A DNA stretch of 64,000 bases from a virus: positions 40,300 through 104,299 of IMG/VR virus record IMGVR_UViG_3300024999_001520; one strand, given 5' to 3'. A model generated the notes under the pieces. That model made no database searches. It saw only the letters and a program-made list of their open reading frames with translations, and was not told where the DNA came from. A program made the translations under genes and the position numbers. Of this stretch, positions 1-64,000 are shown piece after piece (position 1 is the first letter of the stretch; every line of letters begins with the position of its first letter).

Positions 1-2
1 CT

Positions 3-233
3 ACTTCCCGTGAAGTACAACCGGCACTAAGAAAATTAGTACTAGAAAGAGACAACTGGACATGCCAAAAATGCGGAAAAACTGAGGTTGAATTACACTG
101 TCACCACATCGACCCTGTAATCAACAACCCCATAGAATCTGCCGATGTTGCTAACTGCATAACATTTTGTAAAGACTGCCATAAAAAAGCACATAAACTG
201 CCTGGCTGTAATTATTCAGAGTTAAAGTGTTGA
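3..233 (+). CDS. HNH endonuclease, C-terminal part (5' end outside window)
   Basis: The reading frame is open from the window edge to TGA at 231-233 and gives about 76 residues. They contain a CxxC pair (CQKCG), the histidine core LHCHHIDPV, then an asparagine and a second pair, CKDCHKK. This is the treble-clef HNH layout: zinc cysteines around a His-His-Asn nuclease centre. Such free-standing HNH genes in phages usually nick DNA and spread as homing elements. It sits directly upstream of the structural genes, 26 bp before the next start, so it probably invaded the structural module. The start and any N-terminal DNA-binding domain lie outside the window. The HNH call is firm; the homing role is inferred. 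Confidence 0.85.
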   Translation, partial: TSREVQPALRKLVLERDNWTCQKCGKTEVELHCHHIDPVINNPIESADVANCITFCKDCHKKAHKLPGCNYSELKC

Positions 234-259
234 AATTATTATAAAAGGAGAAATTTACC

Positions 260-1240
260 ATGGCCATTCAAATTGATACACAGGATATAGATCAATATCC
301 AGGGACAATAAAAAGAGTAACCGTAGATCAAGCAACTATCACCCCAATCGGGTATGATGGTGATGAACAGTTTGTTATAAAAATATCGACATCAGCTTAT
401 AGCGATAATACTGTTAATACAGCCATTCAGGCGCTATACATAACAGACTTTGATATTGGCTGGTGTAAATCATCTGGTTTAGCGGGTATTAGTGGTAAGT
501 TCGCATTGGATGCTACCCACAATAAATTACGCATAAAAATGGACAACACTTCTGCAGGTGAGGACGGTTCAGGTTATTACACCATTACATTAAATTACGA
601 TGCCGGCGGTTTATCTATTAGTGGGGATGTTGTTGCAGAAGATATTGAGGCTAAAATTAGAGCCATCACTTGTGTTACTGCCGATACAGGCTATCAATTA
701 GCATATAAAAATGCTGCGGTAGAATTTAGAGACGGACGTTTTTGGATAACCTCTGGTACAATAGGTCGTTATTATACAGGGGATTATAGATCTGCAGTAA
801 AAGTAGCTCCTGCAACGTCAAACGACTGCTCTGTGCTTTTAGGTTTTAATCTTTCCATTACAAGTGAGGATATTGCATCTACTACCGTAGGTGAAACGTT
901 ATTAGCCGCCGACTACACTGCTAATACTTCTACAATGACAATAGGTGCCGGAACTGGCGTAAAGAATGGTGATAGCCTAATAATAACAGACGGTAATAAT
1001 TCAGATTACTTTACTGCTATATCTGTGGATATTACAAAAACAGTACTTACTATACCTACTTTGGTTACAAATGGTTTTACTGGCGTAGCACATAATTATA
1101 CAACAGCGTCTGGTACTAAATTACAAGTTTTAAAAGAACAAGATCCTGATAATACACCCACAGCTTGGTGTTCCTCAGTTGATTCAGTTATTAGATACGG
1201 TGTTAAAAATATAATCAATTTGATAGATTATAGTTCATAA
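260..1240 (+). CDS. Virion structural protein with SGT/LGF module
   Basis: This 326-residue beta-rich protein has no signal peptide or membrane segment and is rich in Thr, Ser and Asn. A strong AAGGAG lies 9 bases before the ATG. Residues about 88-195 form a module (NKLRIKMD ... WITSGTIG ... SAVKV ... LLGF) that also occurs in the proteins starting at 9984 and 17713, so it is a recurrent structural building block. The remainder is unrecognised. The next gene starts 3 bases after the stop, which implies translational coupling. I infer a tail, baseplate or fibre component from the module and the neighbours. A specific role cannot be assigned. Confidence 0.6.
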   Translation: MAIQIDTQDIDQYPGTIKRVTVDQATITPIGYDGDEQFVIKISTSAYSDNTVNTAIQALYITDFDIGWCKSSGLAGISGKFALDATHNKLRIKMDNTSAGEDGSGYYTITLNYDAGGLSISGDVVAEDIEAKIRAITCVTADTGYQLAYKNAAVEFRDGRFWITSGTIGRYYTGDYRSAVKVAPATSNDCSVLLGFNLSITSEDIASTTVGETLLAADYTANTSTMTIGAGTGVKNGDSLIITDGNNSDYFTAISVDITKTVLTIPTLVTNGFTGVAHNYTTASGTKLQVLKEQDPDNTPTAWCSSVDSVIRYGVKNIINLIDYSS

Positions 1241-1242
1241 TT

Positions 1243-1740
1243 ATGGCAGAGGTATTTGTAAGACACAGCCTTAATGCTAAAAAAGGAGTAAAATTTAATT
1301 TTACTTTTAAACAGTACACCCTTAAAAACAAAGATGCAGAAGGAGATGCTAAATGGGTATTAGAGGTTGGAACCACTTACCCCGCCGCTAACGGCGGTAA
1401 AGTACCAACAAAAATAGTTTACGGTATCACAGAAAAAACACTAGATGCCGAAATTGAAAAAGCAATAGCTTCTCTTTGTAAATATATAGATTGGACAGAA
1501 TTTGAGCAAGATAAATACGCACCAGAGGTTGTTGATATAACGCCCACTGGTGTTGGTGTATTACCTAACTCGTTAATTTCTTTTAAGATAAAGGATAGTT
1601 TACCTTCTTCTGGTATAGATCTATCATCTATGAAAGTTACACTAAATAACGGCACAGTTGATTTTGATATAACAGATCAAATTAGTATTTCAGGCGATCC
1701 TTATGAATATTTGATTAGTTGGAAAAATCCTTTTAACTAG
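1243..1740 (+). CDS. Small structural protein with C-terminal Ig-like domain
   Basis: The protein has 165 residues. The first about 95 are lysine-rich and unrecognised. From about residue 96 the chain resembles a bacterial Ig-like fold (PEVVDITPTGVGVLPNS, then SSGIDLSSMKVTLNN). The same kind of segment is found near the C-terminus of the protein at 6711 (ALDVPVDTEIEFDLLD ... INSLEFYVNN). It starts 3 bases after the previous stop and is followed, after an AGGAG, by the first of three paralogous fibre-like genes. It is probably a small connector or accessory protein of the same surface structure. The function is unknown. Confidence 0.5.
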   Translation: MAEVFVRHSLNAKKGVKFNFTFKQYTLKNKDAEGDAKWVLEVGTTYPAANGGKVPTKIVYGITEKTLDAEIEKAIASLCKYIDWTEFEQDKYAPEVVDITPTGVGVLPNSLISFKIKDSLPSSGIDLSSMKVTLNNGTVDFDITDQISISGDPYEYLISWKNPFN

Positions 1741-1750
1741 GAGTTTATAG

Positions 1751-3622
1751 ATGGCAGATAATATTAAGTTAAGAAAACCTAATTTTACCACATTAGATGG
1801 TTATTTTTTAACATTTGATGAAGATCAAGATGCATTGCTACAAAAAACTGATGATGGTAATACTGCTTTTTCTTATCCATTAGACACTGTATTAACACAA
1901 ACTATACTTAGCACTGAATACGATGGGCTGTACTTTTGGACTTTGGAATCAAAAGCAGATGGTAGGATAATTAGGCGTTGGCTAATAGATAATTATGTTT
2001 GTAAACTGCAACAAACAATAACTTTAACAAATGACGGCAGTCATACTTATAATGCCAATACTTTTTCTGTCGAACATTATCATACAACGCTAACAGCCTC
2101 TGTAACATCTGGATCTACTGAAATTTATTTAAATGAATATTCTAATACACCAGAAATAATAAACGGTTGTGTTTTATACATTGGCCCTAATTCTAATAAT
2201 GATTATGAGTTAGTTACAGTATCTGGTACTATATTTGGTGGTGTTAGTTTAACTACTCCGCTAGTGTATGGTTATGATTCAAATGATGCTGTGGGATTTA
2301 ATAAATACCTATGGTTACTAAATAACAGTAATGGTGTGGATACCAGTACTGGGGCTTTGTATAAGCTAGACTCACATACAGGGGCTTATATAACTAAATA
2401 CGCTGGCGGACAATATAAAGATATTACAGCATGTACTTTTCATAAGATAAGCGCTTTCTCTGCTTATGGCTCTGTGGATACATTAGCATATATTAAAGGT
2501 ACAAACACTTTATTTGTAAATACTTCCTCAAATTTAGCTATGTTATACGATGCTACTGAGTCTAATGACTCTTTTACAGCAGCCAATGGTTCTGTCCCAG
2601 ATACAGATAAATGGGATGTACTTTTAGGTACCCCAACAATCCAAAGCAATCAATTATACACAAGTACTGCCTCAGGACAAGAAAGTATTATTTCTGATTA
2701 TTATCTAAGAGGTAATTTTGATGTTACTGTTACGGGTTCTTTAAACAGCTATAATACTACTTATTCTGGCGCTAACTACTTTACACATATGTTTGGTTTA
2801 TGGTTTCCAAATGAAACTAATAGATATTGTTATATAGCTAGGGCTAATAATAATGAAACAGCCACCCAATCTGGTATAAATAATTTTAATGTCACATCAT
2901 ATAAAGCCACTAAAAATATAGATTACAGTGTCCCAGCCACATATAGTGGGGGTGGTTTAGTTGATAACTATATGTTTAGAGTTAGTAGGGCTGCGGATAA
3001 TGTAAGTTTCTACTATAAAAAGGGGGTAGAAGATTGGGGTTTTATGGGTACCGTACAAATGTTCGATACCGAATGCAAACTTTTGCTCGGTTTAAAAAAT
3101 ACATTAGGTAGTACAGTAACAGCCGCTTTCGATGACCTGGTTTACAACACAGGGGAATCTGTTTGGTATGTAACCGCGACTAATTTACCCTTTTACGGGT
3201 CTATGGTTATGGAAAACATACAAAGTGATGAAATCACAGTTATCCCCGTATATGATTTAGCAATAGATAATAATAATGTTTATAGATTACAAAATATAGA
3301 GGACGGTGGTGGTAGTATGTCTGGATATAACTACCAATTGTCGCCACTATCCTCGTTCGTAACTTCTATATCGTTGTCCGCATCACCGGCCATAATAGCC
3401 GCCAATAATCTAAGTACGTCGGATATCACCGCCTATGTAAAGGACCAGTTTTTGCAACCTATTGCCGGCAGAAGAGTAACTTTTTCTGAGAACGGAGATG
3501 GTGCTATAACAGCAGGGACACAAATTAATACAGACTCCGATGGTATGGCCCAAACAGTATATAGAGCAGGTGTTGTTGCCAGTGAGGTTACTATAACCGC
3601 TGTTGTTGAACAGACCAATTAA
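1751..3622 (+). CDS. Fibre/adhesin-like protein, propeller-like head plus Big_1 domain (paralogue 1)
   Basis: This 623-residue protein starts at ATG GCA after AGGAG. Residues about 1-270 form a domain shared with the next two genes: IKLRKPNFTTLDGYF near the start, then repeated YDGLYFWTL, YIGPNS, LYKLDS and DTLAYIKG segments, as in a beta-propeller. Residues about 275-475 look like a concanavalin/LamG-type insert (NDSFTAANGSVPDTDKWDV ... AAFDDLVYN). Residues about 535-623 are an invasin-type Ig-like (Big_1) domain (SLSASPAIIAANN ... AYVKDQFLQPIAGRRVTF). No catalytic motif is visible. I infer a surface-exposed receptor-binding or fibre protein. The domain order is read from sequence pattern and not from a search. 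Confidence 0.6.
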   Translation: MADNIKLRKPNFTTLDGYFLTFDEDQDALLQKTDDGNTAFSYPLDTVLTQTILSTEYDGLYFWTLESKADGRIIRRWLIDNYVCKLQQTITLTNDGSHTYNANTFSVEHYHTTLTASVTSGSTEIYLNEYSNTPEIINGCVLYIGPNSNNDYELVTVSGTIFGGVSLTTPLVYGYDSNDAVGFNKYLWLLNNSNGVDTSTGALYKLDSHTGAYITKYAGGQYKDITACTFHKISAFSAYGSVDTLAYIKGTNTLFVNTSSNLAMLYDATESNDSFTAANGSVPDTDKWDVLLGTPTIQSNQLYTSTASGQESIISDYYLRGNFDVTVTGSLNSYNTTYSGANYFTHMFGLWFPNETNRYCYIARANNNETATQSGINNFNVTSYKATKNIDYSVPATYSGGGLVDNYMFRVSRAADNVSFYYKKGVEDWGFMGTVQMFDTECKLLLGLKNTLGSTVTAAFDDLVYNTGESVWYVTATNLPFYGSMVMENIQSDEITVIPVYDLAIDNNNVYRLQNIEDGGGSMSGYNYQLSPLSSFVTSISLSASPAIIAANNLSTSDITAYVKDQFLQPIAGRRVTFSENGDGAITAGTQINTDSDGMAQTVYRAGVVASEVTITAVVEQTN

Positions 3623-3633
3623 AGAGGCCTGTA

Positions 3634-6600
3634 ATGGCATATGAAAACATCAAGTTATCAAAAGCTAACTTTGTAGTAATAGATGGCTATTTCTATTTTT
3701 TAGACTATATAAAAAACAGTTTAATATGTAAAGTAGACGACGGTTCTACCGCTTTTGAGTATCCCACCGATACTATAATAGGTACTGCAGTTAAAAGTTT
3801 ACAGTACGACGGTTATTACTTGTGGTCTTTACAAAACCATCCATCAGGTGGTTTATTATTTAAAAAATGGGCAATTATAAATTTTATATGTGTATTGATA
3901 GATTCTTTTGAATATATAAGCAATACTGTATATACTTATTCCGCGGAAGCTTTTGGAGTAGAGTATTATAAAACATATATAACATCAATAGCCAACACAC
4001 ACACCAATGTTTTATATATAAATGAATATTATGATAGTGTAATAACCGTAGGTACTAAATTAATACTTGGGCCAAATAGCTACCAACAGCGTGAAGAAGT
4101 GGAAGTAGCCACCGTTATAGGCGGGCAAATAACATTAACTGACAGTACACTGTATAAATATAATAATGACGATTTAGTGTGTTTGTGTAATAGCTTTTTT
4201 GTGTTTAATAATTATGATGGTGTAGACCCACTAAAAGGCACTTTATTTAGATTCGATTCTTATTCCGGCCATCTTTTATCTGCTGCAGTTGATTTAGACT
4301 ATAAAGACGTAACTGCAGCCACCTTTTATAGACTTCAAAATGTGCTTCCTGATCATCCTGACGCACATACGCTGGTCTATGTTAAAAATACCAATGCTAA
4401 ATTATTGGATATGTCTAACCTCGTTAATTTAACAGCTGCGTCCAGCTTTAATGATAATTTTAATGGTGTTGACCATTCAGATCCAAACAGCTCTTTATGG
4501 TCTATTACTAATGGTTCCCCAGAAATACTAAATAATATGTTATCTTGTAGTACCTCGGCTAATGGCCATAGTTCTATTGAGTCTAATTATTATTTAATGG
4601 GTGATTTTGAAGTTCAAGTTAGTGGTACTGTTGGAAGTTTAACCACTTTTTCAGGAACACCTGGTTATTTAGAACACTATGTTGAAATAGATAGCTCATC
4701 TAATAATACGTATAATTTTGGTGTGGTTCAGGAAATTAATTATTTAGACACCATATTTAAAGATAATTTTTTATCTGGTGGTGTAAATTGGCAAAATGTA
4801 ACTGGCACCGCCGACTATTCCTTAGGATATCTTAAACAAACCACTGATGGGGCACTAACTAGGACCATAGAAGAAATAGTCTACGGTACTAATTACAATG
4901 TGCTTTTTATGTTTAAAAATGCCGGGCGGGGAATAGGAGATTCAACCTATATTGTAAATCCACTATACATCGACGTTAATAATCGTTTGTCTGTAATTAT
5001 GTATAATTACAGTTCTACTACATATAATGTGGAATTAATTAAAATAATAGGGGGCGGTAGTACTTCCTTATATAAAGATCAAAAATATAATTATTATGAT
5101 TTGTATGGTACTTGGTTTTACGTTAGATTGCTAGTAACTAATGGTAAAATATATTTTAGGGTTTGGATGGCAGGTGTTACTGAGCCTGTTATTTGGGATT
5201 ACATCAGTGATAGTACTGTGGCCTCAAATTTGCCTAGCCAAAGCCGTTTTTATTCTTGGGCACAATACACATCAATAAATGGCACAGGTCTTGATAATGT
5301 ATACATATCAAATTTAGTTACTACTGATGCAACTACTAATGTATTTAATGACGATTTTTCTTTATCTAACGCACAGTGGACAGACACTATACCTACAACT
5401 GTGTATACCGCTGGGTACATGAACCACATCACAGACGGTGCTACATCTATCACTAATGACACTGTTTACTACGGTACAAAGTGGGAAGTATTCTTTAAAT
5501 TTAAGAACCACGGTAGAGGAGTTAATGCTGATCAATACATAGTATCCCCAATTTACTTTGATGCTAATAATAAATTATACGTATATATGAACACTAATTC
5601 ATATTTAACAGGTACTAATTACATTAGTCTAAATAAATCTATTAGCGGTGTAGTAACCACAATATACACCAGTTATAAATATAATTATTATATATATTAC
5701 GGTTATTGGTATAATATACGTATAGCTCGTTCAGACGATTTCATATATTTTAAGGTATGGATAGATGGTAGTTTAGAGCCCACTAATTGGGATTACATAG
5801 GTCCAGCTGCTGGTGCAGATTTGCCAGTAGAGGCTTATTTACAATCGCAAGCCGTGTATACAGGAGATGCTGGTACTGGGTTGGATAACATAAGTATAAA
5901 AACATATGAGGTGGTAGATTATTCTGAGGCACCTTATGAAAATATTTATGCTTATATTAAAACTAATGATACCTTAATTGAAAAAACGCATCTGTACTCT
6001 GGTTTAACTACGTACCCTACTTATTTATTAAAAATAAATAAAAATGGTGCTAATTTGGCTTTTGAGTATAAAACTACTACCTCAGGCATATACAACGATA
6101 CTTGGAATTCATTACATATTGCAACTGACTATGGTAGCCAAGCTACATTAGCTTTGGGTGCGGAAGCTGTTTCTATGATAAATAGTGCTGTTTATTTCGA
6201 TGATTTAATATATACATCTGGCAAAGGCTACGTGGGAGAGTTAACCACAGAACTATTTGGTGTTATGAATATGGACAACGTAAGGGCTGATCAGGTAACT
6301 AATATAGCCATTTATGACTTAGCTATAAATAAGGACACTATGTATAGATTACAATTAGAAGCCACCTATTATGGGGTTGATAATAGTTGGGCTACATACA
6401 ATTACCAAACATCTCCTATAAGACCTTTTGTAGATTTTATATCACTAGGCGCAAACCCGTTAATACTTCCGGCAGATGGTAAAAGCGTTTCCGTAATAAC
6501 TGCCATTGTTCAAGATCAGTACGGTAATGGTATGATTAATAAACCGGTATCATTTACAGATAACAACACCATAGGCTATATAACTACACCACAAGTCTAT

Positions 6601-6702
6601 ACAGATCAATACTATAATACAGGAAAAGCAGTAACAGTTTATAAATCAGGAACTGATGTAACACCTGTAATTATAGAAGGTACAGCCACCCAATATGACT
6701 GA
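3634..6702 (+). CDS. Fibre/adhesin-like protein with duplicated insert (paralogue 2)
   Basis: At 1022 residues this is the largest of the three paralogues. It has the shared N-terminal propeller-like domain (IKLSKANFVVIDGYF ... YDGYYLWSL ... LILGPNS ... DAHTLVYVKN) and the same C-terminal Big_1-type domain (FISLGANPLILPADGKSV ... IVQDQYGNGMINKPVSF). Its middle is expanded by two consecutive copies of an about 190-residue unit (residues about 374-565 and 570-762). Each unit contains NDDF or KDNF, YGT, a glycine-rich GRG, SPIYFD or NPLYID, KYNYY and GTGLDN motifs. It starts 12 bases after the previous stop. I infer a long fibre or adhesin in which the LamG-like unit was duplicated. Confidence 0.6.
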   Translation: MAYENIKLSKANFVVIDGYFYFLDYIKNSLICKVDDGSTAFEYPTDTIIGTAVKSLQYDGYYLWSLQNHPSGGLLFKKWAIINFICVLIDSFEYISNTVYTYSAEAFGVEYYKTYITSIANTHTNVLYINEYYDSVITVGTKLILGPNSYQQREEVEVATVIGGQITLTDSTLYKYNNDDLVCLCNSFFVFNNYDGVDPLKGTLFRFDSYSGHLLSAAVDLDYKDVTAATFYRLQNVLPDHPDAHTLVYVKNTNAKLLDMSNLVNLTAASSFNDNFNGVDHSDPNSSLWSITNGSPEILNNMLSCSTSANGHSSIESNYYLMGDFEVQVSGTVGSLTTFSGTPGYLEHYVEIDSSSNNTYNFGVVQEINYLDTIFKDNFLSGGVNWQNVTGTADYSLGYLKQTTDGALTRTIEEIVYGTNYNVLFMFKNAGRGIGDSTYIVNPLYIDVNNRLSVIMYNYSSTTYNVELIKIIGGGSTSLYKDQKYNYYDLYGTWFYVRLLVTNGKIYFRVWMAGVTEPVIWDYISDSTVASNLPSQSRFYSWAQYTSINGTGLDNVYISNLVTTDATTNVFNDDFSLSNAQWTDTIPTTVYTAGYMNHITDGATSITNDTVYYGTKWEVFFKFKNHGRGVNADQYIVSPIYFDANNKLYVYMNTNSYLTGTNYISLNKSISGVVTTIYTSYKYNYYIYYGYWYNIRIARSDDFIYFKVWIDGSLEPTNWDYIGPAAGADLPVEAYLQSQAVYTGDAGTGLDNISIKTYEVVDYSEAPYENIYAYIKTNDTLIEKTHLYSGLTTYPTYLLKINKNGANLAFEYKTTTSGIYNDTWNSLHIATDYGSQATLALGAEAVSMINSAVYFDDLIYTSGKGYVGELTTELFGVMNMDNVRADQVTNIAIYDLAINKDTMYRLQLEATYYGVDNSWATYNYQTSPIRPFVDFISLGANPLILPADGKSVSVITAIVQDQYGNGMINKPVSFTDNNTIGYITTPQVYTDQYYNTGKAVTVYKSGTDVTPVIIEGTATQYD

Positions 6703-6710
6703 GGCAATTT

Positions 6711-9317
6711 ATGGCTTATGAAAATATAGATTTTAAGTATGGTAACTTTTGTATAGCACCCATCATTAATACTTTTGGCAGTATTGATACCACTAATGCT
6801 GCGGCCGTTCTGCAAATACGTAATTCATCCGGCGCTGTACAAGGAAACTATACTTTAAATCCTACCATACCACAAAATTCCACTGTTGATTCTCTTATTT
6901 ATACAGGGCCTATAAATACTTCAATATTAGCAGATGGTATGCCTTTTTTTACATTACAGCATACTGATGTCTCTAATTGTGTTATAAAGCGATGGGAATT
7001 AAATAATACCTCTAATAGATTAGATTTAGTGCAAACATTAAATATAACAGATAGCGGCTCTGACAATTTTGATTGTTACACAGCGTCTTTGGAACATTAT
7101 ACTACTACGTTTTCTGCCGCCACCGCTTCTGGAACTGGATATATAAATGTATCAAGTACTGCACGTATGGTTGCTGGTGATATACTTTATTTAGGTCCAA
7201 GTAGCCATGCTAATAATATAAACGCTTTTGAACTGGCCTTGGTAACTGCTGTATCAGGTACAAGGGTTGATATAGTACCCACTATATCTGGTGCGCCGAC
7301 ACCTCCCAATAATTATTACAATTCTTCTGATGCTGTAACGTACTATAAAGATATATTACTTTTTAGTAATTTAGGAGAATCAGGGGATGTAACCAAAGGC
7401 ACACTATTTAGATTGGACTCAATTTCAGGAAGTATAATAGATAGACATAGGAGTGGTTTATACAAAGATATTATAGCATCTAGGTATGGTGTGCCTTATA
7501 CTAATACAGTAGCATTTATTAAAGGTAATAACATACTATATGTAGATATAGATGACTTTGAGGTTAAAAAATCACAATCTATATTAAATGTTAAAGCGGA
7601 TGGTATGACATCAATAACCACATATGATATAGAGTTTACAAACACTGTTATATATAGACTACAAAAAGAGACTACTTTAAGAAATGACGATGGTACACAA
7701 TCTGACTACACATGGGCAAACTATAATTATCAACAAGACAGTGTGATACCATATGTGGATTCATTAGCTATGTGGGCGGCACCATCAAGCACGCTACACA
7801 ACCAAGAACAGACAACTATGTATGCATTAGTTAGAGACCAGTATGGCAACGCTTTATCTGGAATAGTGGTGTATTTTGATAAAGTCTCTGGTGATTCGAA
7901 TGGTAACTACGACGATATAAACAAACAAGATACCACGGATAGTAATGGTTTAGCCTCGTTGACCTATACTAGTGGTTGGTATGATCCTAATATTGCGGAT
8001 TCTTGTTGTGATATAATAATTCTAACCACAAAAGTTTCGGGAGCAAGCACTTATACAGGCAGTCAATATGTTTGGGGCATTATGTCCTTGGACTTATTAA
8101 AAAAATATATTCATATGACTTACCCTGGTATAATAACACAGAAGCTTGATACCATTGAAAATAATACCATTTTAAAACAATTAGTAGATCTTTATATAAC
8201 TTATGTTTTAAAGTCTTTGAGCAAATTTTGGTTTCCTGGTGGAGATGGTGATCAGCCATCGCCGCCTGGTAATGCTCCGCTTATAAAACAAATTTTGGAT
8301 TTTACAAGCAAAGCTGACTTTGTGCAAGCGGCTAATTTTGAAAGTGATCTATTGTTAGATCAATTATCTCCTAAAACAGATACATTGCAGCTTAGTCAAA
8401 CTTACATAAGTAGGCACATGTCTTCTGGGCATAAAGATGATGTAACAATAAATCAATTTAGATTTTTAATAGACGCCGTGCCTAAATTCTGGTCAGAGAA
8501 AAATAGTGTTGATACTACAATATGGCTTAGACTGGCACCGTTTGGTTATGATCTTGATGCGGCCACGCTATCTTTTAAAGTCAGAGAAGTATCTTACGCA
8601 GGTGACACAGGACTGGTAGAGTACGCCAACACCGCTAATATAGTAGTAAATACTTACGACGCCGGTAGTGGGCTGCTTGGACTGGATATAACAGTCACAC
8701 CAATAAATTTTTTCCACTCGAACGCAGTTGTTTATGTATTCGTTGTTGTATATGATAAAGCACCAATACCAAATAAGATAATGTTGGATTATTGGTTTAA
8801 AACAATTGCTGACTACAAAGCACCTTTTATCATTAATGAGTACCCCGCCAGAGAAGCGCTAGATGTACCTGTGGATACAGAGATAGAATTTGATTTACTT
8901 GATATTAATGTAGGAGTAGATATAAACAGTTTAGAGTTCTATGTTAATAATAGAAAAAAGCTTCCAATAATAAATACCATCACTCAGGGTTATCATATTA
9001 AGTATATACCAGAGGTAGATTTTCACTTCGGCCAAACAGTAGAAATAACTGTACGTGTTAAAGACGCATCAGACCAAGCTAATTACTTATTTGATACTTA
9101 TCGTTTTTACTGTATAGCTAGTAGCGGTCCTTGGTTTGATTTGGAATCACTCTCTCCCTCCGAGTGTAAATCAGGTGTATTTAGAAAATTAGGTGAGGTG
9201 TCACTTAATGTATATGCAATAGATGACGCTGGAATAGATAGACAAAGTATTACCTTAGATGTAGATAGGCATCGTGTTACTATAACCACCAAGCCTATAT
9301 TACTACGAATAATGTAA
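6711..9317 (+). CDS. Fibre/adhesin-like protein with extended C-terminus (paralogue 3)
   Basis: This 868-residue protein starts 9 bases after paralogue 2. It keeps the shared N-terminal domain (YENIDFKYGNF ... LYLGPSS ... LFRLDS ... NTVAFIKG) but lacks the LamG-like insert, and goes straight to a Big_1 segment at about residues 350-450 (ALVRDQYGNALSGIVVYF). It then adds about 400 residues not found in paralogues 1 and 2. These contain a helical part (LDLLKKYIHMTYPGI) and two Ig-like parts, one resembling the domain at 1243. Because it carries the only unique C-terminus, it may be the anchoring member of the trio. The structural role is inferred from paralogy and position. Confidence 0.6.
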   Translation: MAYENIDFKYGNFCIAPIINTFGSIDTTNAAAVLQIRNSSGAVQGNYTLNPTIPQNSTVDSLIYTGPINTSILADGMPFFTLQHTDVSNCVIKRWELNNTSNRLDLVQTLNITDSGSDNFDCYTASLEHYTTTFSAATASGTGYINVSSTARMVAGDILYLGPSSHANNINAFELALVTAVSGTRVDIVPTISGAPTPPNNYYNSSDAVTYYKDILLFSNLGESGDVTKGTLFRLDSISGSIIDRHRSGLYKDIIASRYGVPYTNTVAFIKGNNILYVDIDDFEVKKSQSILNVKADGMTSITTYDIEFTNTVIYRLQKETTLRNDDGTQSDYTWANYNYQQDSVIPYVDSLAMWAAPSSTLHNQEQTTMYALVRDQYGNALSGIVVYFDKVSGDSNGNYDDINKQDTTDSNGLASLTYTSGWYDPNIADSCCDIIILTTKVSGASTYTGSQYVWGIMSLDLLKKYIHMTYPGIITQKLDTIENNTILKQLVDLYITYVLKSLSKFWFPGGDGDQPSPPGNAPLIKQILDFTSKADFVQAANFESDLLLDQLSPKTDTLQLSQTYISRHMSSGHKDDVTINQFRFLIDAVPKFWSEKNSVDTTIWLRLAPFGYDLDAATLSFKVREVSYAGDTGLVEYANTANIVVNTYDAGSGLLGLDITVTPINFFHSNAVVYVFVVVYDKAPIPNKIMLDYWFKTIADYKAPFIINEYPAREALDVPVDTEIEFDLLDINVGVDINSLEFYVNNRKKLPIINTITQGYHIKYIPEVDFHFGQTVEITVRVKDASDQANYLFDTYRFYCIASSGPWFDLESLSPSECKSGVFRKLGEVSLNVYAIDDAGIDRQSITLDVDRHRVTITTKPILLRIM

Positions 9318-9341
9318 CTATCTAAATAATAGAGGGATTAG

Positions 9342-9956
9342 ATGGCTATAACAATAATGGATTTTGCAATAAGTCTTAATGATTGGGTATATATAGAAGA
9401 CCCCATAGCATTTTCGTCTACTGTTTACGATACTACAACATCAGGCATAAACCCATTAAATACTTATTATATATTTAATGATGTTATTTTGCCTACTAGT
9501 GTATCAGGTCTGGGTGCTGGTTACTATATAATAGAAACATTCCCTCTAAGTGTAAGTGGTGCCGTAGATTTAACATTACATATATCAAACTATGACGCTG
9601 AAGCTTTGGAGGAGAATTATTCCTTTTTGTTTGGGTATCATATTTTATATAAAGATCCTAATAAAGATTGGGGCGCAGACAAGGAGATATTAATATCGGC
9701 AGCAGCAACAAACACCGCTATATGTCCAAATTCAGAAAGAGTCACAACTTACTTTACAACAAAAGAATACGACCACTACGACTTGGCTTCCAGTATAGTT
9801 CCGACAGGCTGGGCAAATCTTGGTGCTGAGATAAAACCGCAAACAATGCAATACTTTTATGGGCATACATATACCGTAACAGTTAGTGGTATAAAGGATT
9901 ATAACGGCAATCAATTGCCTGCATTTAGTTGGTATTTTACGATAATCAGTAATTAA
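9342..9956 (+). CDS. Structural protein with Ig-like (Big_5-type) C-terminus
   Basis: This 204-residue protein starts after AGAGGG. The last about 65 residues resemble SbsA/Big_5 Ig-like domains, which typically end in a track such as YTVTVSGIKDYNGNQLP followed by a W/F-rich strand; that pattern is seen here. The first 100 residues are beta-rich with many aromatic residues and are not recognised. It lies between the paralogous trio and the 517-residue protein, all in one direction with short gaps, so it most likely belongs to the same surface structure. Confidence 0.5.
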   Translation: MAITIMDFAISLNDWVYIEDPIAFSSTVYDTTTSGINPLNTYYIFNDVILPTSVSGLGAGYYIIETFPLSVSGAVDLTLHISNYDAEALEENYSFLFGYHILYKDPNKDWGADKEILISAAATNTAICPNSERVTTYFTTKEYDHYDLASSIVPTGWANLGAEIKPQTMQYFYGHTYTVTVSGIKDYNGNQLPAFSWYFTIISN

Positions 9957-9983
9957 TATGTTAATATTTAAGGAGGAATTAAT

Positions 9984-11537
9984 ATGTGTGCTGCAATAAC
10001 TAGATGGGTAGAACTAGATCCGTCCACAGCAGGAGATTATGGTGACGGTAGAGGAGCCGGCTGTAAAGGCACCCGTGCCTCATCTACTGCTACAGCTGCT
10101 GTAGGAGACACATTTACCATAGGGCCCGCTAATAATAGGCTTTACTTATCTATGGATGGTGACCCTGCACCATACATAACCCTTTATTCTGGAACAAGCC
10201 TTGACCCTAGATTTGTGGCCAGGGATATTACAGAGAAAATGCATGATCTAGGTAAAAGTGACGAACGTTGGGACAAAGCTGTCTGTGAATGGACTAATAC
10301 AGCTGGACAAGGTAATTGTTTTCAAATTTACTCTGGTACTATGGGAGTAGCATCAACTGTCGCTGTTATAAGTGGTACAAACACAGTGCATGCCACATTA
10401 GGGTTTAGTACTAGAAGTGAAGTGGGTGGTTTAGCCACAACCAACAACTTCGCTGGAACAGTAACAATCTCCGGAACGTATAAAGGTTTCTTTGATGAAA
10501 CGTACAAAGTAGTCATAACTAATGATAATGATGCTGCAAGAGGAATAGGTACAGCCTCAAAAGTTATTACCTACGGGGGTATTATGACTACCGGTGGTGT
10601 GTATAATTATAGTGCCGATACAACATACACTATAACAATAGACATAACTAATGGCACAACTATGGGTGGTGGGACGGGTAATGTACCTATGATGACTTGG
10701 TCAGCATCTCCTTCCGCAGACAATTCCACCGTAGCCACAGAGCTTTTATATGCAAATCATTGGTATAAGATAGGCACCCGTGGGCTTATGATTAAGTTTA
10801 CAGATGCTGTTTTCTCAGCAGGCTATTGGACAGTACCTTGCTATAAACCTGACTATACTAGTGGCACTAATGTTACAGACCCAGCAGGTTCTGCTATGTT
10901 TGCTTACTCATCCACAAGAGGGGACATGGGGGCAGCCGCCCCGACCCCAGCAGAGGGTAATTGGGCACGATTAGGTACAAGAGGCTTATATATTAAATTT
11001 GAGCCCACAGGGCCTACTGATTACCTAGGAATACGCGATGAGTTCACTATTTTATGTTCAGGTCCTAAACCAAAGTCCTATGATATAACCAGTCTTAATT
11101 ATGGAAATGTCACTGTGTCTACCGAGAGTCCAGTCAAATGTGTCATGTTTGAAATTGTTTCCGGCGCCGTGCAGTCAAGCTCTATAAAATTTGGGTTACA
11201 GAGCCACGGTAGTTTTTCTCACCATGAAGCGGGTAACAATGATACCTATTTTAGATTTGGCACCGTAGGCCCAGGCAGTAACGCCGGTATAGCCCCAGAA
11301 AATGGTATAGAATGGTATCCAGGTATAACCGCCGCTGATATAGACAGCAACACGCCTCCTGCGTACTTATATCACACTGTAGCTAATATGTTGGTTGTAG
11401 CCACAGCAGATGATAGTGAGAGTGTAGGAAATATTGGCTTGACAAGCGACCCAATATTTGTTAACATACGTTTAGGCGCAAGTGAGACAGGGGCGAATTC
11501 TACTATTAATCAAAGAACTTTTTTTGATTTTAGTTAA
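9984..11537 (+). CDS. Virion structural protein with SGT/LGF module
   Basis: This 517-residue protein starts after a perfect AAGGAGG. Residues about 49-140 carry the module also present at 260 and 17713 (NRLYLSMDGD ... FQIYSGTMG ... HATLGF). The rest is Gly/Thr/Ser-rich beta structure, including two near-identical segments, HWYKIGTRGLMIKFTD and NWARLGTRGLYIKFEP, so it has internal repetition. It is followed at once by a strong intrinsic terminator, so it closes a transcription unit that is probably made in quantity. It could be a tail, decoration or fibre protein; no motif decides. Confidence 0.6.
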   Translation: MCAAITRWVELDPSTAGDYGDGRGAGCKGTRASSTATAAVGDTFTIGPANNRLYLSMDGDPAPYITLYSGTSLDPRFVARDITEKMHDLGKSDERWDKAVCEWTNTAGQGNCFQIYSGTMGVASTVAVISGTNTVHATLGFSTRSEVGGLATTNNFAGTVTISGTYKGFFDETYKVVITNDNDAARGIGTASKVITYGGIMTTGGVYNYSADTTYTITIDITNGTTMGGGTGNVPMMTWSASPSADNSTVATELLYANHWYKIGTRGLMIKFTDAVFSAGYWTVPCYKPDYTSGTNVTDPAGSAMFAYSSTRGDMGAAAPTPAEGNWARLGTRGLYIKFEPTGPTDYLGIRDEFTILCSGPKPKSYDITSLNYGNVTVSTESPVKCVMFEIVSGAVQSSSIKFGLQSHGSFSHHEAGNNDTYFRFGTVGPGSNAGIAPENGIEWYPGITAADIDSNTPPAYLYHTVANMLVVATADDSESVGNIGLTSDPIFVNIRLGASETGANSTINQRTFFDFS

Positions 11538-11556
11538 ATAAGGCTTGAAGGTTAAT

Positions 11557-11587
11557 GGTAAGATACTAACGTATCTTACCTTGTTTT
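11557..11587 (+). terminator. Intrinsic terminator after the 9984 gene
   Basis: A perfect 10-bp stem, GGTAAGATAC (11557-11566) pairing with GTATCTTACC (11571-11580), closes a TAAC tetraloop. It is followed by TTGTTTT. This is a textbook rho-independent terminator in a 76-bp gap and ends the first block of structural genes. The next gene starts 27 bases downstream with no obvious consensus promoter, so some read-through or an undetected promoter is likely. Confidence 0.85.
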
Positions 11588-11613
11588 ATTATTAAAAGGA
11601 AAAGGAACCAATC

Positions 11614-11922
11614 ATGTCAATTAGAAGAGGTTGGGAAGTAGAACTACAAGATGGTACTACTATAAATGAAAAGCAATCTTCTTGGGCTTCTATACCAAAA
11701 ACACAGATAAAATGTCTATCCTTACATTATGATGGAAGAAGTTGGCACTTAGAAAATAAAGAAGCCTACTTTATCAATACTCGTGCGTCTATGGTACCTG
11801 GTAATCAAGCCTCTTTTCAAGTGGAGCAGCGTACAATAGGTTTTTATGAGGGCGCTACAAAAGTACATTATACTATTGATGAGTTTACTGGTAAATTTAA
11901 TGTAAAGGTCGTAAATGGCTAA
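11614..11922 (+). CDS. Conserved-looking small phage protein, unknown function
   Basis: This 102-residue soluble protein (begins MSIRRGWEVELQDG) is preceded by AAAGGAAAAGGA. It has no recognisable motif. The TINEKQSSWASIPKT and LSLHYDGRSW segments suggest a small beta-rich domain. Its 3' end overlaps the start of the 1792-residue gene by 8 bases, so the two are probably translationally coupled and made together. It may be a chaperone or a small partner of the giant protein; this is inference only. Confidence 0.5.
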   Translation: MSIRRGWEVELQDGTTINEKQSSWASIPKTQIKCLSLHYDGRSWHLENKEAYFINTRASMVPGNQASFQVEQRTIGFYEGATKVHYTIDEFTGKFNVKVVNG

Positions 11923-14900
11923 AAATCCATGCCAATATTGGTCAACTATTGAACCCGCTATATGTGCACATTGGGATAATAGCAAAACCATATGTTTATA
12001 CAAAGCTACGAATGATCAAGGGACTCTTGTAAGAGCCACCATGGCTCCTTATTGTAATCTTCTTGGCACCGCGGATTATATTTGTAAACAATATGAGCCT
12101 GGTGAAGCATCATCAGCCAGATGTGTCTTACCTGATCCTTCGAGACATGTCACTAACAAAGTTACATGCGAAAAATGGGTGCATACTGTAGCTAGCGGTT
12201 CTGGTATAGCAGATATAGACAAACCAGTCTATTTGTACGATTCTGAGCTAAATCCAATAACAATATCTGGCGTTAGCGGTTATTGGTCATTTAAAGCAAT
12301 CAATGAATATAATGATGGGCAATGTGATGGTTACGGGACAGCCACAACCTGTTCTGGTTACGCCCCATTTATTATGGCCTTCGGTAAACTTAAACCAAAA
12401 GAATTTGGTTCTGAGGACACTACTCCATATGCCTTAGAAGGATGTTATACCAAACAGCAGTTAGGTTACAGAATACCGTTGCCTTATTTAGTGTTTAATG
12501 TTAGAGCAAAACTAAGTAAGTGTTATTGGTGGGCAGCAGCTTCAGAGAATTTTTCTATTAATACCGTAAACGGGGAAGCCAATGAAATAACTACGTATTG
12601 CACTTGTTCAGACGATAACGTAAAAGAGTTTTGGGAATACAAATACGATGATTCCTATGGCTACATTGCTCCATGTAATGGTGCTAAACCAGAGTGTCCT
12701 CATTATACAGGAGTTTGTTGGAGGTACTGTATTGATGATAAAATGGGTGAAGGGGATAAAGTATTAGCAGAGCAATTATTAGAGCTTAGATACTATATAA
12801 GAAGAGAACGTTGGGCAGACTTAGTAGTAACCACCAATTCCTTAGGTGCTACTATTAAACAACCTATATACTATCTATCTTTTGATAATCCAGACTTATA
12901 TGCTTGGTTGGGCACATACACATTATTTATTAATCCAAAAGTATACTCTACCTCAGCCTTAATTCATGCTGCTAGGAATTATTTTAGTCATTTTGATTAC
13001 TTTGATGTGTCTTATGATAGTACTACATTAACTGATGGAATACCTACTGAAACACAAGAAACAAGTTTTCCTACTTTAATAAAAGAAATCAAAGAGCCCA
13101 ATCTTAGACCTATAATAAGAAATGTTTTTGATCAAGTTACAGAAACAATATCAGAGGGGGACGAAGACACCTCACCCATAGTAAATAAGCATAATGTATT
13201 CGAGGTAGGAGATCTTAACCATGAGTATTTGATTATTTGGGGCGACTCCTTTTCGTATAATGCAGATATCTATGCTATAAATTTAAGTGATCCGGATATA
13301 AATAAACGATTACCGTCAACAGTAAAGGTAGGATTGCTTGAATATGTCAGTAGTTACGCTATCTCTAAGGCTAAAAGTGCTGACTCATATGATGCTTGGA
13401 AAAAGCAACTAAATCTAATTGTTGATAATCTTATTACATTTATGCCAGACAGCATTGCCGGTAATGAATTACCAAAAAATGAAAACTCTTTTTATATTAG
13501 AACGAAAACTTTTTTTGGTGATAATAAAATACTGGTAATGGTAAAAACAGAAGATTCTTGGGAATTTGATACAGTAGACTTTAAAAAAGAATACTGTGGT
13601 GGCATTATAGCTCAAACAGCCTTTTACATAGAAGGTGACGGTGGTACTGTTGCTAAACTACCAAACTATGAAAGCCGTTTTGCCTCCAACATTAACGACA
13701 ATGGTATCATTAAATTTAAATTTCTCAGTTTAAGAAAAGATAAAGTTCATGGTGATGTGGCCTACATCTATAATGATACCAATAGTGATGATATTACAAG
13801 TTTTATACTATACAAAGTAACCGCATTTGCAGATCTAACACTGACCGAAGAAAATATAAAGTTTTTTGGTAACAGCGGTAAAGCACTGGTGATACTGCCC
13901 GATACAGACCCCAATTTAAATTATATCCATAGCCCTTTTGAAATAGAAGGTAAGTTAACGTTAGATGTTATAGACGTTGATGGCAAACATAAAGCTGTTT
14001 CTATGGAGATAATGGATTGGTGTAATGACGCCCTTGAAGTTAATCAGTTTTTTATTAAGCCAAAAGAGGTCTTTGATTTTATAAGACCTTGTTCGTTTCA
14101 ACTTAATATACCAAAACTATGTTATTATCAAAAGAGAAGTTTTAATGAAACACCCGAAGGATCTTTTGAAAAAATAACAGCCGGGGCATTAACTGACCCC
14201 TTAGAATTAAATATAGCAAATATGAATGATGGTGAATCCATAGAATATGAATTAAGTAAATTCGATGCTACCAGCATACTAATATCTGCTGCCTATAAGA
14301 GCACAGGAGGTAGGGTTAAAGGGGCAACCAGAACAAAACCAATCATGTGGGTTAAACAACCCTATTGTCAGGATGTTGAAATTATGTATAGTTGGAAAGC
14401 TAGCTACACGACCTATACGTTACATCCAATAGGGCTGTGCTACGGTAAAAGATACTCAACAATATTAGAAACCGGTATTATGGGTGGGGTAGCACCTCCC
14501 TGCGGTGATCACGACCTTCCAACATATGCGAGAGCAAGTTTTATGTGGTACCCTTATAGTGCTTGCGACGAAACTATGAGCTACACAGAAGTATCCAGCG
14601 CCCATATCTCTGATAGAAATATTATGGAAGTATTTACAGATGAAGAATCAAATCATGGATCACATGACATGCGCATGCTAGGGCCAGTAGAGTCTTATGG
14701 TTTTGAGGAGTCACACGCACAATTATGGAATTGTACTTGCGACTTTTTTTACTATAATGGTAAAAAAACATCAGAAAATATATTTAACGGTCAAAGTTAT
14801 TATAGAGGTGGGCTTGATGATGTAGCACTCGAATTTTGTTTAAGAAATGGAGGCTCTCCTCCAAAATTTGGGGACGTTGTTCGTGGACAATTAAACTCTT

Positions 14901-17293
14901 ATCGTACTATGGATTGTGTTACTTACTATGATACATCCACCGGCGCATCCGTAGGAGCAAAACGTTGGATGCCAATAGCACTACATTATACCATATCTGA
15001 CATATCATTGCCTGCCGATTACTATAATATTGATTTGATAACTGATGATTATGCGTCTCCTTTTATACATCAACTTGGTTTACTTAAAATGAGTTCAATT
15101 GATGATGTGGAGATATCAGAAACTGTCGATGATACAAACAGATTTAAATTTAGTACTATATTTAGAGCAAATGCCAGCCCTAATGCTGTATACCCAAAAC
15201 CAAGGCCCCAGTTTTTTGTTACTGAAAATCTGGACCCAGTATGTTCTTGGTATACTTATTACGACTACCCTATGGATGAAACTAAATCTATTCAGTGGGT
15301 ATGGCAAGAAAAATGGGCTGAGGTAGATAGATCTGAAACTTTACGAGACGACATACTAAGCGTAGAGGACTTAAATATTAATTACTCATTGCCATATGAA
15401 AGTGGCCATGGTAGACATGTGTTTATTAATATAGAGCATCCTGATTATATATTTGATTATAAAAAAATAGAACACCAGATAGTGTGTTCTGAGGGTAATC
15501 ATTACATAACAATAGTACCATCCAAAAATAAAGATGAATCTGATCCTGCAGACAATTATTTCCTTATACAGTTGGATAATGGTCCGCCAAGAGTGTTTGA
15601 TATAGATGGTAATCTAATAGAAGACCTTCCAACAACATGGATATTTTTTGATACAATTGAATTTGTAGGTTATGACTCAACATATATAAAAGATTCATTA
15701 GATCTATATAAAATATGTTTAGAAACCCCGTGGGTTACAACAGCAACATTATTTGATTCCACCACTTATGTATCCACAGATGAGGAGGCATTAAAAAATG
15801 CCGCGGTAGCTGATGATAGAACATATTCTCTACTTGATTCTTATGGTGACTTTGTAGCATACTACTATAATAGGGGTTTATCTATATCGTTAATTAGTTC
15901 TATGTTTTATTATTTACCAAAATTTACACAGGCATTGGAAGCTGGTGCTTATAATTGGGCGTTTAATGCACCGTCTTTATTACCTCCCTATGACTCTGTG
16001 GAGGTGGGCGAATATTACCCCGCTCAAATAGCCCCGGACTTGTTATATAACCCAAACATCCTTAATGCCTCAATTATAGATATTGATTTCATTCCAGCCA
16101 ATAAGTCTATTTATAAAAATAGGTTTATAACAAGAATAGAGATAACATATAAATTTGGCATAGAAGTGGCCGAAGAAGAAGAGGATCTTGATACATTTTA
16201 CCATATACCTAAAATAACAGTATACAAAAGTGACGAAAGTGGTTTTATACAAATATATCAAGAAAATAGACAAATAACCACAGAGAGCTCTGATGTAGTA
16301 GGTGTAAAAACTTTATCCTATGAAATATCATATTCTATTGAGGATATGCGTAGATTCTATAAAAATTTAAAATTAGAGTTTGATTTTAATATAACAGAAG
16401 AGGAGTTAATTTCCTCTGGTTTAGGTGATTATTATGATTTATATAATCATAGAATTAATATAAAATCAATAACTTTATATGATACAAGTTTTATAACTGC
16501 AACAGAAGATTTTAAAACAAGTGAACGTAAATATTATGTTTCTTATGGGGATCATGCTGATTTCCCAACGTATGGTAATAACTCCACAGGTAGTGTAGTA
16601 CATCCTCCCATAGAGGAGATGTCCACTCCAATGCAAACAGACACAGTTTTTGGTATTTTAGGTGTACCTAATAGCGAACAAGAATTTGTAACAATGCATA
16701 AAACGTCTGGTAGATTTTTAGATAAGTGTGTTGCTGATAGGACCAGAGTGCCAGGTAACAGTGTCTATGCTTTTGAAAAAGAGCAAAAAAATATATTTGA
16801 TACAGCTATGCGTAAAGGTTCTGAAAGTTTTTCGGCCTCATCTATATGTCCGCCAGGACTAAAAAGTATATTGGACGTATTAAACTTAAAATTTCCAGTA
16901 TGGACTTGTAGTTTTGATAATACTTTAAATTATGAACTAACTTCCGTTTTAGCAAAAAACACGTATAGCCCTTGTGGGCATGAGTGGAATGCATTTGTAA
17001 CAACGCCAAGAATAGCATATAATTGTTCTACCGGTAGTGCTTTTGGTAGAATCACTGTTCCAGATTTATTTTCATGGCAATATATAAATCCATGTACATA
17101 TGAAAGTTTTGGTGGCTATGACTGGATAGAATCACAATACAACGCAGCAATAAATAGATTTGAATATGGCGCTTGGTCAGCTGTATTTAGCGCATTATCT
17201 GGCGGTATTTGGAACCCATTAGTAGTTGAATATACAGTAGGTACAGCCTCTACCGTGGATGAGGATTCAAAAACATCTCAATATGTTCCATAA
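11915..17293 (+). CDS. Giant cysteine-rich structural protein (1792 aa)
   Basis: This 1792-residue protein overlaps the preceding gene by 8 bases. It is unusually rich in cysteine for a phage structural protein, about 38 by my count. Many are clustered in the first 300 residues, for example CTCSDDN and CNGAKPECPHYTGVCWRYC, with others in the middle and near the C-terminus (SICPPG, SPCGHE). It is otherwise beta-rich and aromatic, with no transmembrane helix, signal peptide or enzyme motif that I recognise. The cysteines could bind metal or form disulfides after release. By size and neighbourhood it is probably a baseplate, tail-tip or fibre component. Confidence 0.55.
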   Translation: MAKNPCQYWSTIEPAICAHWDNSKTICLYKATNDQGTLVRATMAPYCNLLGTADYICKQYEPGEASSARCVLPDPSRHVTNKVTCEKWVHTVASGSGIADIDKPVYLYDSELNPITISGVSGYWSFKAINEYNDGQCDGYGTATTCSGYAPFIMAFGKLKPKEFGSEDTTPYALEGCYTKQQLGYRIPLPYLVFNVRAKLSKCYWWAAASENFSINTVNGEANEITTYCTCSDDNVKEFWEYKYDDSYGYIAPCNGAKPECPHYTGVCWRYCIDDKMGEGDKVLAEQLLELRYYIRRERWADLVVTTNSLGATIKQPIYYLSFDNPDLYAWLGTYTLFINPKVYSTSALIHAARNYFSHFDYFDVSYDSTTLTDGIPTETQETSFPTLIKEIKEPNLRPIIRNVFDQVTETISEGDEDTSPIVNKHNVFEVGDLNHEYLIIWGDSFSYNADIYAINLSDPDINKRLPSTVKVGLLEYVSSYAISKAKSADSYDAWKKQLNLIVDNLITFMPDSIAGNELPKNENSFYIRTKTFFGDNKILVMVKTEDSWEFDTVDFKKEYCGGIIAQTAFYIEGDGGTVAKLPNYESRFASNINDNGIIKFKFLSLRKDKVHGDVAYIYNDTNSDDITSFILYKVTAFADLTLTEENIKFFGNSGKALVILPDTDPNLNYIHSPFEIEGKLTLDVIDVDGKHKAVSMEIMDWCNDALEVNQFFIKPKEVFDFIRPCSFQLNIPKLCYYQKRSFNETPEGSFEKITAGALTDPLELNIANMNDGESIEYELSKFDATSILISAAYKSTGGRVKGATRTKPIMWVKQPYCQDVEIMYSWKASYTTYTLHPIGLCYGKRYSTILETGIMGGVAPPCGDHDLPTYARASFMWYPYSACDETMSYTEVSSAHISDRNIMEVFTDEESNHGSHDMRMLGPVESYGFEESHAQLWNCTCDFFYYNGKKTSENIFNGQSYYRGGLDDVALEFCLRNGGSPPKFGDVVRGQLNSYRTMDCVTYYDTSTGASVGAKRWMPIALHYTISDISLPADYYNIDLITDDYASPFIHQLGLLKMSSIDDVEISETVDDTNRFKFSTIFRANASPNAVYPKPRPQFFVTENLDPVCSWYTYYDYPMDETKSIQWVWQEKWAEVDRSETLRDDILSVEDLNINYSLPYESGHGRHVFINIEHPDYIFDYKKIEHQIVCSEGNHYITIVPSKNKDESDPADNYFLIQLDNGPPRVFDIDGNLIEDLPTTWIFFDTIEFVGYDSTYIKDSLDLYKICLETPWVTTATLFDSTTYVSTDEEALKNAAVADDRTYSLLDSYGDFVAYYYNRGLSISLISSMFYYLPKFTQALEAGAYNWAFNAPSLLPPYDSVEVGEYYPAQIAPDLLYNPNILNASIIDIDFIPANKSIYKNRFITRIEITYKFGIEVAEEEEDLDTFYHIPKITVYKSDESGFIQIYQENRQITTESSDVVGVKTLSYEISYSIEDMRRFYKNLKLEFDFNITEEELISSGLGDYYDLYNHRINIKSITLYDTSFITATEDFKTSERKYYVSYGDHADFPTYGNNSTGSVVHPPIEEMSTPMQTDTVFGILGVPNSEQEFVTMHKTSGRFLDKCVADRTRVPGNSVYAFEKEQKNIFDTAMRKGSESFSASSICPPGLKSILDVLNLKFPVWTCSFDNTLNYELTSVLAKNTYSPCGHEWNAFVTTPRIAYNCSTGSAFGRITVPDLFSWQYINPCTYESFGGYDWIESQYNAAINRFEYGAWSAVFSALSGGIWNPLVVEYTVGTASTVDEDSKTSQYVP

Positions 17294-17315
17294 TTAAAAT
17301 AAAGGTGGTTTATTT

Positions 17316-17723
17316 ATGTATGATATAAAATGTACAGAATGTAAAGGTTTGCTAATAGTGGATATGGAATTATCCAGAGAACACTTGTGGACTTCTGATA
17401 AAGTTATGTACACCAATACAGGGGTACTAATCGAAGAAACAATAAATTCTGAGTTAGTATATAGATGCATAAATTGTGAAAAATTATTTAATTTGACATA
17501 TAAAGATTGGGAATCGCAAATTAGAAAACAGTTGGCTGAGGAAATAATGCATTTAAAGAGACGTATATCTTTTAGAAGTTTGGACCCGTATATAATAGAC
17601 CCAGACAACGGTTTAACATTCTGTGGTCAATGCCCTGGTTATGATAATTTAGGTAACTGCTTTTTAGATATAGTAACAAGATGTGAATTAAGAAAACAAA
17701 AGTTGGATAAAAATGGCCTATAA
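17316..17723 (+). CDS. Zinc-ribbon-like protein between giant structural genes
   Basis: This 135-residue protein starts after AAAGGTGG. The N-terminal half has a CTEC pair and, 40 residues on, a CINC pair, consistent with a zinc ribbon. The C-terminal part has FCGQCPGY, NC and RCEL, similar to the cysteine cluster in the next protein (CVNTQCSYY ... CPGAGERGYC). It overlaps the 2266-residue gene by 11 bases. The shared cysteine pattern suggests these proteins act in the same particle or assembly step, perhaps with metal. The function is unknown. Confidence 0.5.
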   Translation: MYDIKCTECKGLLIVDMELSREHLWTSDKVMYTNTGVLIEETINSELVYRCINCEKLFNLTYKDWESQIRKQLAEEIMHLKRRISFRSLDPYIIDPDNGLTFCGQCPGYDNLGNCFLDIVTRCELRKQKLDKNGL

Positions 17724-20700
17724 TTTTTTAAATACTGCCCATAAAATAAGCAATGATTTAAGTTGTGTATACGATAATTCTAACGCGTATATTACCGACT
17801 TTTCTACTAACGGTAACGTAGGTGGATGGGACGTTTATTATAATGTGTACTTTTACGGTTGCTGGCATAATGTCCTGTTTGGTACCGCTGCCGATAGATC
17901 CTGTTATATTGGTAGAACAGATAACATGCTACCTATTACAGCAGAAGATTATTATTATGTAAAAATAATGTTGAAAATTACTAATAATAATAAAGATAAA
18001 CGTAATCAAGGTTTAACAAAAGGTAAATTACGTTGGATAACATTAACCGATGACATTTGGGACAGCAATAAAGAGTTTGAGTTTGATCTCATTGTAGACG
18101 ATCAATGGCATTTATATGTATTAAATTTAGGCCCCAGCAAATACTGGGTTGGGGACATTTGTAATCTACGTGTATACCCTTTTATAGACGGTTGGGAGAA
18201 AGATCAATTTGCTATAAAATATATAACTATAAGCTCATCAGATAAGTTTAAATGTGTTAATACACAATGCTCTTATTACCAAAATTATACACATCCATGT
18301 CCTGGTGCCGGAGAACGTGGGTATTGTGTGGCTGGGCAAGGGTATGAACAATATACAACTACGTCTGGTAGTGATATTGTATTAATAAATATAGATGGTT
18401 ATGGTGAAGCTAAATTTCATTTAGGAGATAATTCCAATGTAACTATATATGAAATGGCTCACATATTAAATACTAAATTAGGTTCTTTAAGTATTGGTGG
18501 TTATTGCTACTCCTCTGTTGAAGTAGATCAAGGAAAGTTAAAAATACGCTCTGGTACAACAGGTGCTAATAGTAGTGTTTATGTAGCTCATAGTCAAGCC
18601 GCTGTGGTGTTAGGTTTTTTTAATGACTCCGCCGCTAACATATCAACCTGTGTCGATGGGACAGACTTTGCTTCTGGTTTTGATTATGCTTCAAGTCGCC
18701 TGCTAACTGCCACAGAATTAGGTAGTCTGATTGATAGTAATACTAATATCATAGGCTACACACACAATGCACAACAATATAACGTAGAAGGAGGTAGATC
18801 TGACTATAATGAAATTGGCTACACCTCATCAACCGCATATGTACAAGGGGATGAAGGAGTCACATTAGTAAATAGAGGTAAAACTATAATAGATTGGTCT
18901 CATCCTTTTAATAGCAACGGTAAAATAAAACATATATACGTATATGCTACAAGATATGACAATGCTAAAATTTTAATTTGCCGCCCCAAATTAGATGGAA
19001 CACTTAGCATCATATACTCTTTACCATTTCCACAATTAACAGGTAATTTTTATTCTAACATTAGCTTTACACATTGTATAGACTGTGATATACTTGTAAA
19101 CAAAGGTGATTTGTTAGCTATATACGATGCTGATGTTTCAATAGGCATATCTTTAACAAATAAGCCTGATGCCACATACAGCCAATTAGATGGAGAGCCG
19201 ACAGGTACTTTTAATCCAGGTACTGCATATTCTATGGGTGTAGGAGGTTTAGCCATATATGCAAGAAGTGATAAATATCAAACAAATACTCTTCTTGATA
19301 TTGATTTTGGTGATAGGTTGAATATTGAAGAATTTACTATATATGGTAAAGAGTCAGCAGACTACTTTGAATATAATGTGGCGATGTGTTTAGATGTAAA
19401 TTGGCGTGTAAATTTACATGGAGGTAGTCATAAGCATACAATATGGACCGCCACAACCTCTTATACAGTTACGCACACTAATATAGCTTATGGGTTAGAG
19501 TCTCTTTCTGATGGAAAAATAATTGCTGAAAATAATATAGCTGGACAATCATACACAACTGATACAACTGGTTTAGTCACTGCTGGAACACACTCATACT
19601 TTTACGTTAATGGTGACGCTGAATGGTTACAACCAGAGGAATTTGGTCCTACGGTAATGGCCAATGTGTACGAATTTGTAGAAGATCCAGTAACATTAAC
19701 TTTGGTTTTTCCTACCAATAAATCGTGTGAAATACATAAATCTATAATATATTTTAAAGAAGAAGATAATTTTAGAAGTTTTGCCTTATATACTGGTTTA
19801 GGTGTATATGGATACAACGGTGATTACGTTGATGCACAACACAAACTAATACCAAAATATAATTATATAAAAATAGACGGCATAAACTATGATTATACAA
19901 ACAATGAAGATATAGAGGCTTACCTATTTAGTAATCCTTGTTCTATTGATATATTGCATGATGGCGATGGTTACATGGTCGATACAGACAACTTTTTTGC
20001 GGCAAACGCAGCCTATTGGACCGTGCTAGAACATGGTTTTGATCCTATTAATAGTTTCGACTTTAATATAAGGTGTAATTACCATAATAGTACTAAAATA
20101 ACTGAAATAGAAGTTTATAGTAGGATGTACTTTGAACCGTCAATAATTGATAATGTGTCACTTATTTATTCTACTTATGGTGAAGAATGGAAAGATGCTG
20201 TATTTAATGTAGAAGAAGCAGACATAATAAGTGCTTTTATAGGTGGCGCCCCAAGATACATGAAGCTATCATTACAAACCACCACTTCTTTTAGTGTTAA
20301 TGAACTTTTTTGTAAAACAGGGGATCAAGTAAAAACTTCAAAATGTGATGACAGCATATTATTGGACGATGCTAAAAATGGTGTTGTTAATAATAGTAAA
20401 CTTTACTATGTAGAAAATATTTATGATAGGCCTTTTGATCTTATAGTTGATATACCAAAAACAACCAATGTAGATACTTCTGGTATAGTATTTTGGAGTA
20501 AATTAAACAAACAAGAGGATATCGATAATCCTGATATTGGGCCGCCGGCCATATTAAGAAAAGCAGAAGATTTTATATTAAACACTGATAGTGGACAATG
20601 TGCTATTAATACTCCGTGTTATGGTTTGAATAATCTAATTAATAATAAAGAAGCTTACTACTCCTGTAATGAACACGATTGGTTTTCGTATGACACTCTA

Positions 20701-23700
20701 ATTTCGGGTACAAGTTTAAACTTTAATTTAGATGGTTATTTAAATACTCAAATTACTGAAATAACCGTTCCAGAAGTCTCCGCTACTTATTGGAAATTAC
20801 AATTAGACTCTATTAGTAAAGACTGTATTTTAAAGGATATATTAGCTTTTTATGATGATGTCCGTGTACCAATAGAACTTGTTTATTTAAATCAAACCAT
20901 TGGTACTACCTCCATGACTAATGCGCTATTAAGTAATGGTGTAGATATTGATGTACCAACACTCGTAACTGGTAATGACACCTTTGACGGTATAGACGGG
21001 GCTAACTATAATACTTATCTATGGCAGGATAATATGCTTTTTGATGATTCAGCCTCTTACTGCCATATAGTTAGTAATAAATTACAGTTGAATCTGACTA
21101 CTTCTGAGGATGGCACTTACGTGCTTAATTATATACCTATAATAGACTCAGATTTTTCGGCGGAAGTGAGTGTACTTATATCTTTTCCAAGTCAAGCAGA
21201 CAGACTTAGTGTAGGCCTAGGTATTAGAGGAGAACGTGGGGGCTTTGTCGGTATAAGAAAGCATATATACAGTAGTTCAGGAAGGTACTATAATTTCGAT
21301 AAAGATGCTTGGTATAGTTCTGTAAATTACATTTACAATGCTATATTAAACTTTGACTTAAAAATAACAAAAGTTGGAACATTGATATCTTGTTATTTTA
21401 GAACCACGGGTGTATCCACTTGGACTACTCTATCTTCTGGCTATAATTATGACGGTTTTACTAATGATAGATTAAAAATTGAACTCTATACTCATATATT
21501 ACTAGCATTTCCTAATGTAGTAGTTACATTTGATAATTTTATTTTAACGGCCACAAATATACTTTATCCGGCTTTAATATATTCTTCTAATTATGCTTTG
21601 GGGTTTAAAACTATAACCAATGATCCTATTAATAAAATAAAATTAGTACATGGTGCATCAACGTTACAAAACCCAGAATTGCTTATTAGCTATAATAATA
21701 TTAATTATTTCACAATAGGCAACTATACAAGCACCACGTCAAACCATTCTGTGCATTTAGCAATAGATTTATTAAAAAGACATAATTTAAACATAATACG
21801 TAATTATGGTGTGTTAGATAATAAGTTATTTTTATCAACTGATTTAAATGTAGATTATGCTAATACTAATACCACACTCCCAACTAATGTTACTTTTAAT
21901 AATAGTAATAAAACAGATGCTCGTTGGGTACGAATTAATATATCCGCGTCAGATACCACATTAAAGGTTATAGATAAATTGGGTATATATCCTAATATAG
22001 CAGCGACCTATTGTATAGATGGTGGCTATAATTGTGAATGGTCTTCTCTTGGGACTACACTTTCTGATTATAGTTTACCCAGTAATGTAGCATATGGATC
22101 ATCTGTTGAAGCAACTAATTATATAGATTACATGACCCCTGATAAAGCAGTAGATGGTAAATACTCTTCTGGTAATACAGAGGATTGTTGGGCTTTTGAT
22201 GGAATAAGTCCGCACATAGATATATTATTTAATAATGATTATGTAGTAAATAAAGCAAGAATACACCACTCATTTAGTGTGGATGATTCCAATTTTATAA
22301 ATAGTGCTTTTACTGGTTATATATCTACAACAATTTCAGGAGAAAATTTTATACAGGTATTTAATACATCCAGTAATATGTCCAATGAAACCACCCACTA
22401 TTTTGATCCTGTTACTGCACGTAGATTTAGACTTGTGATAGACTCTTATACTAATACACCTATTTATTTAGGGGATGGCTCCTATTTTACTGGTAGTTTT
22501 TTAAGAGAAATTGAAATTTACACTGCCATGCAAACTACTTACATCGATAGTGAGCGCTTTCCCATAGTTTGTATGAATTTAAAAGACAGTTTCACCGTAA
22601 TAGGGCATGAATTAATCAGCAACGATCCTAATAATTTAGATATAGCATGGAATAATTCAAATGAGTTTTTTAAATACTCTGAAAGTTTGTCAGATGACCC
22701 TAAAAAAGTATCTTTTAATTTAGACGGCGATTATACTCTTATATACTATACTGCAGAAGACTCTGGAGATCAAGCAGGTTCATTGGAGTACTTATTAGAG
22801 AGCTCTTTATACTTAGATAAAGGACCTTATGTTGTACGATGGCAGGGATATGATTTGACCTCCGAAGGAGAAAGTGGTGTACGTTTGGAAGGTAACAGCG
22901 TAATTGATGCTCCTGGCGCTAACACAGGTGTTGCTATATGGGTAGATCAAGAAGTGTCAATAACAATACTCGACAGTGGCTACTATACAGTAAAGGGATA
23001 TCAGTTCATAAATACCGATGAAAGTTGGGGTATTAGAAATGTAGGTATATACAGAATATCAGATTATTCAAGATGGTTGGCTATTACCCGTGATACGGCC
23101 ACAAATTACGCCTACGACAATATTACTTCCGAAGAGGGTGTAGATACACTTAGCCTAATAAAAGTGTATGGCGAAGGTTCTTATGCCCCTACTGCGTACT
23201 CCTGGTGGTGGACATCCACCATTAGCACATTAAGTAATGATTTACAGTTTGTAAAAGATTCTAATAAGTCACTAAAAATTGCATATCCTGCTTCTACTGA
23301 GGAGGATACTGTGGTGTTTATCCCTGGGGATAACCTTGGTATTGATGATAAATGGTCCATTAAAGACTTATTTACTTTTCAATTATATGTTTCGGACGCA
23401 AGCAAAATAGATAGCTCTTTTGGTGATATAACATTAGGTATAGCTAATACAAATAAAGAAAACTATTATAGATGGTCTTTAAATGACATTACCTTAGTAA
23501 CAGGATGGAATAGTATAAGACTTAAATTTGAGGATTACAGTTCATTATACCCATTGAACGATAACTCTTTTTATAACCTAATAAATCAAGATCTTAATTT
23601 TGCATACGCGGAGGAAGGATTTAATTATGTTATGCTTAGATATAGAGGCACCGGGCAAGCTGTAACACTTTATATGACCTCGCTAAAAATAGAACGAAAT

Positions 23701-24513
23701 TGTTTTGATGACGTAGTTAAGTTTAATAATGGGCTTTATTTAAACAACAGGGATTTTTTACAGATACCAGTTAGTGGTCTTAATTTAACTAAGGGTACAA
23801 TTGAATTTTGGCTTAAAACTTATTATGACTCCTATGGTAGAGACATATTTGATAAATTGCATTCAAGAACACTATTTTCAATAGTAAACAATGATAATAA
23901 CATAGTATCCCTTGGTATTAAATCAGGACATTGGTTTGAGCTTGCCGCGGGGCATATCAGACGTAATATAAATTTAGTTAATGCAGATGCTTCCTTTGCT
24001 CTATCAGGCTACTTCGATATTAATACTTTAATGCACGTGGCTGTTGTATGGGATAACAACGGTATTACTACTGATAATAACGATACCATTAGATTATATA
24101 TTAATAATGTTCTTATATACAGTGGTAAAACCACGTGGGAAATCAAGGATACAAAGGATTTAATTATACGTTTGGCTGGTGGTAACACGCCCTTAGCTTA
24201 TAACTATGATTCCCCTTCTGGCGGGGGTGTGTACGAGAACCTTAAACTTTATAATTATTGTAAAACAACTTTTGATATAAATAAACAGGATATAAGTACG
24301 GATATAGCTTATGATCCAAACGACTACATGGAGATATCCTCCGATAATATAACCTTCTATAATATAGGTAGTGCCGAACTACCCATAACTTTTACTCAGG
24401 TGCCTGTCGGCGAGAAAAGGGCTATTTATATAAGAGCCAATAAAACAAAAGGCAATTTTAATAATAGCGGAAAGACAGGACAATTATTAATATCTTGGCT
24501 AACCACGGTGTAA
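17713..24513 (+). CDS. Giant modular surface protein (2266 aa) with LamG-like domains
   Basis: At 2266 residues this is the largest protein in the window. Visible modules in order: an N-terminal jelly-roll-like domain (about 1-180); a short cysteine cluster (about 183-210); the SGT/LGF module (about 229-300, IRSGTTGANSSV ... VVLGF); several discoidin-like segments with AYYSCNEHDW or INISASDTTLK patterns; and a C-terminal LamG-type domain at about 2015-2185 (GTIEFWLKT ... MHVAVVWDNNG ... RLYINNVLIYSG). These folds commonly bind carbohydrates. I infer a fibre or adhesin that recognises host glycans. No catalytic site was seen. Confidence 0.6.
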   Translation: MAYNFLNTAHKISNDLSCVYDNSNAYITDFSTNGNVGGWDVYYNVYFYGCWHNVLFGTAADRSCYIGRTDNMLPITAEDYYYVKIMLKITNNNKDKRNQGLTKGKLRWITLTDDIWDSNKEFEFDLIVDDQWHLYVLNLGPSKYWVGDICNLRVYPFIDGWEKDQFAIKYITISSSDKFKCVNTQCSYYQNYTHPCPGAGERGYCVAGQGYEQYTTTSGSDIVLINIDGYGEAKFHLGDNSNVTIYEMAHILNTKLGSLSIGGYCYSSVEVDQGKLKIRSGTTGANSSVYVAHSQAAVVLGFFNDSAANISTCVDGTDFASGFDYASSRLLTATELGSLIDSNTNIIGYTHNAQQYNVEGGRSDYNEIGYTSSTAYVQGDEGVTLVNRGKTIIDWSHPFNSNGKIKHIYVYATRYDNAKILICRPKLDGTLSIIYSLPFPQLTGNFYSNISFTHCIDCDILVNKGDLLAIYDADVSIGISLTNKPDATYSQLDGEPTGTFNPGTAYSMGVGGLAIYARSDKYQTNTLLDIDFGDRLNIEEFTIYGKESADYFEYNVAMCLDVNWRVNLHGGSHKHTIWTATTSYTVTHTNIAYGLESLSDGKIIAENNIAGQSYTTDTTGLVTAGTHSYFYVNGDAEWLQPEEFGPTVMANVYEFVEDPVTLTLVFPTNKSCEIHKSIIYFKEEDNFRSFALYTGLGVYGYNGDYVDAQHKLIPKYNYIKIDGINYDYTNNEDIEAYLFSNPCSIDILHDGDGYMVDTDNFFAANAAYWTVLEHGFDPINSFDFNIRCNYHNSTKITEIEVYSRMYFEPSIIDNVSLIYSTYGEEWKDAVFNVEEADIISAFIGGAPRYMKLSLQTTTSFSVNELFCKTGDQVKTSKCDDSILLDDAKNGVVNNSKLYYVENIYDRPFDLIVDIPKTTNVDTSGIVFWSKLNKQEDIDNPDIGPPAILRKAEDFILNTDSGQCAINTPCYGLNNLINNKEAYYSCNEHDWFSYDTLISGTSLNFNLDGYLNTQITEITVPEVSATYWKLQLDSISKDCILKDILAFYDDVRVPIELVYLNQTIGTTSMTNALLSNGVDIDVPTLVTGNDTFDGIDGANYNTYLWQDNMLFDDSASYCHIVSNKLQLNLTTSEDGTYVLNYIPIIDSDFSAEVSVLISFPSQADRLSVGLGIRGERGGFVGIRKHIYSSSGRYYNFDKDAWYSSVNYIYNAILNFDLKITKVGTLISCYFRTTGVSTWTTLSSGYNYDGFTNDRLKIELYTHILLAFPNVVVTFDNFILTATNILYPALIYSSNYALGFKTITNDPINKIKLVHGASTLQNPELLISYNNINYFTIGNYTSTTSNHSVHLAIDLLKRHNLNIIRNYGVLDNKLFLSTDLNVDYANTNTTLPTNVTFNNSNKTDARWVRINISASDTTLKVIDKLGIYPNIAATYCIDGGYNCEWSSLGTTLSDYSLPSNVAYGSSVEATNYIDYMTPDKAVDGKYSSGNTEDCWAFDGISPHIDILFNNDYVVNKARIHHSFSVDDSNFINSAFTGYISTTISGENFIQVFNTSSNMSNETTHYFDPVTARRFRLVIDSYTNTPIYLGDGSYFTGSFLREIEIYTAMQTTYIDSERFPIVCMNLKDSFTVIGHELISNDPNNLDIAWNNSNEFFKYSESLSDDPKKVSFNLDGDYTLIYYTAEDSGDQAGSLEYLLESSLYLDKGPYVVRWQGYDLTSEGESGVRLEGNSVIDAPGANTGVAIWVDQEVSITILDSGYYTVKGYQFINTDESWGIRNVGIYRISDYSRWLAITRDTATNYAYDNITSEEGVDTLSLIKVYGEGSYAPTAYSWWWTSTISTLSNDLQFVKDSNKSLKIAYPASTEEDTVVFIPGDNLGIDDKWSIKDLFTFQLYVSDASKIDSSFGDITLGIANTNKENYYRWSLNDITLVTGWNSIRLKFEDYSSLYPLNDNSFYNLINQDLNFAYAEEGFNYVMLRYRGTGQAVTLYMTSLKIERNCFDDVVKFNNGLYLNNRDFLQIPVSGLNLTKGTIEFWLKTYYDSYGRDIFDKLHSRTLFSIVNNDNNIVSLGIKSGHWFELAAGHIRRNINLVNADASFALSGYFDINTLMHVAVVWDNNGITTDNNDTIRLYINNVLIYSGKTTWEIKDTKDLIIRLAGGNTPLAYNYDSPSGGGVYENLKLYNYCKTTFDINKQDISTDIAYDPNDYMEISSDNITFYNIGSAELPITFTQVPVGEKRAIYIRANKTKGNFNNSGKTGQLLISWLTTV

Positions 24514-24522
24514 GAAACATAA

Positions 24523-27500
24523 ATGGCAAAGTATAATTTAATAAATAATGGTATAGTATACACATTAACCGGAGCTGGTACCGGTAATAAAGTGTTAACA
24601 AACAGTCAATTAGCCACACTAATAGATGGTACAACTACTTCTGGTGGCGTAATTCTAACTTCCACAGACGTACTTTATTTAGAAGCGGATTTATCCGCAA
24701 GAATAAAGACAGATGAAATTAGGTTGTATGCCGATGATTTAACCGCGTTAAACGATATCGATTTTTACTATAAAAACACAACAGAAGATTCTTACACTGT
24801 TTGTAGTAAAGGGGTTACAACAGACTATTACTATGCTACAATACCGGGATTATCGGCGCCAAGGTATGTTTTAACCACAATCAGTGGTATGGATGCTACA
24901 CTACATGAGTACATTGTTTATAACGACGACTACATTATAGGTTTTGGTGATGATGGTTCAGCCTCAGCTGTATATTTAGACAGCGCACCCGTAGGAGAAG
25001 ACAGTGCTGCATACCCTGTAACTATATTTAATAATTCAACAATACAATATCCAGCTGATGCTTATGTTATAATAGACTATACAGGTAACGCATCAGACTA
25101 TTACGTAAAAATATCTGAAACAGAAAACGGGCCCTATTATGATATAACTGATGGGTTTATATTAACAGATGATAACACCTCTTCTAAATACCGTTGGTCA
25201 CAAGGAACATTAAGTAATATAGAAATTGTTAACAATGACTATATACAGATAGATTCAATAGTAGGCACACCTGGTAAATTAGGTGATATTCCAGCAGTGT
25301 TTGTAGGAACAAGCGGCACCCCTTGGCTATACGACAACACAGCTAATGTGATATACTCTATACATTACGATGGAACACTTAAGCTATACAAATATGATTT
25401 AAATACATATAGTTGGACCTACATAAGCTGGCTACCAACATATAGCCTCGGGTTTAATGTAAATTTAGTTACAATGGCCAAAGCAGCTAATTATATATAT
25501 CTTACTTTTTCTGCTAATTATAGCAATGTTAATTGGTTTGGTAGATACGATCTAACAGGGGCTCAAGGTAATTTTACCTGGCTTGCTTCCTCTCCTGTTG
25601 TTATGGTATTACAAGCAGGCGGAGTAAGTATGGTTTACGGTGAAAATGGATTTATATACTTTGGTGTTGGTGGTGCCTATTCAGTAAGTTATTTACTTAG
25701 CTACTCAATAGCTTCCAACACGTGGACTCAACTTGCTGCCCCCTTACCTTACTTTTCTGCCTCCGGTAATATAAGAGCTACTTTATTGTTGGATTCAACA
25801 AGAAATTGTTTATACTTTTTAACTGGCAGAGGTACCATCGGGCAATACGTACAGCGTTACGATATAGCAATCAATTTTTGGAATACTACATGGTTTGATC
25901 ATTATAATAGGTTGGGCACTATTTTTAATTACTTGAATATGACATACTATAATAATAAGTTATACTTTGCGGAAAACAGTTATGGTAATATTATCTACAC
26001 GTATGACATTACAACAGACACAGTAGATCATATAAGTACAGGCTATACAATGGCTACCACAGAAGATCCTAATATAATAGCTATTCCGCCACAAAGGCCT
26101 CTTGATCCAGAAGTAACATTATTTTTAAGTAATATATCAGGGGATATATTGGGTCTTTACGGCTATAATGTTGATTCTTCTATGAGTATTTTAGAAGACA
26201 ATATAGGTTATTATACAACGCCTATTTTTGATGTGGAGAATAAAGATAATTCCAGTTATTTTATAGTAGACGAAACTACTGTTGAAGGTATGTCCTTTAT
26301 ATCCAAAGATGAATCAGTTGCTAATGGTACAATAGAAGTTAGAAGCAGTGATATTGCGCCTAAACCAATAATAAAAATATATTGGCCACATAATATAGAT
26401 GGGTACTATTCAACACGTTTTAATGAGTATGACATAGTAGCAAATACAGTAAGCACCTTTACTATTACCACAACAACTCCTTCAGTGACATCCAAAGCAT
26501 TAGCTGTTAATCCTATAAAGGGCAATAAATATTTGTCCATTGATAGAAACCTCACCGTCACGTACGACAATCTGCTGGCGCTAGTTAGTATTAACAATGT
26601 GACACTTTACACAACTTCTGATGGTTTCGCGGATTATACAAATAGTCATTTTAGTAAATTAGTAGAATTTACTTACGATGATAAACTTTGGGGGTATACT
26701 GGCGGTAATTACTTAGCTCACTTGTCTATCAATTATTCACCTTATTCCCTTAATATACTACTACATACAGCTGTTGCAAACATAATAAGTTTATCTGCTG
26801 AGTATGATGGGACAGGAGTGTGGTACGTCGATGATGATTTATCCAGAGTTATACATTTATCGGGCAGTCACGCGCAGCTTGCATCTGTTTATACTCTTAC
26901 AACACCCTATCAAGTAGCCTCATCTACCGGCGGCACTGCTTGGGCATCAGATATAGGTACTTCAAAAGTTCATTTGTTGGACACAAACGGTGCTATATTA
27001 AAAACAGTTACTACTCCTAAGCCTTTGTATGAAATGACGCGTGATTATCGGGGTGGTTTTTTTGCTGCCGCCGAAAGTTCAGAAGGCGATATATACCACT
27101 ATGCAGCAGATGGTGCTATGGATATGCATATAACGGCACAATTTGCCGTTAGTGGTATGAAGGGGTGTCCTTACGGTTGTGTTTTATATTTCGATACATC
27201 TAAAACAATAAAGTATGTTGATCTGGCTACAAGCAGTATATTAAGAACATATAGTTTAACCTCCAATTATGTCAGTTATCCAGATATATTTTGGTGCGAC
27301 TTAGCTTCATCACAGACAAACTTTGAGAGTCAAGGATCTATATTAATACCACAAACTGCTGATCCTGTTTGGTCAACATTGGCTTGGACGGAAGTACCAA
27401 AAAATGGTTATTTTTTACCAAAAAGTAGGTACCATCAAGCAAGACTGACCTTACAATCCAACTATTCGGCAATAAATGCTAAGGTCAATTCTATTAGTAT

Positions 27501-27636
27501 GCAAAAACCTATAAAGATATCCAGTATACAACCAAATAGTGGGCAAGATATGTATATTAAAACAACCATTCCAAGTGATGCTGTATTGGACGACTATTCA
27601 GCCAAACTCAAAACTTGGTGGGATATACAAGAATAA
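24523..27636 (+). CDS. Kelch/beta-propeller-like structural protein (1037 aa)
   Basis: This 1037-residue protein begins 9 bases after the previous stop. Residues about 270-520 show repeated strands typical of Kelch-like propellers, with alternating units such as YDLNTYSWTYI, YSIASNTWTQL and YDIAINFWNT, each followed by hydrophobic strand and glycine segments. A second series at about 690-930 (YDGTGVWYVDDD, STGGTAWASD, YDMTRDYRGGF-like units) resembles an NHL/YVTN propeller. The N-terminal 200 residues look discoidin-like. No enzyme signature is present. A propeller pair suggests a protein- or glycan-binding surface component. Confidence 0.55.
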   Translation: MAKYNLINNGIVYTLTGAGTGNKVLTNSQLATLIDGTTTSGGVILTSTDVLYLEADLSARIKTDEIRLYADDLTALNDIDFYYKNTTEDSYTVCSKGVTTDYYYATIPGLSAPRYVLTTISGMDATLHEYIVYNDDYIIGFGDDGSASAVYLDSAPVGEDSAAYPVTIFNNSTIQYPADAYVIIDYTGNASDYYVKISETENGPYYDITDGFILTDDNTSSKYRWSQGTLSNIEIVNNDYIQIDSIVGTPGKLGDIPAVFVGTSGTPWLYDNTANVIYSIHYDGTLKLYKYDLNTYSWTYISWLPTYSLGFNVNLVTMAKAANYIYLTFSANYSNVNWFGRYDLTGAQGNFTWLASSPVVMVLQAGGVSMVYGENGFIYFGVGGAYSVSYLLSYSIASNTWTQLAAPLPYFSASGNIRATLLLDSTRNCLYFLTGRGTIGQYVQRYDIAINFWNTTWFDHYNRLGTIFNYLNMTYYNNKLYFAENSYGNIIYTYDITTDTVDHISTGYTMATTEDPNIIAIPPQRPLDPEVTLFLSNISGDILGLYGYNVDSSMSILEDNIGYYTTPIFDVENKDNSSYFIVDETTVEGMSFISKDESVANGTIEVRSSDIAPKPIIKIYWPHNIDGYYSTRFNEYDIVANTVSTFTITTTTPSVTSKALAVNPIKGNKYLSIDRNLTVTYDNLLALVSINNVTLYTTSDGFADYTNSHFSKLVEFTYDDKLWGYTGGNYLAHLSINYSPYSLNILLHTAVANIISLSAEYDGTGVWYVDDDLSRVIHLSGSHAQLASVYTLTTPYQVASSTGGTAWASDIGTSKVHLLDTNGAILKTVTTPKPLYEMTRDYRGGFFAAAESSEGDIYHYAADGAMDMHITAQFAVSGMKGCPYGCVLYFDTSKTIKYVDLATSSILRTYSLTSNYVSYPDIFWCDLASSQTNFESQGSILIPQTADPVWSTLAWTEVPKNGYFLPKSRYHQARLTLQSNYSAINAKVNSISMQKPIKISSIQPNSGQDMYIKTTIPSDAVLDDYSAKLKTWWDIQE

Positions 27637-27651
27637 ATATATAGGGCTCTA

Positions 27652-28971
27652 ATGGCAAATTTGGATTTAAACTCTATAATAAGACCCAACGTTACAAGGG
27701 ATCTATACAGCGCTATAAATGCGGGGTACTTTGGTATTACAAAGGATTTGCCAGCCTATGTAAATGCTATAATACCCACTAATCTAAACTCAGTAATACA
27801 TGGTTTTGATATAAGAGATTTACCAGCAACAATTAATGCTGTTTATGGTCCCAACGACATACAATCCACAATAAACCCAATACCCTCCTTAGATCTAAAA
27901 AGTAGTATTTCTGGATTTAAAGCACTGAATGCTACCTATAATTTGCACTCTGTGATAGAAGGTTACTATACCTTTAATTTAACAAGTACAATAAAACCTA
28001 TTATACCCAAAGATTTAAATTCATATATAAATTCTATTGGTAAAACAACTGATCTGAGATCTTCTATAATACCTATGACCATACTAATGAGCAAGGTATT
28101 TAATGTGTCCTTGCTTGAATATAAAGAGTTACCTTCATTCATAAATTGTGGTTGTAGACAATCTGGTTATAGTGATTTAAATTCCAATCTATATGCATTA
28201 ATGAAACTGGACTTACAGAGTTACATCATAGGATGGTTCGGTGACTACGCTAAAAATATTAGAGATTTGAAGTCTTATATAAATGCTGGAAGTGCTTTTG
28301 TAATAGATACATTAGATATTCATTTTAATGTGGAGAAGCCCCATACACAATTAAACTTAGTAGTAAATCCAAATAAAACCCTGTATAAAGTTATTGACAT
28401 TTTGACGGCCGCTTTCTCAAATAAAGCATATGCTACATTAGGTGCATCTATTTATGGTCACCCAACTTCTAAAAATCTAAGCTCATATATTAATGCCCAA
28501 GTACAATCTAATTTTAATCCAACCCCTGAATGGATTAAACCCAAAACAACAGAGGTGTTTATAAATTTAACACGGTTTGAACAACGTTGGCAGCGATTTG
28601 TTGATTTAATGTTTGGTTCTGGCATTAACGGTGAACATTATTATTTTTACGTTGCGGGCGATGAAAAAATATATAAAGTAGATAAGAATCAGCAATGGAC
28701 CTTGTGGGTAACAGGCTATGACAAAGACCCTGATAATATGGTAGAGCGCATAAATATTAAACGTAAATTTATATTTAATTTAAGTAAATATAGTTCAATG
28801 GATCAAGCCATAAAAGACATGATGTCCAGAGTCGCAGAACCACGCGTAACTAATTTAAATACTTCCATAACAGGAATTCTACCGGTACACGCTGAGTTGA
28901 CCTCAGAAATCCACCCCATAGTAAAATATACCTGGACAAAAAATCTCAATAGTAATATAATAGCAAATTAA
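27652..28971 (+). CDS. Repeat protein with DLxSxI units, last gene of structural block
   Basis: This 439-residue protein starts after a weak AGGGCTCTA. Most of its length is a degenerate 12-18-residue repeat with core D/N-L-x-S/A-x-I/V-x-x, for example DLNSIIRP, DLYSAINA, DLPAYVNA, NLNSVIHG, DLPATINA, NLTSTIKP, DLNSYINS, DLQSYIIG, DLKSYINA and NLNSNIIA. About 18-20 units can be picked out. The pattern suggests a solenoid or fibrous stalk. A non-repeat segment (about 300-395, FERFEQRWQRF-like then HYYFYVAGDEKIYKVDKNQQW) is more globular. It closes the structural block; the next gene lies beyond two promoters. Confidence 0.6.
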   Translation: MANLDLNSIIRPNVTRDLYSAINAGYFGITKDLPAYVNAIIPTNLNSVIHGFDIRDLPATINAVYGPNDIQSTINPIPSLDLKSSISGFKALNATYNLHSVIEGYYTFNLTSTIKPIIPKDLNSYINSIGKTTDLRSSIIPMTILMSKVFNVSLLEYKELPSFINCGCRQSGYSDLNSNLYALMKLDLQSYIIGWFGDYAKNIRDLKSYINAGSAFVIDTLDIHFNVEKPHTQLNLVVNPNKTLYKVIDILTAAFSNKAYATLGASIYGHPTSKNLSSYINAQVQSNFNPTPEWIKPKTTEVFINLTRFEQRWQRFVDLMFGSGINGEHYYFYVAGDEKIYKVDKNQQWTLWVTGYDKDPDNMVERINIKRKFIFNLSKYSSMDQAIKDMMSRVAEPRVTNLNTSITGILPVHAELTSEIHPIVKYTWTKNLNSNIIAN

Positions 28972-29000
28972 CAGCACATTAATTACTTTATATAAAATTA

Positions 29001-29029
29001 TTGACATAAAATAATAATAGTGGTATATT
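29001..29029 (+). promoter_or_regulatory. Consensus sigma-70 promoter P1 for the replication block
   Basis: TTGACA (29001-29006), a 17-bp spacer and TATATT (29024-29029) make a near-perfect housekeeping promoter in the 181-bp gap between structural and replication genes. A short dyad, GGTAT (29022-29026) and ATACC (29041-29045), straddles the -10 and the expected start, and could be a weak operator. Its position and orientation fit transcription of dnaN and the following genes early in infection. Confidence 0.75.
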
Positions 29030-29066
29030 TACAATAATTAATACCTAAAACTAAAAATTATTTTTG

Positions 29067-29108
29067 TTGACAATGACGGTTTTAATTGTTATAGTGTCAT
29101 TACTATAA
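29067..29108 (+). promoter_or_regulatory. Consensus sigma-70 promoter P2 with dyad at -10/+1
   Basis: TTGACA (29067-29072), a 17-bp spacer and TATAGT (29090-29095) form a second promoter 66 bp downstream of P1. The -10 lies in the left arm of a perfect 7-bp inverted repeat, TTATAGT (29089-29095) and ACTATAA (29102-29108), with a 6-bp centre, so a repressor bound there would block the start site. Tandem promoters with 17-bp spacing indicate recognition by unmodified host RNA polymerase. Confidence 0.75.
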
Positions 29109-29152
29109 TTATGGGGTAACAAGAATTAAACAATAGAATTAAAGGAGAAGTT

Positions 29153-30289
29153 ATGGAATTTTTTATTGAAACACAGGAACTACAAAAGATAGTTAACCAA
29201 TTAGGTGTATCTGCAAAAGCAAACGCCACTGATAACTCTGGAAGGATTTTAGTGGAAGTGTCAAAGTCTGAGGGTGTTTTATTCACAGTGGTCGGCCCGT
29301 CCACGTCACTAACTATTGTCGCCGAGAAAGTAGACATCATGGAAGAAGGATCGGTAGCACTTCTTTATAGTAAATTGAAGTCTTCTATAAACCCTTTTAT
29401 TTCATGGGACGGTGAAACAGGAACAAAAGGTTTTCAATTTAAATTAACCGGGTCTGACTTAATTGTCAAAGTTAAGACTGTACACATCGGTGGTAAGGCC
29501 TCCTCTGGTAGAATCAAATTTGATACGTTTCAAACATATACAATTGCTAAACCAGCGGCATTTAACGATGCAACTTTTACACTAAATTCTAATATGCTAA
29601 AAACAGCAATTGGTAAAGTATTGTACTCAATAAATCCCGCAGAAAGCAGAATACCTTTACGTGGTATGTGCCTTACATTCAGCGACAATAAAATTGCTTT
29701 TGCTGGTACAGATGGTATGCGATTGTCAGAATATATAACTGATAACACAACTAAAATTTCAGAAGGCACTTATATAATAAGCCATGATTATATTATGGGC
29801 ATCAGACGCCTTCTTTCAGAAGAAACACATATAGCTTTTGCAATTAATGATGGTAAAATAGCAACTAAGTTCGATAACATAACATATTGGGGCAAACTAA
29901 TAATAGGACACGATTATCCAATATATGAAAAAGAATTTGCAAAATTTAACCATACATTGCTTATAAATAAAGAAGTTCTCATGAATAGTTTACGACCTTT
30001 CATGGGAATCTTAAATGCTGAAGATCACAACAGGTTAACCTTAGATATTAATGATCATAAATTAACTTTATATAATGACTACGCCAATTTTGTTTGCGCA
30101 GAAGAATTAGAGGTAGACGCTAATTTATCAATAGATTTAAATGGTGTGTTTATAGCACAAACCATAGATGCTATAAATGATGATAAGTTGCTGCTAAAAT
30201 TTTCAAATGCTAAGGGGTCGTTAATTATAGATGGCGGTACTTTTGGGGATCAGAAATCCTTAGTTACTTATATAGAAAAAAGGACTTAA
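29153..30289 (+). CDS. dnaN: DNA polymerase sliding clamp (beta subunit)
   Basis: This 378-residue protein has the usual length of bacterial beta clamps. Three homologous domains can be followed: the start of domain 2 (FTLNSNMLKTAIGKVLYSI), the diagnostic FAGTDGMRLSEY, and the end LVTYIEKR, close to the usual conserved clamp C-terminus. In known systems the ring tethers polymerase to DNA and is loaded by DnaX-type loaders, one of which is encoded at 51189. It has an AAAGGAG site and lies directly behind promoters P1 and P2, as first gene of the replication block. The call is confident. Confidence 0.93.
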   Translation: MEFFIETQELQKIVNQLGVSAKANATDNSGRILVEVSKSEGVLFTVVGPSTSLTIVAEKVDIMEEGSVALLYSKLKSSINPFISWDGETGTKGFQFKLTGSDLIVKVKTVHIGGKASSGRIKFDTFQTYTIAKPAAFNDATFTLNSNMLKTAIGKVLYSINPAESRIPLRGMCLTFSDNKIAFAGTDGMRLSEYITDNTTKISEGTYIISHDYIMGIRRLLSEETHIAFAINDGKIATKFDNITYWGKLIIGHDYPIYEKEFAKFNHTLLINKEVLMNSLRPFMGILNAEDHNRLTLDINDHKLTLYNDYANFVCAEELEVDANLSIDLNGVFIAQTIDAINDDKLLLKFSNAKGSLIIDGGTFGDQKSLVTYIEKRT

Positions 30290-30291
30290 TT

Positions 30292-30879
30292 ATGGACGAG
30301 CTACTTAATAATCTAAATAATTCTTTAATTGACTATGCTCAAAATGATTTTTTATCATCAACTGAAATTAAGCTAGACAAAATATTGAACTGTTGCATTG
30401 CGCTGCTCCGTGCTAATGGGTATAAAGTAGCATCACCAGAGTTAAAAAAAGACTTAAAAATTAGTACTTACAAAGATTTACTGCAATATTTTAATAATCT
30501 GGTAGCTATACACTATGGTCCAGAGTTTGTATATTATAGAAATGATAGACATATAGCTGGACCTATAAAGAATTTTATTAATAAACGCATGAAAACAACA
30601 GGTTTAAGTCTTAAAGCTGCTAAACAAGAGTGCGCTCTAATAATAGAAGTTCTTTTTGATAATCTAAATGAGTTTAATTTCAAAACCCCACCAAGCGTAT
30701 CAATTTTTGATAATGCAAAATGTTCATGGATTATAGATAAAGTGCTTGGTATTATAAACAACAAAGTAATGAAAACAAGTGCTGATGAGTACATGCGTTT
30801 AGTAGATTCTGTTGGTAATTCTTATGAACAAGGCAGCGGTTTATTAGATCTGGATGCTTTATTGGCTGATGCTGATTAA
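30292..30879 (+). CDS. Unknown protein between clamp and RecA
   Basis: This 195-residue, largely helical protein starts 2 bases after dnaN, so the two are translationally coupled. It contains a central basic stretch (KNFINKRMKTTGLSLKAAKQ) and ends in an acidic tail (LLDLDALLADAD), reminiscent of the acidic C-termini of SSB-type proteins that recruit partners. No family is recognised. Its position in a clamp-X-recA order suggests a replication or recombination accessory factor; this is inference. Confidence 0.5.
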   Translation: MDELLNNLNNSLIDYAQNDFLSSTEIKLDKILNCCIALLRANGYKVASPELKKDLKISTYKDLLQYFNNLVAIHYGPEFVYYRNDRHIAGPIKNFINKRMKTTGLSLKAAKQECALIIEVLFDNLNEFNFKTPPSVSIFDNAKCSWIIDKVLGIINNKVMKTSADEYMRLVDSVGNSYEQGSGLLDLDALLADAD

Positions 30880-30891
30880 GGAGATATATTT

Positions 30892-31932
30892 ATGGCAAGT
30901 AAAAAAGCAGTTGTAGAGGAAAAAACACCAAGTTCCTTAGACGTAGCTAGAAAAGCTATACAGAAAAAATATGGTGATGTAATAACAACTATGGGTGAAA
31001 AAAGTGATGCCCCTCCCCCTACAATTTCTACCGGTAGTTTAGGTTTAGACAGTGCTTTGGGTTGTGGCGGGTTTGTTAAAGGACGTGTGTATGAAGTCTA
31101 TGGTCATCCGTCGGGCGGCAAAACTACCTTGACTATGAGCATAATTGCTCAGGCACAAAAACGTGGTATGACTTGTTGTTTTGTAGACGCGGAAAGAGCA
31201 GCAGATCCTAAGCTATTTAAAGCTATGGGGGTAGACATAAATAAGTTAATTGTTGTTGAGGCCTTTACTGGTGATGAAAATTTAGATGTTTTAGAAAGTC
31301 TAATTAGAACCGGTGAGATAGACGTAGCGGTGGTAGACAGTGTTTCTGCCCTAATACCCAAAGCGGAGGCTACCGCGGATATGGAAGATCAGTTTATGGG
31401 TTTATTAGCGCGTCTTATGAGTAAGGCCATGCGCAAGTTCGTTCCCCTGGCCGGCGAAACAGATACTTTATTGATATTTATCAATCAAGTTAGGAATAAG
31501 ATCGGGGCATACGGTGATCCTGAGACTACAACAGGTGGTGTAGCATTAGATTTTAGTGCCACCGGTAGAATAAAGGTTTCTGGCGGTGAAGCAAAATCAT
31601 CTCGTATAGAAGATGCCTCCGGGGAAGTTATAGGTCACCACACTTCTTTTTTAATAAAAAAGAATAAGTTTGGTAAGCCTTATAGAAAGGCAATGGTTCC
31701 TTTAATCTATGGAGTTGGTTATGACATATATTGGGAGTGTCTAAATTTAGCATTAGATTTAGGTATTTTAGAACGGGCCGGCGCATGGTATAAGTATAAT
31801 GGCAACAATATTGGTCAAGGTGAAATAAATGCTTTGGCTTTTTTAAGAGAAAATGAAATTGTGTTTAATGAAATACGTGATTGCATTATAATTGCGTTAG
31901 GGTTAAATGTGTACTATGAGCAAAATAGCTGA
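30892..31932 (+). CDS. recA: RecA recombinase
   Basis: This 346-residue protein aligns by eye with RecA. It has Walker A GHPSGGKTT at residues 71-79, the strand CCFVDAERAADP (usually FIDAEHALDP), Walker B VAVVDSVSALIPKAE, and the L2/ATP-cap region FINQVRNKIGAYGDPETTTGG with the conserved Q and PETTTGG. The N-terminal linker (SLDVARKAIQKKYGD) is RecA-like. It carries out strand exchange and recombination-dependent replication. A good AAGGAG precedes the ATG. The L2 loop is slightly shorter than in the common bacterial form. The 3' end overlaps the nuclease gene. Confidence 0.95.
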   Translation: MASKKAVVEEKTPSSLDVARKAIQKKYGDVITTMGEKSDAPPPTISTGSLGLDSALGCGGFVKGRVYEVYGHPSGGKTTLTMSIIAQAQKRGMTCCFVDAERAADPKLFKAMGVDINKLIVVEAFTGDENLDVLESLIRTGEIDVAVVDSVSALIPKAEATADMEDQFMGLLARLMSKAMRKFVPLAGETDTLLIFINQVRNKIGAYGDPETTTGGVALDFSATGRIKVSGGEAKSSRIEDASGEVIGHHTSFLIKKNKFGKPYRKAMVPLIYGVGYDIYWECLNLALDLGILERAGAWYKYNGNNIGQGEINALAFLRENEIVFNEIRDCIIIALGLNVYYEQNS

Positions 31933-32272
31933 CGACGTACATAGTGTGCTCAAACAATTGTTCCCTTATGATGATGTGGTGTCTGAACATTATGTCTATT
32001 ATAAGGGAACACGCTTATTTTTTGATTTTTATTTAAGGAAACTAAGTATATTATTTGAAGTTCAGGGCGCACAGCACACTAAATACATACGCCATTTTCA
32101 TGGTAGTGTTGAAATGTTTAGGGAGCAGAAGCGTAGAGATAATCTTAAATTAGAGTACGTAGCCAACACACCGCCCTTGACATTAGTATACTTTTATGAT
32201 AAACTGGATAAAATAACAAAAGAGTTAGTAATGCAACGTATATATAAAGCACAGCAGGGGGTAACTAAATGA
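31916..32272 (+). CDS. PD-(D/E)XK/Vsr-like nuclease
   Basis: I chose the ATG at 31916, which overlaps recA by 17 bases, over an upstream in-frame start at 31907. About 118 residues carry FDFYLRKLSILFEVQGAQH, where the Asp and Glu-x-Gln match the catalytic strand pair of the restriction-endonuclease fold, followed by a histidine and F...QKRRDNLK. This resembles DUF559/Vsr-type small nucleases. It may cleave recombination intermediates or damaged DNA, given its coupling to recA and the following gene. The fold assignment is moderately sure; the substrate is unknown. Confidence 0.6.
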   Translation: MSKIADDVHSVLKQLFPYDDVVSEHYVYYKGTRLFFDFYLRKLSILFEVQGAQHTKYIRHFHGSVEMFREQKRRDNLKLEYVANTPPLTLVYFYDKLDKITKELVMQRIYKAQQGVTK

Positions 32273-32532
32273 GTAATATTATAATCCCAGGAGATGTAAA
32301 TCCATTAAAACGTGGTAAAGACTGTGAAGACTTCGTACCTCTAGATGACGGTAGTCGTTCAGGGGATGCCAAATACTGTGATAAAAGTTTTGATTGTAGA
32401 CAAATTGGTATGAAGTCTGATCGAGCTGAGATAGTAGATTTGAAATCAGGCAAAGTAACTTCTATTGATTACCTATGTCAAGGGATATATCATAAAATGG
32501 GTGAAATGGACCCAGATGAACTTGCAAAATAA
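32269..32532 (+). CDS. Small unknown protein
   Basis: This 87-residue protein overlaps the nuclease stop by 4 bases (ATGA), so it is translationally coupled. It has three cysteines (DCEDF, KYCDKSFDC) and a conserved-looking C-terminal helix (DYLCQGIYHKMGEMDPDEL). It is acidic overall and has no recognised family. The position among replication genes suggests an accessory role that I cannot specify. Confidence 0.45.
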   Translation: MSNIIIPGDVNPLKRGKDCEDFVPLDDGSRSGDAKYCDKSFDCRQIGMKSDRAEIVDLKSGKVTSIDYLCQGIYHKMGEMDPDELAK

Positions 32533-32549
32533 CTTAGGATAATTCTTTT

Positions 32550-33005
32550 ATGCAAAAAGATTTAAATGCCTCAACCCATATTAATGTAGATAAAGATTTT
32601 ATAGATAGTATTTTTGCCTATAATGTACGTAATTTAGAAATTACTGATAGTCTTATATTAAGTCAATATGTTATAGCTTTGTCACAATACTTAATATATT
32701 TTAAAAGCAAACTAAATGAAAATAAAGTTGAGATTCGCCGAAAGCAGCGTTTTATTGATAACACTATTAATCAGCTCTTAACAAAGGAATTAATAAAAGA
32801 ATACAAGACTAAGAAAGATGCCTCCGCTTATTTAATAGATAACACCGAAAATTTATATAAAATACAGGTTGAAATGGATGATCTTAAAGATCAAGAATTT
32901 TTATTGGATGGTGTTGATAAAACAATATCTGAATTAATAGCTTCATTCAAAAGAGAACTAACCCGTCGGGAGAACGAACAATGGCAGACACGCAAGGAAA
33001 GATGA
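32550..33005 (+). CDS. Helical coiled-coil-like protein, unknown
   Basis: This 151-residue protein is almost all alpha-helical, with long charged heptad-like stretches (YFKSKLNENKVEIRRKQRF and ENLYKIQVEMDDLKDQEF) suggesting a coiled coil. Its 3' end overlaps the helicase start by 25 bases. In phages a small gene just before the replicative helicase is often a helicase loader or recombination mediator, but no loader motif is visible, so this is only a positional guess. Confidence 0.45.
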   Translation: MQKDLNASTHINVDKDFIDSIFAYNVRNLEITDSLILSQYVIALSQYLIYFKSKLNENKVEIRRKQRFIDNTINQLLTKELIKEYKTKKDASAYLIDNTENLYKIQVEMDDLKDQEFLLDGVDKTISELIASFKRELTRRENEQWQTRKER

Positions 33006-34420
33006 TGAGTTTACACGCCGCCAAAGAACATTTTTGTTCTTATATGGATGAGCGCATTTTATTGTCATTGGCTATGAACAACATAGACTGTTTATATACA
33101 TTAGAGTCCCGTTTAGATAAAACAGATTTTCTTAGTCCTGAACATTCTACCCTATACACTATATTAAGATATATGGTTAGTAGTATGGATATAAAATCCT
33201 TTGATATTCCTGCTGTCATTGATTGTGCTAAAAATAATCAAGCATTAGACATGCTTGGTGGTAGTAAATACTTATATGCGTTACATAGTATGGCTTTAAA
33301 TCCTCAGAATTTAAATGCGCATATAGAAAAAGTTCTAGACGCTAGCGGTAAATACAAACTATATAGCAGTGTATGTCATGCTAACGATTTACTGATGGCT
33401 AATAATTCTCTGGCTGTAGATCTTGTAGCTAAAATTGAGGCTGATATTTTAGACTTAGTAACAGGTCCTTCATTAAATGAACCACATGATTTAGCCGAAG
33501 GTGTGGTAGATTTCCTAGCAGATCGTAAAGAAAATCCTGTAACTCAAACTGGTTTAAGTACAGGCTTTCCCATTTTGGATAGACAGATCGATGGTTTAAC
33601 TAATGGTGCTCTGCATGTGATCGCGGCTAGAAAGAAGATGGGTAAAAGTGCTTTTTTAGCCGCCATAGCCAGATATGTTGCTTTTACTTTAAAATTACCT
33701 GTCTTATATGTGGACACGGAGTTATCTTTTGAAGAATGGCGTACACGTAATATAGCAGGGCTTTCAAGGGTGGAAGAGCGTAAAATAAAACATGGTAGTT
33801 GGAATGACTCGGAAGGCATGTTATTGGACAAAGCTGGTCGTATCATGGAAAAGAATAAATTATTTCATGTATACATGCCTGGGTATAGCGTTGATAAGCT
33901 TATAGCCTTATATAAAAAATTTAAATTAAAGCACAATATAGCTCTGGCAATTTTTGACTACATAAAAGAACCTGACTTAAAAAGCGTTAATGGGGAGCGT
34001 AAAGAGTATCAAATACTTGGTGATGTAACAACCAAATTAAAGGATATGGCCGGGCAGCTTAACATACCAGTGTTAACCGCAGTGCAATTAAACAGAGCTG
34101 CCGATATAGCAGACAGTGATAAAATAGCACGTTACGCCGATATTGTAGCCTATTGGGACATGAGGGATCAAAAAATATTAGAACAGGAAAAAATTGAATT
34201 TGGCGAAGACAAAACTCGTGGTAATTTTAAATTGGTCATTAAAGATACGCGAAGAGGCGGCGCCACCCCTGATGAAGGTATAACATACTTCTTTAAAAAA
34301 CAAAATCTTGTAATTACAGAGACCTTAGCTCCTATGCAGCCAGTAGACTACACAAAAAATATAGTTAACTTTGGTTCAACCACCACAGGAAATATAAATG
34401 ACGACGACACACTCGTTTGA
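32981..34420 (+). CDS. dnaB: Replicative DNA helicase, DnaB family
   Basis: The protein has 479 residues. The N-terminal about 150 residues fit the DnaB N-domain (ERILLSLAMNNIDCLYTLESRL ... FLSPEHSTLYTIL). The RecA-like motor follows (GLSTGFPILDRQIDGLTNGALHVIAARKKMGKSAF) with Walker A at about 216-223, where the usual first Gly is Ala, then VLYVDTELS, Walker B LAIFDYIKEP and the glutamine strand LTAVQLNR. It unwinds DNA ahead of the polymerase and should pair with the primase encoded next. The ATG at 32981 has GGGAGAA upstream; a second ATG at 33002 is possible but less well placed. Confidence 0.92.
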   Translation: MADTQGKMMSLHAAKEHFCSYMDERILLSLAMNNIDCLYTLESRLDKTDFLSPEHSTLYTILRYMVSSMDIKSFDIPAVIDCAKNNQALDMLGGSKYLYALHSMALNPQNLNAHIEKVLDASGKYKLYSSVCHANDLLMANNSLAVDLVAKIEADILDLVTGPSLNEPHDLAEGVVDFLADRKENPVTQTGLSTGFPILDRQIDGLTNGALHVIAARKKMGKSAFLAAIARYVAFTLKLPVLYVDTELSFEEWRTRNIAGLSRVEERKIKHGSWNDSEGMLLDKAGRIMEKNKLFHVYMPGYSVDKLIALYKKFKLKHNIALAIFDYIKEPDLKSVNGERKEYQILGDVTTKLKDMAGQLNIPVLTAVQLNRAADIADSDKIARYADIVAYWDMRDQKILEQEKIEFGEDKTRGNFKLVIKDTRRGGATPDEGITYFFKKQNLVITETLAPMQPVDYTKNIVNFGSTTTGNINDDDTLV

Positions 34421-35441
34421 AAATAGTTTTAAAGATAAATTGCAGTATATTAAAGCAACAGTTGATCCACAATTTTTATTAGAACATTTAGGATTTAAAG
34501 TATTTAATAAAAATAGACATGAGCTACGCTGTGCCTGTAAAGTCCATGGTGGGGACAATGAAACTTCTTTTAGATTTAATCTGGAAACACGTACCTGGGT
34601 ATGTTTTAGTCATAAATGTCATGATATTTATGGTAATGATATTATAGGCTTAATTAAAGCAACCAACGGCTGTAATTTTATGGCCGCGGTAGAGTATTTA
34701 AAAAATATGGTTGGTGGTATTGATGACTTTGATACTAAAATAGTTGCTTATAAATACCGTAAGCAGCGAGAAGATCACACAGCAACTTTTTTTCCAGAAA
34801 GACATGTGCCTGCTATTGTATCCGAAAGTAACTTATTAAAATTTAAACAATTCAGATCTGATCGTTTCATAAAAGACGGTTTTAAACAAGAAACATTGGA
34901 TTATTTTGAAATAGCAGGTGGCTATACTGATAAGAATGATCCGTATATAAGAGACATAATTCCTATCAGAGATTCTGATGGTTACCTTGTAGCTTATAGT
35001 CTTAGAGATATACGTGATGACGTTAGCGACAATAAGAAAAAATATAGGTTAACACCAGACTTTGATAAGGACAGTGTTTTATATAATTTAAACAATATTA
35101 AAGATTTATTGTTAATTAAACCTTTAATACTGGTTGAAGGTTTCAAAAGTGTTTGGCGTCTGTATGAGTATGGTATTCATAATGTAGCCGCTGTTATAGG
35201 ATCTAGCGTTACTATTGGTCAATTAAATCTTATTATGTCTTTTGCTTACCAAGGCTGCGTGTTATTTTTTGATAATGACCCTGCGGGTATTCTATGTACT
35301 TCTAAGGCCTGTGAAGATTTAAATGGTAAAATAAAAGTCATCCCTCAATTTATAACAGAAATTGACGAAAAAGGTAAAGGGTTAGATCCATCAGATCTTA
35401 CAAAAGAACAAGTACACACTTATTTAAATGGGTTATTTTAA
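34398..35441 (+). CDS. dnaG: DNA primase, DnaG-type (zinc finger plus TOPRIM)
   Basis: This 347-residue protein is shorter than bacterial DnaG (about 600) and lacks the helicase-binding C-domain. The N-terminus has a variant zinc finger (LRCACKVHGG ... WVCFSHKC) in a CHC2-like context with TSFRFNLETRTW. The catalytic core includes IIPIRDSDGYLVAYSLRDIR and a TOPRIM segment, PLILVEGFKSVWRL then CVLFFDNDPAG, with the acidic Glu and DxD residues. It makes RNA primers, which RNase HII (59237) could help remove. It overlaps dnaB by 23 bases. The call is confident; the helicase interaction must differ from that of DnaG. Confidence 0.88.
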   Translation: MTTTHSFENSFKDKLQYIKATVDPQFLLEHLGFKVFNKNRHELRCACKVHGGDNETSFRFNLETRTWVCFSHKCHDIYGNDIIGLIKATNGCNFMAAVEYLKNMVGGIDDFDTKIVAYKYRKQREDHTATFFPERHVPAIVSESNLLKFKQFRSDRFIKDGFKQETLDYFEIAGGYTDKNDPYIRDIIPIRDSDGYLVAYSLRDIRDDVSDNKKKYRLTPDFDKDSVLYNLNNIKDLLLIKPLILVEGFKSVWRLYEYGIHNVAAVIGSSVTIGQLNLIMSFAYQGCVLFFDNDPAGILCTSKACEDLNGKIKVIPQFITEIDEKGKGLDPSDLTKEQVHTYLNGLF

Positions 35442-35770
35442 TGGATGCTTATATTGGGGAAAATTTTGTTAGTTTGGTGGGTAAGATAACTAAACCTAAT
35501 TTTAAAGAATTAGACAATAATAACTTTATGTTTAAAGCCTCTTTGGCACTACCAGCAGCGGATAGCCCAGGTTATCAGTATATAAAAATCTGTGCTTGGG
35601 GTAGCATGGCTGAGGCTTTAAATGAAGTAGTGCCAAAAACGTTTGTAAAGATACATGGTCACATTGAAGAAAGTAGTTATAATGGACAATGTAGGCATTG
35701 TGGTGGTTTTGACAAGAAGTATTGGACAGAAGTTATAGTAGATAATTTTATAGTATTAAAAGGAGATTAA
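35441..35770 (+). CDS. SSB-like OB-fold protein
   Basis: This 109-residue protein overlaps the primase stop by one base (TAATG). Strands SLVGKITKPNFKEL, FKASLALP, YQYIKICAWGSMAEAL and TFVKIHGHIEESSY resemble the single-stranded-DNA-binding OB fold, where the W-x-x-x-A segment is typical. An unusual feature is a small cysteine insertion before the last strand (CRHCGGFDKKYW), which may hold zinc. The acidic C-terminal tail of bacterial SSB is missing. It probably coats single-stranded DNA at the fork. OB fold likely; exact function inferred. Confidence 0.65.
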   Translation: MDAYIGENFVSLVGKITKPNFKELDNNNFMFKASLALPAADSPGYQYIKICAWGSMAEALNEVVPKTFVKIHGHIEESSYNGQCRHCGGFDKKYWTEVIVDNFIVLKGD

Positions 35771-35771
35771 T

Positions 35772-36170
35772 ATGGTAAATAGATTAGATGTAGATCCCAT
35801 ATCTTTGGTAGATTGGGCGGTAGAATCAAAACAAGTGGGTACGCCTACAATAGCTTTATTACCGGCAAGAAATTACTATTTCAAAGTTTATGGTAAGCAT
35901 AAAATAACCATACCACGTAAAGGCAGTTATTATGAATTAGCACCAGATTTTTTTTCTGAATCTGATGGGGAATTTAATTTATTGGATGAAAAAAACGCTG
36001 TTATGTATCTACCAGCGATATCAAAAGTCCTTTTTGCTACGGCACAATATCCCGATCTAAAAGAAGGTGAATTGTTTGCGCCAATAGCTTTAAAATTTAA
36101 TGAGAGCACCGTGGATATTTATGGGCAAATTATCAGTATGTTAGCACCTACAGGAGGGGATCAATTATGA
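35772..36170 (+). CDS. Unknown replication-block protein
   Basis: This 132-residue protein starts one base after the SSB-like gene, after AAAAGGAG. It has a beta-rich central part (NYYFKVYGKHKITIPRKGSYYEL) and a C-terminal helix. There is no family I recognise. It overlaps the next gene by 4 bases, so it is part of the same coupled operon and may serve replication. Confidence 0.45.
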   Translation: MVNRLDVDPISLVDWAVESKQVGTPTIALLPARNYYFKVYGKHKITIPRKGSYYELAPDFFSESDGEFNLLDEKNAVMYLPAISKVLFATAQYPDLKEGELFAPIALKFNESTVDIYGQIISMLAPTGGDQL

Positions 36171-36535
36171 GTTGTGTTAAATGCAATTATACAGGAGAAA
36201 CAGTTTTTTTTAAAGAGGAGTATCCGTGTAAATGTGGTGATACTGTTATTGTTGACTACAATATATGTCCGGAATGTGGTAGTTTCTGGCGTAATTGCGG
36301 CGACACTCTTTTAGATGAGGTTGACATTATTGCTGATGTCGAATTAAGAGACATGATGCTGGCAATAGAAGGTATTGAAACCCTTTTAGGATTAGATGAA
36401 GATATCCCAACCAACACCATGGCGGATTGTATAACTCGTTGTGTAAAATGTAATTCTGTTTCTTATAAAATGACTGAAAATAAATATAAATGTCCTGTTT
36501 GCTCTACTGAATGGGAGGTATTAGCAGGTGTCTAA
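36167..36535 (+). CDS. Double zinc-ribbon protein
   Basis: This 122-residue protein starts after GGAGGGG. It shows CVKC ... CKCGD ... [11 protein letters not shown] in the N-terminal half and CVKCNS ... CPVCSTEW in the C-terminal half, so two zinc-ribbon units separated by an acidic helix. Such small proteins usually bind nucleic acid or protein partners. It overlaps the DnaJ-like gene by 8 bases; DnaJ itself has a zinc domain, so the two may form a chaperone-type pair, but that is only a guess. Confidence 0.55.
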
Positions 36536-37277
36536 TCATTACAAAATATTAGGTGTTTCTAATGGAGCGACTACGGATGAAATTAAAAAAGCCTACCGTA
36601 AATTAGCTAAGTTACATCATCCTGATAAGAATCAAAATGACCCCACAGCAGAGGAAAATTTTAAGCGTATAAACGAAGCTTATGAGATTTTATCAGATGA
36701 AAATAAACGACGTAATTACGACAATTCCCTTAATGGATATACTAATGCTTTTGATATGCTGTTTAGAAACGCACGTCCTCAGCCAGACAGGCCTACACAA
36801 GGGCAAGATTTAAGATATGTCGTTGATATACCCTTGTATGCTTTTATATTAGGAGCGGAAAGATCCATACAAGTATCCTACCCTGATCCTTGCCCTGCGT
36901 GTAATGGTACAGGGGCCGCTAGTTTTGCTACATGTACTCCTTGTAATGGGGCTGGGCGTTTAACTAAAATACAAGAAGCTCAAGGTATGAGAATGCATTC
37001 AACTACTACATGTAATCACTGCCGTGGTAAAGGTAGAATTATTAAAGATCAATGTGTAACTTGTGATGGCCTTGGTATGACGATGGTGGATAATGTTGAT
37101 ATCCCTTTTGTTGTACCACCCGGCGCCAAAGATAAAGATATTGTAAAATTATATGGGCAAGGACCAAAAGGCACTTTTGGAGGGCCTGCTGGCAATATCT
37201 TTATTCAGCTGCGGATGAAACTGCCAAGCAAAGAAACGCTGACGGCAGAACAAGAGGAGGTTCTTAGATCTATATGA
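36528..37277 (+). CDS. DnaJ-like co-chaperone, short form
   Basis: This 249-residue protein starts at GTG inside the previous gene, after GGGAGG. A clear J domain has the HPD triplet at residues 31-33. A short linker follows, then all four zinc motifs [24 protein letters not shown] and CVTCDGLG. The C-terminal substrate domain is cut short after one beta-domain ([25 protein letters not shown]), so the dimerisation part of full-length DnaJ (about 375) is absent. It should recruit the host DnaK, perhaps to remodel replication complexes as known for phage lambda. The domain call is confident. Confidence 0.9.
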
Positions 37278-37813
37278 ATATACTAAGCTTGGATGTTTCC
37301 GCCGCCTCCACTGGTTGGTGTGTATTGCAGGACACAGGTATATATTTTGGGGTCATAAAAACAAACGCTAAATTGCAAAATACAGAAAGATTGTTGACAT
37401 TTAAAACAGAATTGTGTAAAATATTAAAAACGTATAAACCTACAAACATAGTTATTGAAGACATATTTGTAGGACTTAATGCTTCTACTATAAAAGTGCT
37501 TGCTGAATTTGCCGGTGTTGCTAAACTTACATGTAAAGAGGTGGTTAATATAGTACCATACATAATAAGTACCAATACGGTAAAAGCCTACTATAAAGCT
37601 AAAAAGAAAGAAATGATTTTTAATTTTATGCTGGATATTTTAGAACAGCATTGGGAATATAAACACTATAATGACATAGTAGATGCCTTAGCACAAGTCA
37701 TATGCTATACTGATATAGTACTTAATCTTAAAGCATTTAGATTTACGGAAGAGTATGGTTATTTTTATAAAATTGAAGATCCTCTTCACAATCATTTAAT
37801 TCGGGGTGTATAA
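37274..37813 (+). CDS. RuvC-like Holliday junction resolvase
   Basis: This 179-residue protein overlaps the DnaJ-like gene by 4 bases. It has the RNase H-fold resolvase pattern: first strand [16 protein letters not shown] with Asp7, then [11 protein letters not shown] with Glu62, and a late acidic motif [10 protein letters not shown]. These match the catalytic Asp/Glu set of RuvC. The length fits RuvC (about 170). It would cut branched recombination or replication intermediates before packaging, alongside RecA and the Cas4-like nuclease. The family call is firm; dimerisation and sequence preference are untested. Confidence 0.8.
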
Positions 37814-38973
37814 TGGTAAATAATGAGGGCATTAAAATAAGTGCTACACGCATAAGTACTTTTTTGCAATGTAAGCAGAAATACTGGTTTAACTATTATG
37901 ATAAATTACCTAAAATAGATAATCCGGTATTTAAATTAGGTACAGCTGTTCACATTGCCTTGGAGTTGGCTGGAAATATCTGGCGGGAAAAAGAGAAGTT
38001 CACTAAAAAAGATAAAGAAACTATTATTAATAAGTTTAAAGAAGTCTCTGTAAAAGAAGGAATTGATGATTTTTCCGTACACCAAACAGGTATAGAATTA
38101 GTAACTAATAGAATAAATGATTTTATACATGAAGGGCACAAAATAATAAGCTTAGAAACTCCCTTTGGTTATAAAGGTGGTGTAGATGTAATCACCAAAG
38201 AAGGTGTGCCGTTGTTGGGCGCTATTGATAAAGTATTACAGGTAGATGAAGACACCATTCTAATTGTGGACTATAAAACATCTAAAACTGCACCTACACC
38301 GGATCAACTAAAAACAGACAAACAGTTGTCTATGTATGATTTGGTAGCCAGTATATTGTGGCCTGGAAAGCGTATTATAGTTAGCCTTGACTTGTTAAAA
38401 CATGAGATGTTATATTCTTATCGTACACCAGAAGAACGGGCTGCTTTTTCTGAATATCTTAGATTAGTGTACGATTCCATGCTTTCCTTGAAAGAGCAGG
38501 ATGTAAAAGCCACAATAAACACATTTTGTCCTTGGTGTGATTTTAGAGAATATTGTAATGCGTATAAAGAGGCATATACAAATTCGAACGGCAAATTTCA
38601 AGAAGCGTATCGTTTAGATAACAGTGCTTTGGTCGATGAGTGGCAACAAGTTAAAAAGATGAAAAAAATATATGAAATGCGCGAGAAAGAACTATCTTTA
38701 CTTCTTATGGATCGTATAAAAACTACTGGTATAAATGTACAAGTAGACGACAAAGAAGTTTATGTTAGACAAAATAGTAGAGCAACTTACGATATTAGCG
38801 CGGTTAAACAAATAGTACCACAAGAGTATCTATTGAATATGGTATCTTTAAATAAATCAGACATTGAAAAATATATGGATAAGAATCCCGCAGCCAAGGC
38901 TAAAATAGTAGATAGCATGACTGTGAATTTTACAACACCTTTTTTAGATGTACGTAAAATAAAAAATAAATGA
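37813..38973 (+). CDS. Cas4/RecB-family PD-(D/E)XK nuclease with Fe-S cluster
   Basis: This 386-residue protein overlaps the resolvase stop by one base. Features: ISTFLQCKQKYWF with a lone Cys20, then the histidine helix LGTAVHIALE, the PD-(D/E)XK core GAIDKV ... ILIVDYKTS, and the QLSMYDLV helix. Three late cysteines (239, 242 and 248, in CPWCDFREYC) together with Cys20 form a 4Fe-4S signature as in Cas4 and AddB. The product is a single-strand or end-processing exonuclease, probably for recombination. No Cas1 or Cas2 gene or repeats occur in this window, so a CRISPR role is unlikely. Confidence 0.85.
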   Translation: MVNNEGIKISATRISTFLQCKQKYWFNYYDKLPKIDNPVFKLGTAVHIALELAGNIWREKEKFTKKDKETIINKFKEVSVKEGIDDFSVHQTGIELVTNRINDFIHEGHKIISLETPFGYKGGVDVITKEGVPLLGAIDKVLQVDEDTILIVDYKTSKTAPTPDQLKTDKQLSMYDLVASILWPGKRIIVSLDLLKHEMLYSYRTPEERAAFSEYLRLVYDSMLSLKEQDVKATINTFCPWCDFREYCNAYKEAYTNSNGKFQEAYRLDNSALVDEWQQVKKMKKIYEMREKELSLLLMDRIKTTGINVQVDDKEVYVRQNSRATYDISAVKQIVPQEYLLNMVSLNKSDIEKYMDKNPAAKAKIVDSMTVNFTTPFLDVRKIKNK

Positions 38974-39321
38974 AAAGACATACAATTGACTTTATAAAAG
39001 CACAGTTTGAAAAGTATGGTTACACACTTATTGATGACATTTATATAAACGCAAGCACTAAATTGTGGTGCCTGGAAAGATAAGATTTATAAAGAATCGA
39101 TAAAATATAGAGATAATAACGTTTGTAGAAATCCTTACTGTTTTGGTATAACTAAGGAGTTAACTATCCATCATATAAATTATGACAAGGAGGATTGCAG
39201 ACCTATTAATTTAATAACTCTATGTAGAAGTTGTAATTCTCGTGCTAATACTGATAGAATTTGGCACGAGAACTGGTATTCAATTTTAATGCGTAATCGT
39301 GGAAGATTACTAAACAATTAA
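38970..39321 (+). pseudogene. Frameshifted HNH endonuclease next to the intron
   Basis: The ATG at 38970 overlaps the nuclease stop and opens a frame beginning MKRHTIDFIKAQFEKYG. This matches the usual N-terminal repeat of phage HNH proteins but stops at TAA about 38 codons on. From 39067 a frame shifted by one base gives the HNH part: NVCRNPYCFG, LTIHHINYDK and LCRSCNSRAN, ending at 39321. The zinc cysteines and the His-His-Asn core are intact, so the active domain could still be made if internally started, but the whole gene is broken. It may be the degenerate homing endonuclease of the intron 57 bases downstream. Confidence 0.75.
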
Positions 39322-39330
39322 GGAGTTTCT

Positions 39331-40881
39331 ATGGGAAAAAAGATTAAAATTTTATGTTATATGGACACCCCCTCCTGTAAATAATGTGCAGCTTTACATA
39401 GCAATATGTACCGAATAACTACGAGAATTCAGGGGAACTCCTAACGTCAAGTCGAGGACAATCCTGAGCCAAGCCTCTTTATAGAGGAAGGTGCAACGAC
39501 TATTCCATATAAGGAAGTACACCCAAGCGGGTGGAAGCACGTAGCATCCCAAGTGGATGATGATATAGTCTCAACTTGCATGGAAACATGCAGCAGCCCA
39601 AGAAGCGGTATAAGAAGTAGCGTTCTTATATGAAGATATTTGGCAACAGGTTTTGCAACAGTCAGCCGTAATGTTTTAGAAGCGTTGTATAAAACGGGTA
39701 GATATGACATCGAAGTGTTGGGTATAAATTACTGGGGAGATCCACATGATTTTCCATATAAGATTTGGCCGGTAGGTAATAATGCGGAAAGAGATCCCTA
39801 CGGTCGTAAAAAGATAGTTAATATGATTCCTAAAATGGATTTTGATATTCTATTTTTTATGCAGGACAGTTTTATTTTGGATTTTTTACCTGAGTTGATT
39901 CCACATCTTAAAAAGAATAGGGAGACGCCGTTTAAATCCGTGGTGTATTTTCCCATTGATGGTACACCTAAGCCAGAGTGGATAAAAAATGTTAGTTTCT
40001 GTGATGAAGTAATTACTTTCGCTAACTTTGGTAGAAAGCTATGTCAGGAAACATACCCAATTGTGGGTGATATGTCTGTAATTCCTCATGGGGTTAATAT
40101 CAATGAATACAAACCATTACCTAAGGATGAAGTAGCTGATTTTAGAAAACGTTACTTTGGTCGTCATGCTGATAAATTTATTTACATGAACCTAAATAGA
40201 AATCAGCAACGTAAGGATATTCCTAGGACTATCCAAGCATTCCATGAGTTACGTAAAAAAGAACCAAATACTTTATTATATCTGCATATGGCTAAACAAG
40301 ATCAGGGATGGAATCTGCCAGAAGTATGTAGAGCGTATGATTTTAGTTTAACCGATGACGTCATATTTCCTCAAAATTTTGGGCCTAATCAAGGCTATCC
40401 GAGAGAAATAGTTAATATGCTGTATAACTGTGTTGATTGCGTTGTTAGCGCAAGTCTTGGTGAAGGGTGGGGGCTTTCATGGATAGAAGCAATGGCCGCT
40501 AAAACACCCGTTATTATGCCCAGAAACACAGCAATGATAGAAAATATTACTGAGGATGTGGGCTACCTTGTAAAAAGCGGTACTAACCCCAGTCTATGGA
40601 CAGTACTTCCTTATGACAACGAAGTAAGACGCCCATTAGTTGATGTAGAAGATCTAATCGACAAGATGCTACATGTGTATAATAATTATGAAGAGGCCAT
40701 GACTAAGGCCGAGCAGGCGTATAAATTTGTTACAGGTACCCTAGATTGGCAAACAGCAGTTGGTAATACTTGGGTTAAAACTTTTGACGCTGTATCTAAA
40801 TCAATGCTTGAACAAAAAAGTAAAGTGGCAGAAATGTTAGCAACACAGACCACCAACGTCATAAACTCAGAAACTTTTTAA
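39331..40881 (+). CDS. GT4-type glycosyltransferase, split by a group I intron
   Basis: Exon 1 (39331-39378) starts after AAGGAG and encodes 16 residues ending MDTPSC. Exon 2 is 39643-40881. Joined, they give a 428-residue GT-B enzyme with ATGFATVSRNVLEAL completing the N-terminal glycine loop. Later motifs are VIPHGVNINEYKP, then SLGEGWGLSWIEAMA, the donor-site E-x(7)-E pattern of GT4 enzymes. Without splicing only an 18-residue peptide is made, because TAA follows at 39382. An apparent TTG start at 39640 would lack the glycine loop and has no ribosome site. It probably transfers a sugar to a phage or host glycan. Confidence 0.88.
39379..39642 (+). ncRNA. ORF-less group I intron (264 nt)
   Basis: The intron lies inside the glycosyltransferase gene. 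Signature pieces are seen in order: CAATCCTGAGCCAAGCC (P/Q region, about 39459-39475), GTGCAACGACTATTCC (R) and GATGATATAGTCT (S). GACTA (39498-39502) and TAGTC (39566-39570) form P7. A P9-type hairpin, TATAAGAA (39609-39616) with TTCTTATA (39623-39630), lies near the end. The upstream exon ends in T and the intron in G (39642), as required. CTCCTG (39372-39377) can pair with CAGGGG (39430-39435) as a possible P1. Exact P1/P10 pairing needs modelling. The protein is restored exactly on removal. Confidence 0.88.
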
Positions 40882-40889
40882 TAACAAAG

Positions 40890-40909
40890 AGGGGCTTAGT
40901 CCCCTTTTT
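40890..40909 (+). terminator. Intrinsic terminator after the split glycosyltransferase
   Basis: AGGGG (40890-40894) and CCCCT (40901-40905) form a GC-rich 5-bp stem around CTTAGT, directly followed by TTTT. This is a compact rho-independent terminator 8 bases after the glycosyltransferase stop. It separates that gene from the small zinc-ribbon and thyX genes. Confidence 0.75.
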
Positions 40910-40934
40910 GCTGCTTAGCTATAAGGATAGTAAA

Positions 40935-41096
40935 ATGGAAGAAATGCTTATACTTAAACCGGAGCAAGTACAAATTGATGAAAAAGAAATAGAAGAAGCA
41001 TATAGCAACACAACCGTAGAGTACGCGTGTGATCTTTGTAAAAGACTATATTCTAAAAGTTTAAAATTTTGCCCATTCTGTGGTTTTGGTGGATAG
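40935..41096 (+). CDS. Small zinc-ribbon protein
   Basis: The ATG at 40935 follows AAGGATAG; an in-frame TTG at 40908 lies inside the terminator and is rejected. The 53-residue product is acidic at the N-terminus and ends with CDLCKRLYSKSLKFCPFCGFGG, a clear CxxC-x(n)-CxxC zinc ribbon. Such tiny proteins often act as adaptors or anti-host factors in phages. There is no further evidence of function. It lies 10 bases ahead of thyX and is probably co-transcribed. Confidence 0.6.
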   Translation: MEEMLILKPEQVQIDEKEIEEAYSNTTVEYACDLCKRLYSKSLKFCPFCGFGG

Positions 41097-41106
41097 AGGT
41101 GACACT

Positions 41107-41901
41107 ATGTTAAGAGTTAAACTACTAGATGTTTCAGCTAATGCTGAGAAATTACTATTTGCTGCCGGTAGACAGTGTTACTCCGAAGGATGGGTAGGAG
41201 ACTCCTGGCAAGAAGACGAGGACGGCTTTGTGTCTATTACAGATAACAAAGATGGTCATTTGTGTACGGACAAAGAAATAGAGGGGTTGATAAACCACTT
41301 ATTTAAATCAGGTCACACAAGTGTTCTCGAACATGTAAAATTTACATTTGCTATTGACGGTATATCCCGCGCGGATAGCCATCAACATGTACGTCACCGC
41401 ATGGCTAGCTATTCCCAGCAGTCCCAACGGTATGTGGCTAATGGTGGAGAGTTTGATATCAATAATTTTGTCATTCCACCCTCTATAAATAAGCATGCTG
41501 TTGCTAAGCAAATTTATATCGATGCCTTGGAGTATATACAGCAAGCATATAATGAACTCAAAGAATTGAGCATCAAGAGTGAGGATGCGCGTTACCTTAT
41601 GCCTAATGCTGCTATCACAAGATTAGTGACAACTAAAAATTGTGTGAGCTTAATACATTTTTTCGGTTTACGCTGCTGTACATTAGCGCAATGGGAAATT
41701 CGTAATGTAGCCAATGAGATGCTGGCTTTATGTAAGGAAGCACTACCAGTAGTTTTTAAAAATGTTGGTCCTAAATGTCAACAAGCCGGCTACTGTTCAG
41801 AAAATAAAGCACGTAGTTGTGGTAAATACCCCACCAAAGAGGAGGTCCTCGCTGGTTACACTATGTGGAAAACTTCTTTGGAGAAACAAGATGAAGAATA
41901 G
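41107..41901 (+). CDS. thyX: Flavin-dependent thymidylate synthase
   Basis: The ATG at 41107 follows AGAGGTGAC. The 264-residue product carries the ThyX motif RHRxxSxxQxSxR exactly (RHRMASYSQQSQR, residues 96-108). Other family features are GHTSVLEHVKFTFAIDG, DARYLMPNAAITRLV, and a C-terminal half with RCCTLAQWEIRNVANEM. It makes dTMP from dUMP with FAD, NADPH and methylene-tetrahydrofolate, downstream of the phage dUTPase and ribonucleotide reductase. It is slightly longer than bacterial ThyX (about 220-250), with a cysteine-containing C-terminal extension. The next gene overlaps it by 11 bases. Confidence 0.95.
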   Translation: MLRVKLLDVSANAEKLLFAAGRQCYSEGWVGDSWQEDEDGFVSITDNKDGHLCTDKEIEGLINHLFKSGHTSVLEHVKFTFAIDGISRADSHQHVRHRMASYSQQSQRYVANGGEFDINNFVIPPSINKHAVAKQIYIDALEYIQQAYNELKELSIKSEDARYLMPNAAITRLVTTKNCVSLIHFFGLRCCTLAQWEIRNVANEMLALCKEALPVVFKNVGPKCQQAGYCSENKARSCGKYPTKEEVLAGYTMWKTSLEKQDEE

Positions 41902-42067
41902 TAAAAAAAAGCAAAATAGACTTTATTGGTATCTATTTCATCATGCAGTTTGTCCTGTTTGTGGTGATGAAGATCATTGGAAAGAACGCATCTACGATCG
42001 TCCTAAACCTAAATCTGTTGTTAAAAGGCACAACTACTCTTATATGAGCTGTTACTGTATGTATTAA
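41891..42067 (+). CDS. Small Cys/His protein
   Basis: This 58-residue basic protein starts inside the thyX 3' end. It has a CPVCGDEDHW motif and a C-terminal CYC, giving four cysteines and several histidines, which suggests a single zinc site. The stop is at 42065-42067. The family is unknown. Overlap with thyX implies coupled translation. A longer in-frame reading from 41762 lies wholly in thyX and is not used. Confidence 0.5.
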   Translation: MKNSKKKQNRLYWYLFHHAVCPVCGDEDHWKERIYDRPKPKSVVKRHNYSYMSCYCMY

Positions 42068-42081
42068 GTCAACGAGATACA

Positions 42082-42333
42082 ATGATGTTTGAAACATACT
42101 ATCGTGGAACTAATAATCCACACGAGCCAAACATAATAGCCTCAGGTAATATAAAGCCATCTATAAATCATTTAACAGGTAAAGTGGAGATTGGGTTATC
42201 TGTTTCAAAAGAGATATTGACTTTGTGCAATTATTTTGCTATAATATACAAAGTTACTGGTGAAGAATTACAAACCAGCGGTTCCGATGGTGAAATTTTG
42301 TTAGATATAACCACCGTCCGCTTAGCACTATAA
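42082..42333 (+). CDS. Small protein with possible ADP-ribosyltransferase-like pattern
   Basis: The product has 83 residues, or 82 from the second ATG at 42085. Three short elements in order recall ADP-ribosyltransferases of the R-S-E type: YYRGT near the start, GLSVSKE in the middle, and SDGEILLD near the end, where the Glu would be catalytic. At this length the fold would be minimal, and I give this only as a possibility. Phages use such enzymes to modify host RNA polymerase or RNA. It is preceded by ACGAGATAC and sits in a run of small genes typical of host-takeover functions. Confidence 0.4.
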   Translation: MMFETYYRGTNNPHEPNIIASGNIKPSINHLTGKVEIGLSVSKEILTLCNYFAIIYKVTGEELQTSGSDGEILLDITTVRLAL

Positions 42334-42343
42334 TATATTATAG
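42328..42343. repeat. Perfect 16-bp palindrome
   Basis: CTATAATATATTATAG is a perfect palindrome that covers the stop codon of the preceding gene and lies in the 33-bp gap before the next. It contains TATAAT in both orientations, so it could be an operator or a -10 element, although no -35 is visible at 17 bp. It could also be chance in an AT-rich genome. Confidence 0.4.
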
Positions 42344-42366
42344 CAGTATTTAAATGGGGGATTATT

Positions 42367-42642
42367 ATGTTTGATAAAATTATTAAATTATTTAATAAGC
42401 TTTTTACTAACACTAAGACATATTTTGTACGCCCATATGTTGTTATCTACTTAACATCAATAGGCGCATGGACAATTTTAGAAAGTGAGTATAGGTGTTT
42501 TGCTTGTTGTAAATATCACGCGTATTTACAATTCATAAAGGACACCAAAGATGAATATAGTCATTATTCTGCCCGAGAAAATAGGACGCCTCTTACTTAT
42601 CATCTTTGGAAAGATGATATAAAAGTAGACACATTGAAGTAA
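42367..42642 (+). CDS. Unknown small protein
   Basis: This 91-residue protein starts after TGGGGG. It is basic and aromatic, with a CFACCKYH cluster that might bind metal. The N-terminal part (FDKIIKLFNKLFT) could be an amphipathic helix. No family is recognised, and no signal peptide is convincing. It lies among small genes between thyX and the glycan cassette. Confidence 0.4.
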   Translation: MFDKIIKLFNKLFTNTKTYFVRPYVVIYLTSIGAWTILESEYRCFACCKYHAYLQFIKDTKDEYSHYSARENRTPLTYHLWKDDIKVDTLK

Positions 42643-42696
42643 AATAATCAGAGTTGTACGTAAAACATTAACAATTAGATTTACAGGAGCATTATT

Positions 42697-42960
42697 ATGA
42701 GAGAAGCTAAGTTTACTAACGGTGATTTATTAAAAGACAAAGTAACAGGTTTAGATGGTGTTGCAATGGTTGTAGCCTTCTATTCTACTGGTTGTATTCA
42801 TTATGGACTGCAGCCACAGAGAATAAACACGGATGGAAGTATCCCTGACTGGACATGGCTGGATGAGAGTCGTTTGGTTAAATCAGAGACTGCAAGAGTA
42901 TCCTTTGATGTTAGTCCCGATAGCGCTAGTGGTCCTATGCCCTCTGGTCCACAAATGTAA
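42697..42960 (+). CDS. Small conserved-type phage protein
   Basis: This 87-residue protein starts after ACAGGAGC. The pattern FTNGDLLKDKVTGLDGVAM, then TGCIHYGLQPQ and DWTWLDESRLV, looks like a small beta-barrel (SH3-like) protein of a type I associate with many large phages, always of unknown function. The C-terminal 20 residues are Pro/Ser-rich and probably disordered. An overlapping frame at 42833 is less likely because it lacks a ribosome site and has a skewed composition. Confidence 0.5.
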   Translation: MREAKFTNGDLLKDKVTGLDGVAMVVAFYSTGCIHYGLQPQRINTDGSIPDWTWLDESRLVKSETARVSFDVSPDSASGPMPSGPQM

Positions 42961-42999
42961 GTATAAAAACAGGTTTCCTGGAATCATATTGTATTTAAT

Positions 43000-43027
43000 A
43001 GTGTCTACCAGGATTAGGCACTTTTCT
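43000..43027 (+). terminator. Probable intrinsic terminator or attenuator before the glycan operon
   Basis: AGTGTCTA (43000-43007) pairs with TAGGCACT (43015-43022), an 8-bp stem with one G-T pair, around a 7-base loop, followed by TTTTCT. It ends 13 bases before the glycosyltransferase ATG, leaving no room for a promoter in between. It may therefore act as an attenuator that tunes read-through into the glycan operon. Confidence 0.55.
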
Positions 43028-43040
43028 ATAAGGTTTAGAA

Positions 43041-44159
43041 ATGACAATTAAAGGTATAAAATATATAGGGCCAATTCTAGACAATTCAGGTTATGCAAAA
43101 GCCTGTCGTGGTAATATTCTGGCACTCCATTCACTTGGTGTACCTATAACGTTAGATCCAATTTCTTTTGAAAAGTCAAAACCAGACTTAGGTGCTGATG
43201 GGGTTCTTTTAACAAAGTTAATGGATGCTAAGGTGGACTACGATACAGTAATTATACACACGACACCTGAATTCTGGTCTAGATACAGAGAAAAAGACAA
43301 GAAAAATGTTGGTTACACTATATGGGAAACAGATCTATTGCATCCAGACTGGAAGAGCTACATTAATAGTACTGTTGATAAAGTTTTAGTTGGTTGTGAA
43401 TGGAACAAAGAGGTGTTTAAACACAGTGGTGTTACAATCCCTATTGGTGTAGTGCCTCATTGTATGGATTTAAGTCATGTAGCCACATCTACTCCTTTTG
43501 ATGTAAAAGGAGTATCCAAAGATACCTATATGTTTTATGCTATATTTCAATGGACTGAAAGAAAACATCCGACAGCATTAATAAAGGCATACTGGCATGC
43601 GTTTCAGAATAATGAAGATGTGGCTCTTGTATTAAAAACTTATCGTAGTGATTACAGCGAGGAAGAAAAAGATGCCATAAGAATTACCATAAGAAAACTA
43701 AAAGCTATTACTCCTATGGACAAATATCCACCCATTTATTTATTACCAGACATGCTAACAGAAGATGAAGTTAATGGATTACATAAAAGAGGTGATTGTT
43801 ACGCCTCATTAGACCGCGGTGAGGGTTTTGGTATTGGGCCTTTTATGGCCGGAGCTTTTGGTAATCCCATAGTAGTTACAGGGTTTGGCGGCGTGACAGA
43901 ATATGCCAAACAAGATAATAGCTATTTAGTAAATTACACACTAACACCCGTTTATGGTATGCCATGGAGTCCATGGTATAGAGGTGATCAACTTTGGGCA
44001 GAGCCTGATGTGAAAAATGGCGCTGACTTAATGAAGTTTGTTTATGACAATAAAGAGGCCGCCAAAACAACAGGGCAAAGATTAAAGCAGTATATAAATA
44101 CTAATTTTTCTTTAACCACCATTGGTACAAAATTACTTAAAGAACTTGAATTAAAATAA
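43041..44159 (+). CDS. GT-B fold glycosyltransferase (GT4-like)
   Basis: This 372-residue protein starts after ATAAGGTTT. It opens with a GT-B N-domain (KYIGPILDNSGYAKACRGN), has VPHCMDLSHV and FAIFQWTERKHP-type segments, and the C-domain donor motif DRGEGFGIGPFMAGAFGNP then GGVTEYA. This parallels the split enzyme at 39331, though the two are clearly different proteins. It probably uses a nucleotide sugar. It is the first gene of an eleven-gene cassette with gaps of no more than 12 bases and several overlaps. Confidence 0.82.
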   Translation: MTIKGIKYIGPILDNSGYAKACRGNILALHSLGVPITLDPISFEKSKPDLGADGVLLTKLMDAKVDYDTVIIHTTPEFWSRYREKDKKNVGYTIWETDLLHPDWKSYINSTVDKVLVGCEWNKEVFKHSGVTIPIGVVPHCMDLSHVATSTPFDVKGVSKDTYMFYAIFQWTERKHPTALIKAYWHAFQNNEDVALVLKTYRSDYSEEEKDAIRITIRKLKAITPMDKYPPIYLLPDMLTEDEVNGLHKRGDCYASLDRGEGFGIGPFMAGAFGNPIVVTGFGGVTEYAKQDNSYLVNYTLTPVYGMPWSPWYRGDQLWAEPDVKNGADLMKFVYDNKEAAKTTGQRLKQYINTNFSLTTIGTKLLKELELK

Positions 44160-44165
44160 TATATT

Positions 44166-44648
44166 ATGACTAAAAAAACTTTAAACATTGGTTGTGGCAA
44201 CCGCATATATAAAGAATATCCCAAAGGGTATACGTGTGTAAACTTAGATATACGCCCCTTAGAAGGTGTTGATATAGTAGGTAATGTTGAGGCAGTAGAC
44301 CTGCCCAATGAGCAGTTTGATTATATACTTGCGAGCGATATAATAGAACATTTCCCAATAAGCAAAACTATTGGTCTACTTAAAGAATGGGCCAGATTAT
44401 TAAAGCATGGCGGTGTAATGGAAATTCGTACACCAAATATGCAATGGGCTGTGGAATATTATAGACAAACAGGTGATGCTAAGTTTGTTTCTTACCATAT
44501 GTTTGGTGGACAAGATTACCCAGGTAACTTTCACTTTGTTATGTTTGATGTCAAATGGCTATCTAATTTATGTATAGCTGCTAATTTAATACCTTCAAAT
44601 CATAGCTTTGAAGGATCTAATTTTATATTGGAAGTATATAAAAAATGA
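44166..44648 (+). CDS. SAM-dependent methyltransferase
   Basis: This 160-residue protein starts 6 bases after the previous stop. Motif I is LNIGCGNRIYKEYPKGY, followed by VNLDIRP (motif II acidic residue), FDYILASDIIEHF (motif IV) and LLKHGGVMEIRTPN. It resembles the short class I methyltransferases of sugar and O-antigen clusters. It probably methylates a sugar hydroxyl or a glycan intermediate, given its glycosyltransferase neighbours. At 160 residues it is short but has a complete Rossmann core. Confidence 0.82.
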   Translation: MTKKTLNIGCGNRIYKEYPKGYTCVNLDIRPLEGVDIVGNVEAVDLPNEQFDYILASDIIEHFPISKTIGLLKEWARLLKHGGVMEIRTPNMQWAVEYYRQTGDAKFVSYHMFGGQDYPGNFHFVMFDVKWLSNLCIAANLIPSNHSFEGSNFILEVYKK

Positions 44649-44657
44649 GGTAAGTAG

Positions 44658-45548
44658 ATGAATGGGTGTATATTAAGGGCTGTATATAATAGACCAGAGA
44701 TGCTTTATCTGTCTATGGAGTATGAAATAAAAGCACGTAAGCAACTAAGTACAGACAATTATAGTACTTTATTTGCATTAGAACACAACGCTGATCCTAA
44801 ATGTGTTGAGCTAATTCAAGATTATTATCCTTTTGAAAAAACAGTTGTTACAAGATCATTTAGGCATTTTGGTTGGGGTAATATTTTAGAAGGGTTTAAG
44901 CAGGCTTTTTTTGAAGGCGCAGATTATGTATTAAACATAGAAGATGATTGTTTGCTGCATGAAACTTACTTTACATATATGAATACAGCATTAAACTTAT
45001 TAAAGGGTAATAAATTTTCTGTTATTAATGCTAGTCGTAGATTAGTGCCTAATACAAGTATAACTGGTGTGCAAGCTACAAACCTATTTGAAGCGCCGGC
45101 CTGTTTAATGAACGGATATTTTTTTAATAAGTATGTAAGGCCTTATGCCACATATGATTATTATACTAATAGAGAGACCATCATCCATTTGGTTAATAAA
45201 CGCAATGGGGATGACAAAAGATCTAAATACAGGGCGGAGCGTAAAAATTTATTTCAGCATATTGGTTGGGACGGTCTTGTTAATAGACTAATAGATACTG
45301 CTTTTATTGAAGAAGGTTTAAGATCTTATTCTCCTATGTGCGACAGACAAATACACATAGGATTTTATGGTCAAAACAGGATTGGTAAACTACCTTTTAA
45401 GCACCCGGAGTTCGCAGATCGTGTCGAGGCTTTGAGAGATACTGCATTAAACGCAGCCAAAATGATGCAATTAGATCCTAACTATAAAGATTATGTAGAT
45501 TTTGCATCGCAATTAGACGCTTGGTCTGGGGAACTTACCTTAATATAA
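44658..45548 (+). CDS. GT-A fold glycosyltransferase-like protein
   Basis: This 296-residue protein starts after TGAGGTAAG. The N-terminus (GCILRAVYNRPEMLYLSMEY) matches nucleotide-binding starts of GT-A enzymes, and ADYVLNIEDDCLLHE carries a likely metal-binding EDD (DxD-type) motif. The C-terminal half contains RKNLFQHIGWDGLVNRLI and CDRQIHIGFYG. It probably transfers a sugar from a nucleotide donor. Family placement is less certain than for the two GT-B enzymes. Confidence 0.72.
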   Translation: MNGCILRAVYNRPEMLYLSMEYEIKARKQLSTDNYSTLFALEHNADPKCVELIQDYYPFEKTVVTRSFRHFGWGNILEGFKQAFFEGADYVLNIEDDCLLHETYFTYMNTALNLLKGNKFSVINASRRLVPNTSITGVQATNLFEAPACLMNGYFFNKYVRPYATYDYYTNRETIIHLVNKRNGDDKRSKYRAERKNLFQHIGWDGLVNRLIDTAFIEEGLRSYSPMCDRQIHIGFYGQNRIGKLPFKHPEFADRVEALRDTALNAAKMMQLDPNYKDYVDFASQLDAWSGELTLI

Positions 45549-45560
45549 GGAGTAATTTAA

Positions 45561-46334
45561 TTGAAAACAATAGAACAAACAAGTAATCATTTAGACACAT
45601 TGATAAATGGGGGTTCCCCATTTTACTTTGTAAGGTTTGGTGATGGAGATTTAACTCTTATACAAGGAGCACCTAATGAACAAAGGCATAGAAATAGTGT
45701 TAAACTACGACAGGAATTAAGGGAAGCTTTACAAATATTCGATCTAAATTATGTAGTAGCTAGTACTGCCGGTTCCTTTGAAGATGGGAGCGGTAGTTAT
45801 TTTTGGATAAAAAATAGAGTACAGCAGCAAATTCTGGATGGGCAGCTTAGACATATTTGGAAGTTACTACGAGGTAACCCAGACGAAGGTTATCATGCGT
45901 TAATATTTCAATATGCTTTTGAACATAAATTAGAGTGGTTTGTAAAATTTATTGATACTATGTTCTATGATAAAAAAGTATTATTGGTAGCCGGCGAACC
46001 TTTGTGTAATAGTAACCTTATAGAAAAGATGTTTAATATTAAACACACAGTATCTTTTACAGGGGTGGACAATGCTTATTATGCCTTAGATCGTAAAATG
46101 GAAGAAATACTTGACAAACTACAAACTTGTGATATAATTCTTCCTGTAATAGGTATGGCTACACGTGTATTAGCCAAACGCTTATGGAAAGATCATAATA
46201 TAAGAAACAAAAGTTTAATTGATATAGGTGTTACTATGGACGCTTTGGCTGAGGCCCCACATAGAGGTTGGACCCAACGTGTAATAAATGAAGGGGTCAT
46301 AGAAAAATACAAAAAATACTATGAGGTGCTTTAA
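45561..46334 (+). CDS. DUF1792/GT-D type glycosyltransferase
   Basis: This 257-residue protein uses a TTG start after AAGGAG. The N-terminus PFYFVRFGDGDLTLIQG matches the RFGDGE signature of DUF1792 (GT-D) enzymes, with Asp for Glu in the D-x-E metal site. The downstream ASTAGSFEDGSG, KVLLVAGEPLCNSN and ILPVIGMATRVLAKRLW segments also fit. The known member dGT1 adds glucose to serine-rich adhesins in streptococci, which fits the Ser/Thr-rich surface proteins of this phage; that link is inference. It overlaps the next gene by one base. Confidence 0.75.
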   Translation: MKTIEQTSNHLDTLINGGSPFYFVRFGDGDLTLIQGAPNEQRHRNSVKLRQELREALQIFDLNYVVASTAGSFEDGSGSYFWIKNRVQQQILDGQLRHIWKLLRGNPDEGYHALIFQYAFEHKLEWFVKFIDTMFYDKKVLLVAGEPLCNSNLIEKMFNIKHTVSFTGVDNAYYALDRKMEEILDKLQTCDIILPVIGMATRVLAKRLWKDHNIRNKSLIDIGVTMDALAEAPHRGWTQRVINEGVIEKYKKYYEVL

Positions 46335-46978
46335 TGAAACAACTTATTTTTGGTCTTGGTACAGGTAGATGCGGTACTGTATCTCTTAAAGAATTGTTAG
46401 GTCTGCAGAACGACTTTACTTCAACTCATGAGTTAGTAATAACTCCATGGCAGTTTAGCAAAGGACACATAGATAAAACCATTGCGTATATGCAAAATAG
46501 GCCCTGGGGCTTTTCGTCATGTGATGTATCTTTTTGGCATTTACCTTATGTTATATACATATTGGATAAATTCCCAAACTCAAAATTTATTTGTCTTAAA
46601 CGAACTAAAAAAGACACTGTTGCTAGCTATATTAAAAAGACCGCTGCTAACACTAAAACAGGGCTAAAAGAACGAAACCATTGGACAGCTAGGGATAGTA
46701 TTTATTGGGACAGTAACTTGTGGCGCCTTGATCCAATTTATGATAATTGTTATCCAAAATATAATCTACCAAAAATAGATGCAATAGAACAATATTGGGA
46801 CGACTATTATAATTTAGCAGCAGAATATGCTGCAGCGTTTAAAGACAATTTTATGTTATTTAATACGGAAGAAGTATTGAATGATGAAACCACACAATCT
46901 AAGTTATTAACTTTTTTAAATATACCTTTGTCCAATAGAGTTATTAATACCCAAATAAATGAAAATAAAGGAGCATAA
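46334..46978 (+). CDS. Sulfotransferase-like protein (1)
   Basis: This 214-residue protein begins with a P-loop-like 5'-phosphosulfate motif, LIFGLGTGRCGTVSLKELL (residues about 5-23). A 3'-phosphate motif follows as FICLKRTKKDTVASYIKK, with the Arg and Ser positions of PAPS-binding sulfotransferases. The length fits short phage and bacterial members. It would move sulfate from PAPS to a glycan hydroxyl; the nucleotide-kinase fold is shared, so another group transfer is possible. It starts at the stop of the GT-D gene, in the same cassette. Confidence 0.72.
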   Translation: MKQLIFGLGTGRCGTVSLKELLGLQNDFTSTHELVITPWQFSKGHIDKTIAYMQNRPWGFSSCDVSFWHLPYVIYILDKFPNSKFICLKRTKKDTVASYIKKTAANTKTGLKERNHWTARDSIYWDSNLWRLDPIYDNCYPKYNLPKIDAIEQYWDDYYNLAAEYAAAFKDNFMLFNTEEVLNDETTQSKLLTFLNIPLSNRVINTQINENKGA

Positions 46979-46979
46979 C

Positions 46980-47510
46980 ATGCCAACATCGAGACCCTAC
47001 CCCATAGCACACATAGCTTCCAGAATCATCGACTTACAACCAAAAACCGTATTAGACATAGGGATTGGGTTTGGAAAATATGGTTTCTTAGCCAGAGAAT
47101 ACACAGATATTTGGAACAATCGTTTTAGAAAACCTGAGACTGTTATACATGGCATAGAAGTATATGAAGAGTACATCACTGAAATACATAGACAAATATA
47201 CAATAAAATTTTTATTGGCAATGCACTTGATATATTACCTACATTAGGTAACTATGATTTAATTACTTTTTGCGATGTTGTAGAGCATTTTGAAAAAGAA
47301 GATGGCATTAAAATGATGAATCTGGTCCGGGATAAATGTAAGAATGCCTTTATAACTACCCCTACTTTAAATAGATTTCAAAAACGTGGTGGTGTTGCGG
47401 GTAACCCTTATGAACAACATGTTTATGGTTGGAGTACAGAAGATTTGAAGGCTTGGGGTAAAGTAACCACATTTAATAATTTTGTTAATCTATTGGAGAT
47501 TGTAAAATGA
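46980..47510 (+). CDS. SAM-dependent methyltransferase
   Basis: The ATG at 46980 follows AAAGGAGC, one base after the previous stop; the upstream in-frame ATG at 46959 is inside the preceding gene and is rejected. The 176-residue product has motif I TVLDIGIGFGKYGFLARE, acidic GIEVYEEY and motif IV YDLITFCDVVEHFEKEDG, then NAFITTPT. It is a class I methyltransferase whose partner is probably a glycan precursor. It overlaps the next methyltransferase by 4 bases, so two methylations may be coupled. Confidence 0.82.
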   Translation: MPTSRPYPIAHIASRIIDLQPKTVLDIGIGFGKYGFLAREYTDIWNNRFRKPETVIHGIEVYEEYITEIHRQIYNKIFIGNALDILPTLGNYDLITFCDVVEHFEKEDGIKMMNLVRDKCKNAFITTPTLNRFQKRGGVAGNPYEQHVYGWSTEDLKAWGKVTTFNNFVNLLEIVK

Positions 47511-48118
47511 ACGCAAATAAAAAAATAGCTACGGCATTGTGGAAAGATAATTGCAAGATTAATTTACCTTGCGGTATTGGATCTGCAGTTAGTGTTACTA
47601 CTAAAATTAGGGAATTTATCGGAGACCAACTAAAAAATTATAATATTAGAAGCATTAGTGACGCCGGTTGTGGGGATTTTGCTTGGATGAACTTAGTAGA
47701 TTTAGGTACTGCTACATATGTAGGTTACGATATAAACAAAGAAATGTTAGATGTCAATAAAACAAAATATCCTAAGGTTTCTTTTATTGAATTTGATTTA
47801 GTTAATCAGCCATTACCTAGGACTGATTTAATTATTTGTAGAGATTGTTTATTTCATTTACCTGATGCTTCTGTAATTAAAGCTTTAAAATTATTTAAAG
47901 CCAGTGGTTCACCTTATTTAATGACCACCTCATATAGAAATGTGATCAGCAATACACCGACATCCTCTGAAAAATTTACGAGCAAGCGATCACTATACAC
48001 ATCTGAATATGGGTTTAGAGAAATTAATTTAGAAAAAGATCCATTTAATTTATCAGCTCCACTAACTTTTATTGAAGAGTCCGGGTTTAAACGGATTTTT
48101 GGTTTATGGAGGCTTTAA
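47507..48118 (+). CDS. SAM-dependent methyltransferase
   Basis: This 203-residue protein has motif I SISDAGCGDFAWMNLVDL, TYVGYDINKEMLDVNK, and motif IV DLIICRDCLFHLPDASV followed by a class I C-terminal sheet (PYLMTTSYRN). It lies in an unbroken series: it overlaps the preceding methyltransferase, and the next gene starts right at its stop. It is probably an O-methyltransferase of the same glycan; the target is not determined. Confidence 0.8.
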   Translation: MNANKKIATALWKDNCKINLPCGIGSAVSVTTKIREFIGDQLKNYNIRSISDAGCGDFAWMNLVDLGTATYVGYDINKEMLDVNKTKYPKVSFIEFDLVNQPLPRTDLIICRDCLFHLPDASVIKALKLFKASGSPYLMTTSYRNVISNTPTSSEKFTSKRSLYTSEYGFREINLEKDPFNLSAPLTFIEESGFKRIFGLWRL

Positions 48119-48856
48119 ATGCAAATTCCTATTACTGTTTGGACTTATTGGGAAAACCCCGCCGGCTTAAAAACACCATCATACTTAGAATTATGTTTTG
48201 ATTCTATGGATAAATATTGTAATACAGATAACTTTGTATTTAAACTTGTAGATAACTTAAATATACACGACTTAATACCTGAATTAAGAACAGATTTAAA
48301 TAAATTAAAAGTGTCCAATAATCCCAGAGAGAACATTAGTATTAAAGCGGATTATATTAGAGCTAAACTTTTACAAAAGTATGGCGGTATATGGCTCGAT
48401 GCTGATACAATTGTTATGCGTTCTCCCGATGAACTTGTACCTTTATTAAATAGAAAAGATTTTTTATATAGAACCCAGCATGAAGGCCTTGCATCAGTAG
48501 GTGTAATGGCAAGCATACCTAACGGTGTATTAATCAATGAGTATATAGAACAACAAGATACACTTATCGATACTAAAAAAACATTAAGTTGGGGGGAAAA
48601 TGGCTCACGTATACTCACACCATTGGTGCGTAAACATTCTGCCATAACCCAATCACTTGGATTAGTTGGTTCTATACCTTTTTCACATTGGCAACAATAC
48701 TTTACTAATGTTCTGTATGAGCACGATAAAACGGTTTGGTGTTACCAGCTGTATAATAAAGTATTTCCAGAATGGTTTAAACAGCAAAATAAGGAAATTA
48801 TTTTAAAAGATACCACGGTGATATCGCAGCTTTTTAGGATTTCTTTGGGGGTTTAA
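48119..48856 (+). CDS. GT32-like glycosyltransferase (capsular-polysaccharide type)
   Basis: This 245-residue protein starts at the base after the previous stop. It has the GT32/Caps_synth layout: IPITVWTYWENPAG near the N-terminus, then ADYIRAKLLQKYGGIWLDADTIVMRS with the DxD metal motif, and a late SHWQQYF segment. These enzymes add hexoses to growing polysaccharide or glycolipid. The domain call is strong; donor and acceptor are unknown. Confidence 0.85.
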   Translation: MQIPITVWTYWENPAGLKTPSYLELCFDSMDKYCNTDNFVFKLVDNLNIHDLIPELRTDLNKLKVSNNPRENISIKADYIRAKLLQKYGGIWLDADTIVMRSPDELVPLLNRKDFLYRTQHEGLASVGVMASIPNGVLINEYIEQQDTLIDTKKTLSWGENGSRILTPLVRKHSAITQSLGLVGSIPFSHWQQYFTNVLYEHDKTVWCYQLYNKVFPEWFKQQNKEIILKDTTVISQLFRISLGV

Positions 48857-48857
48857 T

Positions 48858-50027
48858 ATGAATAACACAGTTTTACTTTTAGGGTGCGATGGTTACATTG
48901 GCAATGCTTTAACACAACGTTTGTTAAATAAGGGATTTAAAGTAATTGGTGTAGATAACTTTTTACGAAGATATTGGATACAAGATCTAATGACCTCTAA
49001 GTCTGCTACACCTGTTTTACCCATGGTAGAAAAGATTAGTAAATTTAGTGTTTTGGGAGATTTTATATTTTATGCTATTGACTTATTACAAGATAGTAAC
49101 AAAGTAGAGGAACTGTTTGTTACGTATAAACCAGACACTATCATTAATTTGGCACACATACCCTCTGCCCCATTCAGTCAGATCTCACAAGAGAAGGCTG
49201 AATTTACTTTGAGGAATAATATAATACCTACAAATAATTTGTTGTGGTATATGAAGGCACATACACCAGATGCGCATTATATTACCATAGGAACAACAGG
49301 TGAATATGATCATTATAGTAATATAGATATCGAAGAGGGTTACATTAAGATTAATCATAAGGGCAGGATGTCCAATGAAATGATTTACCCTAGAAGGCCG
49401 GGATCATTATATCATTGTTCAAAAACCGCTTCTACTTATATAATAGATTTTTTAACGCGCACTTGGGGGTTGAGATGCACCGACGTACAACAGTCTGTTG
49501 TTTTCGGATCGTATACGGATGAAATAGATAAAACTAAGGTATATAGTAGACTTGATAGCGACGAAGCAGGAGGCACTGTCATTAATCGCTTTATTGTACA
49601 AACACTGTTAGGTATCCCAATGACTGTTTATGGAGAGGGGCTACACCAAAGAGGGTTTATATCATTAAATGATAGTGTGCAGGCATTAGAGATAGCTGTA
49701 AACAATCCACCAGCGGCGGGCAAAGTACAGGTATGGAATCAGTTATCTGAGTGGCATTCAATAATTGATATAACTAAATTTGTAGAAGAAGTAGCTACTA
49801 AATTAGGGATACCCAGCTCTACACAGCATATCCCTTCTCCAAGAAATGAGTATACAGGAGAACATTACTACAACTATGTTGTTGACATTTTACCTAGTTT
49901 AGGTTATACTCCTACAAGAAGTATAAAACAAGAGATAGAATATACAATGGTCACTATTAAAGACATAGTACCAAAAGAGTTGAAATCAGTTGTTATGCCA
50001 AAGATATTATGGGAGCATAAAAAATGA
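48858..50027 (+). CDS. UDP-sulfoquinovose synthase-like epimerase/dehydratase (SQD1/SqdB)
   Basis: This 389-residue extended SDR enzyme starts 1 base after the GT32 gene. It has the NAD motif GCDGYIG (residues 9-15) and VDNFLRRYW, then NLAHIPSAPFSQ, IGTTGEYDHYSNIDIEEGY, KINHKGRM, a PGSLYHCSK catalytic site (Tyr185 and Lys189) and WGLRCTDVQQSVVFGSYTDE. This is the block order of SQD1/SqdB, which makes UDP-sulfoquinovose from UDP-glucose and sulfite, and the length fits. It may therefore supply a sulfonated sugar. The substrate is inferred; a near relative acting on another UDP-sugar is possible. It overlaps the next gene by 4 bases. Confidence 0.82.
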   Translation: MNNTVLLLGCDGYIGNALTQRLLNKGFKVIGVDNFLRRYWIQDLMTSKSATPVLPMVEKISKFSVLGDFIFYAIDLLQDSNKVEELFVTYKPDTIINLAHIPSAPFSQISQEKAEFTLRNNIIPTNNLLWYMKAHTPDAHYITIGTTGEYDHYSNIDIEEGYIKINHKGRMSNEMIYPRRPGSLYHCSKTASTYIIDFLTRTWGLRCTDVQQSVVFGSYTDEIDKTKVYSRLDSDEAGGTVINRFIVQTLLGIPMTVYGEGLHQRGFISLNDSVQALEIAVNNPPAAGKVQVWNQLSEWHSIIDITKFVEEVATKLGIPSSTQHIPSPRNEYTGEHYYNYVVDILPSLGYTPTRSIKQEIEYTMVTIKDIVPKELKSVVMPKILWEHKK

Positions 50028-50683
50028 GTAAGAACATAAATAGAGTTTTTTGTCATAGAAAATCAGGCGCCTCTTATGTTGTTAGAAGTATAATGGCTAA
50101 TTACTATTGTAATGATTTCGACAAAAATCACTGGCATTTTTCAGATAGTATGGTGAAAGCTATTGCGGATAGTGACATAGCTCTATATGTTGTAAGGGAT
50201 GGCAGAGACGTGTTATATGATTGCTATGAATATTGGAAGCAACAACCTGGCACAAAAAAACATTTCGAAGGTAAAACTTTTAGACAGTACATTATGGGAT
50301 ATATAGAGGCTTATAGTGATAAGGATTTATTTGAAAAAACTGCTGAAACTAAAAATCCCCTAGATCCAAGAATGTTTTCGGACCCAGTACAGTACTGGGT
50401 AGATCATGTGCAAGGGTTTATTAATAGTAACTTAGAAAAGATGTACTTTGTTAACTACGATATGATGCTTATTGATGGCGCTGCTATGTTAATGCACATT
50501 GGAGATTACTTTAAATTAGAACCAAGAAATAAACTCATAGAGCCTTTGGAAGATCTAACTTTGTATAAACCATTGTTTAAAGATGTGGGTGTGTGGCGTT
50601 TAGTTTTTGGTCAAAAAGACTTAGAGTATTTCTGGGGCCGCGCAGAAGATACAATGATTAAATTAAAGTTTTCTTATAATTAA
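50024..50683 (+). CDS. Sulfotransferase-like protein (2)
   Basis: This 219-residue protein overlaps the SQD1-like gene by 4 bases. A 5'-phosphosulfate loop, VFCHRKSGASYVVRSIM, is followed by a classic 3'-phosphate motif, LYVVRDGRDVLYDCYEYW. The C-terminus (DVGVWRLVFGQKDLEYFWG ... MIKLKFSY) fits the end of sulfotransferase family 1, where a GxWxxxF segment binds the nucleotide. It probably moves sulfate from PAPS to a sugar. It is distinct from the protein at 46334. Confidence 0.78.
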   Translation: MSKNINRVFCHRKSGASYVVRSIMANYYCNDFDKNHWHFSDSMVKAIADSDIALYVVRDGRDVLYDCYEYWKQQPGTKKHFEGKTFRQYIMGYIEAYSDKDLFEKTAETKNPLDPRMFSDPVQYWVDHVQGFINSNLEKMYFVNYDMMLIDGAAMLMHIGDYFKLEPRNKLIEPLEDLTLYKPLFKDVGVWRLVFGQKDLEYFWGRAEDTMIKLKFSYN

Positions 50684-50694
50684 TAGGATTAGAT

Positions 50695-51195
50695 ATGATT
50701 AACATAGATGAATACTTAGTTAAATTGAAAGTTATAGTGAGTGAGGTCGATGGTGTAATAACGGACGGGTTAATCACTTATGATGAACTTGGTAATGTAC
50801 CATTTAAATCATTCAATATGCAAGATTTAGATATTGTAAATGAGTTAAAGAAAACCTTTAAATTTACTTTTTTAGCCAAAGATCAGTATGTAAATTACAA
50901 CTTATTCAGACGCAAGAATATTCCTTTTTACTGGGCAGAAAAAGAAAAAGTGGAATTTGTTACTAAGATACTACATCGTTATGAAGTAACATTAGATGAA
51001 ATACTTTATATTGGTTTTGGGTATAGTGACGTACCATGCATTAATAGAATACCTTTTTCTATGTGTCCAAGTAATGCTAATAAAGAGGTTAAAAACAAAG
51101 TAGCCGTTTGCTTGAATACTTCTTCTGGCGATGGTGTTTTATATGAAGTTTATGAATTACTTAAAAACGAAATTGACCGGAGACGTCTATGTTAA
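50695..51195 (+). CDS. KdsC-like HAD protein with altered active site
   Basis: This 166-residue protein matches KdsC/NeuA-type C0 HAD phosphatases in length and in the pattern VDGVITDGLITYDELGNVPFKSFN. The usual nucleophile Asp (DxDG) is Glu17 here (SEVDG), and the late GDxxND motif is GFGYSDVPC. Both key acidic sites are changed, so it may be catalytically dead or have another activity. Its place in the glycan cassette still fits a role in nucleotide-sugar or keto-sugar metabolism. It overlaps dnaX by 7 bases. Confidence 0.72.
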   Translation: MINIDEYLVKLKVIVSEVDGVITDGLITYDELGNVPFKSFNMQDLDIVNELKKTFKFTFLAKDQYVNYNLFRRKNIPFYWAEKEKVEFVTKILHRYEVTLDEILYIGFGYSDVPCINRIPFSMCPSNANKEVKNKVAVCLNTSSGDGVLYEVYELLKNEIDRRRLC

Positions 51196-52268
51196 TAAAG
51201 AGAATATCAAAAAATAGAAGTAATAGCTTACAAACAGCATATAGACCCTGTACTATCGATGAATTTGTGGGCAACAACATCAGTAAAACAATACTAAAAA
51301 ACTACCTGGATAATAGTAAATTACCCCACACTTTACTGTTTAGTGGTCCGGCGGGTACAGGTAAAACCACAGCAGCCCGTATAGTAGCTATGGGGTTAAA
51401 TTGTGAGTCAGTAGCCTCCTCTACATCTCAGCCTTGTTTAAAGTGTAATTCATGTCTTTCTATATTTAATGGCAGTAGCATGGATGTTACAGAGCATAAC
51501 GTAGGAAAGGATGGTGGTAAATCAGACATGAGTGATATCGTGGATACTTTACCATTCGCACCTTTTAATTCAAGAAACAAGGTTATCATTTTTGATGAAG
51601 CGCACATGCTTACTGCCGCGGCAAAAGATTTGTTATTAAAGGATGCTGAAGATGGCTACTCATATATTTATTTTATATTCTGTACAAACAGACCAGAAGA
51701 ATTACAAAGTAAGAAAGAAGGTGGTAATGCCTTTTTAAGTCGTTGTACAAAAGTGGCTTTTGATGCTTTACCACAAGATCAATTATATGCTATTTTAACA
51801 AATGTTTTAGAATTTGAGGGAACTGTTTATAATGAGGAAGTTTTAAACTTCATCATATCTGAAACAAAGGGCATTCCCAGGGATGCTCTTGTGGCTTTGG
51901 ATTCTATTATTACTGAAGGCTCCTGGACGCTAGATTCCGCAAGTGCTATTTTAGGAGGTATAGCAGCAGAAAATACTCCTGCTATAATTGAGTTGAGCAA
52001 GTCTTTGCTAGCAGGTAAATGGTTAGAATCTTGTAAACATTATGAGGTTTTAGCTAAAACGGTATCTATCGAACGTATACGGATAGCTATATGCGGTTAC
52101 TTTGTAGGCTGTCTGAAACGTAGTAGTAAGTTTGCCGAAGCACGTAAATTTTCTACAATATTAGATGTAATTATAGATCCTATATATACAACAGGCAAAC
52201 CTGGGGAACAAATATTTTATCACAAAATGTTTAAAATAGTTAATTTAATAAAAGAGTTTAAAGGATAA
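51189..52268 (+). CDS. dnaX: Clamp loader, DNA polymerase III gamma/tau family
   Basis: This 359-residue protein starts inside the previous gene after GGAG. It has the family start YRPCTIDEFVGN, Walker A GPAGTGKTT at residues 53-61, a zinc module CLKCNSC, DEAH Walker B VIIFDEAHML and the SRC sensor FLSRCTKV, then a helical domain III. The C-terminal tau part is absent, so it corresponds to the gamma form. It should load the phage beta clamp (29153) onto primed DNA. No delta or delta' gene is seen in the window; the host may supply them, or the loader may be a homo-oligomer. Confidence 0.92.
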   Translation: MLIKRISKNRSNSLQTAYRPCTIDEFVGNNISKTILKNYLDNSKLPHTLLFSGPAGTGKTTAARIVAMGLNCESVASSTSQPCLKCNSCLSIFNGSSMDVTEHNVGKDGGKSDMSDIVDTLPFAPFNSRNKVIIFDEAHMLTAAAKDLLLKDAEDGYSYIYFIFCTNRPEELQSKKEGGNAFLSRCTKVAFDALPQDQLYAILTNVLEFEGTVYNEEVLNFIISETKGIPRDALVALDSIITEGSWTLDSASAILGGIAAENTPAIIELSKSLLAGKWLESCKHYEVLAKTVSIERIRIAICGYFVGCLKRSSKFAEARKFSTILDVIIDPIYTTGKPGEQIFYHKMFKIVNLIKEFKG

Positions 52269-52271
52269 ATT

Positions 52272-54188
52272 ATGGGTGTTTTTGATAAGAATATTGCTAA
52301 ATTACCTGCCCCTAAATATACATATATTAATAAACTTGCCGACGCTAAGGCAGCCTTAGACTATATAAACCAATTTGATATGATAGAGGTGGATACGGAA
52401 GGCACTTCCCTGTCACCTTTTGATGGAAAATTAGTTTTGTTACAATTAGGTGTGCAGGGACAGCCTTTTGTTTTTGATGTTAGAAAAGACATAGGTAAAA
52501 GTGAATTTGATGTTTTGTTGTTTAAAGATCTTTTAGAAGATAAAACCAAATTAAAAGTACTTCAAAATGCTTTATATGATGTTAAAATGATTAAACATCA
52601 TTATAGTTTCTATATAAACAATATATATGATACAATGCTGACTGAACAGTTGCTAAATTTAGGCAGACCCTATGTTAGATCTTCTTTATCTGTGTTGGTA
52701 CAAAAATATCTAGGCTTGTCAATGGACAAAGAGCCACGAGGTACTTTTTCAGACTACGAACAAGAATTTCAAAAGTATCAACTTGAATACGCGGCATTAG
52801 ACGTTTGTACCTTAGGCGTAATACGTGATGCACAACTATTATCAGTGGCTAAACATAAATTAGAGCGAGTGTGTCAATTAGAATTCGATTTCGTAAAGCC
52901 GATGGCTGAAATGGAGTTAAATGGCATAACAATTAATACCGAGCGCTGGCTTTCAATTATGCAGGAAGTGGCTAAAAAGAAAGAAGAGCTCCATGTACAA
53001 ATTACAAAAATACTTGATGCTACCGAAAACCAATCAACTTTATTTGGAGTATCCCTGATAAATATAGATAGTCCTAAGCAACTTAAAGAGGCACTTAAAA
53101 AATATGGGGTAGAGGTTGAAGGTACTGCTGTCGATGAACTTGAAAAATATGCGGGCGTTCCTGTAATTGATAATATTCTGGCTTATAGAAAAGCTGAAAA
53201 GCTTATTTCAACTTACGGACAACCCTTATTGGATAAAATACATCCAGCCACAGGAAGATTACATACAGATTTTAAACAATTAATACAGACTGGTAGATTA
53301 AGTAGTTCCCATCCTAATTTACAAAATATACCAGGTAAACAAATATATAGAAGCTGTTTTATAGCAAAAGAAGGATGTGCTTTAATAACGGCAGATATGT
53401 CAGGAGCTGAGTTACGTATTATAGGCAATATGTCCCAAGACCCTGTATTTGTTTCTTGTTATTTGGAAGGAATCGATTTACACACCAAATCAGCTGCCGG
53501 TGTTTTTAATGTAGAATATGATAAGGTGTCTAAGGAACAACGTAAAGCTTCAAAAGCAATAACTTTCGGTTTAGCATATGGTCTTTCTAAGTTTGGTTTG
53601 GCTCGTAGATTAAAGATATCAGAAAAGAAGGCAGAGCGGTTGATGCTTAATTACTTTACGATGTTTCCTAAAATTAAGCAGTGGTTAGAGGATTTATCCA
53701 ATGAAGCTGTAAGAAAAGGATACAGTGAAACTATTATAGGACGTAGACGCTTCTATGACATACCTAAATATGATTCACCAGATAGAAAGTTCATAATTAA
53801 TGGCGTTAAAAGGCAGGCTAAAAACGCACCCATTCAAGGTTCGAATGCTGATACCATTAAACAGGCCATGATTTTTCTTGTAGAGCGCTTAGAAGTATTG
53901 CCCTATTATGTTAAGTTGCTTTTAACTGTGCATGATGAATTAATTGTTGAATGCGACTATGAACACAGATATGAAGTAGCAAAGATAGTTGAACAAGCAA
54001 TAAAGGATGGTTTTAATATGTACTTTAAAATTATTCCAATGGAAACGGATGCTCTTATATCTGCTTGCTGGATGAAGGGTACATGTGATAAAGACAAAGG
54101 CGGCTGTGGTGGCCAAGAATTTAAATTTGCTGATGGTGGTAAATACGGACAACGTTTGGTTTGTTCTAATTGTGATAAGGAACAGTAG
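52272..54188 (+). CDS. polA: Family A DNA polymerase with 3'-5' exonuclease and zinc tail
   Basis: This 638-residue protein has the proofreading domain (VDTEGTSLSPF, Asp41 and Glu43, later YAALDVCTLG). Then come the polymerase: motif A ADMSGAELR (Asp375), motif B KASKAITFGLAYG (Lys428, Phe432) and motif C VHDELIVE (Asp555). There is no 5'-3' exonuclease domain. The last about 35 residues carry CDKDKGGCGG and CSNC, probably a zinc ribbon not typical of Pol I. QSTLF at 254-258 resembles clamp-binding peptides. It lies 3 bases after dnaX, and is probably the replicative enzyme. Confidence 0.93.
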   Translation: MGVFDKNIAKLPAPKYTYINKLADAKAALDYINQFDMIEVDTEGTSLSPFDGKLVLLQLGVQGQPFVFDVRKDIGKSEFDVLLFKDLLEDKTKLKVLQNALYDVKMIKHHYSFYINNIYDTMLTEQLLNLGRPYVRSSLSVLVQKYLGLSMDKEPRGTFSDYEQEFQKYQLEYAALDVCTLGVIRDAQLLSVAKHKLERVCQLEFDFVKPMAEMELNGITINTERWLSIMQEVAKKKEELHVQITKILDATENQSTLFGVSLINIDSPKQLKEALKKYGVEVEGTAVDELEKYAGVPVIDNILAYRKAEKLISTYGQPLLDKIHPATGRLHTDFKQLIQTGRLSSSHPNLQNIPGKQIYRSCFIAKEGCALITADMSGAELRIIGNMSQDPVFVSCYLEGIDLHTKSAAGVFNVEYDKVSKEQRKASKAITFGLAYGLSKFGLARRLKISEKKAERLMLNYFTMFPKIKQWLEDLSNEAVRKGYSETIIGRRRFYDIPKYDSPDRKFIINGVKRQAKNAPIQGSNADTIKQAMIFLVERLEVLPYYVKLLLTVHDELIVECDYEHRYEVAKIVEQAIKDGFNMYFKIIPMETDALISACWMKGTCDKDKGGCGGQEFKFADGGKYGQRLVCSNCDKEQ

Positions 54189-54191
54189 TGT

Positions 54192-54413
54192 ATGTTTAAT
54201 AAAAAACGTATAACATTATCTGATATAAACACACTTTGTTGTAATAAACCAATAGTTAAAGGAAATAATATATTACCGGTTTTTATTGTTACTGGTAAGT
54301 ATTTAAATAATACAACAATATATAAGGTAATAGACTTATCTACTGGCATCGGTCACGATGTTTTAGAAGATGAATTAATTAATAACACGGAGGTATATAA
54401 TGGCAGCTTGTAA
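54192..54413 (+). CDS. Unknown small protein
   Basis: This 73-residue protein starts 3 bases after polA and overlaps dut by 14 bases. It has a short CC pair and a C-terminal beta-hairpin-like part (YKVIDLSTGIGHDV). No family is recognised. The tight spacing makes it a likely real gene of the operon, with no function that I can propose. Confidence 0.45.
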   Translation: MFNKKRITLSDINTLCCNKPIVKGNNILPVFIVTGKYLNNTTIYKVIDLSTGIGHDVLEDELINNTEVYNGSL

Positions 54414-54888
54414 ATGTAATGATAAAGAATTAGTGATTAAAGTTAAATACCATGTAAAAGATTTAATACCCATAACTAAAATTGATATAGGGGATTGGAT
54501 TGACTTACGTGCGGCCGAAGATATAACACTTGAACAAGGGGATTTAAAACTAATCTCCCTTGGTGTTAGTATGAAACTTCCTGCGGGCTACGAAGCTAAT
54601 ATAGTGCCTAGAAGTTCCACCGCCGCTAAATTTGGCATACTGCAAGCAAACCACTACGGTATTGTTGATAATACCTATTCAGGTGATAAAGATATTTGGC
54701 GTTTTATGGCTTACGCTATAAGAGATACTACCATAAAAATGAATGATAGAATTTGTCAATTTAGGCTAAGCAAGATTCAACCTAAATTGGTATTTGAGAT
54801 TGTAGATGCGCTAGAAGATGGTGAAAGAGGTGGTTTTGGGTCTACTGGCACAAACGTTTTTGATACTACTCTTTTTGAGGAGCAATAA
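54400..54888 (+). CDS. dut: dUTP diphosphatase (dUTPase)
   Basis: This 162-residue protein starts after GGAGG. All five dUTPase motifs can be read: IDLRAAEDI (1), PRSSTAAKFGI (2), GIVDNTYSGD (3), NDRICQFRL (4) and RGGFGSTG (5). It hydrolyses dUTP to dUMP, which keeps uracil out of phage DNA and gives ThyX (41107) its substrate. The family forms trimers. Six bases separate it from nrdJ. Confidence 0.93.
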   Translation: MAACKCNDKELVIKVKYHVKDLIPITKIDIGDWIDLRAAEDITLEQGDLKLISLGVSMKLPAGYEANIVPRSSTAAKFGILQANHYGIVDNTYSGDKDIWRFMAYAIRDTTIKMNDRICQFRLSKIQPKLVFEIVDALEDGERGGFGSTGTNVFDTTLFEEQ

Positions 54889-54893
54889 TACTT

Positions 54894-57410
54894 ATGTACA
54901 AACCAACTGTGCAATTCGATGAAGTAAAAAATATTTCTGTTGAAGAATACTTTGCCAATAACTCTTATTCTGTTGACATTTTTAATGCTAAGTATGCAAT
55001 GTATAAAGAGGATGGCACAAAAGAAACGCCCGCTGAGGTTTTTTTTCGTATTGCTAATAGTTTGGCAAATATGGAAAAGAATTTAGTTAAAGCCTCCTAT
55101 TATAAAGATGTTTGGTTCTCCTTGATGTGGGAAGGGTGGTTTCGTCCTGGTGGTAGTGTTATGTCTAGCATTGGTTCTAATAGAAAGAGTTCAATGTGTA
55201 ATTGTACTACAATTCCTTTGTATGAAGATACCCTAGAATCAATAGCTCAATGCGAATATGATGTTATGAAATGTGCCGCTTACAGACAAGGTATAGGCAT
55301 CGACTTTTCTAACCTACGACCTCGTGGTAGCAAACTTAATAATGCTGCCTGTGAATCAACTGGCGTGGTATCGTGGATGGATAAAATAAACAGGGTCGGT
55401 GATTATGTGGGACAACAGGGACGTAAACCAGCTCTTTTGGAGTCACTAATTGTTAGCCATCCAGACATCGAAGAATTTATTTCTTGTAAAGATGATCTTA
55501 AAAAAATAAATAATGCTAATATATCTGTACAGATTACTAATGATTTCATGGCTGCTGTTAAAGCAGATAAAGAATGGGAATTACGTTTTGAAGTAAAAGG
55601 TACCGGTGAAGTAGTAACTAAAACAGTCAATGCTAAAAAATTATTTAGTGACATAGCAACACGCGCTTGGAAAACAGCCGAACCTGGTATACAGTATAGA
55701 AATCTTTTACAAAATAGTATTATGTATAAAGCCATTTATGATCACATAGGAGATGAAAGATTTTTACCTCATTCTTCGAACGCATGTTCGGAAAAATTTA
55801 TGGCCCCTTATTCTGTTTGTAACCTTTCTTCTTGTAACATGGAGAATTTTTCCATCATCGAAGAGGGTTATACAAAAGAATTGGAAGTAATAGTGCCTTT
55901 AATGGTACGTATGGCAGATAATGTTATTGACTATGAGCTATGTAATAATTTAAGTCCAGTACCACAACAACGCTGGATTGTAGAGCAACTACGTGAAATT
56001 GGTATGGGTATAACAAATTTACATGGCTGGCTATTAAAACAAAATTTAGCGTACGACTCAGAAGAGGCAATAGTAGCAGTAGAAAAGTTTATGAAGTGTT
56101 ACGCGCACCAAGTTTTTAAAGCTTCTATGGAATTAGGTGAAGAGAAAGGAGATGCTGCTGCGTTTAGGCTCATTGAGGATAAAAATCTTTATATGAATAC
56201 AACGTATTTTAATAATATGGTTAATGAGTTTTTTGATGGGGACGCCACTAAGGTAAGACATATGCGCAATATGGCTCATATGAGTATAGCCCCCGCTGGT
56301 TCACTTTCCAGCACATTTCCATCACCTTGTATATCTTCTGGTATTGAACCTGTAATGGGATTGTATTATTGGCGACGTACCAGGGCTATTGATAAAGGAA
56401 ATTATACACACTACTTTATGATGCCAGATAGATTGAGAGAGTACGTCATGTCCAAAATGGACCCAGAATCTAATGATTACGAAAGGTTTGTTTCTTTTGG
56501 CGGCGCCACATTGGATGAAGATGGCAAATACGGGTTGGCAATTATAGATATAATTAAAAAATACGTGCCAGAGGGCTTCTTTAAACCAGCACATGAGATA
56601 GATCCACAACGTAAAATAAAACTTATGTCCGCGGTGTATAAGTGGCTTGACGCTTCTATTAGTTGTACATATAATTTACCAAGTTCTGCTACTGTGGCAG
56701 ATGTAGAAAACATTTATATGTCTGCTTATGATAACGGAGTTAGGGCTGTTTCTGTTTATGTTGATGGTTCAAGGGAAGGTATTCTTCTTTTTGAAGATCC
56801 AATAACAAATAAGAATAAATTTGATAGTAAGCCAACTCAATCACTGTGCTCCCCAGAAAACAGGCCCACTCGTATAATGCCTGTTTGTGCCCCCAAAAGG
56901 CCAGACTCTTTGGAATGCAGTATACATCACTGTTCTGTTAAAGGTATTCCATGGCTTGTTATTATAGGTCTCATGGATGGTGACCCTTATGAAATTTTTG
57001 CCGGCGAGGTAGAAGAAGGGCTATATGTACCTAAAACATGTAAAGCTGGTAAAATAGTTAAGAAGGGGGGTGGTAAGTACTCCTTAGAAATAACTATTAG
57101 GCAAGCAGAAGTGGAGTATAAAGACTTAGCTCATGTTTTAATGACGTCGAATCAAAGAGCTTTGACACGTCTTCTTAGTTTGGCATTAAGACACGGTACC
57201 CCGTTAGAATTTATTCAACAACAGTTACGTAAAGCCAATGGCGAAATAACTGATTTTAGCGCAGTAGTGGCAAGAGTACTGGGTTCATATATAAAACAAT
57301 ATAAATATGAAAAGAGTTCTAATGTATGTCCAGAATGCGGAGAAGTAGCTTTAATTAGATCAGAAAGTTGTATTAAATGTACTAATTGCGCCTATTCTCG
57401 TTGTGACTAA
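54894..57410 (+). CDS. nrdJ: Class II (B12-dependent) ribonucleotide reductase
   Basis: This 838-residue protein has GGSVMSSIGS early, the active-site motif NACSE with Asn296, Cys298 and Glu300, the cysteine pair partners (SMCNC early), PAGSLSSTFPSPC, and NLPSSATVADV before a TSCPD-type domain (RPDSLECSIHHC). The C-terminus is cysteine-rich, CPECG ... CIKCTNC, as in NrdJ. It reduces ribonucleotides using adenosylcobalamin, needs no NrdB or oxygen, and depends on host B12. The family call is strong. No thioredoxin gene is seen nearby. A promoter and inverted repeat follow. Confidence 0.93.
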   Translation: MYKPTVQFDEVKNISVEEYFANNSYSVDIFNAKYAMYKEDGTKETPAEVFFRIANSLANMEKNLVKASYYKDVWFSLMWEGWFRPGGSVMSSIGSNRKSSMCNCTTIPLYEDTLESIAQCEYDVMKCAAYRQGIGIDFSNLRPRGSKLNNAACESTGVVSWMDKINRVGDYVGQQGRKPALLESLIVSHPDIEEFISCKDDLKKINNANISVQITNDFMAAVKADKEWELRFEVKGTGEVVTKTVNAKKLFSDIATRAWKTAEPGIQYRNLLQNSIMYKAIYDHIGDERFLPHSSNACSEKFMAPYSVCNLSSCNMENFSIIEEGYTKELEVIVPLMVRMADNVIDYELCNNLSPVPQQRWIVEQLREIGMGITNLHGWLLKQNLAYDSEEAIVAVEKFMKCYAHQVFKASMELGEEKGDAAAFRLIEDKNLYMNTTYFNNMVNEFFDGDATKVRHMRNMAHMSIAPAGSLSSTFPSPCISSGIEPVMGLYYWRRTRAIDKGNYTHYFMMPDRLREYVMSKMDPESNDYERFVSFGGATLDEDGKYGLAIIDIIKKYVPEGFFKPAHEIDPQRKIKLMSAVYKWLDASISCTYNLPSSATVADVENIYMSAYDNGVRAVSVYVDGSREGILLFEDPITNKNKFDSKPTQSLCSPENRPTRIMPVCAPKRPDSLECSIHHCSVKGIPWLVIIGLMDGDPYEIFAGEVEEGLYVPKTCKAGKIVKKGGGKYSLEITIRQAEVEYKDLAHVLMTSNQRALTRLLSLALRHGTPLEFIQQQLRKANGEITDFSAVVARVLGSYIKQYKYEKSSNVCPECGEVALIRSESCIKCTNCAYSRCD

Positions 57411-57430
57411 TTATACAATATAATTAATTG

Positions 57431-57477
57431 TTGACAAGCAGGGTATTATGTGATATTATATAAAGCATAATACCCTG
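57431..57477 (+). promoter_or_regulatory. Consensus promoter P3 within a perfect 12-bp inverted repeat
   Basis: TTGACA (57431-57436), a 17-bp spacer and TATTAT (57454-57459). The -10 lies in the 15-base centre of a perfect 12-bp inverted repeat, CAGGGTATTATG (57439-57450) and CATAATACCCTG (57466-57477). The right arm covers the likely start site, a classic operator position. In RNA reading through from nrdJ the same arms would form a 12-bp hairpin, followed by TTTAA, so the site could also act as a weak terminator. It drives the genes from 57518. Confidence 0.8.
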
Positions 57478-57517
57478 TTTAATACTGTTTAACTAACATT
57501 TACTAAGGAATATAAGT

Positions 57518-57730
57518 ATGGTAGATACAACAACGGTCGAGGGCTATAAACAATACTGCGAAGAGTTTCATGTAAAACGTTTAAGCACTGCTAGTTTAAT
57601 AGGAAATAAAATGAAGTTATCCCTTGCTTCTATAAGTGACGTGAATAACCCAGGTACTTTATCTTTAACGGAATACGAATTGGTAATAGCCATAGAAGCA
57701 ATGAACTTTTATTTGAAGTATACAAAATGA
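57518..57730 (+). CDS. Unknown small protein, first gene after promoter P3
   Basis: This 70-residue protein starts after AAGGAATATA. It has an N-terminal helix (EGYKQYCEEFHVKRL) and a C-terminal helix (YELVIAIEAMNFYLKY) but no recognised motif. Its stop overlaps the cupin start by 4 bases. As the first gene after a strong, probably regulated promoter it should be well expressed. Confidence 0.45.
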   Translation: MVDTTTVEGYKQYCEEFHVKRLSTASLIGNKMKLSLASISDVNNPGTLSLTEYELVIAIEAMNFYLKYTK

Positions 57731-58104
57731 GTATGGCCATTAATAACATAGATTGTGCTGACAGCCTAAAACAATTCTGGGGTACTTCCACTCTATTAAA
57801 AGAACAGAATACTTTTAAAGTTGAGCTGCTTTCCATAGATGTAGGTAAAAAACTACCCTTACAAATGCATTACCATAGCTTAGAGTATTGGGTTGTACTT
57901 AGCGGCACCGCCTCAGTAACTTGTGGTGATAATAATACGTTACTTTTTGAAAATCAAAGTATTTATATACCTATGACAGAATGGCATAGCTTAGAAAATC
58001 CTGGTAAAATACCATTGGAAATTATAAAAATACAAAAAGGCAGTTATTTAGGTAAAGAAGATACTATTCATTTTAATGACTTTACTAAGGAAACCATAAT
58101 ATGA
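57727..58104 (+). CDS. Stand-alone phosphomannose-isomerase-type cupin
   Basis: This 125-residue protein resembles the C-terminal cupin of bifunctional ManC/AlgA enzymes: LQMHYHSLEYWVVLSGTASV, ENQSIYIPMTEWHSLENPGKIPLEIIKIQKGSYLG. Two histidines of HYH and the later HSLENPG supply the metal site. It may isomerise mannose-6-phosphate and fructose-6-phosphate or act as a related sugar cupin, feeding the glycan cassette. It overlaps the genes on both sides by 4 bases. The fold is sure, the reaction probable. Confidence 0.8.
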   Translation: MSMAINNIDCADSLKQFWGTSTLLKEQNTFKVELLSIDVGKKLPLQMHYHSLEYWVVLSGTASVTCGDNNTLLFENQSIYIPMTEWHSLENPGKIPLEIIKIQKGSYLGKEDTIHFNDFTKETII

Positions 58105-58688
58105 ACATTGGCATAGACGTTGATGAAGTTGTGTGTGATTTATTATCATCAATACTGGATTCCATACATTTAAAGTGGGGAGTTAAAAACACAATTTCTA
58201 CTTTTGCGGAGTATAATTTTTTTTCAAATAACTATACAGAGTGTGATGAAACAAATAAAAGTATAGCAGAAGATATTATAGCTTGGGTTAATGATACCGC
58301 TTATTTATATAATGCACCACCCTACTATGGGGTATCGGAAACGATAAAAAAATTATTTGCGTTTGGACATGATGTGCATTTCATAACAGCACGTCCTGAG
58401 GCTGCCCTACTTGCTACGCAAAAATGGTTTGATACTCATGCTATACCTTATACTTCATTACACGCCCTAGGGCATGGTAGTAATAAAGGACTTTTGGGTA
58501 GACAGTTAGGTTTGAACGTTTATATAGATGACCATGCAGTAAATATAGAATCCATGTTAGAGCACACCAAAGCAGTAAATTTTTTAATTGACAGGCCATA
58601 TAATAAATGGTATATTAATAGTAAAGTTATAAGAATAAGTAAATTACAAGATATATTTAAATACATAGATAAAGAAATAGCAGCTTAG
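58101..58688 (+). CDS. HAD 5'(3')-deoxyribonucleotidase-like phosphatase
   Basis: This 195-residue protein starts with IGIDVDEVVCDLL, where Asp6 and Asp8 are the HAD nucleophile and acid. Motif II is VHFITARPEA and motif IV NVYIDDHAVNIE, with a lysine in GHGSNKGLLG. This is the NT5C/deoxyribonucleotidase layout at the normal length. It would remove phosphate from nucleotides, perhaps adjusting pools alongside RNR, dUTPase and ThyX. Other HAD substrates cannot be excluded. Confidence 0.8.
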   Translation: MNIGIDVDEVVCDLLSSILDSIHLKWGVKNTISTFAEYNFFSNNYTECDETNKSIAEDIIAWVNDTAYLYNAPPYYGVSETIKKLFAFGHDVHFITARPEAALLATQKWFDTHAIPYTSLHALGHGSNKGLLGRQLGLNVYIDDHAVNIESMLEHTKAVNFLIDRPYNKWYINSKVIRISKLQDIFKYIDKEIAA

Positions 58689-58712
58689 TTATAGCACAAT
58701 AAGGAGGAAAAT

Positions 58713-58865
58713 ATGGCAGACGACGATGTGGATGAGTTTATTGAAGGACTAGTAGATATAGATATGGACACAGATAAGTTTTTTAATGACATTGATGAAT
58801 TAAGTGCCTATTTAAAACTTAAAGAAGAAGACGACGACGACGAAGACGATGAATTAGGTTTATAA
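58713..58865 (+). CDS. Highly acidic 50-residue protein
   Basis: A strong AAGGAGG precedes the ATG. The product has 50 residues, mostly Asp and Glu, with a run of acidic residues (KEEDDDDEDDELG) at the C-terminus and hydrophobic spots between. Such proteins can mimic DNA and inhibit DNA-binding host proteins, as some phage anti-restriction proteins do. That role is inference only; acidity alone is weak evidence. The gene lies 10 bases before the next start. Confidence 0.55.
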   Translation: MADDDVDEFIEGLVDIDMDTDKFFNDIDELSAYLKLKEEDDDDEDDELGL

Positions 58866-58875
58866 GGAGATTTAA

Positions 58876-59253
58876 ATGCAAAAAAGTAATACTAAAAAAA
58901 TTAAATGTAATACTTGTAAAAATCTTAATGAGGCTGGCACAAGATGTCTAATTAAAAAAGATAAAGTTAAAAGTAATAAACACCGATTTTGTTTACATTA
59001 CCAGTTAGATATAACTAAGGTGGTTATTAAGCCAAGACCTGTTAGTACCTATGCACCTATTTGGGTAATAGATGGTGCCATCCGCAGAAAAAGATTGAAG
59101 GCATTGACCAAACTACATGAACAACAAGTGGCTTCTTCTGCTGTGGGCGAAACTACTAAAAACACCTACCTTGTAGAAGAGCCTATTGTGGCACCCGACT
59201 GTCTGGCTAATATTAGATCTACTGCGGTGGACCCAGATGAAGTCATTTCCTGA
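58876..59253 (+). CDS. Small cysteine-containing protein
   Basis: This 125-residue protein starts after AAGGAG. The N-terminal half is basic, with KCNTCKNLNEAGTRC ... FCLHY, a possible four-cysteine zinc site. The C-terminal half has many alanines and threonines and looks disordered. Its 3' end overlaps the RNase HII start by 17 bases. The family is unknown. It may bind nucleic acid through the zinc unit. Confidence 0.5.
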   Translation: MQKSNTKKIKCNTCKNLNEAGTRCLIKKDKVKSNKHRFCLHYQLDITKVVIKPRPVSTYAPIWVIDGAIRRKRLKALTKLHEQQVASSAVGETTKNTYLVEEPIVAPDCLANIRSTAVDPDEVIS

Positions 59254-59857
59254 TTACACTTACGAAGCTGAGGCGTTAAGTCTCAGCTTCACCCACCCTG
59301 TTGGTATAGACGAGGTTGGGAGAGGCTGTGGCGCCGGACCAGTAGTGGCTGCTGCTGTTTATATACCTCCTAATACTATGGCCCAGTTCATTGGTAGAGT
59401 CACCGACTCTAAACAACTAACGGAGGCTAAGCGAGTAGAGTTAGCCAGGGAATTAAGCACTACTTGCGATATAGGTGTAGGTGTTATAGATCAAAAAATA
59501 ATAGATGACGTTAATATACTGGAAGCCACCAAATTAGCAATGAAAGTGGCGTTATATGATTTAGATATCCCTTACGATTATATTTTTATAGACGGTCCTA
59601 TAAAGCTTAAAAGTATAGCAGCTACACAGTGCCCAATTATTAAAGGAGACTCTAAGGTACTATCCATAGCCGCGGCAAGTATTGTGGCTAAAGTAGTAAG
59701 AGATCATCTCATGTATGAGTATGATAAAAATTTCCCTTTGTATAAGTGGAGAAAGAACAAAGGGTACTTGACAAAAGATCATAGAGAGGCTATAATCACC
59801 TACGGACCCTGTGAGTACCATAGAAAATCTTTTAAAGGGGTCAAAGAATATGCCTAA
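59237..59857 (+). CDS. rnhB: Ribonuclease HII
   Basis: The ATG at 59237 (MKSFPDYTYEAE) is chosen over an in-frame start at 59186 that lies deep in the previous gene. The 206-residue product has GIDEVGRGCGAGPVV with Asp25 and Glu26, VTDSKQLTEAKR, a central YIFIDGP with the third acidic residue, and KGDSKVLSIAAASIVAKVVRD, then a YLTKDHREAI segment. It cuts RNA in RNA/DNA hybrids, so it could remove primers made by the phage primase, since the phage Pol A has no 5'-3' exonuclease. Confidence 0.93.
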   Translation: MKSFPDYTYEAEALSLSFTHPVGIDEVGRGCGAGPVVAAAVYIPPNTMAQFIGRVTDSKQLTEAKRVELARELSTTCDIGVGVIDQKIIDDVNILEATKLAMKVALYDLDIPYDYIFIDGPIKLKSIAATQCPIIKGDSKVLSIAAASIVAKVVRDHLMYEYDKNFPLYKWRKNKGYLTKDHREAIITYGPCEYHRKSFKGVKEYA

Positions 59858-59881
59858 TAGCAAAAGCATAGGTGGATTAAA

Positions 59882-60109
59882 ATGGATGCTATAAATTTAT
59901 CAGTTAAAGAATTTAAAGAGCTAAAAGAAAAGGCGGAAATGGACATAGCCGTTGCGGTTACTAAAATATTTGAAGATTTTAAATCAGCCACTAGTTCATA
60001 CTTTACTAATCAATCAATCTATATTGATATGGTATACGTAAGTGAAATTGGACATAAAAAACATGAAGGCATCGTTAATGGTGCTTCTATAAGTATGGAT
60101 ATTTTTTAG
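59882..60109 (+). CDS. Unknown small protein
   Basis: This 75-residue protein starts after GGTGGATTAAA. It has an amphipathic helix (VKEFKELKEKAEMDIAVAVTKIFEDF) followed by beta-type residues. No family is recognised, and nothing around it gives a function. It lies between rnhB and a lysine-rich gene. Confidence 0.4.
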   Translation: MDAINLSVKEFKELKEKAEMDIAVAVTKIFEDFKSATSSYFTNQSIYIDMVYVSEIGHKKHEGIVNGASISMDIF

Positions 60110-60120
60110 GAGTAACTTAC

Positions 60121-60576
60121 ATGGTAAAAACAATAAAAAAAGATAGATCTCCTGTTACTCCTTCTGTTAAGAGTGTTGCTAAAAAACTTATACAGGAAAA
60201 TGAATATAAAAAACAACAAAAAATTGTGAAAGAAAAACAAGACAAACTTTTGGCAGAACAAGCATTAGAACGTAAAGCCTCTGAAGAGCTTATACAGGTT
60301 TTTGAAAAAAGCTTTTTTAGTATTAATTCCTCTAATACAAAAGTAGCTAAAGTGATAGCTGATATGAACGATTATTACGTGCTTACTTACAGTTGGGGTT
60401 TAATACCTTATGCACATAGTAGTGGATTTCAAAACTATTTATCAAAGCTAAAGAAAAAATTTGATATAGAAATACGTATTAGTCGTGTAAAGCCTGACGA
60501 TTATTGGTCAGGCTCTGGTGATGACTTGGTTTATTACGCCAAGCCTACAGAACTTAGAATAACTTTTGGTATTTAG
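60121..60576 (+). CDS. Lysine-rich unknown protein
   Basis: This 151-residue protein starts after AGGAGTAAC. The first about 65 residues are strongly basic and helical (KKLIQENEYKKQQKIVKEKQ), like a nucleic-acid-binding or coiled segment. The C-terminal about 80 residues (NDYYVLTYSWG ... FQNYLSKLKKKFDIEIRISRV) form a mixed alpha-beta domain. The C-terminal pattern recalls the protein at 62009, which also ends in a small alpha-beta domain. The function is unknown. Confidence 0.45.
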   Translation: MVKTIKKDRSPVTPSVKSVAKKLIQENEYKKQQKIVKEKQDKLLAEQALERKASEELIQVFEKSFFSINSSNTKVAKVIADMNDYYVLTYSWGLIPYAHSSGFQNYLSKLKKKFDIEIRISRVKPDDYWSGSGDDLVYYAKPTELRITFGI

Positions 60577-60594
60577 TTTAATGGTGTAATTAAT

Positions 60595-60900
60595 ATGGTA
60601 AAGAAACCGCATAAAAAGGCTAAAAAAATAGTTAAACCTGGAAAAGTTATTAAACAACTAAAAAATGTTGACAGGCTTTCAAAAGAAGAGTATCATAAAG
60701 CCCTTAAACATCCTAAGTGGCAGAAGAAACGTTTAAAGGTTTTTCAAAGAGATAACTGGCGTTGTACAAGATGTAAGGACCCTGAAACAGAACTGCATGT
60801 ACATCATTTACAGTACACTAAAAGGTATCCTTGGAATGAACCTATGGCTAATTTGACTACATTGTGTGGTAATTGTCATAAAAAAACACACAACAAATAA
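60595..60900 (+). CDS. HNH endonuclease
   Basis: This 101-residue protein starts 18 bases after the previous stop. A lysine-rich N-terminus is followed by KHPKWQKKRLKVFQRDNWRC, CTRCKD, ELHVHHLQY and TLCGNCHKKTH: the complete treble-clef HNH motif with zinc cysteines and the His-His-Asn-type core. It probably nicks or cuts DNA. Unlike the other two HNH genes it appears intact. It might be a free-standing homing nuclease or a phage function such as packaging support; there is no terminase nearby to favour the latter. Confidence 0.85.
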   Translation: MVKKPHKKAKKIVKPGKVIKQLKNVDRLSKEEYHKALKHPKWQKKRLKVFQRDNWRCTRCKDPETELHVHHLQYTKRYPWNEPMANLTTLCGNCHKKTHNK

Positions 60901-60915
60901 ATCGGAGGATTACAT

Positions 60916-61254
60916 ATGAAGAAATACCGACAGATAGACTGGAAAAATAATCCGTTGCTTAGAATAATATTATACACAACTTTACGAAAAGAATTAGGTG
61001 TGTATAATGTGAATGTGGTACGTAAAGGTAAAAAGCTTGTAGCATCAGATAAAGGTGAAAAGTATGCCAGACTACTTGAAAAACTGGCTAAAATTTTTGA
61101 GCTGTTGTTAGGCTACGAGTGTTCCAAAGGCGCTATTGACAACCAAGTTGCTTGGGCAGTATCTAAACAAATAGAAAACACTTTACATAGAAGCCATGTA
61201 AAAGTAAAAACGGTAAATAAAACAATTGCTAAAATGGTAGGATTCTTGGCGTGA
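60916..61254 (+). CDS. Unknown protein
   Basis: This 112-residue protein starts after CGGAGG. It is basic and helical, ending in a helix pair (NQVAWAVSKQIENTLHRSHVK and KTINKAIAKMVGF-like). No family is recognised. A GTG overlapping its stop opens a 30-codon frame (61251-61343) that has no independent support. Confidence 0.4.
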   Translation: MKKYRQIDWKNNPLLRIILYTTLRKELGVYNVNVVRKGKKLVASDKGEKYARLLEKLAKIFELLLGYECSKGAIDNQVAWAVSKQIENTLHRSHVKVKTVNKTIAKMVGFLA

Positions 61255-61305
61255 CCAATTTTGACGATGACGAGGTTATAACAAGTGACAGAGTATTTAA
61301 AACAT

Positions 61306-61437
61306 ATGCATATGAACATAATGGTGTCTGGCCGTGCTCTTAGAGAAGCTGGTAGGCAACTGTTGTTGGCTATTTTACACGTTAGTCATGGGGTAATTCC
61401 ATGCCGTTTCACTAGCCATCATTTTTGGCGTATTTAA
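61306..61437 (+). CDS. Possible 43-residue protein
   Basis: In the 250-bp stretch between 61254 and 61505 the best frame runs from ATG 61306 to TAA 61437. The product is basic (SGRALREAGRQLLLAILHV) with several histidines. No clear ribosome site precedes the start, so support is weak. Otherwise I see nothing in this gap except short frames. Confidence 0.25.
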   Translation: MHMNIMVSGRALREAGRQLLLAILHVSHGVIPCRFTSHHFWRI

Positions 61438-61504
61438 TATTTAAGCCTACATGTCTGTGCAAGCGAGCACTAGACCCGCCGCGGAACTTTATAGGAGAAA
61501 ATCA

Positions 61505-61774
61505 ATGGAAGCTGTATGGTGTAAAAAGGAATTTCTTACCTCAGAGAATGAACCCTCTACTAGTACTGTGGTTTCATGGGCTGGGAAAATTAAATGGAGT
61601 TCAAGACAAGACTCAGAAGAAGATCTTTATTTTATTGAAATATCAAGTTGCCATGAGAGGGCGAGATTACATAGAACTTATGAAATGACTATGCCTGAGT
61701 GGATCGAACAAGTAACTAAATTACGAGATCACCTAAATGATTATTTAGAATTTTTATCAGAGGACTGTGTATGA
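61505..61774 (+). CDS. Unknown small protein
   Basis: I start at ATG 61505 after AGGAGAAAATC rather than the in-frame ATG at 61451, which lacks a site. The product has 89 residues with a long C-terminal helix (PEWIEQVTKLRDHLNDYLEFL). Another frame over 61425-61688 is rejected because it has no ribosome site and ends inside this gene. The 3' end overlaps the next start by 4 bases. Confidence 0.45.
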   Translation: MEAVWCKKEFLTSENEPSTSTVVSWAGKIKWSSRQDSEEDLYFIEISSCHERARLHRTYEMTMPEWIEQVTKLRDHLNDYLEFLSEDCV

Positions 61775-62004
61775 ATAAAACAGTCGTTGCATATTTTGTT
61801 AATCTCTGTCGGTTAATTCCTCGTATTAGCTATGTAAATTTTAGGAAAACCTATCCGGCCGCCAGTGAGGGCTGTTGGAATCAATGGATAAATGTGCAAA
61901 GATTTTGGAGTGGCCGGATAATACATTTTAAGATAAGACACCACGCACTGATTTTTGATTTTCGTAGCAATTTTATATTAGACATGATGTCTTTTGGAGG
62001 ATAA
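61771..62004 (+). CDS. Unknown small basic protein
   Basis: This 77-residue, aromatic, basic protein starts at ATGA overlapping the previous stop. It contains YVNFRKTYPAASEGCW and FWSGRIIHFKIRHHAL. No family is recognised. A single hydrophobic stretch is too short for a membrane helix. Confidence 0.4.
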   Translation: MNKTVVAYFVNLCRLIPRISYVNFRKTYPAASEGCWNQWINVQRFWSGRIIHFKIRHHALIFDFRSNFILDMMSFGG

Positions 62005-62008
62005 CAAT

Positions 62009-62401
62009 ATGATAAGTGCTGCAGAAGCTAAAAAAATTGCTGAGAACAAGCTTAAATTAGACACACGTAATCGCCGTATCAAAGCAGAAAAAGAACAAAA
62101 AGAAATAGACAGGAGACGTGCTTCTGTTATAGCGGAAGCACTTAAAATATTAAATGCAACCACCGACTCCATTATAGCCAAGGCAGCAAATGCGGGTGAA
62201 AACGTTGTAAAAATACAGCCTATGGAAGATTACAAAATATCTGGTTGTCTAAATGACAAAGCTTTTATCCCATTTATTAATAGATTGAAGGCTGCTGGGT
62301 ACAAGGTAAAAATAGTAGATACAAAGGATGTTTGTAGATCAGGATCTGATTGTTTTGACGGCATGGAACTTTATTATACTTATTTTGAAGTGAGTTGGTG
62401 A
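62009..62401 (+). CDS. Unknown protein with helical N-terminus
   Basis: I choose ATG 62009 after GGAGGATAAC; the in-frame ATG at 61994 overlaps the previous gene and lacks a site. The 130-residue product has a charged helix (NRRIKAEKEQKEIDRRRA) and a C-terminal alpha-beta domain with KAAGYKVKIVDTKDVC. That domain order parallels the protein at 60121. It has no assigned function. A repeat-containing intergenic stretch of about 100 bases follows. Confidence 0.45.
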   Translation: MISAAEAKKIAENKLKLDTRNRRIKAEKEQKEIDRRRASVIAEALKILNATTDSIIAKAANAGENVVKIQPMEDYKISGCLNDKAFIPFINRLKAAGYKVKIVDTKDVCRSGSDCFDGMELYYTYFEVSW

Positions 62402-62454
62402 ATAAAATAAATACTTAAAATAAGAGTAACAGAAATAAAAATTAGTTTTACTAT

Positions 62455-62480
62455 TAGATAGATAGATAGATAGATAGATA
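62455..62480. repeat. TAGA tetranucleotide microsatellite
   Basis: Six and a half perfect copies of TAGA (26 bp) lie in the leader of the 62506 gene, ending 16 bases before its AAAGGAG site. Slippage here would alter the leader length and the fit of the inverted repeat whose left arm overlaps it, but not the reading frame. Confidence 0.8.
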
Positions 62481-62505
62481 AACAGATAGAAAGGAGATTA
62501 AAGAT

Positions 62506-62922
62506 ATGATACTAAAAGTAGCCGATTATTCACGTGTTACAACTGCTAATGGCGCACCATTACGTGCCTACACAGCAACAATAAACACTAACTTACCCTT
62601 AGTAGACGATGTAGCTTGGTGGTTGTATGACAACATAGCCAGAGTAAAAATAATGTATTATGCAAATAACGCCGCCGCATATTTAAATTATCCAGCCCCT
62701 GACGCAGTATTTACAAGTGTACATGCAGGTACTAAATGCAATTGTCCAGGAGAAACAATTAATGGTATGTCTGTGGGTTGTACGGAATGTACTGTAACGG
62801 CAGTAATTAGTTGTTGGCGTAACAATGATTCTGAATTTATAGTTATGCTGGATTCAAGGGCATATTTATTAAATGATAATGGAAAAACAATAGAGAATAT
62901 AGTTTGTAATTATATAAAATAA
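62506..62922 (+). CDS. Unknown protein inside inverted repeats
   Basis: This 138-residue protein starts after AAAGGAGATTAAAG, a strong site. It has four cysteines in two close groups (CNCPG, CTEC) that may bind zinc, and a mixed alpha-beta composition (DVAWWLYDNIARVKIMYY). No family is recognised. The gene is set off from its neighbours by 104-bp and 52-bp gaps, unusually wide here, with a microsatellite before it and an inverted repeat around it, which suggests special regulation or insertion. Confidence 0.5.
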   Translation: MILKVADYSRVTTANGAPLRAYTATINTNLPLVDDVAWWLYDNIARVKIMYYANNAAAYLNYPAPDAVFTSVHAGTKCNCPGETINGMSVGCTECTVTAVISCWRNNDSEFIVMLDSRAYLLNDNGKTIENIVCNYIK

Positions 62923-62974
62923 ACATTAATTAGTAACGTCCCTCTATCTATCTAATAATAAGGATCGTAAAGAA

Positions 62975-63739
62975 ATGTTAACACCAGAATTAAGTAAAGA
63001 ATTATTCCCAGATAACACCATCATAGAAGCATATCGTGGAAGTATCGCCCACGGAATGTATATACCCAACACAGATCCAAACTCCATTGACGATATAGAT
63101 CTTATGGGTGTATACATGGCACCTAAGGAATACTACATAGGTTTAGGGTTAGAAAGAAAACATGAAAGGGCAATAGAATGTTTTAAAGATAAATATGATG
63201 TTGTATCTTATGAATTTAGAAAATTTGTAAATTTGCTATTAAAGTCTAATCCTAATGTATTAGGCATGCTATGGTTGAAATCTGAGCACTACTTAAATAA
63301 AGCACCTGCTGGACAACTATTAATAGATAATAAAAAACTATTTATATCAAAAGAGGCCTACAACTCTTTTGTTGGCTATGCTTATGGTCAACTTAAACAT
63401 ATGGAAAGTAATATTAAATTGGGTTATATGGGTAGCAAAAGAAAAGAGTTAGTTAATAAGTATGGATTTGACCCAAAAAATGCCAGCCACTGTATAAGAT
63501 TACTTAGGATGGGTGATGAATACCTTAATTCTGGTGAATTAAATATACATAGAGAAGATTTTGAAGAACTTCTTGAAATAAAAACAGGTAAATGGTCTTT
63601 AATACAAGTAAAAGCTGAGGCTGAAAGGTTATTTAAAAAGATAGAATGTAGTTTTAAGCATAGTAAACTACCAGTAAAACCCGATTATATTAAAGTGGAA
63701 AAGCTGGTTATGTCTGTGCTACAAGCGCATTTAAACTAA
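62975..63739 (+). CDS. Predicted nucleotidyltransferase (RlaP-like)
   Basis: This 254-residue protein starts after TAAGGATCGTAAAG. The N-terminus AYRGSIAHGMYIPN ... DDIDLMGVYM fits the nucleotidyltransferase GS-x(n)-DxD motif of the Pol beta superfamily (PF10127-type), with a metal-binding Asp pair. A helical C-terminal domain with FVGYAYGQLKHM and NASHCIRLLRMGDEYL follows, also family-like. It would transfer a nucleotide to an unknown target. Such genes are frequent in large phages, with unclear role. Confidence 0.8.
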   Translation: MLTPELSKELFPDNTIIEAYRGSIAHGMYIPNTDPNSIDDIDLMGVYMAPKEYYIGLGLERKHERAIECFKDKYDVVSYEFRKFVNLLLKSNPNVLGMLWLKSEHYLNKAPAGQLLIDNKKLFISKEAYNSFVGYAYGQLKHMESNIKLGYMGSKRKELVNKYGFDPKNASHCIRLLRMGDEYLNSGELNIHREDFEELLEIKTGKWSLIQVKAEAERLFKKIECSFKHSKLPVKPDYIKVEKLVMSVLQAHLN

Positions 63740-63749
63740 GGGGTATATA

Positions 63750-64000
63750 ATGAATAGACTGTATTCTGAAAAAGAGATGCTTTCTGAGATAATAGACTTT
63801 ATTGAAAGCCTCGGCGGCAAAGTATATGAAGTAGACATGAATAGGCATATAATAGATATGGAAATAAATCCAGATTTAGAGGAAACTGTTTTATTATATT
63901 TAGAAGATATCTTGTCTCTTTACACATATAAAAGAGAAGAGTTAAAGAAAAATAACCCGTTTTTTGGTGTAGAGGATATGCTAGAAAATTTAAAAGAGGA
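63750..64000 (+). CDS. Unknown protein, 3' end outside the window
   Basis: The ATG at 63750 lies 10 bases after the nucleotidyltransferase stop, after AAGGGG. The frame is open to the window edge (83 residues). It is acidic and helical (EKEMLSEIIDFIESLGGK ... NPDLEETVLLYLEDI). There is no recognised motif in the visible part. Confidence 0.5.
   Translation, partial: MNRLYSEKEMLSEIIDFIESLGGKVYEVDMNRHIIDMEINPDLEETVLLYLEDILSLYTYKREELKKNNPFFGVEDMLENLKE

Follow-up and report, generated by a model that had tools for sequence, protein, structure and literature searches.

Positions 39379-39642 of the window, the 64,000-nt stretch of viral DNA analysed here, are a group I intron that interrupts a glycosyltransferase (GT) gene between codons 16 and 17 of its GT4-type product. 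Across the window and related loci, the site was found in several states: empty, with an adjacent HNH endonuclease gene alone, with the HNH gene and the intron, and with the intron next to a broken HNH gene.

Identity, boundaries and fold of the intron

The group I intron family of Rfam (RF00028) matched 39369-39593 on the plus strand with 83 bits (E = 1.3e-19; gathering score 50), in an alignment that spans the full model (1-253). This covariance-model search had been proposed in an earlier sequence-only reading, which called a small ORF-less group I intron in a phage GT gene; the match above the gathering score, the in-frame junction and copies in two related loci (L002 and L003) bear that call out. 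At gathering level no other Rfam match occurred in the window, and the 104,299-base record containing it held no second RF00028 match (E up to 0.001).

Excision of 39379-39642 brings TGT (codon 16) to GCA (codon 17) in frame, generating an open GT of 428 aa whose junction reads TPSC+ATGF, so that the N-terminus expected upon removal of 264 nt is indeed restored. Without splicing, the GT frame ends at the second codon of the intron, and no ORF was found inside the intron, which contains stops in all three forward frames. The mechanical ORF list begins the GT at TTG 39640, i.e., at the intron end; the first exon of such an intron-split gene is easily missed by ORF listing. In P1, read by hand, the exon's final T (39378) lies opposite G39388, forming a U.G pair at the 5' splice site, and in P10, also read by hand and comprising three pairs only, the GCA of exon 2 lies opposite UGU 39385-39387. 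Both intron ends of the sequence-only reading, an exon ending in T (39378) and an intron ending in G (39642), therefore agree with these pairings.

The P3-P9 core, including the P7 guanosine site and the P3/P7 pseudoknot, is present as drawn by hand and is kept in L003, and the P7 pairing (GACTA with TAGTC) and P9-type hairpin noticed earlier could be located within it (Table 1). Extra P7.1/P7.2 stems between P7 and P3, which we take to be the mark of subgroup IA, were found at 39503-39533 (the P7.1 loop in L003 is GAAA), and by this stem rule, as distinct from a subgroup-specific model, the intron is IA-like. The minimum-energy fold was only modestly better than expected (z = -2.56; 3/200 shuffles equally good) and was set aside as evidence, being pseudoknot-free and hence leaving P3 and P7 undrawn. 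From family membership and the kept structure, we infer that the intron probably self-splices in a GTP-dependent manner.

Table 1. Features of the GT locus (window positions, unless a related locus is named).
Feature	Position	Strand	Basis or remark
PD-(D/E)XK (RecB-type) nuclease gene	37813-38973	+	PF12705, 91.3 bits
Relic of free-standing HNH endonuclease gene	38970-39321	+	Frame-broken; ~340 nt shorter than in L003
GT exon 1, codons 1-16, MGKKIKILCYMDTPSC	39331-39378	+	In-frame junction; intronless relatives align gapless there
Group I intron	39379-39642	+	RF00028 match; 264 nt, ORF-less, P7.1/P7.2 present, last base G
P1: exon CUGU 39375-39378 with GCAG 39388-39391	39375-39391	+	Read from sequence; same pairs in L003
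P10: UGU 39385-39387 with exon-2 GCA 39643-39645	39385-39645	+	Read from sequence; identical in L003
P2 hairpin	39395-39410	+	One U-A to C-G double change in L003
P3: 39419-39423, 39425 with 39540-39544, 39538	39419-39544	+	RF00028 match; pairs kept in L003
P4-P5-P6-P6a domain	39429-39491	+	RF00028 match; pairs kept in L003
P7, guanosine-site helix: GACUA 39498-39502 with UAGUC 39566-39570	39498-39570	+	RF00028 match; kept in L003
P7.1 and P7.2 hairpins	39503-39533	+	C-G to U-A double change in P7.2 of L003
P8	39545-39559	+	Two double-changed pairs in L003
P9 hairpin, GAAA loop	39576-39593	+	RF00028 match; pairs kept in L003
3'-terminal 8-bp hairpin, named P9.2 here	39609-39630	+	Pairs kept in L003
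GT exon 2, codon 17 onward	39643-40881	+	Whole protein matches Glycos_transf_1 and phrog_2170
Intein (LAGLIDADG) in GT	L009:3001-5493		Pfam
Intein (LAGLIDADG) in GT	L010:3001-5412		Pfam
Intein (LAGLIDADG) in GT	L081:3001-5331		Pfam
Intein (LAGLIDADG) in GT	L083:3001-5487		Pfam
Intein (LAGLIDADG) in GT	L088:3001-5418		Pfam

Copies and empty sites in related loci

Two GT-protein searches (the second represented by the best 80 of 170 relatives) yielded 82 related loci, 71 of them non-redundant after near-copy removal; in the phage collection, the GT relatives comprised 20 records, all below 60% identity. The intron is absent from 80 of the 82 loci, in which the GT match starts at residues 1-8 and passes through the site. 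For 78 of these 80 the site sequence could be read directly; in L060 and L061 the pattern script detected no site. Rfam matches at gathering level, sought in 11 of the 82 loci (L002-L012), were seen in L002 and L003 alone. The sequence of L005 across the site, TGTGCAACAGG, matches the spliced window junction at all 11 letters. None of the 11 GTs in our alignment (A1) departs from A17, T18, G19 and F20, and the nine intronless ones among them retain the N-terminal strand and loop; the earlier placement of the site at conserved N-terminal codons, which fits homing, is thus upheld.

L002 and L003 carry the intron at the identical site. L002 is nearly the same virus as that of the window (99.85% identical over 7,548 nt), and L003, which comes from a 234-kb contig, is ~85% identical to the window. 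The intron itself is 90.2% identical between the window and L003 (BLAST), as compared with 83.3% for exon 1, 84.1% and 84.2% for two parts of exon 2, and 78.7% (36981-37812) up to 86.6% (the HNH relic) for other segments nearby. Of 412 GT codons, 35, 21 and 142 differ at the first, second and third position, respectively. All 69 drawn pairs (P1-P10 and the 3' hairpin) are standard in both sequences, in a drawing made with both in view, and four of them are double-changed (one in P2, one in P7.2 and two in P8). At least four double changes were rarely obtained when the 24 substitutions were scattered randomly across the 262 intron columns of a MAFFT alignment (P = 0.0007), or when the ten paired-column substitutions were randomised within paired columns (P = 0.00003). 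Sliding the partners by 1-3 columns left no double changes and 32-47% paired cells; a shuffle control, weak with two sequences, gave values as high in 29/500 cases. Pair conservation and double changes together support selection on the RNA fold.

The E-value, the exact absence in intronless relatives and the compensatory changes relative to L003 make a chance match unlikely, and an artefact or chance fold was ruled out by the RF00028 score, the L002 and L003 copies, the 69/69 kept pairs and the double changes. A recent transfer of the intron between the window and L003 lineages is neither supported nor needed, as a functional RNA inherited from a common ancestor fits the spread of identities. 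Two exact-pattern scans of viral_contigs, which diverged copies would escape, returned the L002 and L003 records only. The known carriers (the window record, L002 and L003) form one lineage, so that shared ancestry may by itself account for the association of the intron with the HNH gene.

HNH genes, other inserts and inteins at the locus

The RecB-type gene and the GT gene adjoin directly in relatives without an insert. Between them, the window carries a broken HNH gene, which had gone unremarked in the sequence-only reading together with the intact HNH genes of relatives and the inteins in the same GT gene. The relic comprises a 37-codon 5' piece starting at ATG 38970 and a catalytic piece in a different frame, with a stop at 39046 and its first start codon at 39289, past the HNH motif. 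L002 shows the same broken state, making an assembly error less likely; this check is not fully independent, since the two records are 99.85% identical and may share a sample.

At the same place in L003, beside the intron and 57 nt from it, lies a full-length, free-standing ORF of 229 aa. Its matches include a CapR-type domain (26.5 vs 24.2 bits), and its C-terminal region is HNH-like, with Pfam HNH_3 below cut-off (18.7 vs 24.8); PHROGs 681 and 559 (endonuclease and HNH endonuclease) match both this ORF and the window remnant. The endonuclease gene adjoining the intron-bearing GT is thus full length in L003 and a relic in the window and L002. Intact HNH-type ORFs upstream of the GT occur in 9/71 non-redundant loci, namely L003 and eight loci without the intron, whose proteins are 45.7-58.0% identical to that of L003; L002 holds a remnant. 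Among the seven of nine intact proteins covered by the Pfam scan (all but L045 and L049), PF01844 passes its cut-off only in L005 (25.9 vs 21.4); HNH matches lie below cut-off in L003, L043, L046, L047 and L057, as in the window remnant, and L054 has no Pfam HNH match. Every one of the nine intact proteins, which range from 229 to 809 aa, shares the conserved HH, NLIT and C..CN residues with the window remnant. The longest, encoded just upstream of the GT at L043:522-2948, contains many CapR/zinc-ribbon-like repeats. Elsewhere in the window, a 101-aa ORF at 60595-60900 has an HNH-like motif in its translation and is a separate candidate endonuclease.

Five more loci (L008, L022, L032, L078 and L087) have other large inserts at this position. 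The insert of L008 has an HNH match at its cut-off, and the remaining four are putatively nuclease-type, a label that their Pfam matches (CapR, DUF4379, Mom and a sub-threshold REase_MTES_1575) leave unproven. In three of them (L022:1365-2963, L032:1363-2958 and L078:1301-2983) the encoded proteins of 532-561 aa combine CapR repeats with Mom-like matches, one of the three above cut-off, and they may be additional mobile genes of the free-standing kind.

A quick maximum-likelihood tree was built for 71 GTs, and the program flagged L087 and L063 as long branches. On it, the HNH label, assigned to 10 rows including the relic, requires 8 changes, at least 6 of them forced by starred branches. Shuffled labels required 9.5 changes on average, and 38/500 shuffles were as low as the observed 8. 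The number of changes being near the shuffled mean, HNH genes are scattered almost at random on the GT tree; their distribution at this locus is patchy, as for mobile genes. The sister loci L057 (with HNH) and L011 (without) are collinear on both sides of a clean insert, and their identity profile dips at the intron site, a dip that is not unique.

The codon for Cys16, the last before the intron, is changed in 5/13 intronless non-redundant loci with a large insert vs 4/54 without one (Fisher, P = 0.011) in a post hoc comparison that takes no account of relatedness and counts some inserts whose nature is unproven; for HNH loci alone the count is 3/8 (P = 0.040). L060 and L061 (site missing) and L002 and L003 (intron present) were left out, and L023, which has a 464-nt gap with an ORF that looks zinc-ribbon-like by eye, was counted as insert-free. 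These changes in insert-bearing loci are suggestive of an HNH target near the intron site. In five of the eight intronless loci with an HNH gene the Cys16 codon is unchanged, which leaves them with no obvious protection at that point.

In another five loci (L009, L010, L081, L083 and L088), the GT frame is broken at the motif GEG[WF]G[LF], between residues 294 and 295 in window GT numbering, by an intein (Table 1). All five inserts match Intein_splicing and LAGLIDADG_3 above the Pfam cut-off, are stop-free, begin with Cys and end in VHN before a Ser. Inteins occur in 5/66 non-redundant loci whose DNA reaches past residue 294, and on the GT tree the intein label (5 rows) requires 5 changes, at least 4 of them forced. 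With the intron at the first glycine-rich loop and the intein at the second, both such loops of the GT host self-splicing elements in different phages.

Downstream in the window, a second GT-like gene lies at 43041-44159 (Pfam matches below cut-off), followed by ORFs whose translations resemble methyltransferase, glycosyl- and sugar-nucleotide genes; the region 43041-51195 suggests a sugar-modification pathway in this phage.

Proposed collaborative homing and its alternatives

We consider it probable, though well short of certain, that the element is a self-splicing IA-like intron which the adjacent HNH enzyme helped to spread by collaborative homing, the HNH gene having since decayed in the window. 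The GT transcript would fold such that P7 holds an exogenous guanosine for attack after U39378, at the U.G pair of P1, and the freed exon would then attack after G39642 to produce the 428-aa GT. The free-standing HNH enzyme, encoded between the RecB-type gene and the GT, would cleave GT genes that lack the intron, at codons 16/17 or close by; break repair would copy the HNH gene and the intron together, and the intron, by disrupting the cut site, would shield its carrier. We infer both this order of events and HNH cleavage at the intron site from comparison of the loci. As the HNH gene of the window is decayed, its intron is probably immobile unless another phage supplies the enzyme.

A similar arrangement in the cyanophage S-PM2, psbA/F-CphI, is described as collaborative homing in the available parts of PMC6083498 and PMC3984707: the free-standing F-CphI cuts intronless alleles, and the psbA intron prevents self-cleavage. 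That system, as presented in the portion of PMC6083498 at hand, likewise pairs a phage group I intron with an adjacent free-standing endonuclease gene, intronless alleles being present in relatives. It differs in its host gene, psbA as opposed to a GT, in that the endonuclease gene is broken in our window, and in the putative enzyme, which is here HNH-type with CapR-like zinc-ribbon repeats, in place of the Endo VII motif described for F-CphI. In the terminase intron of ICP1, paired with a T5orf172 homing endonuclease gene (HEG), the HEG also lies beside the upstream exon and outside the intron; the host gene and endonuclease family are others, and both relic and intact endonuclease states are seen at our locus (PMC10448857, available text). 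The same text proposes HEG turnover as the origin of such layouts.

The HEG turnover put forward there as an alternative lends weight to the most serious competing account, in which ours is an ordinary group I intron that later lost its own endonuclease and the HNH enzyme cuts elsewhere, e.g., in the RecB-type gene or at an intergenic site. HNH genes do occur in eight non-redundant intronless loci and so are independent of the intron. However, L003, the sole locus in which both are intact, has them 57 nt apart, a changed intron site is commoner in insert-bearing loci (a weak point), and the intron bears no trace of an ORF, although a clean loss would leave none; we regard this account as a real but rather doubtful contender. 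For ORF-less group I introns, reverse splicing has been proposed as a means of movement, and insertion into GT mRNA followed by reverse transcription would need no endonuclease. It leaves unexplained why an HNH gene adjoins the intron and recurs at that position in relatives, and the two exact-pattern scans put close copies in this lineage only, so that we give it hardly any credence, the least of all the accounts weighed here.

Scarcely better placed, and very improbable, is a dead intron, which would leave the GT gene off or yield a 413-aa GT lacking the N-terminal strand from the TTG at 39640, the start given in the mechanical ORF list. Against it, all 69 pairs are kept, with compensatory changes, while 142/412 third positions differ; exon 1 lies in frame, with AAGGAG ahead of its ATG in the window as in L003; and the N-terminal strand and loop persist in the nine intronless GTs of A1.

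Group I introns are well known in phages: 2,513 are reported from huge phages in the available text of a preprint (PMC12363816). The Bastillevirinae introns, several of which were shown to splice in vitro or in vivo, lie in DNA polymerase, terminase, ribonucleotide reductase and thymidylate synthase genes and average 802 nt, and most split phage genes belong to the nucleotide and DNA metabolism category (PMC11878797, accessible portion). The earlier impression that a GT is an unusual host fits this literature, yet helicase, lysis, capsid and tail genes (PMC3706429, in part) and psbA (PMC6083498, in part) carry introns too, so that psbA, capsid and tail genes already lie outside DNA metabolism. 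Introns similar by blastn occur in Staphylococcus, Aeromonas and Alteromonas phages (best matches 71-76% identical across some 180-205 nt); the Aeromonas match lies under a 'putative terminase large subunit', as opposed to a GT. In 60 of 406 phage records taken in even steps, no GT annotation underlay the match, many being unannotated there and the host gene possibly adjoining. A limited search of open-access literature, parts of papers included, found no report of a group I intron in a phage GT gene, and within that search the GT is a new host gene.

The intron itself is of a known type, and the interest lies in a locus at which stages of homing appear side by side. We tentatively entertain, while leaning somewhat against it, the broader view that the locus is a hot spot displaying successive stages of collaborative homing, the second glycine-rich loop being targeted independently by the LAGLIDADG intein. 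If true, the free-standing endonuclease would have come first, and its cut site would then have drawn in the intron. Of the published explanations for the pairing of an ORF-less intron with a separate endonuclease, collaborative homing on a shared site (PMC3984707) and HEG turnover (PMC10448857), as set out in the available parts of both papers, predict different orders of events; the separate states found in one gene of related phages make the order of arrival testable. These elements add a phage sugar-transfer gene to the hosts of group I introns and inteins, which in the literature portions consulted are genes for DNA metabolism, lysis, structure and photosynthesis. They also show that genetic parasites of several kinds have repeatedly targeted the GT gene of related phages.
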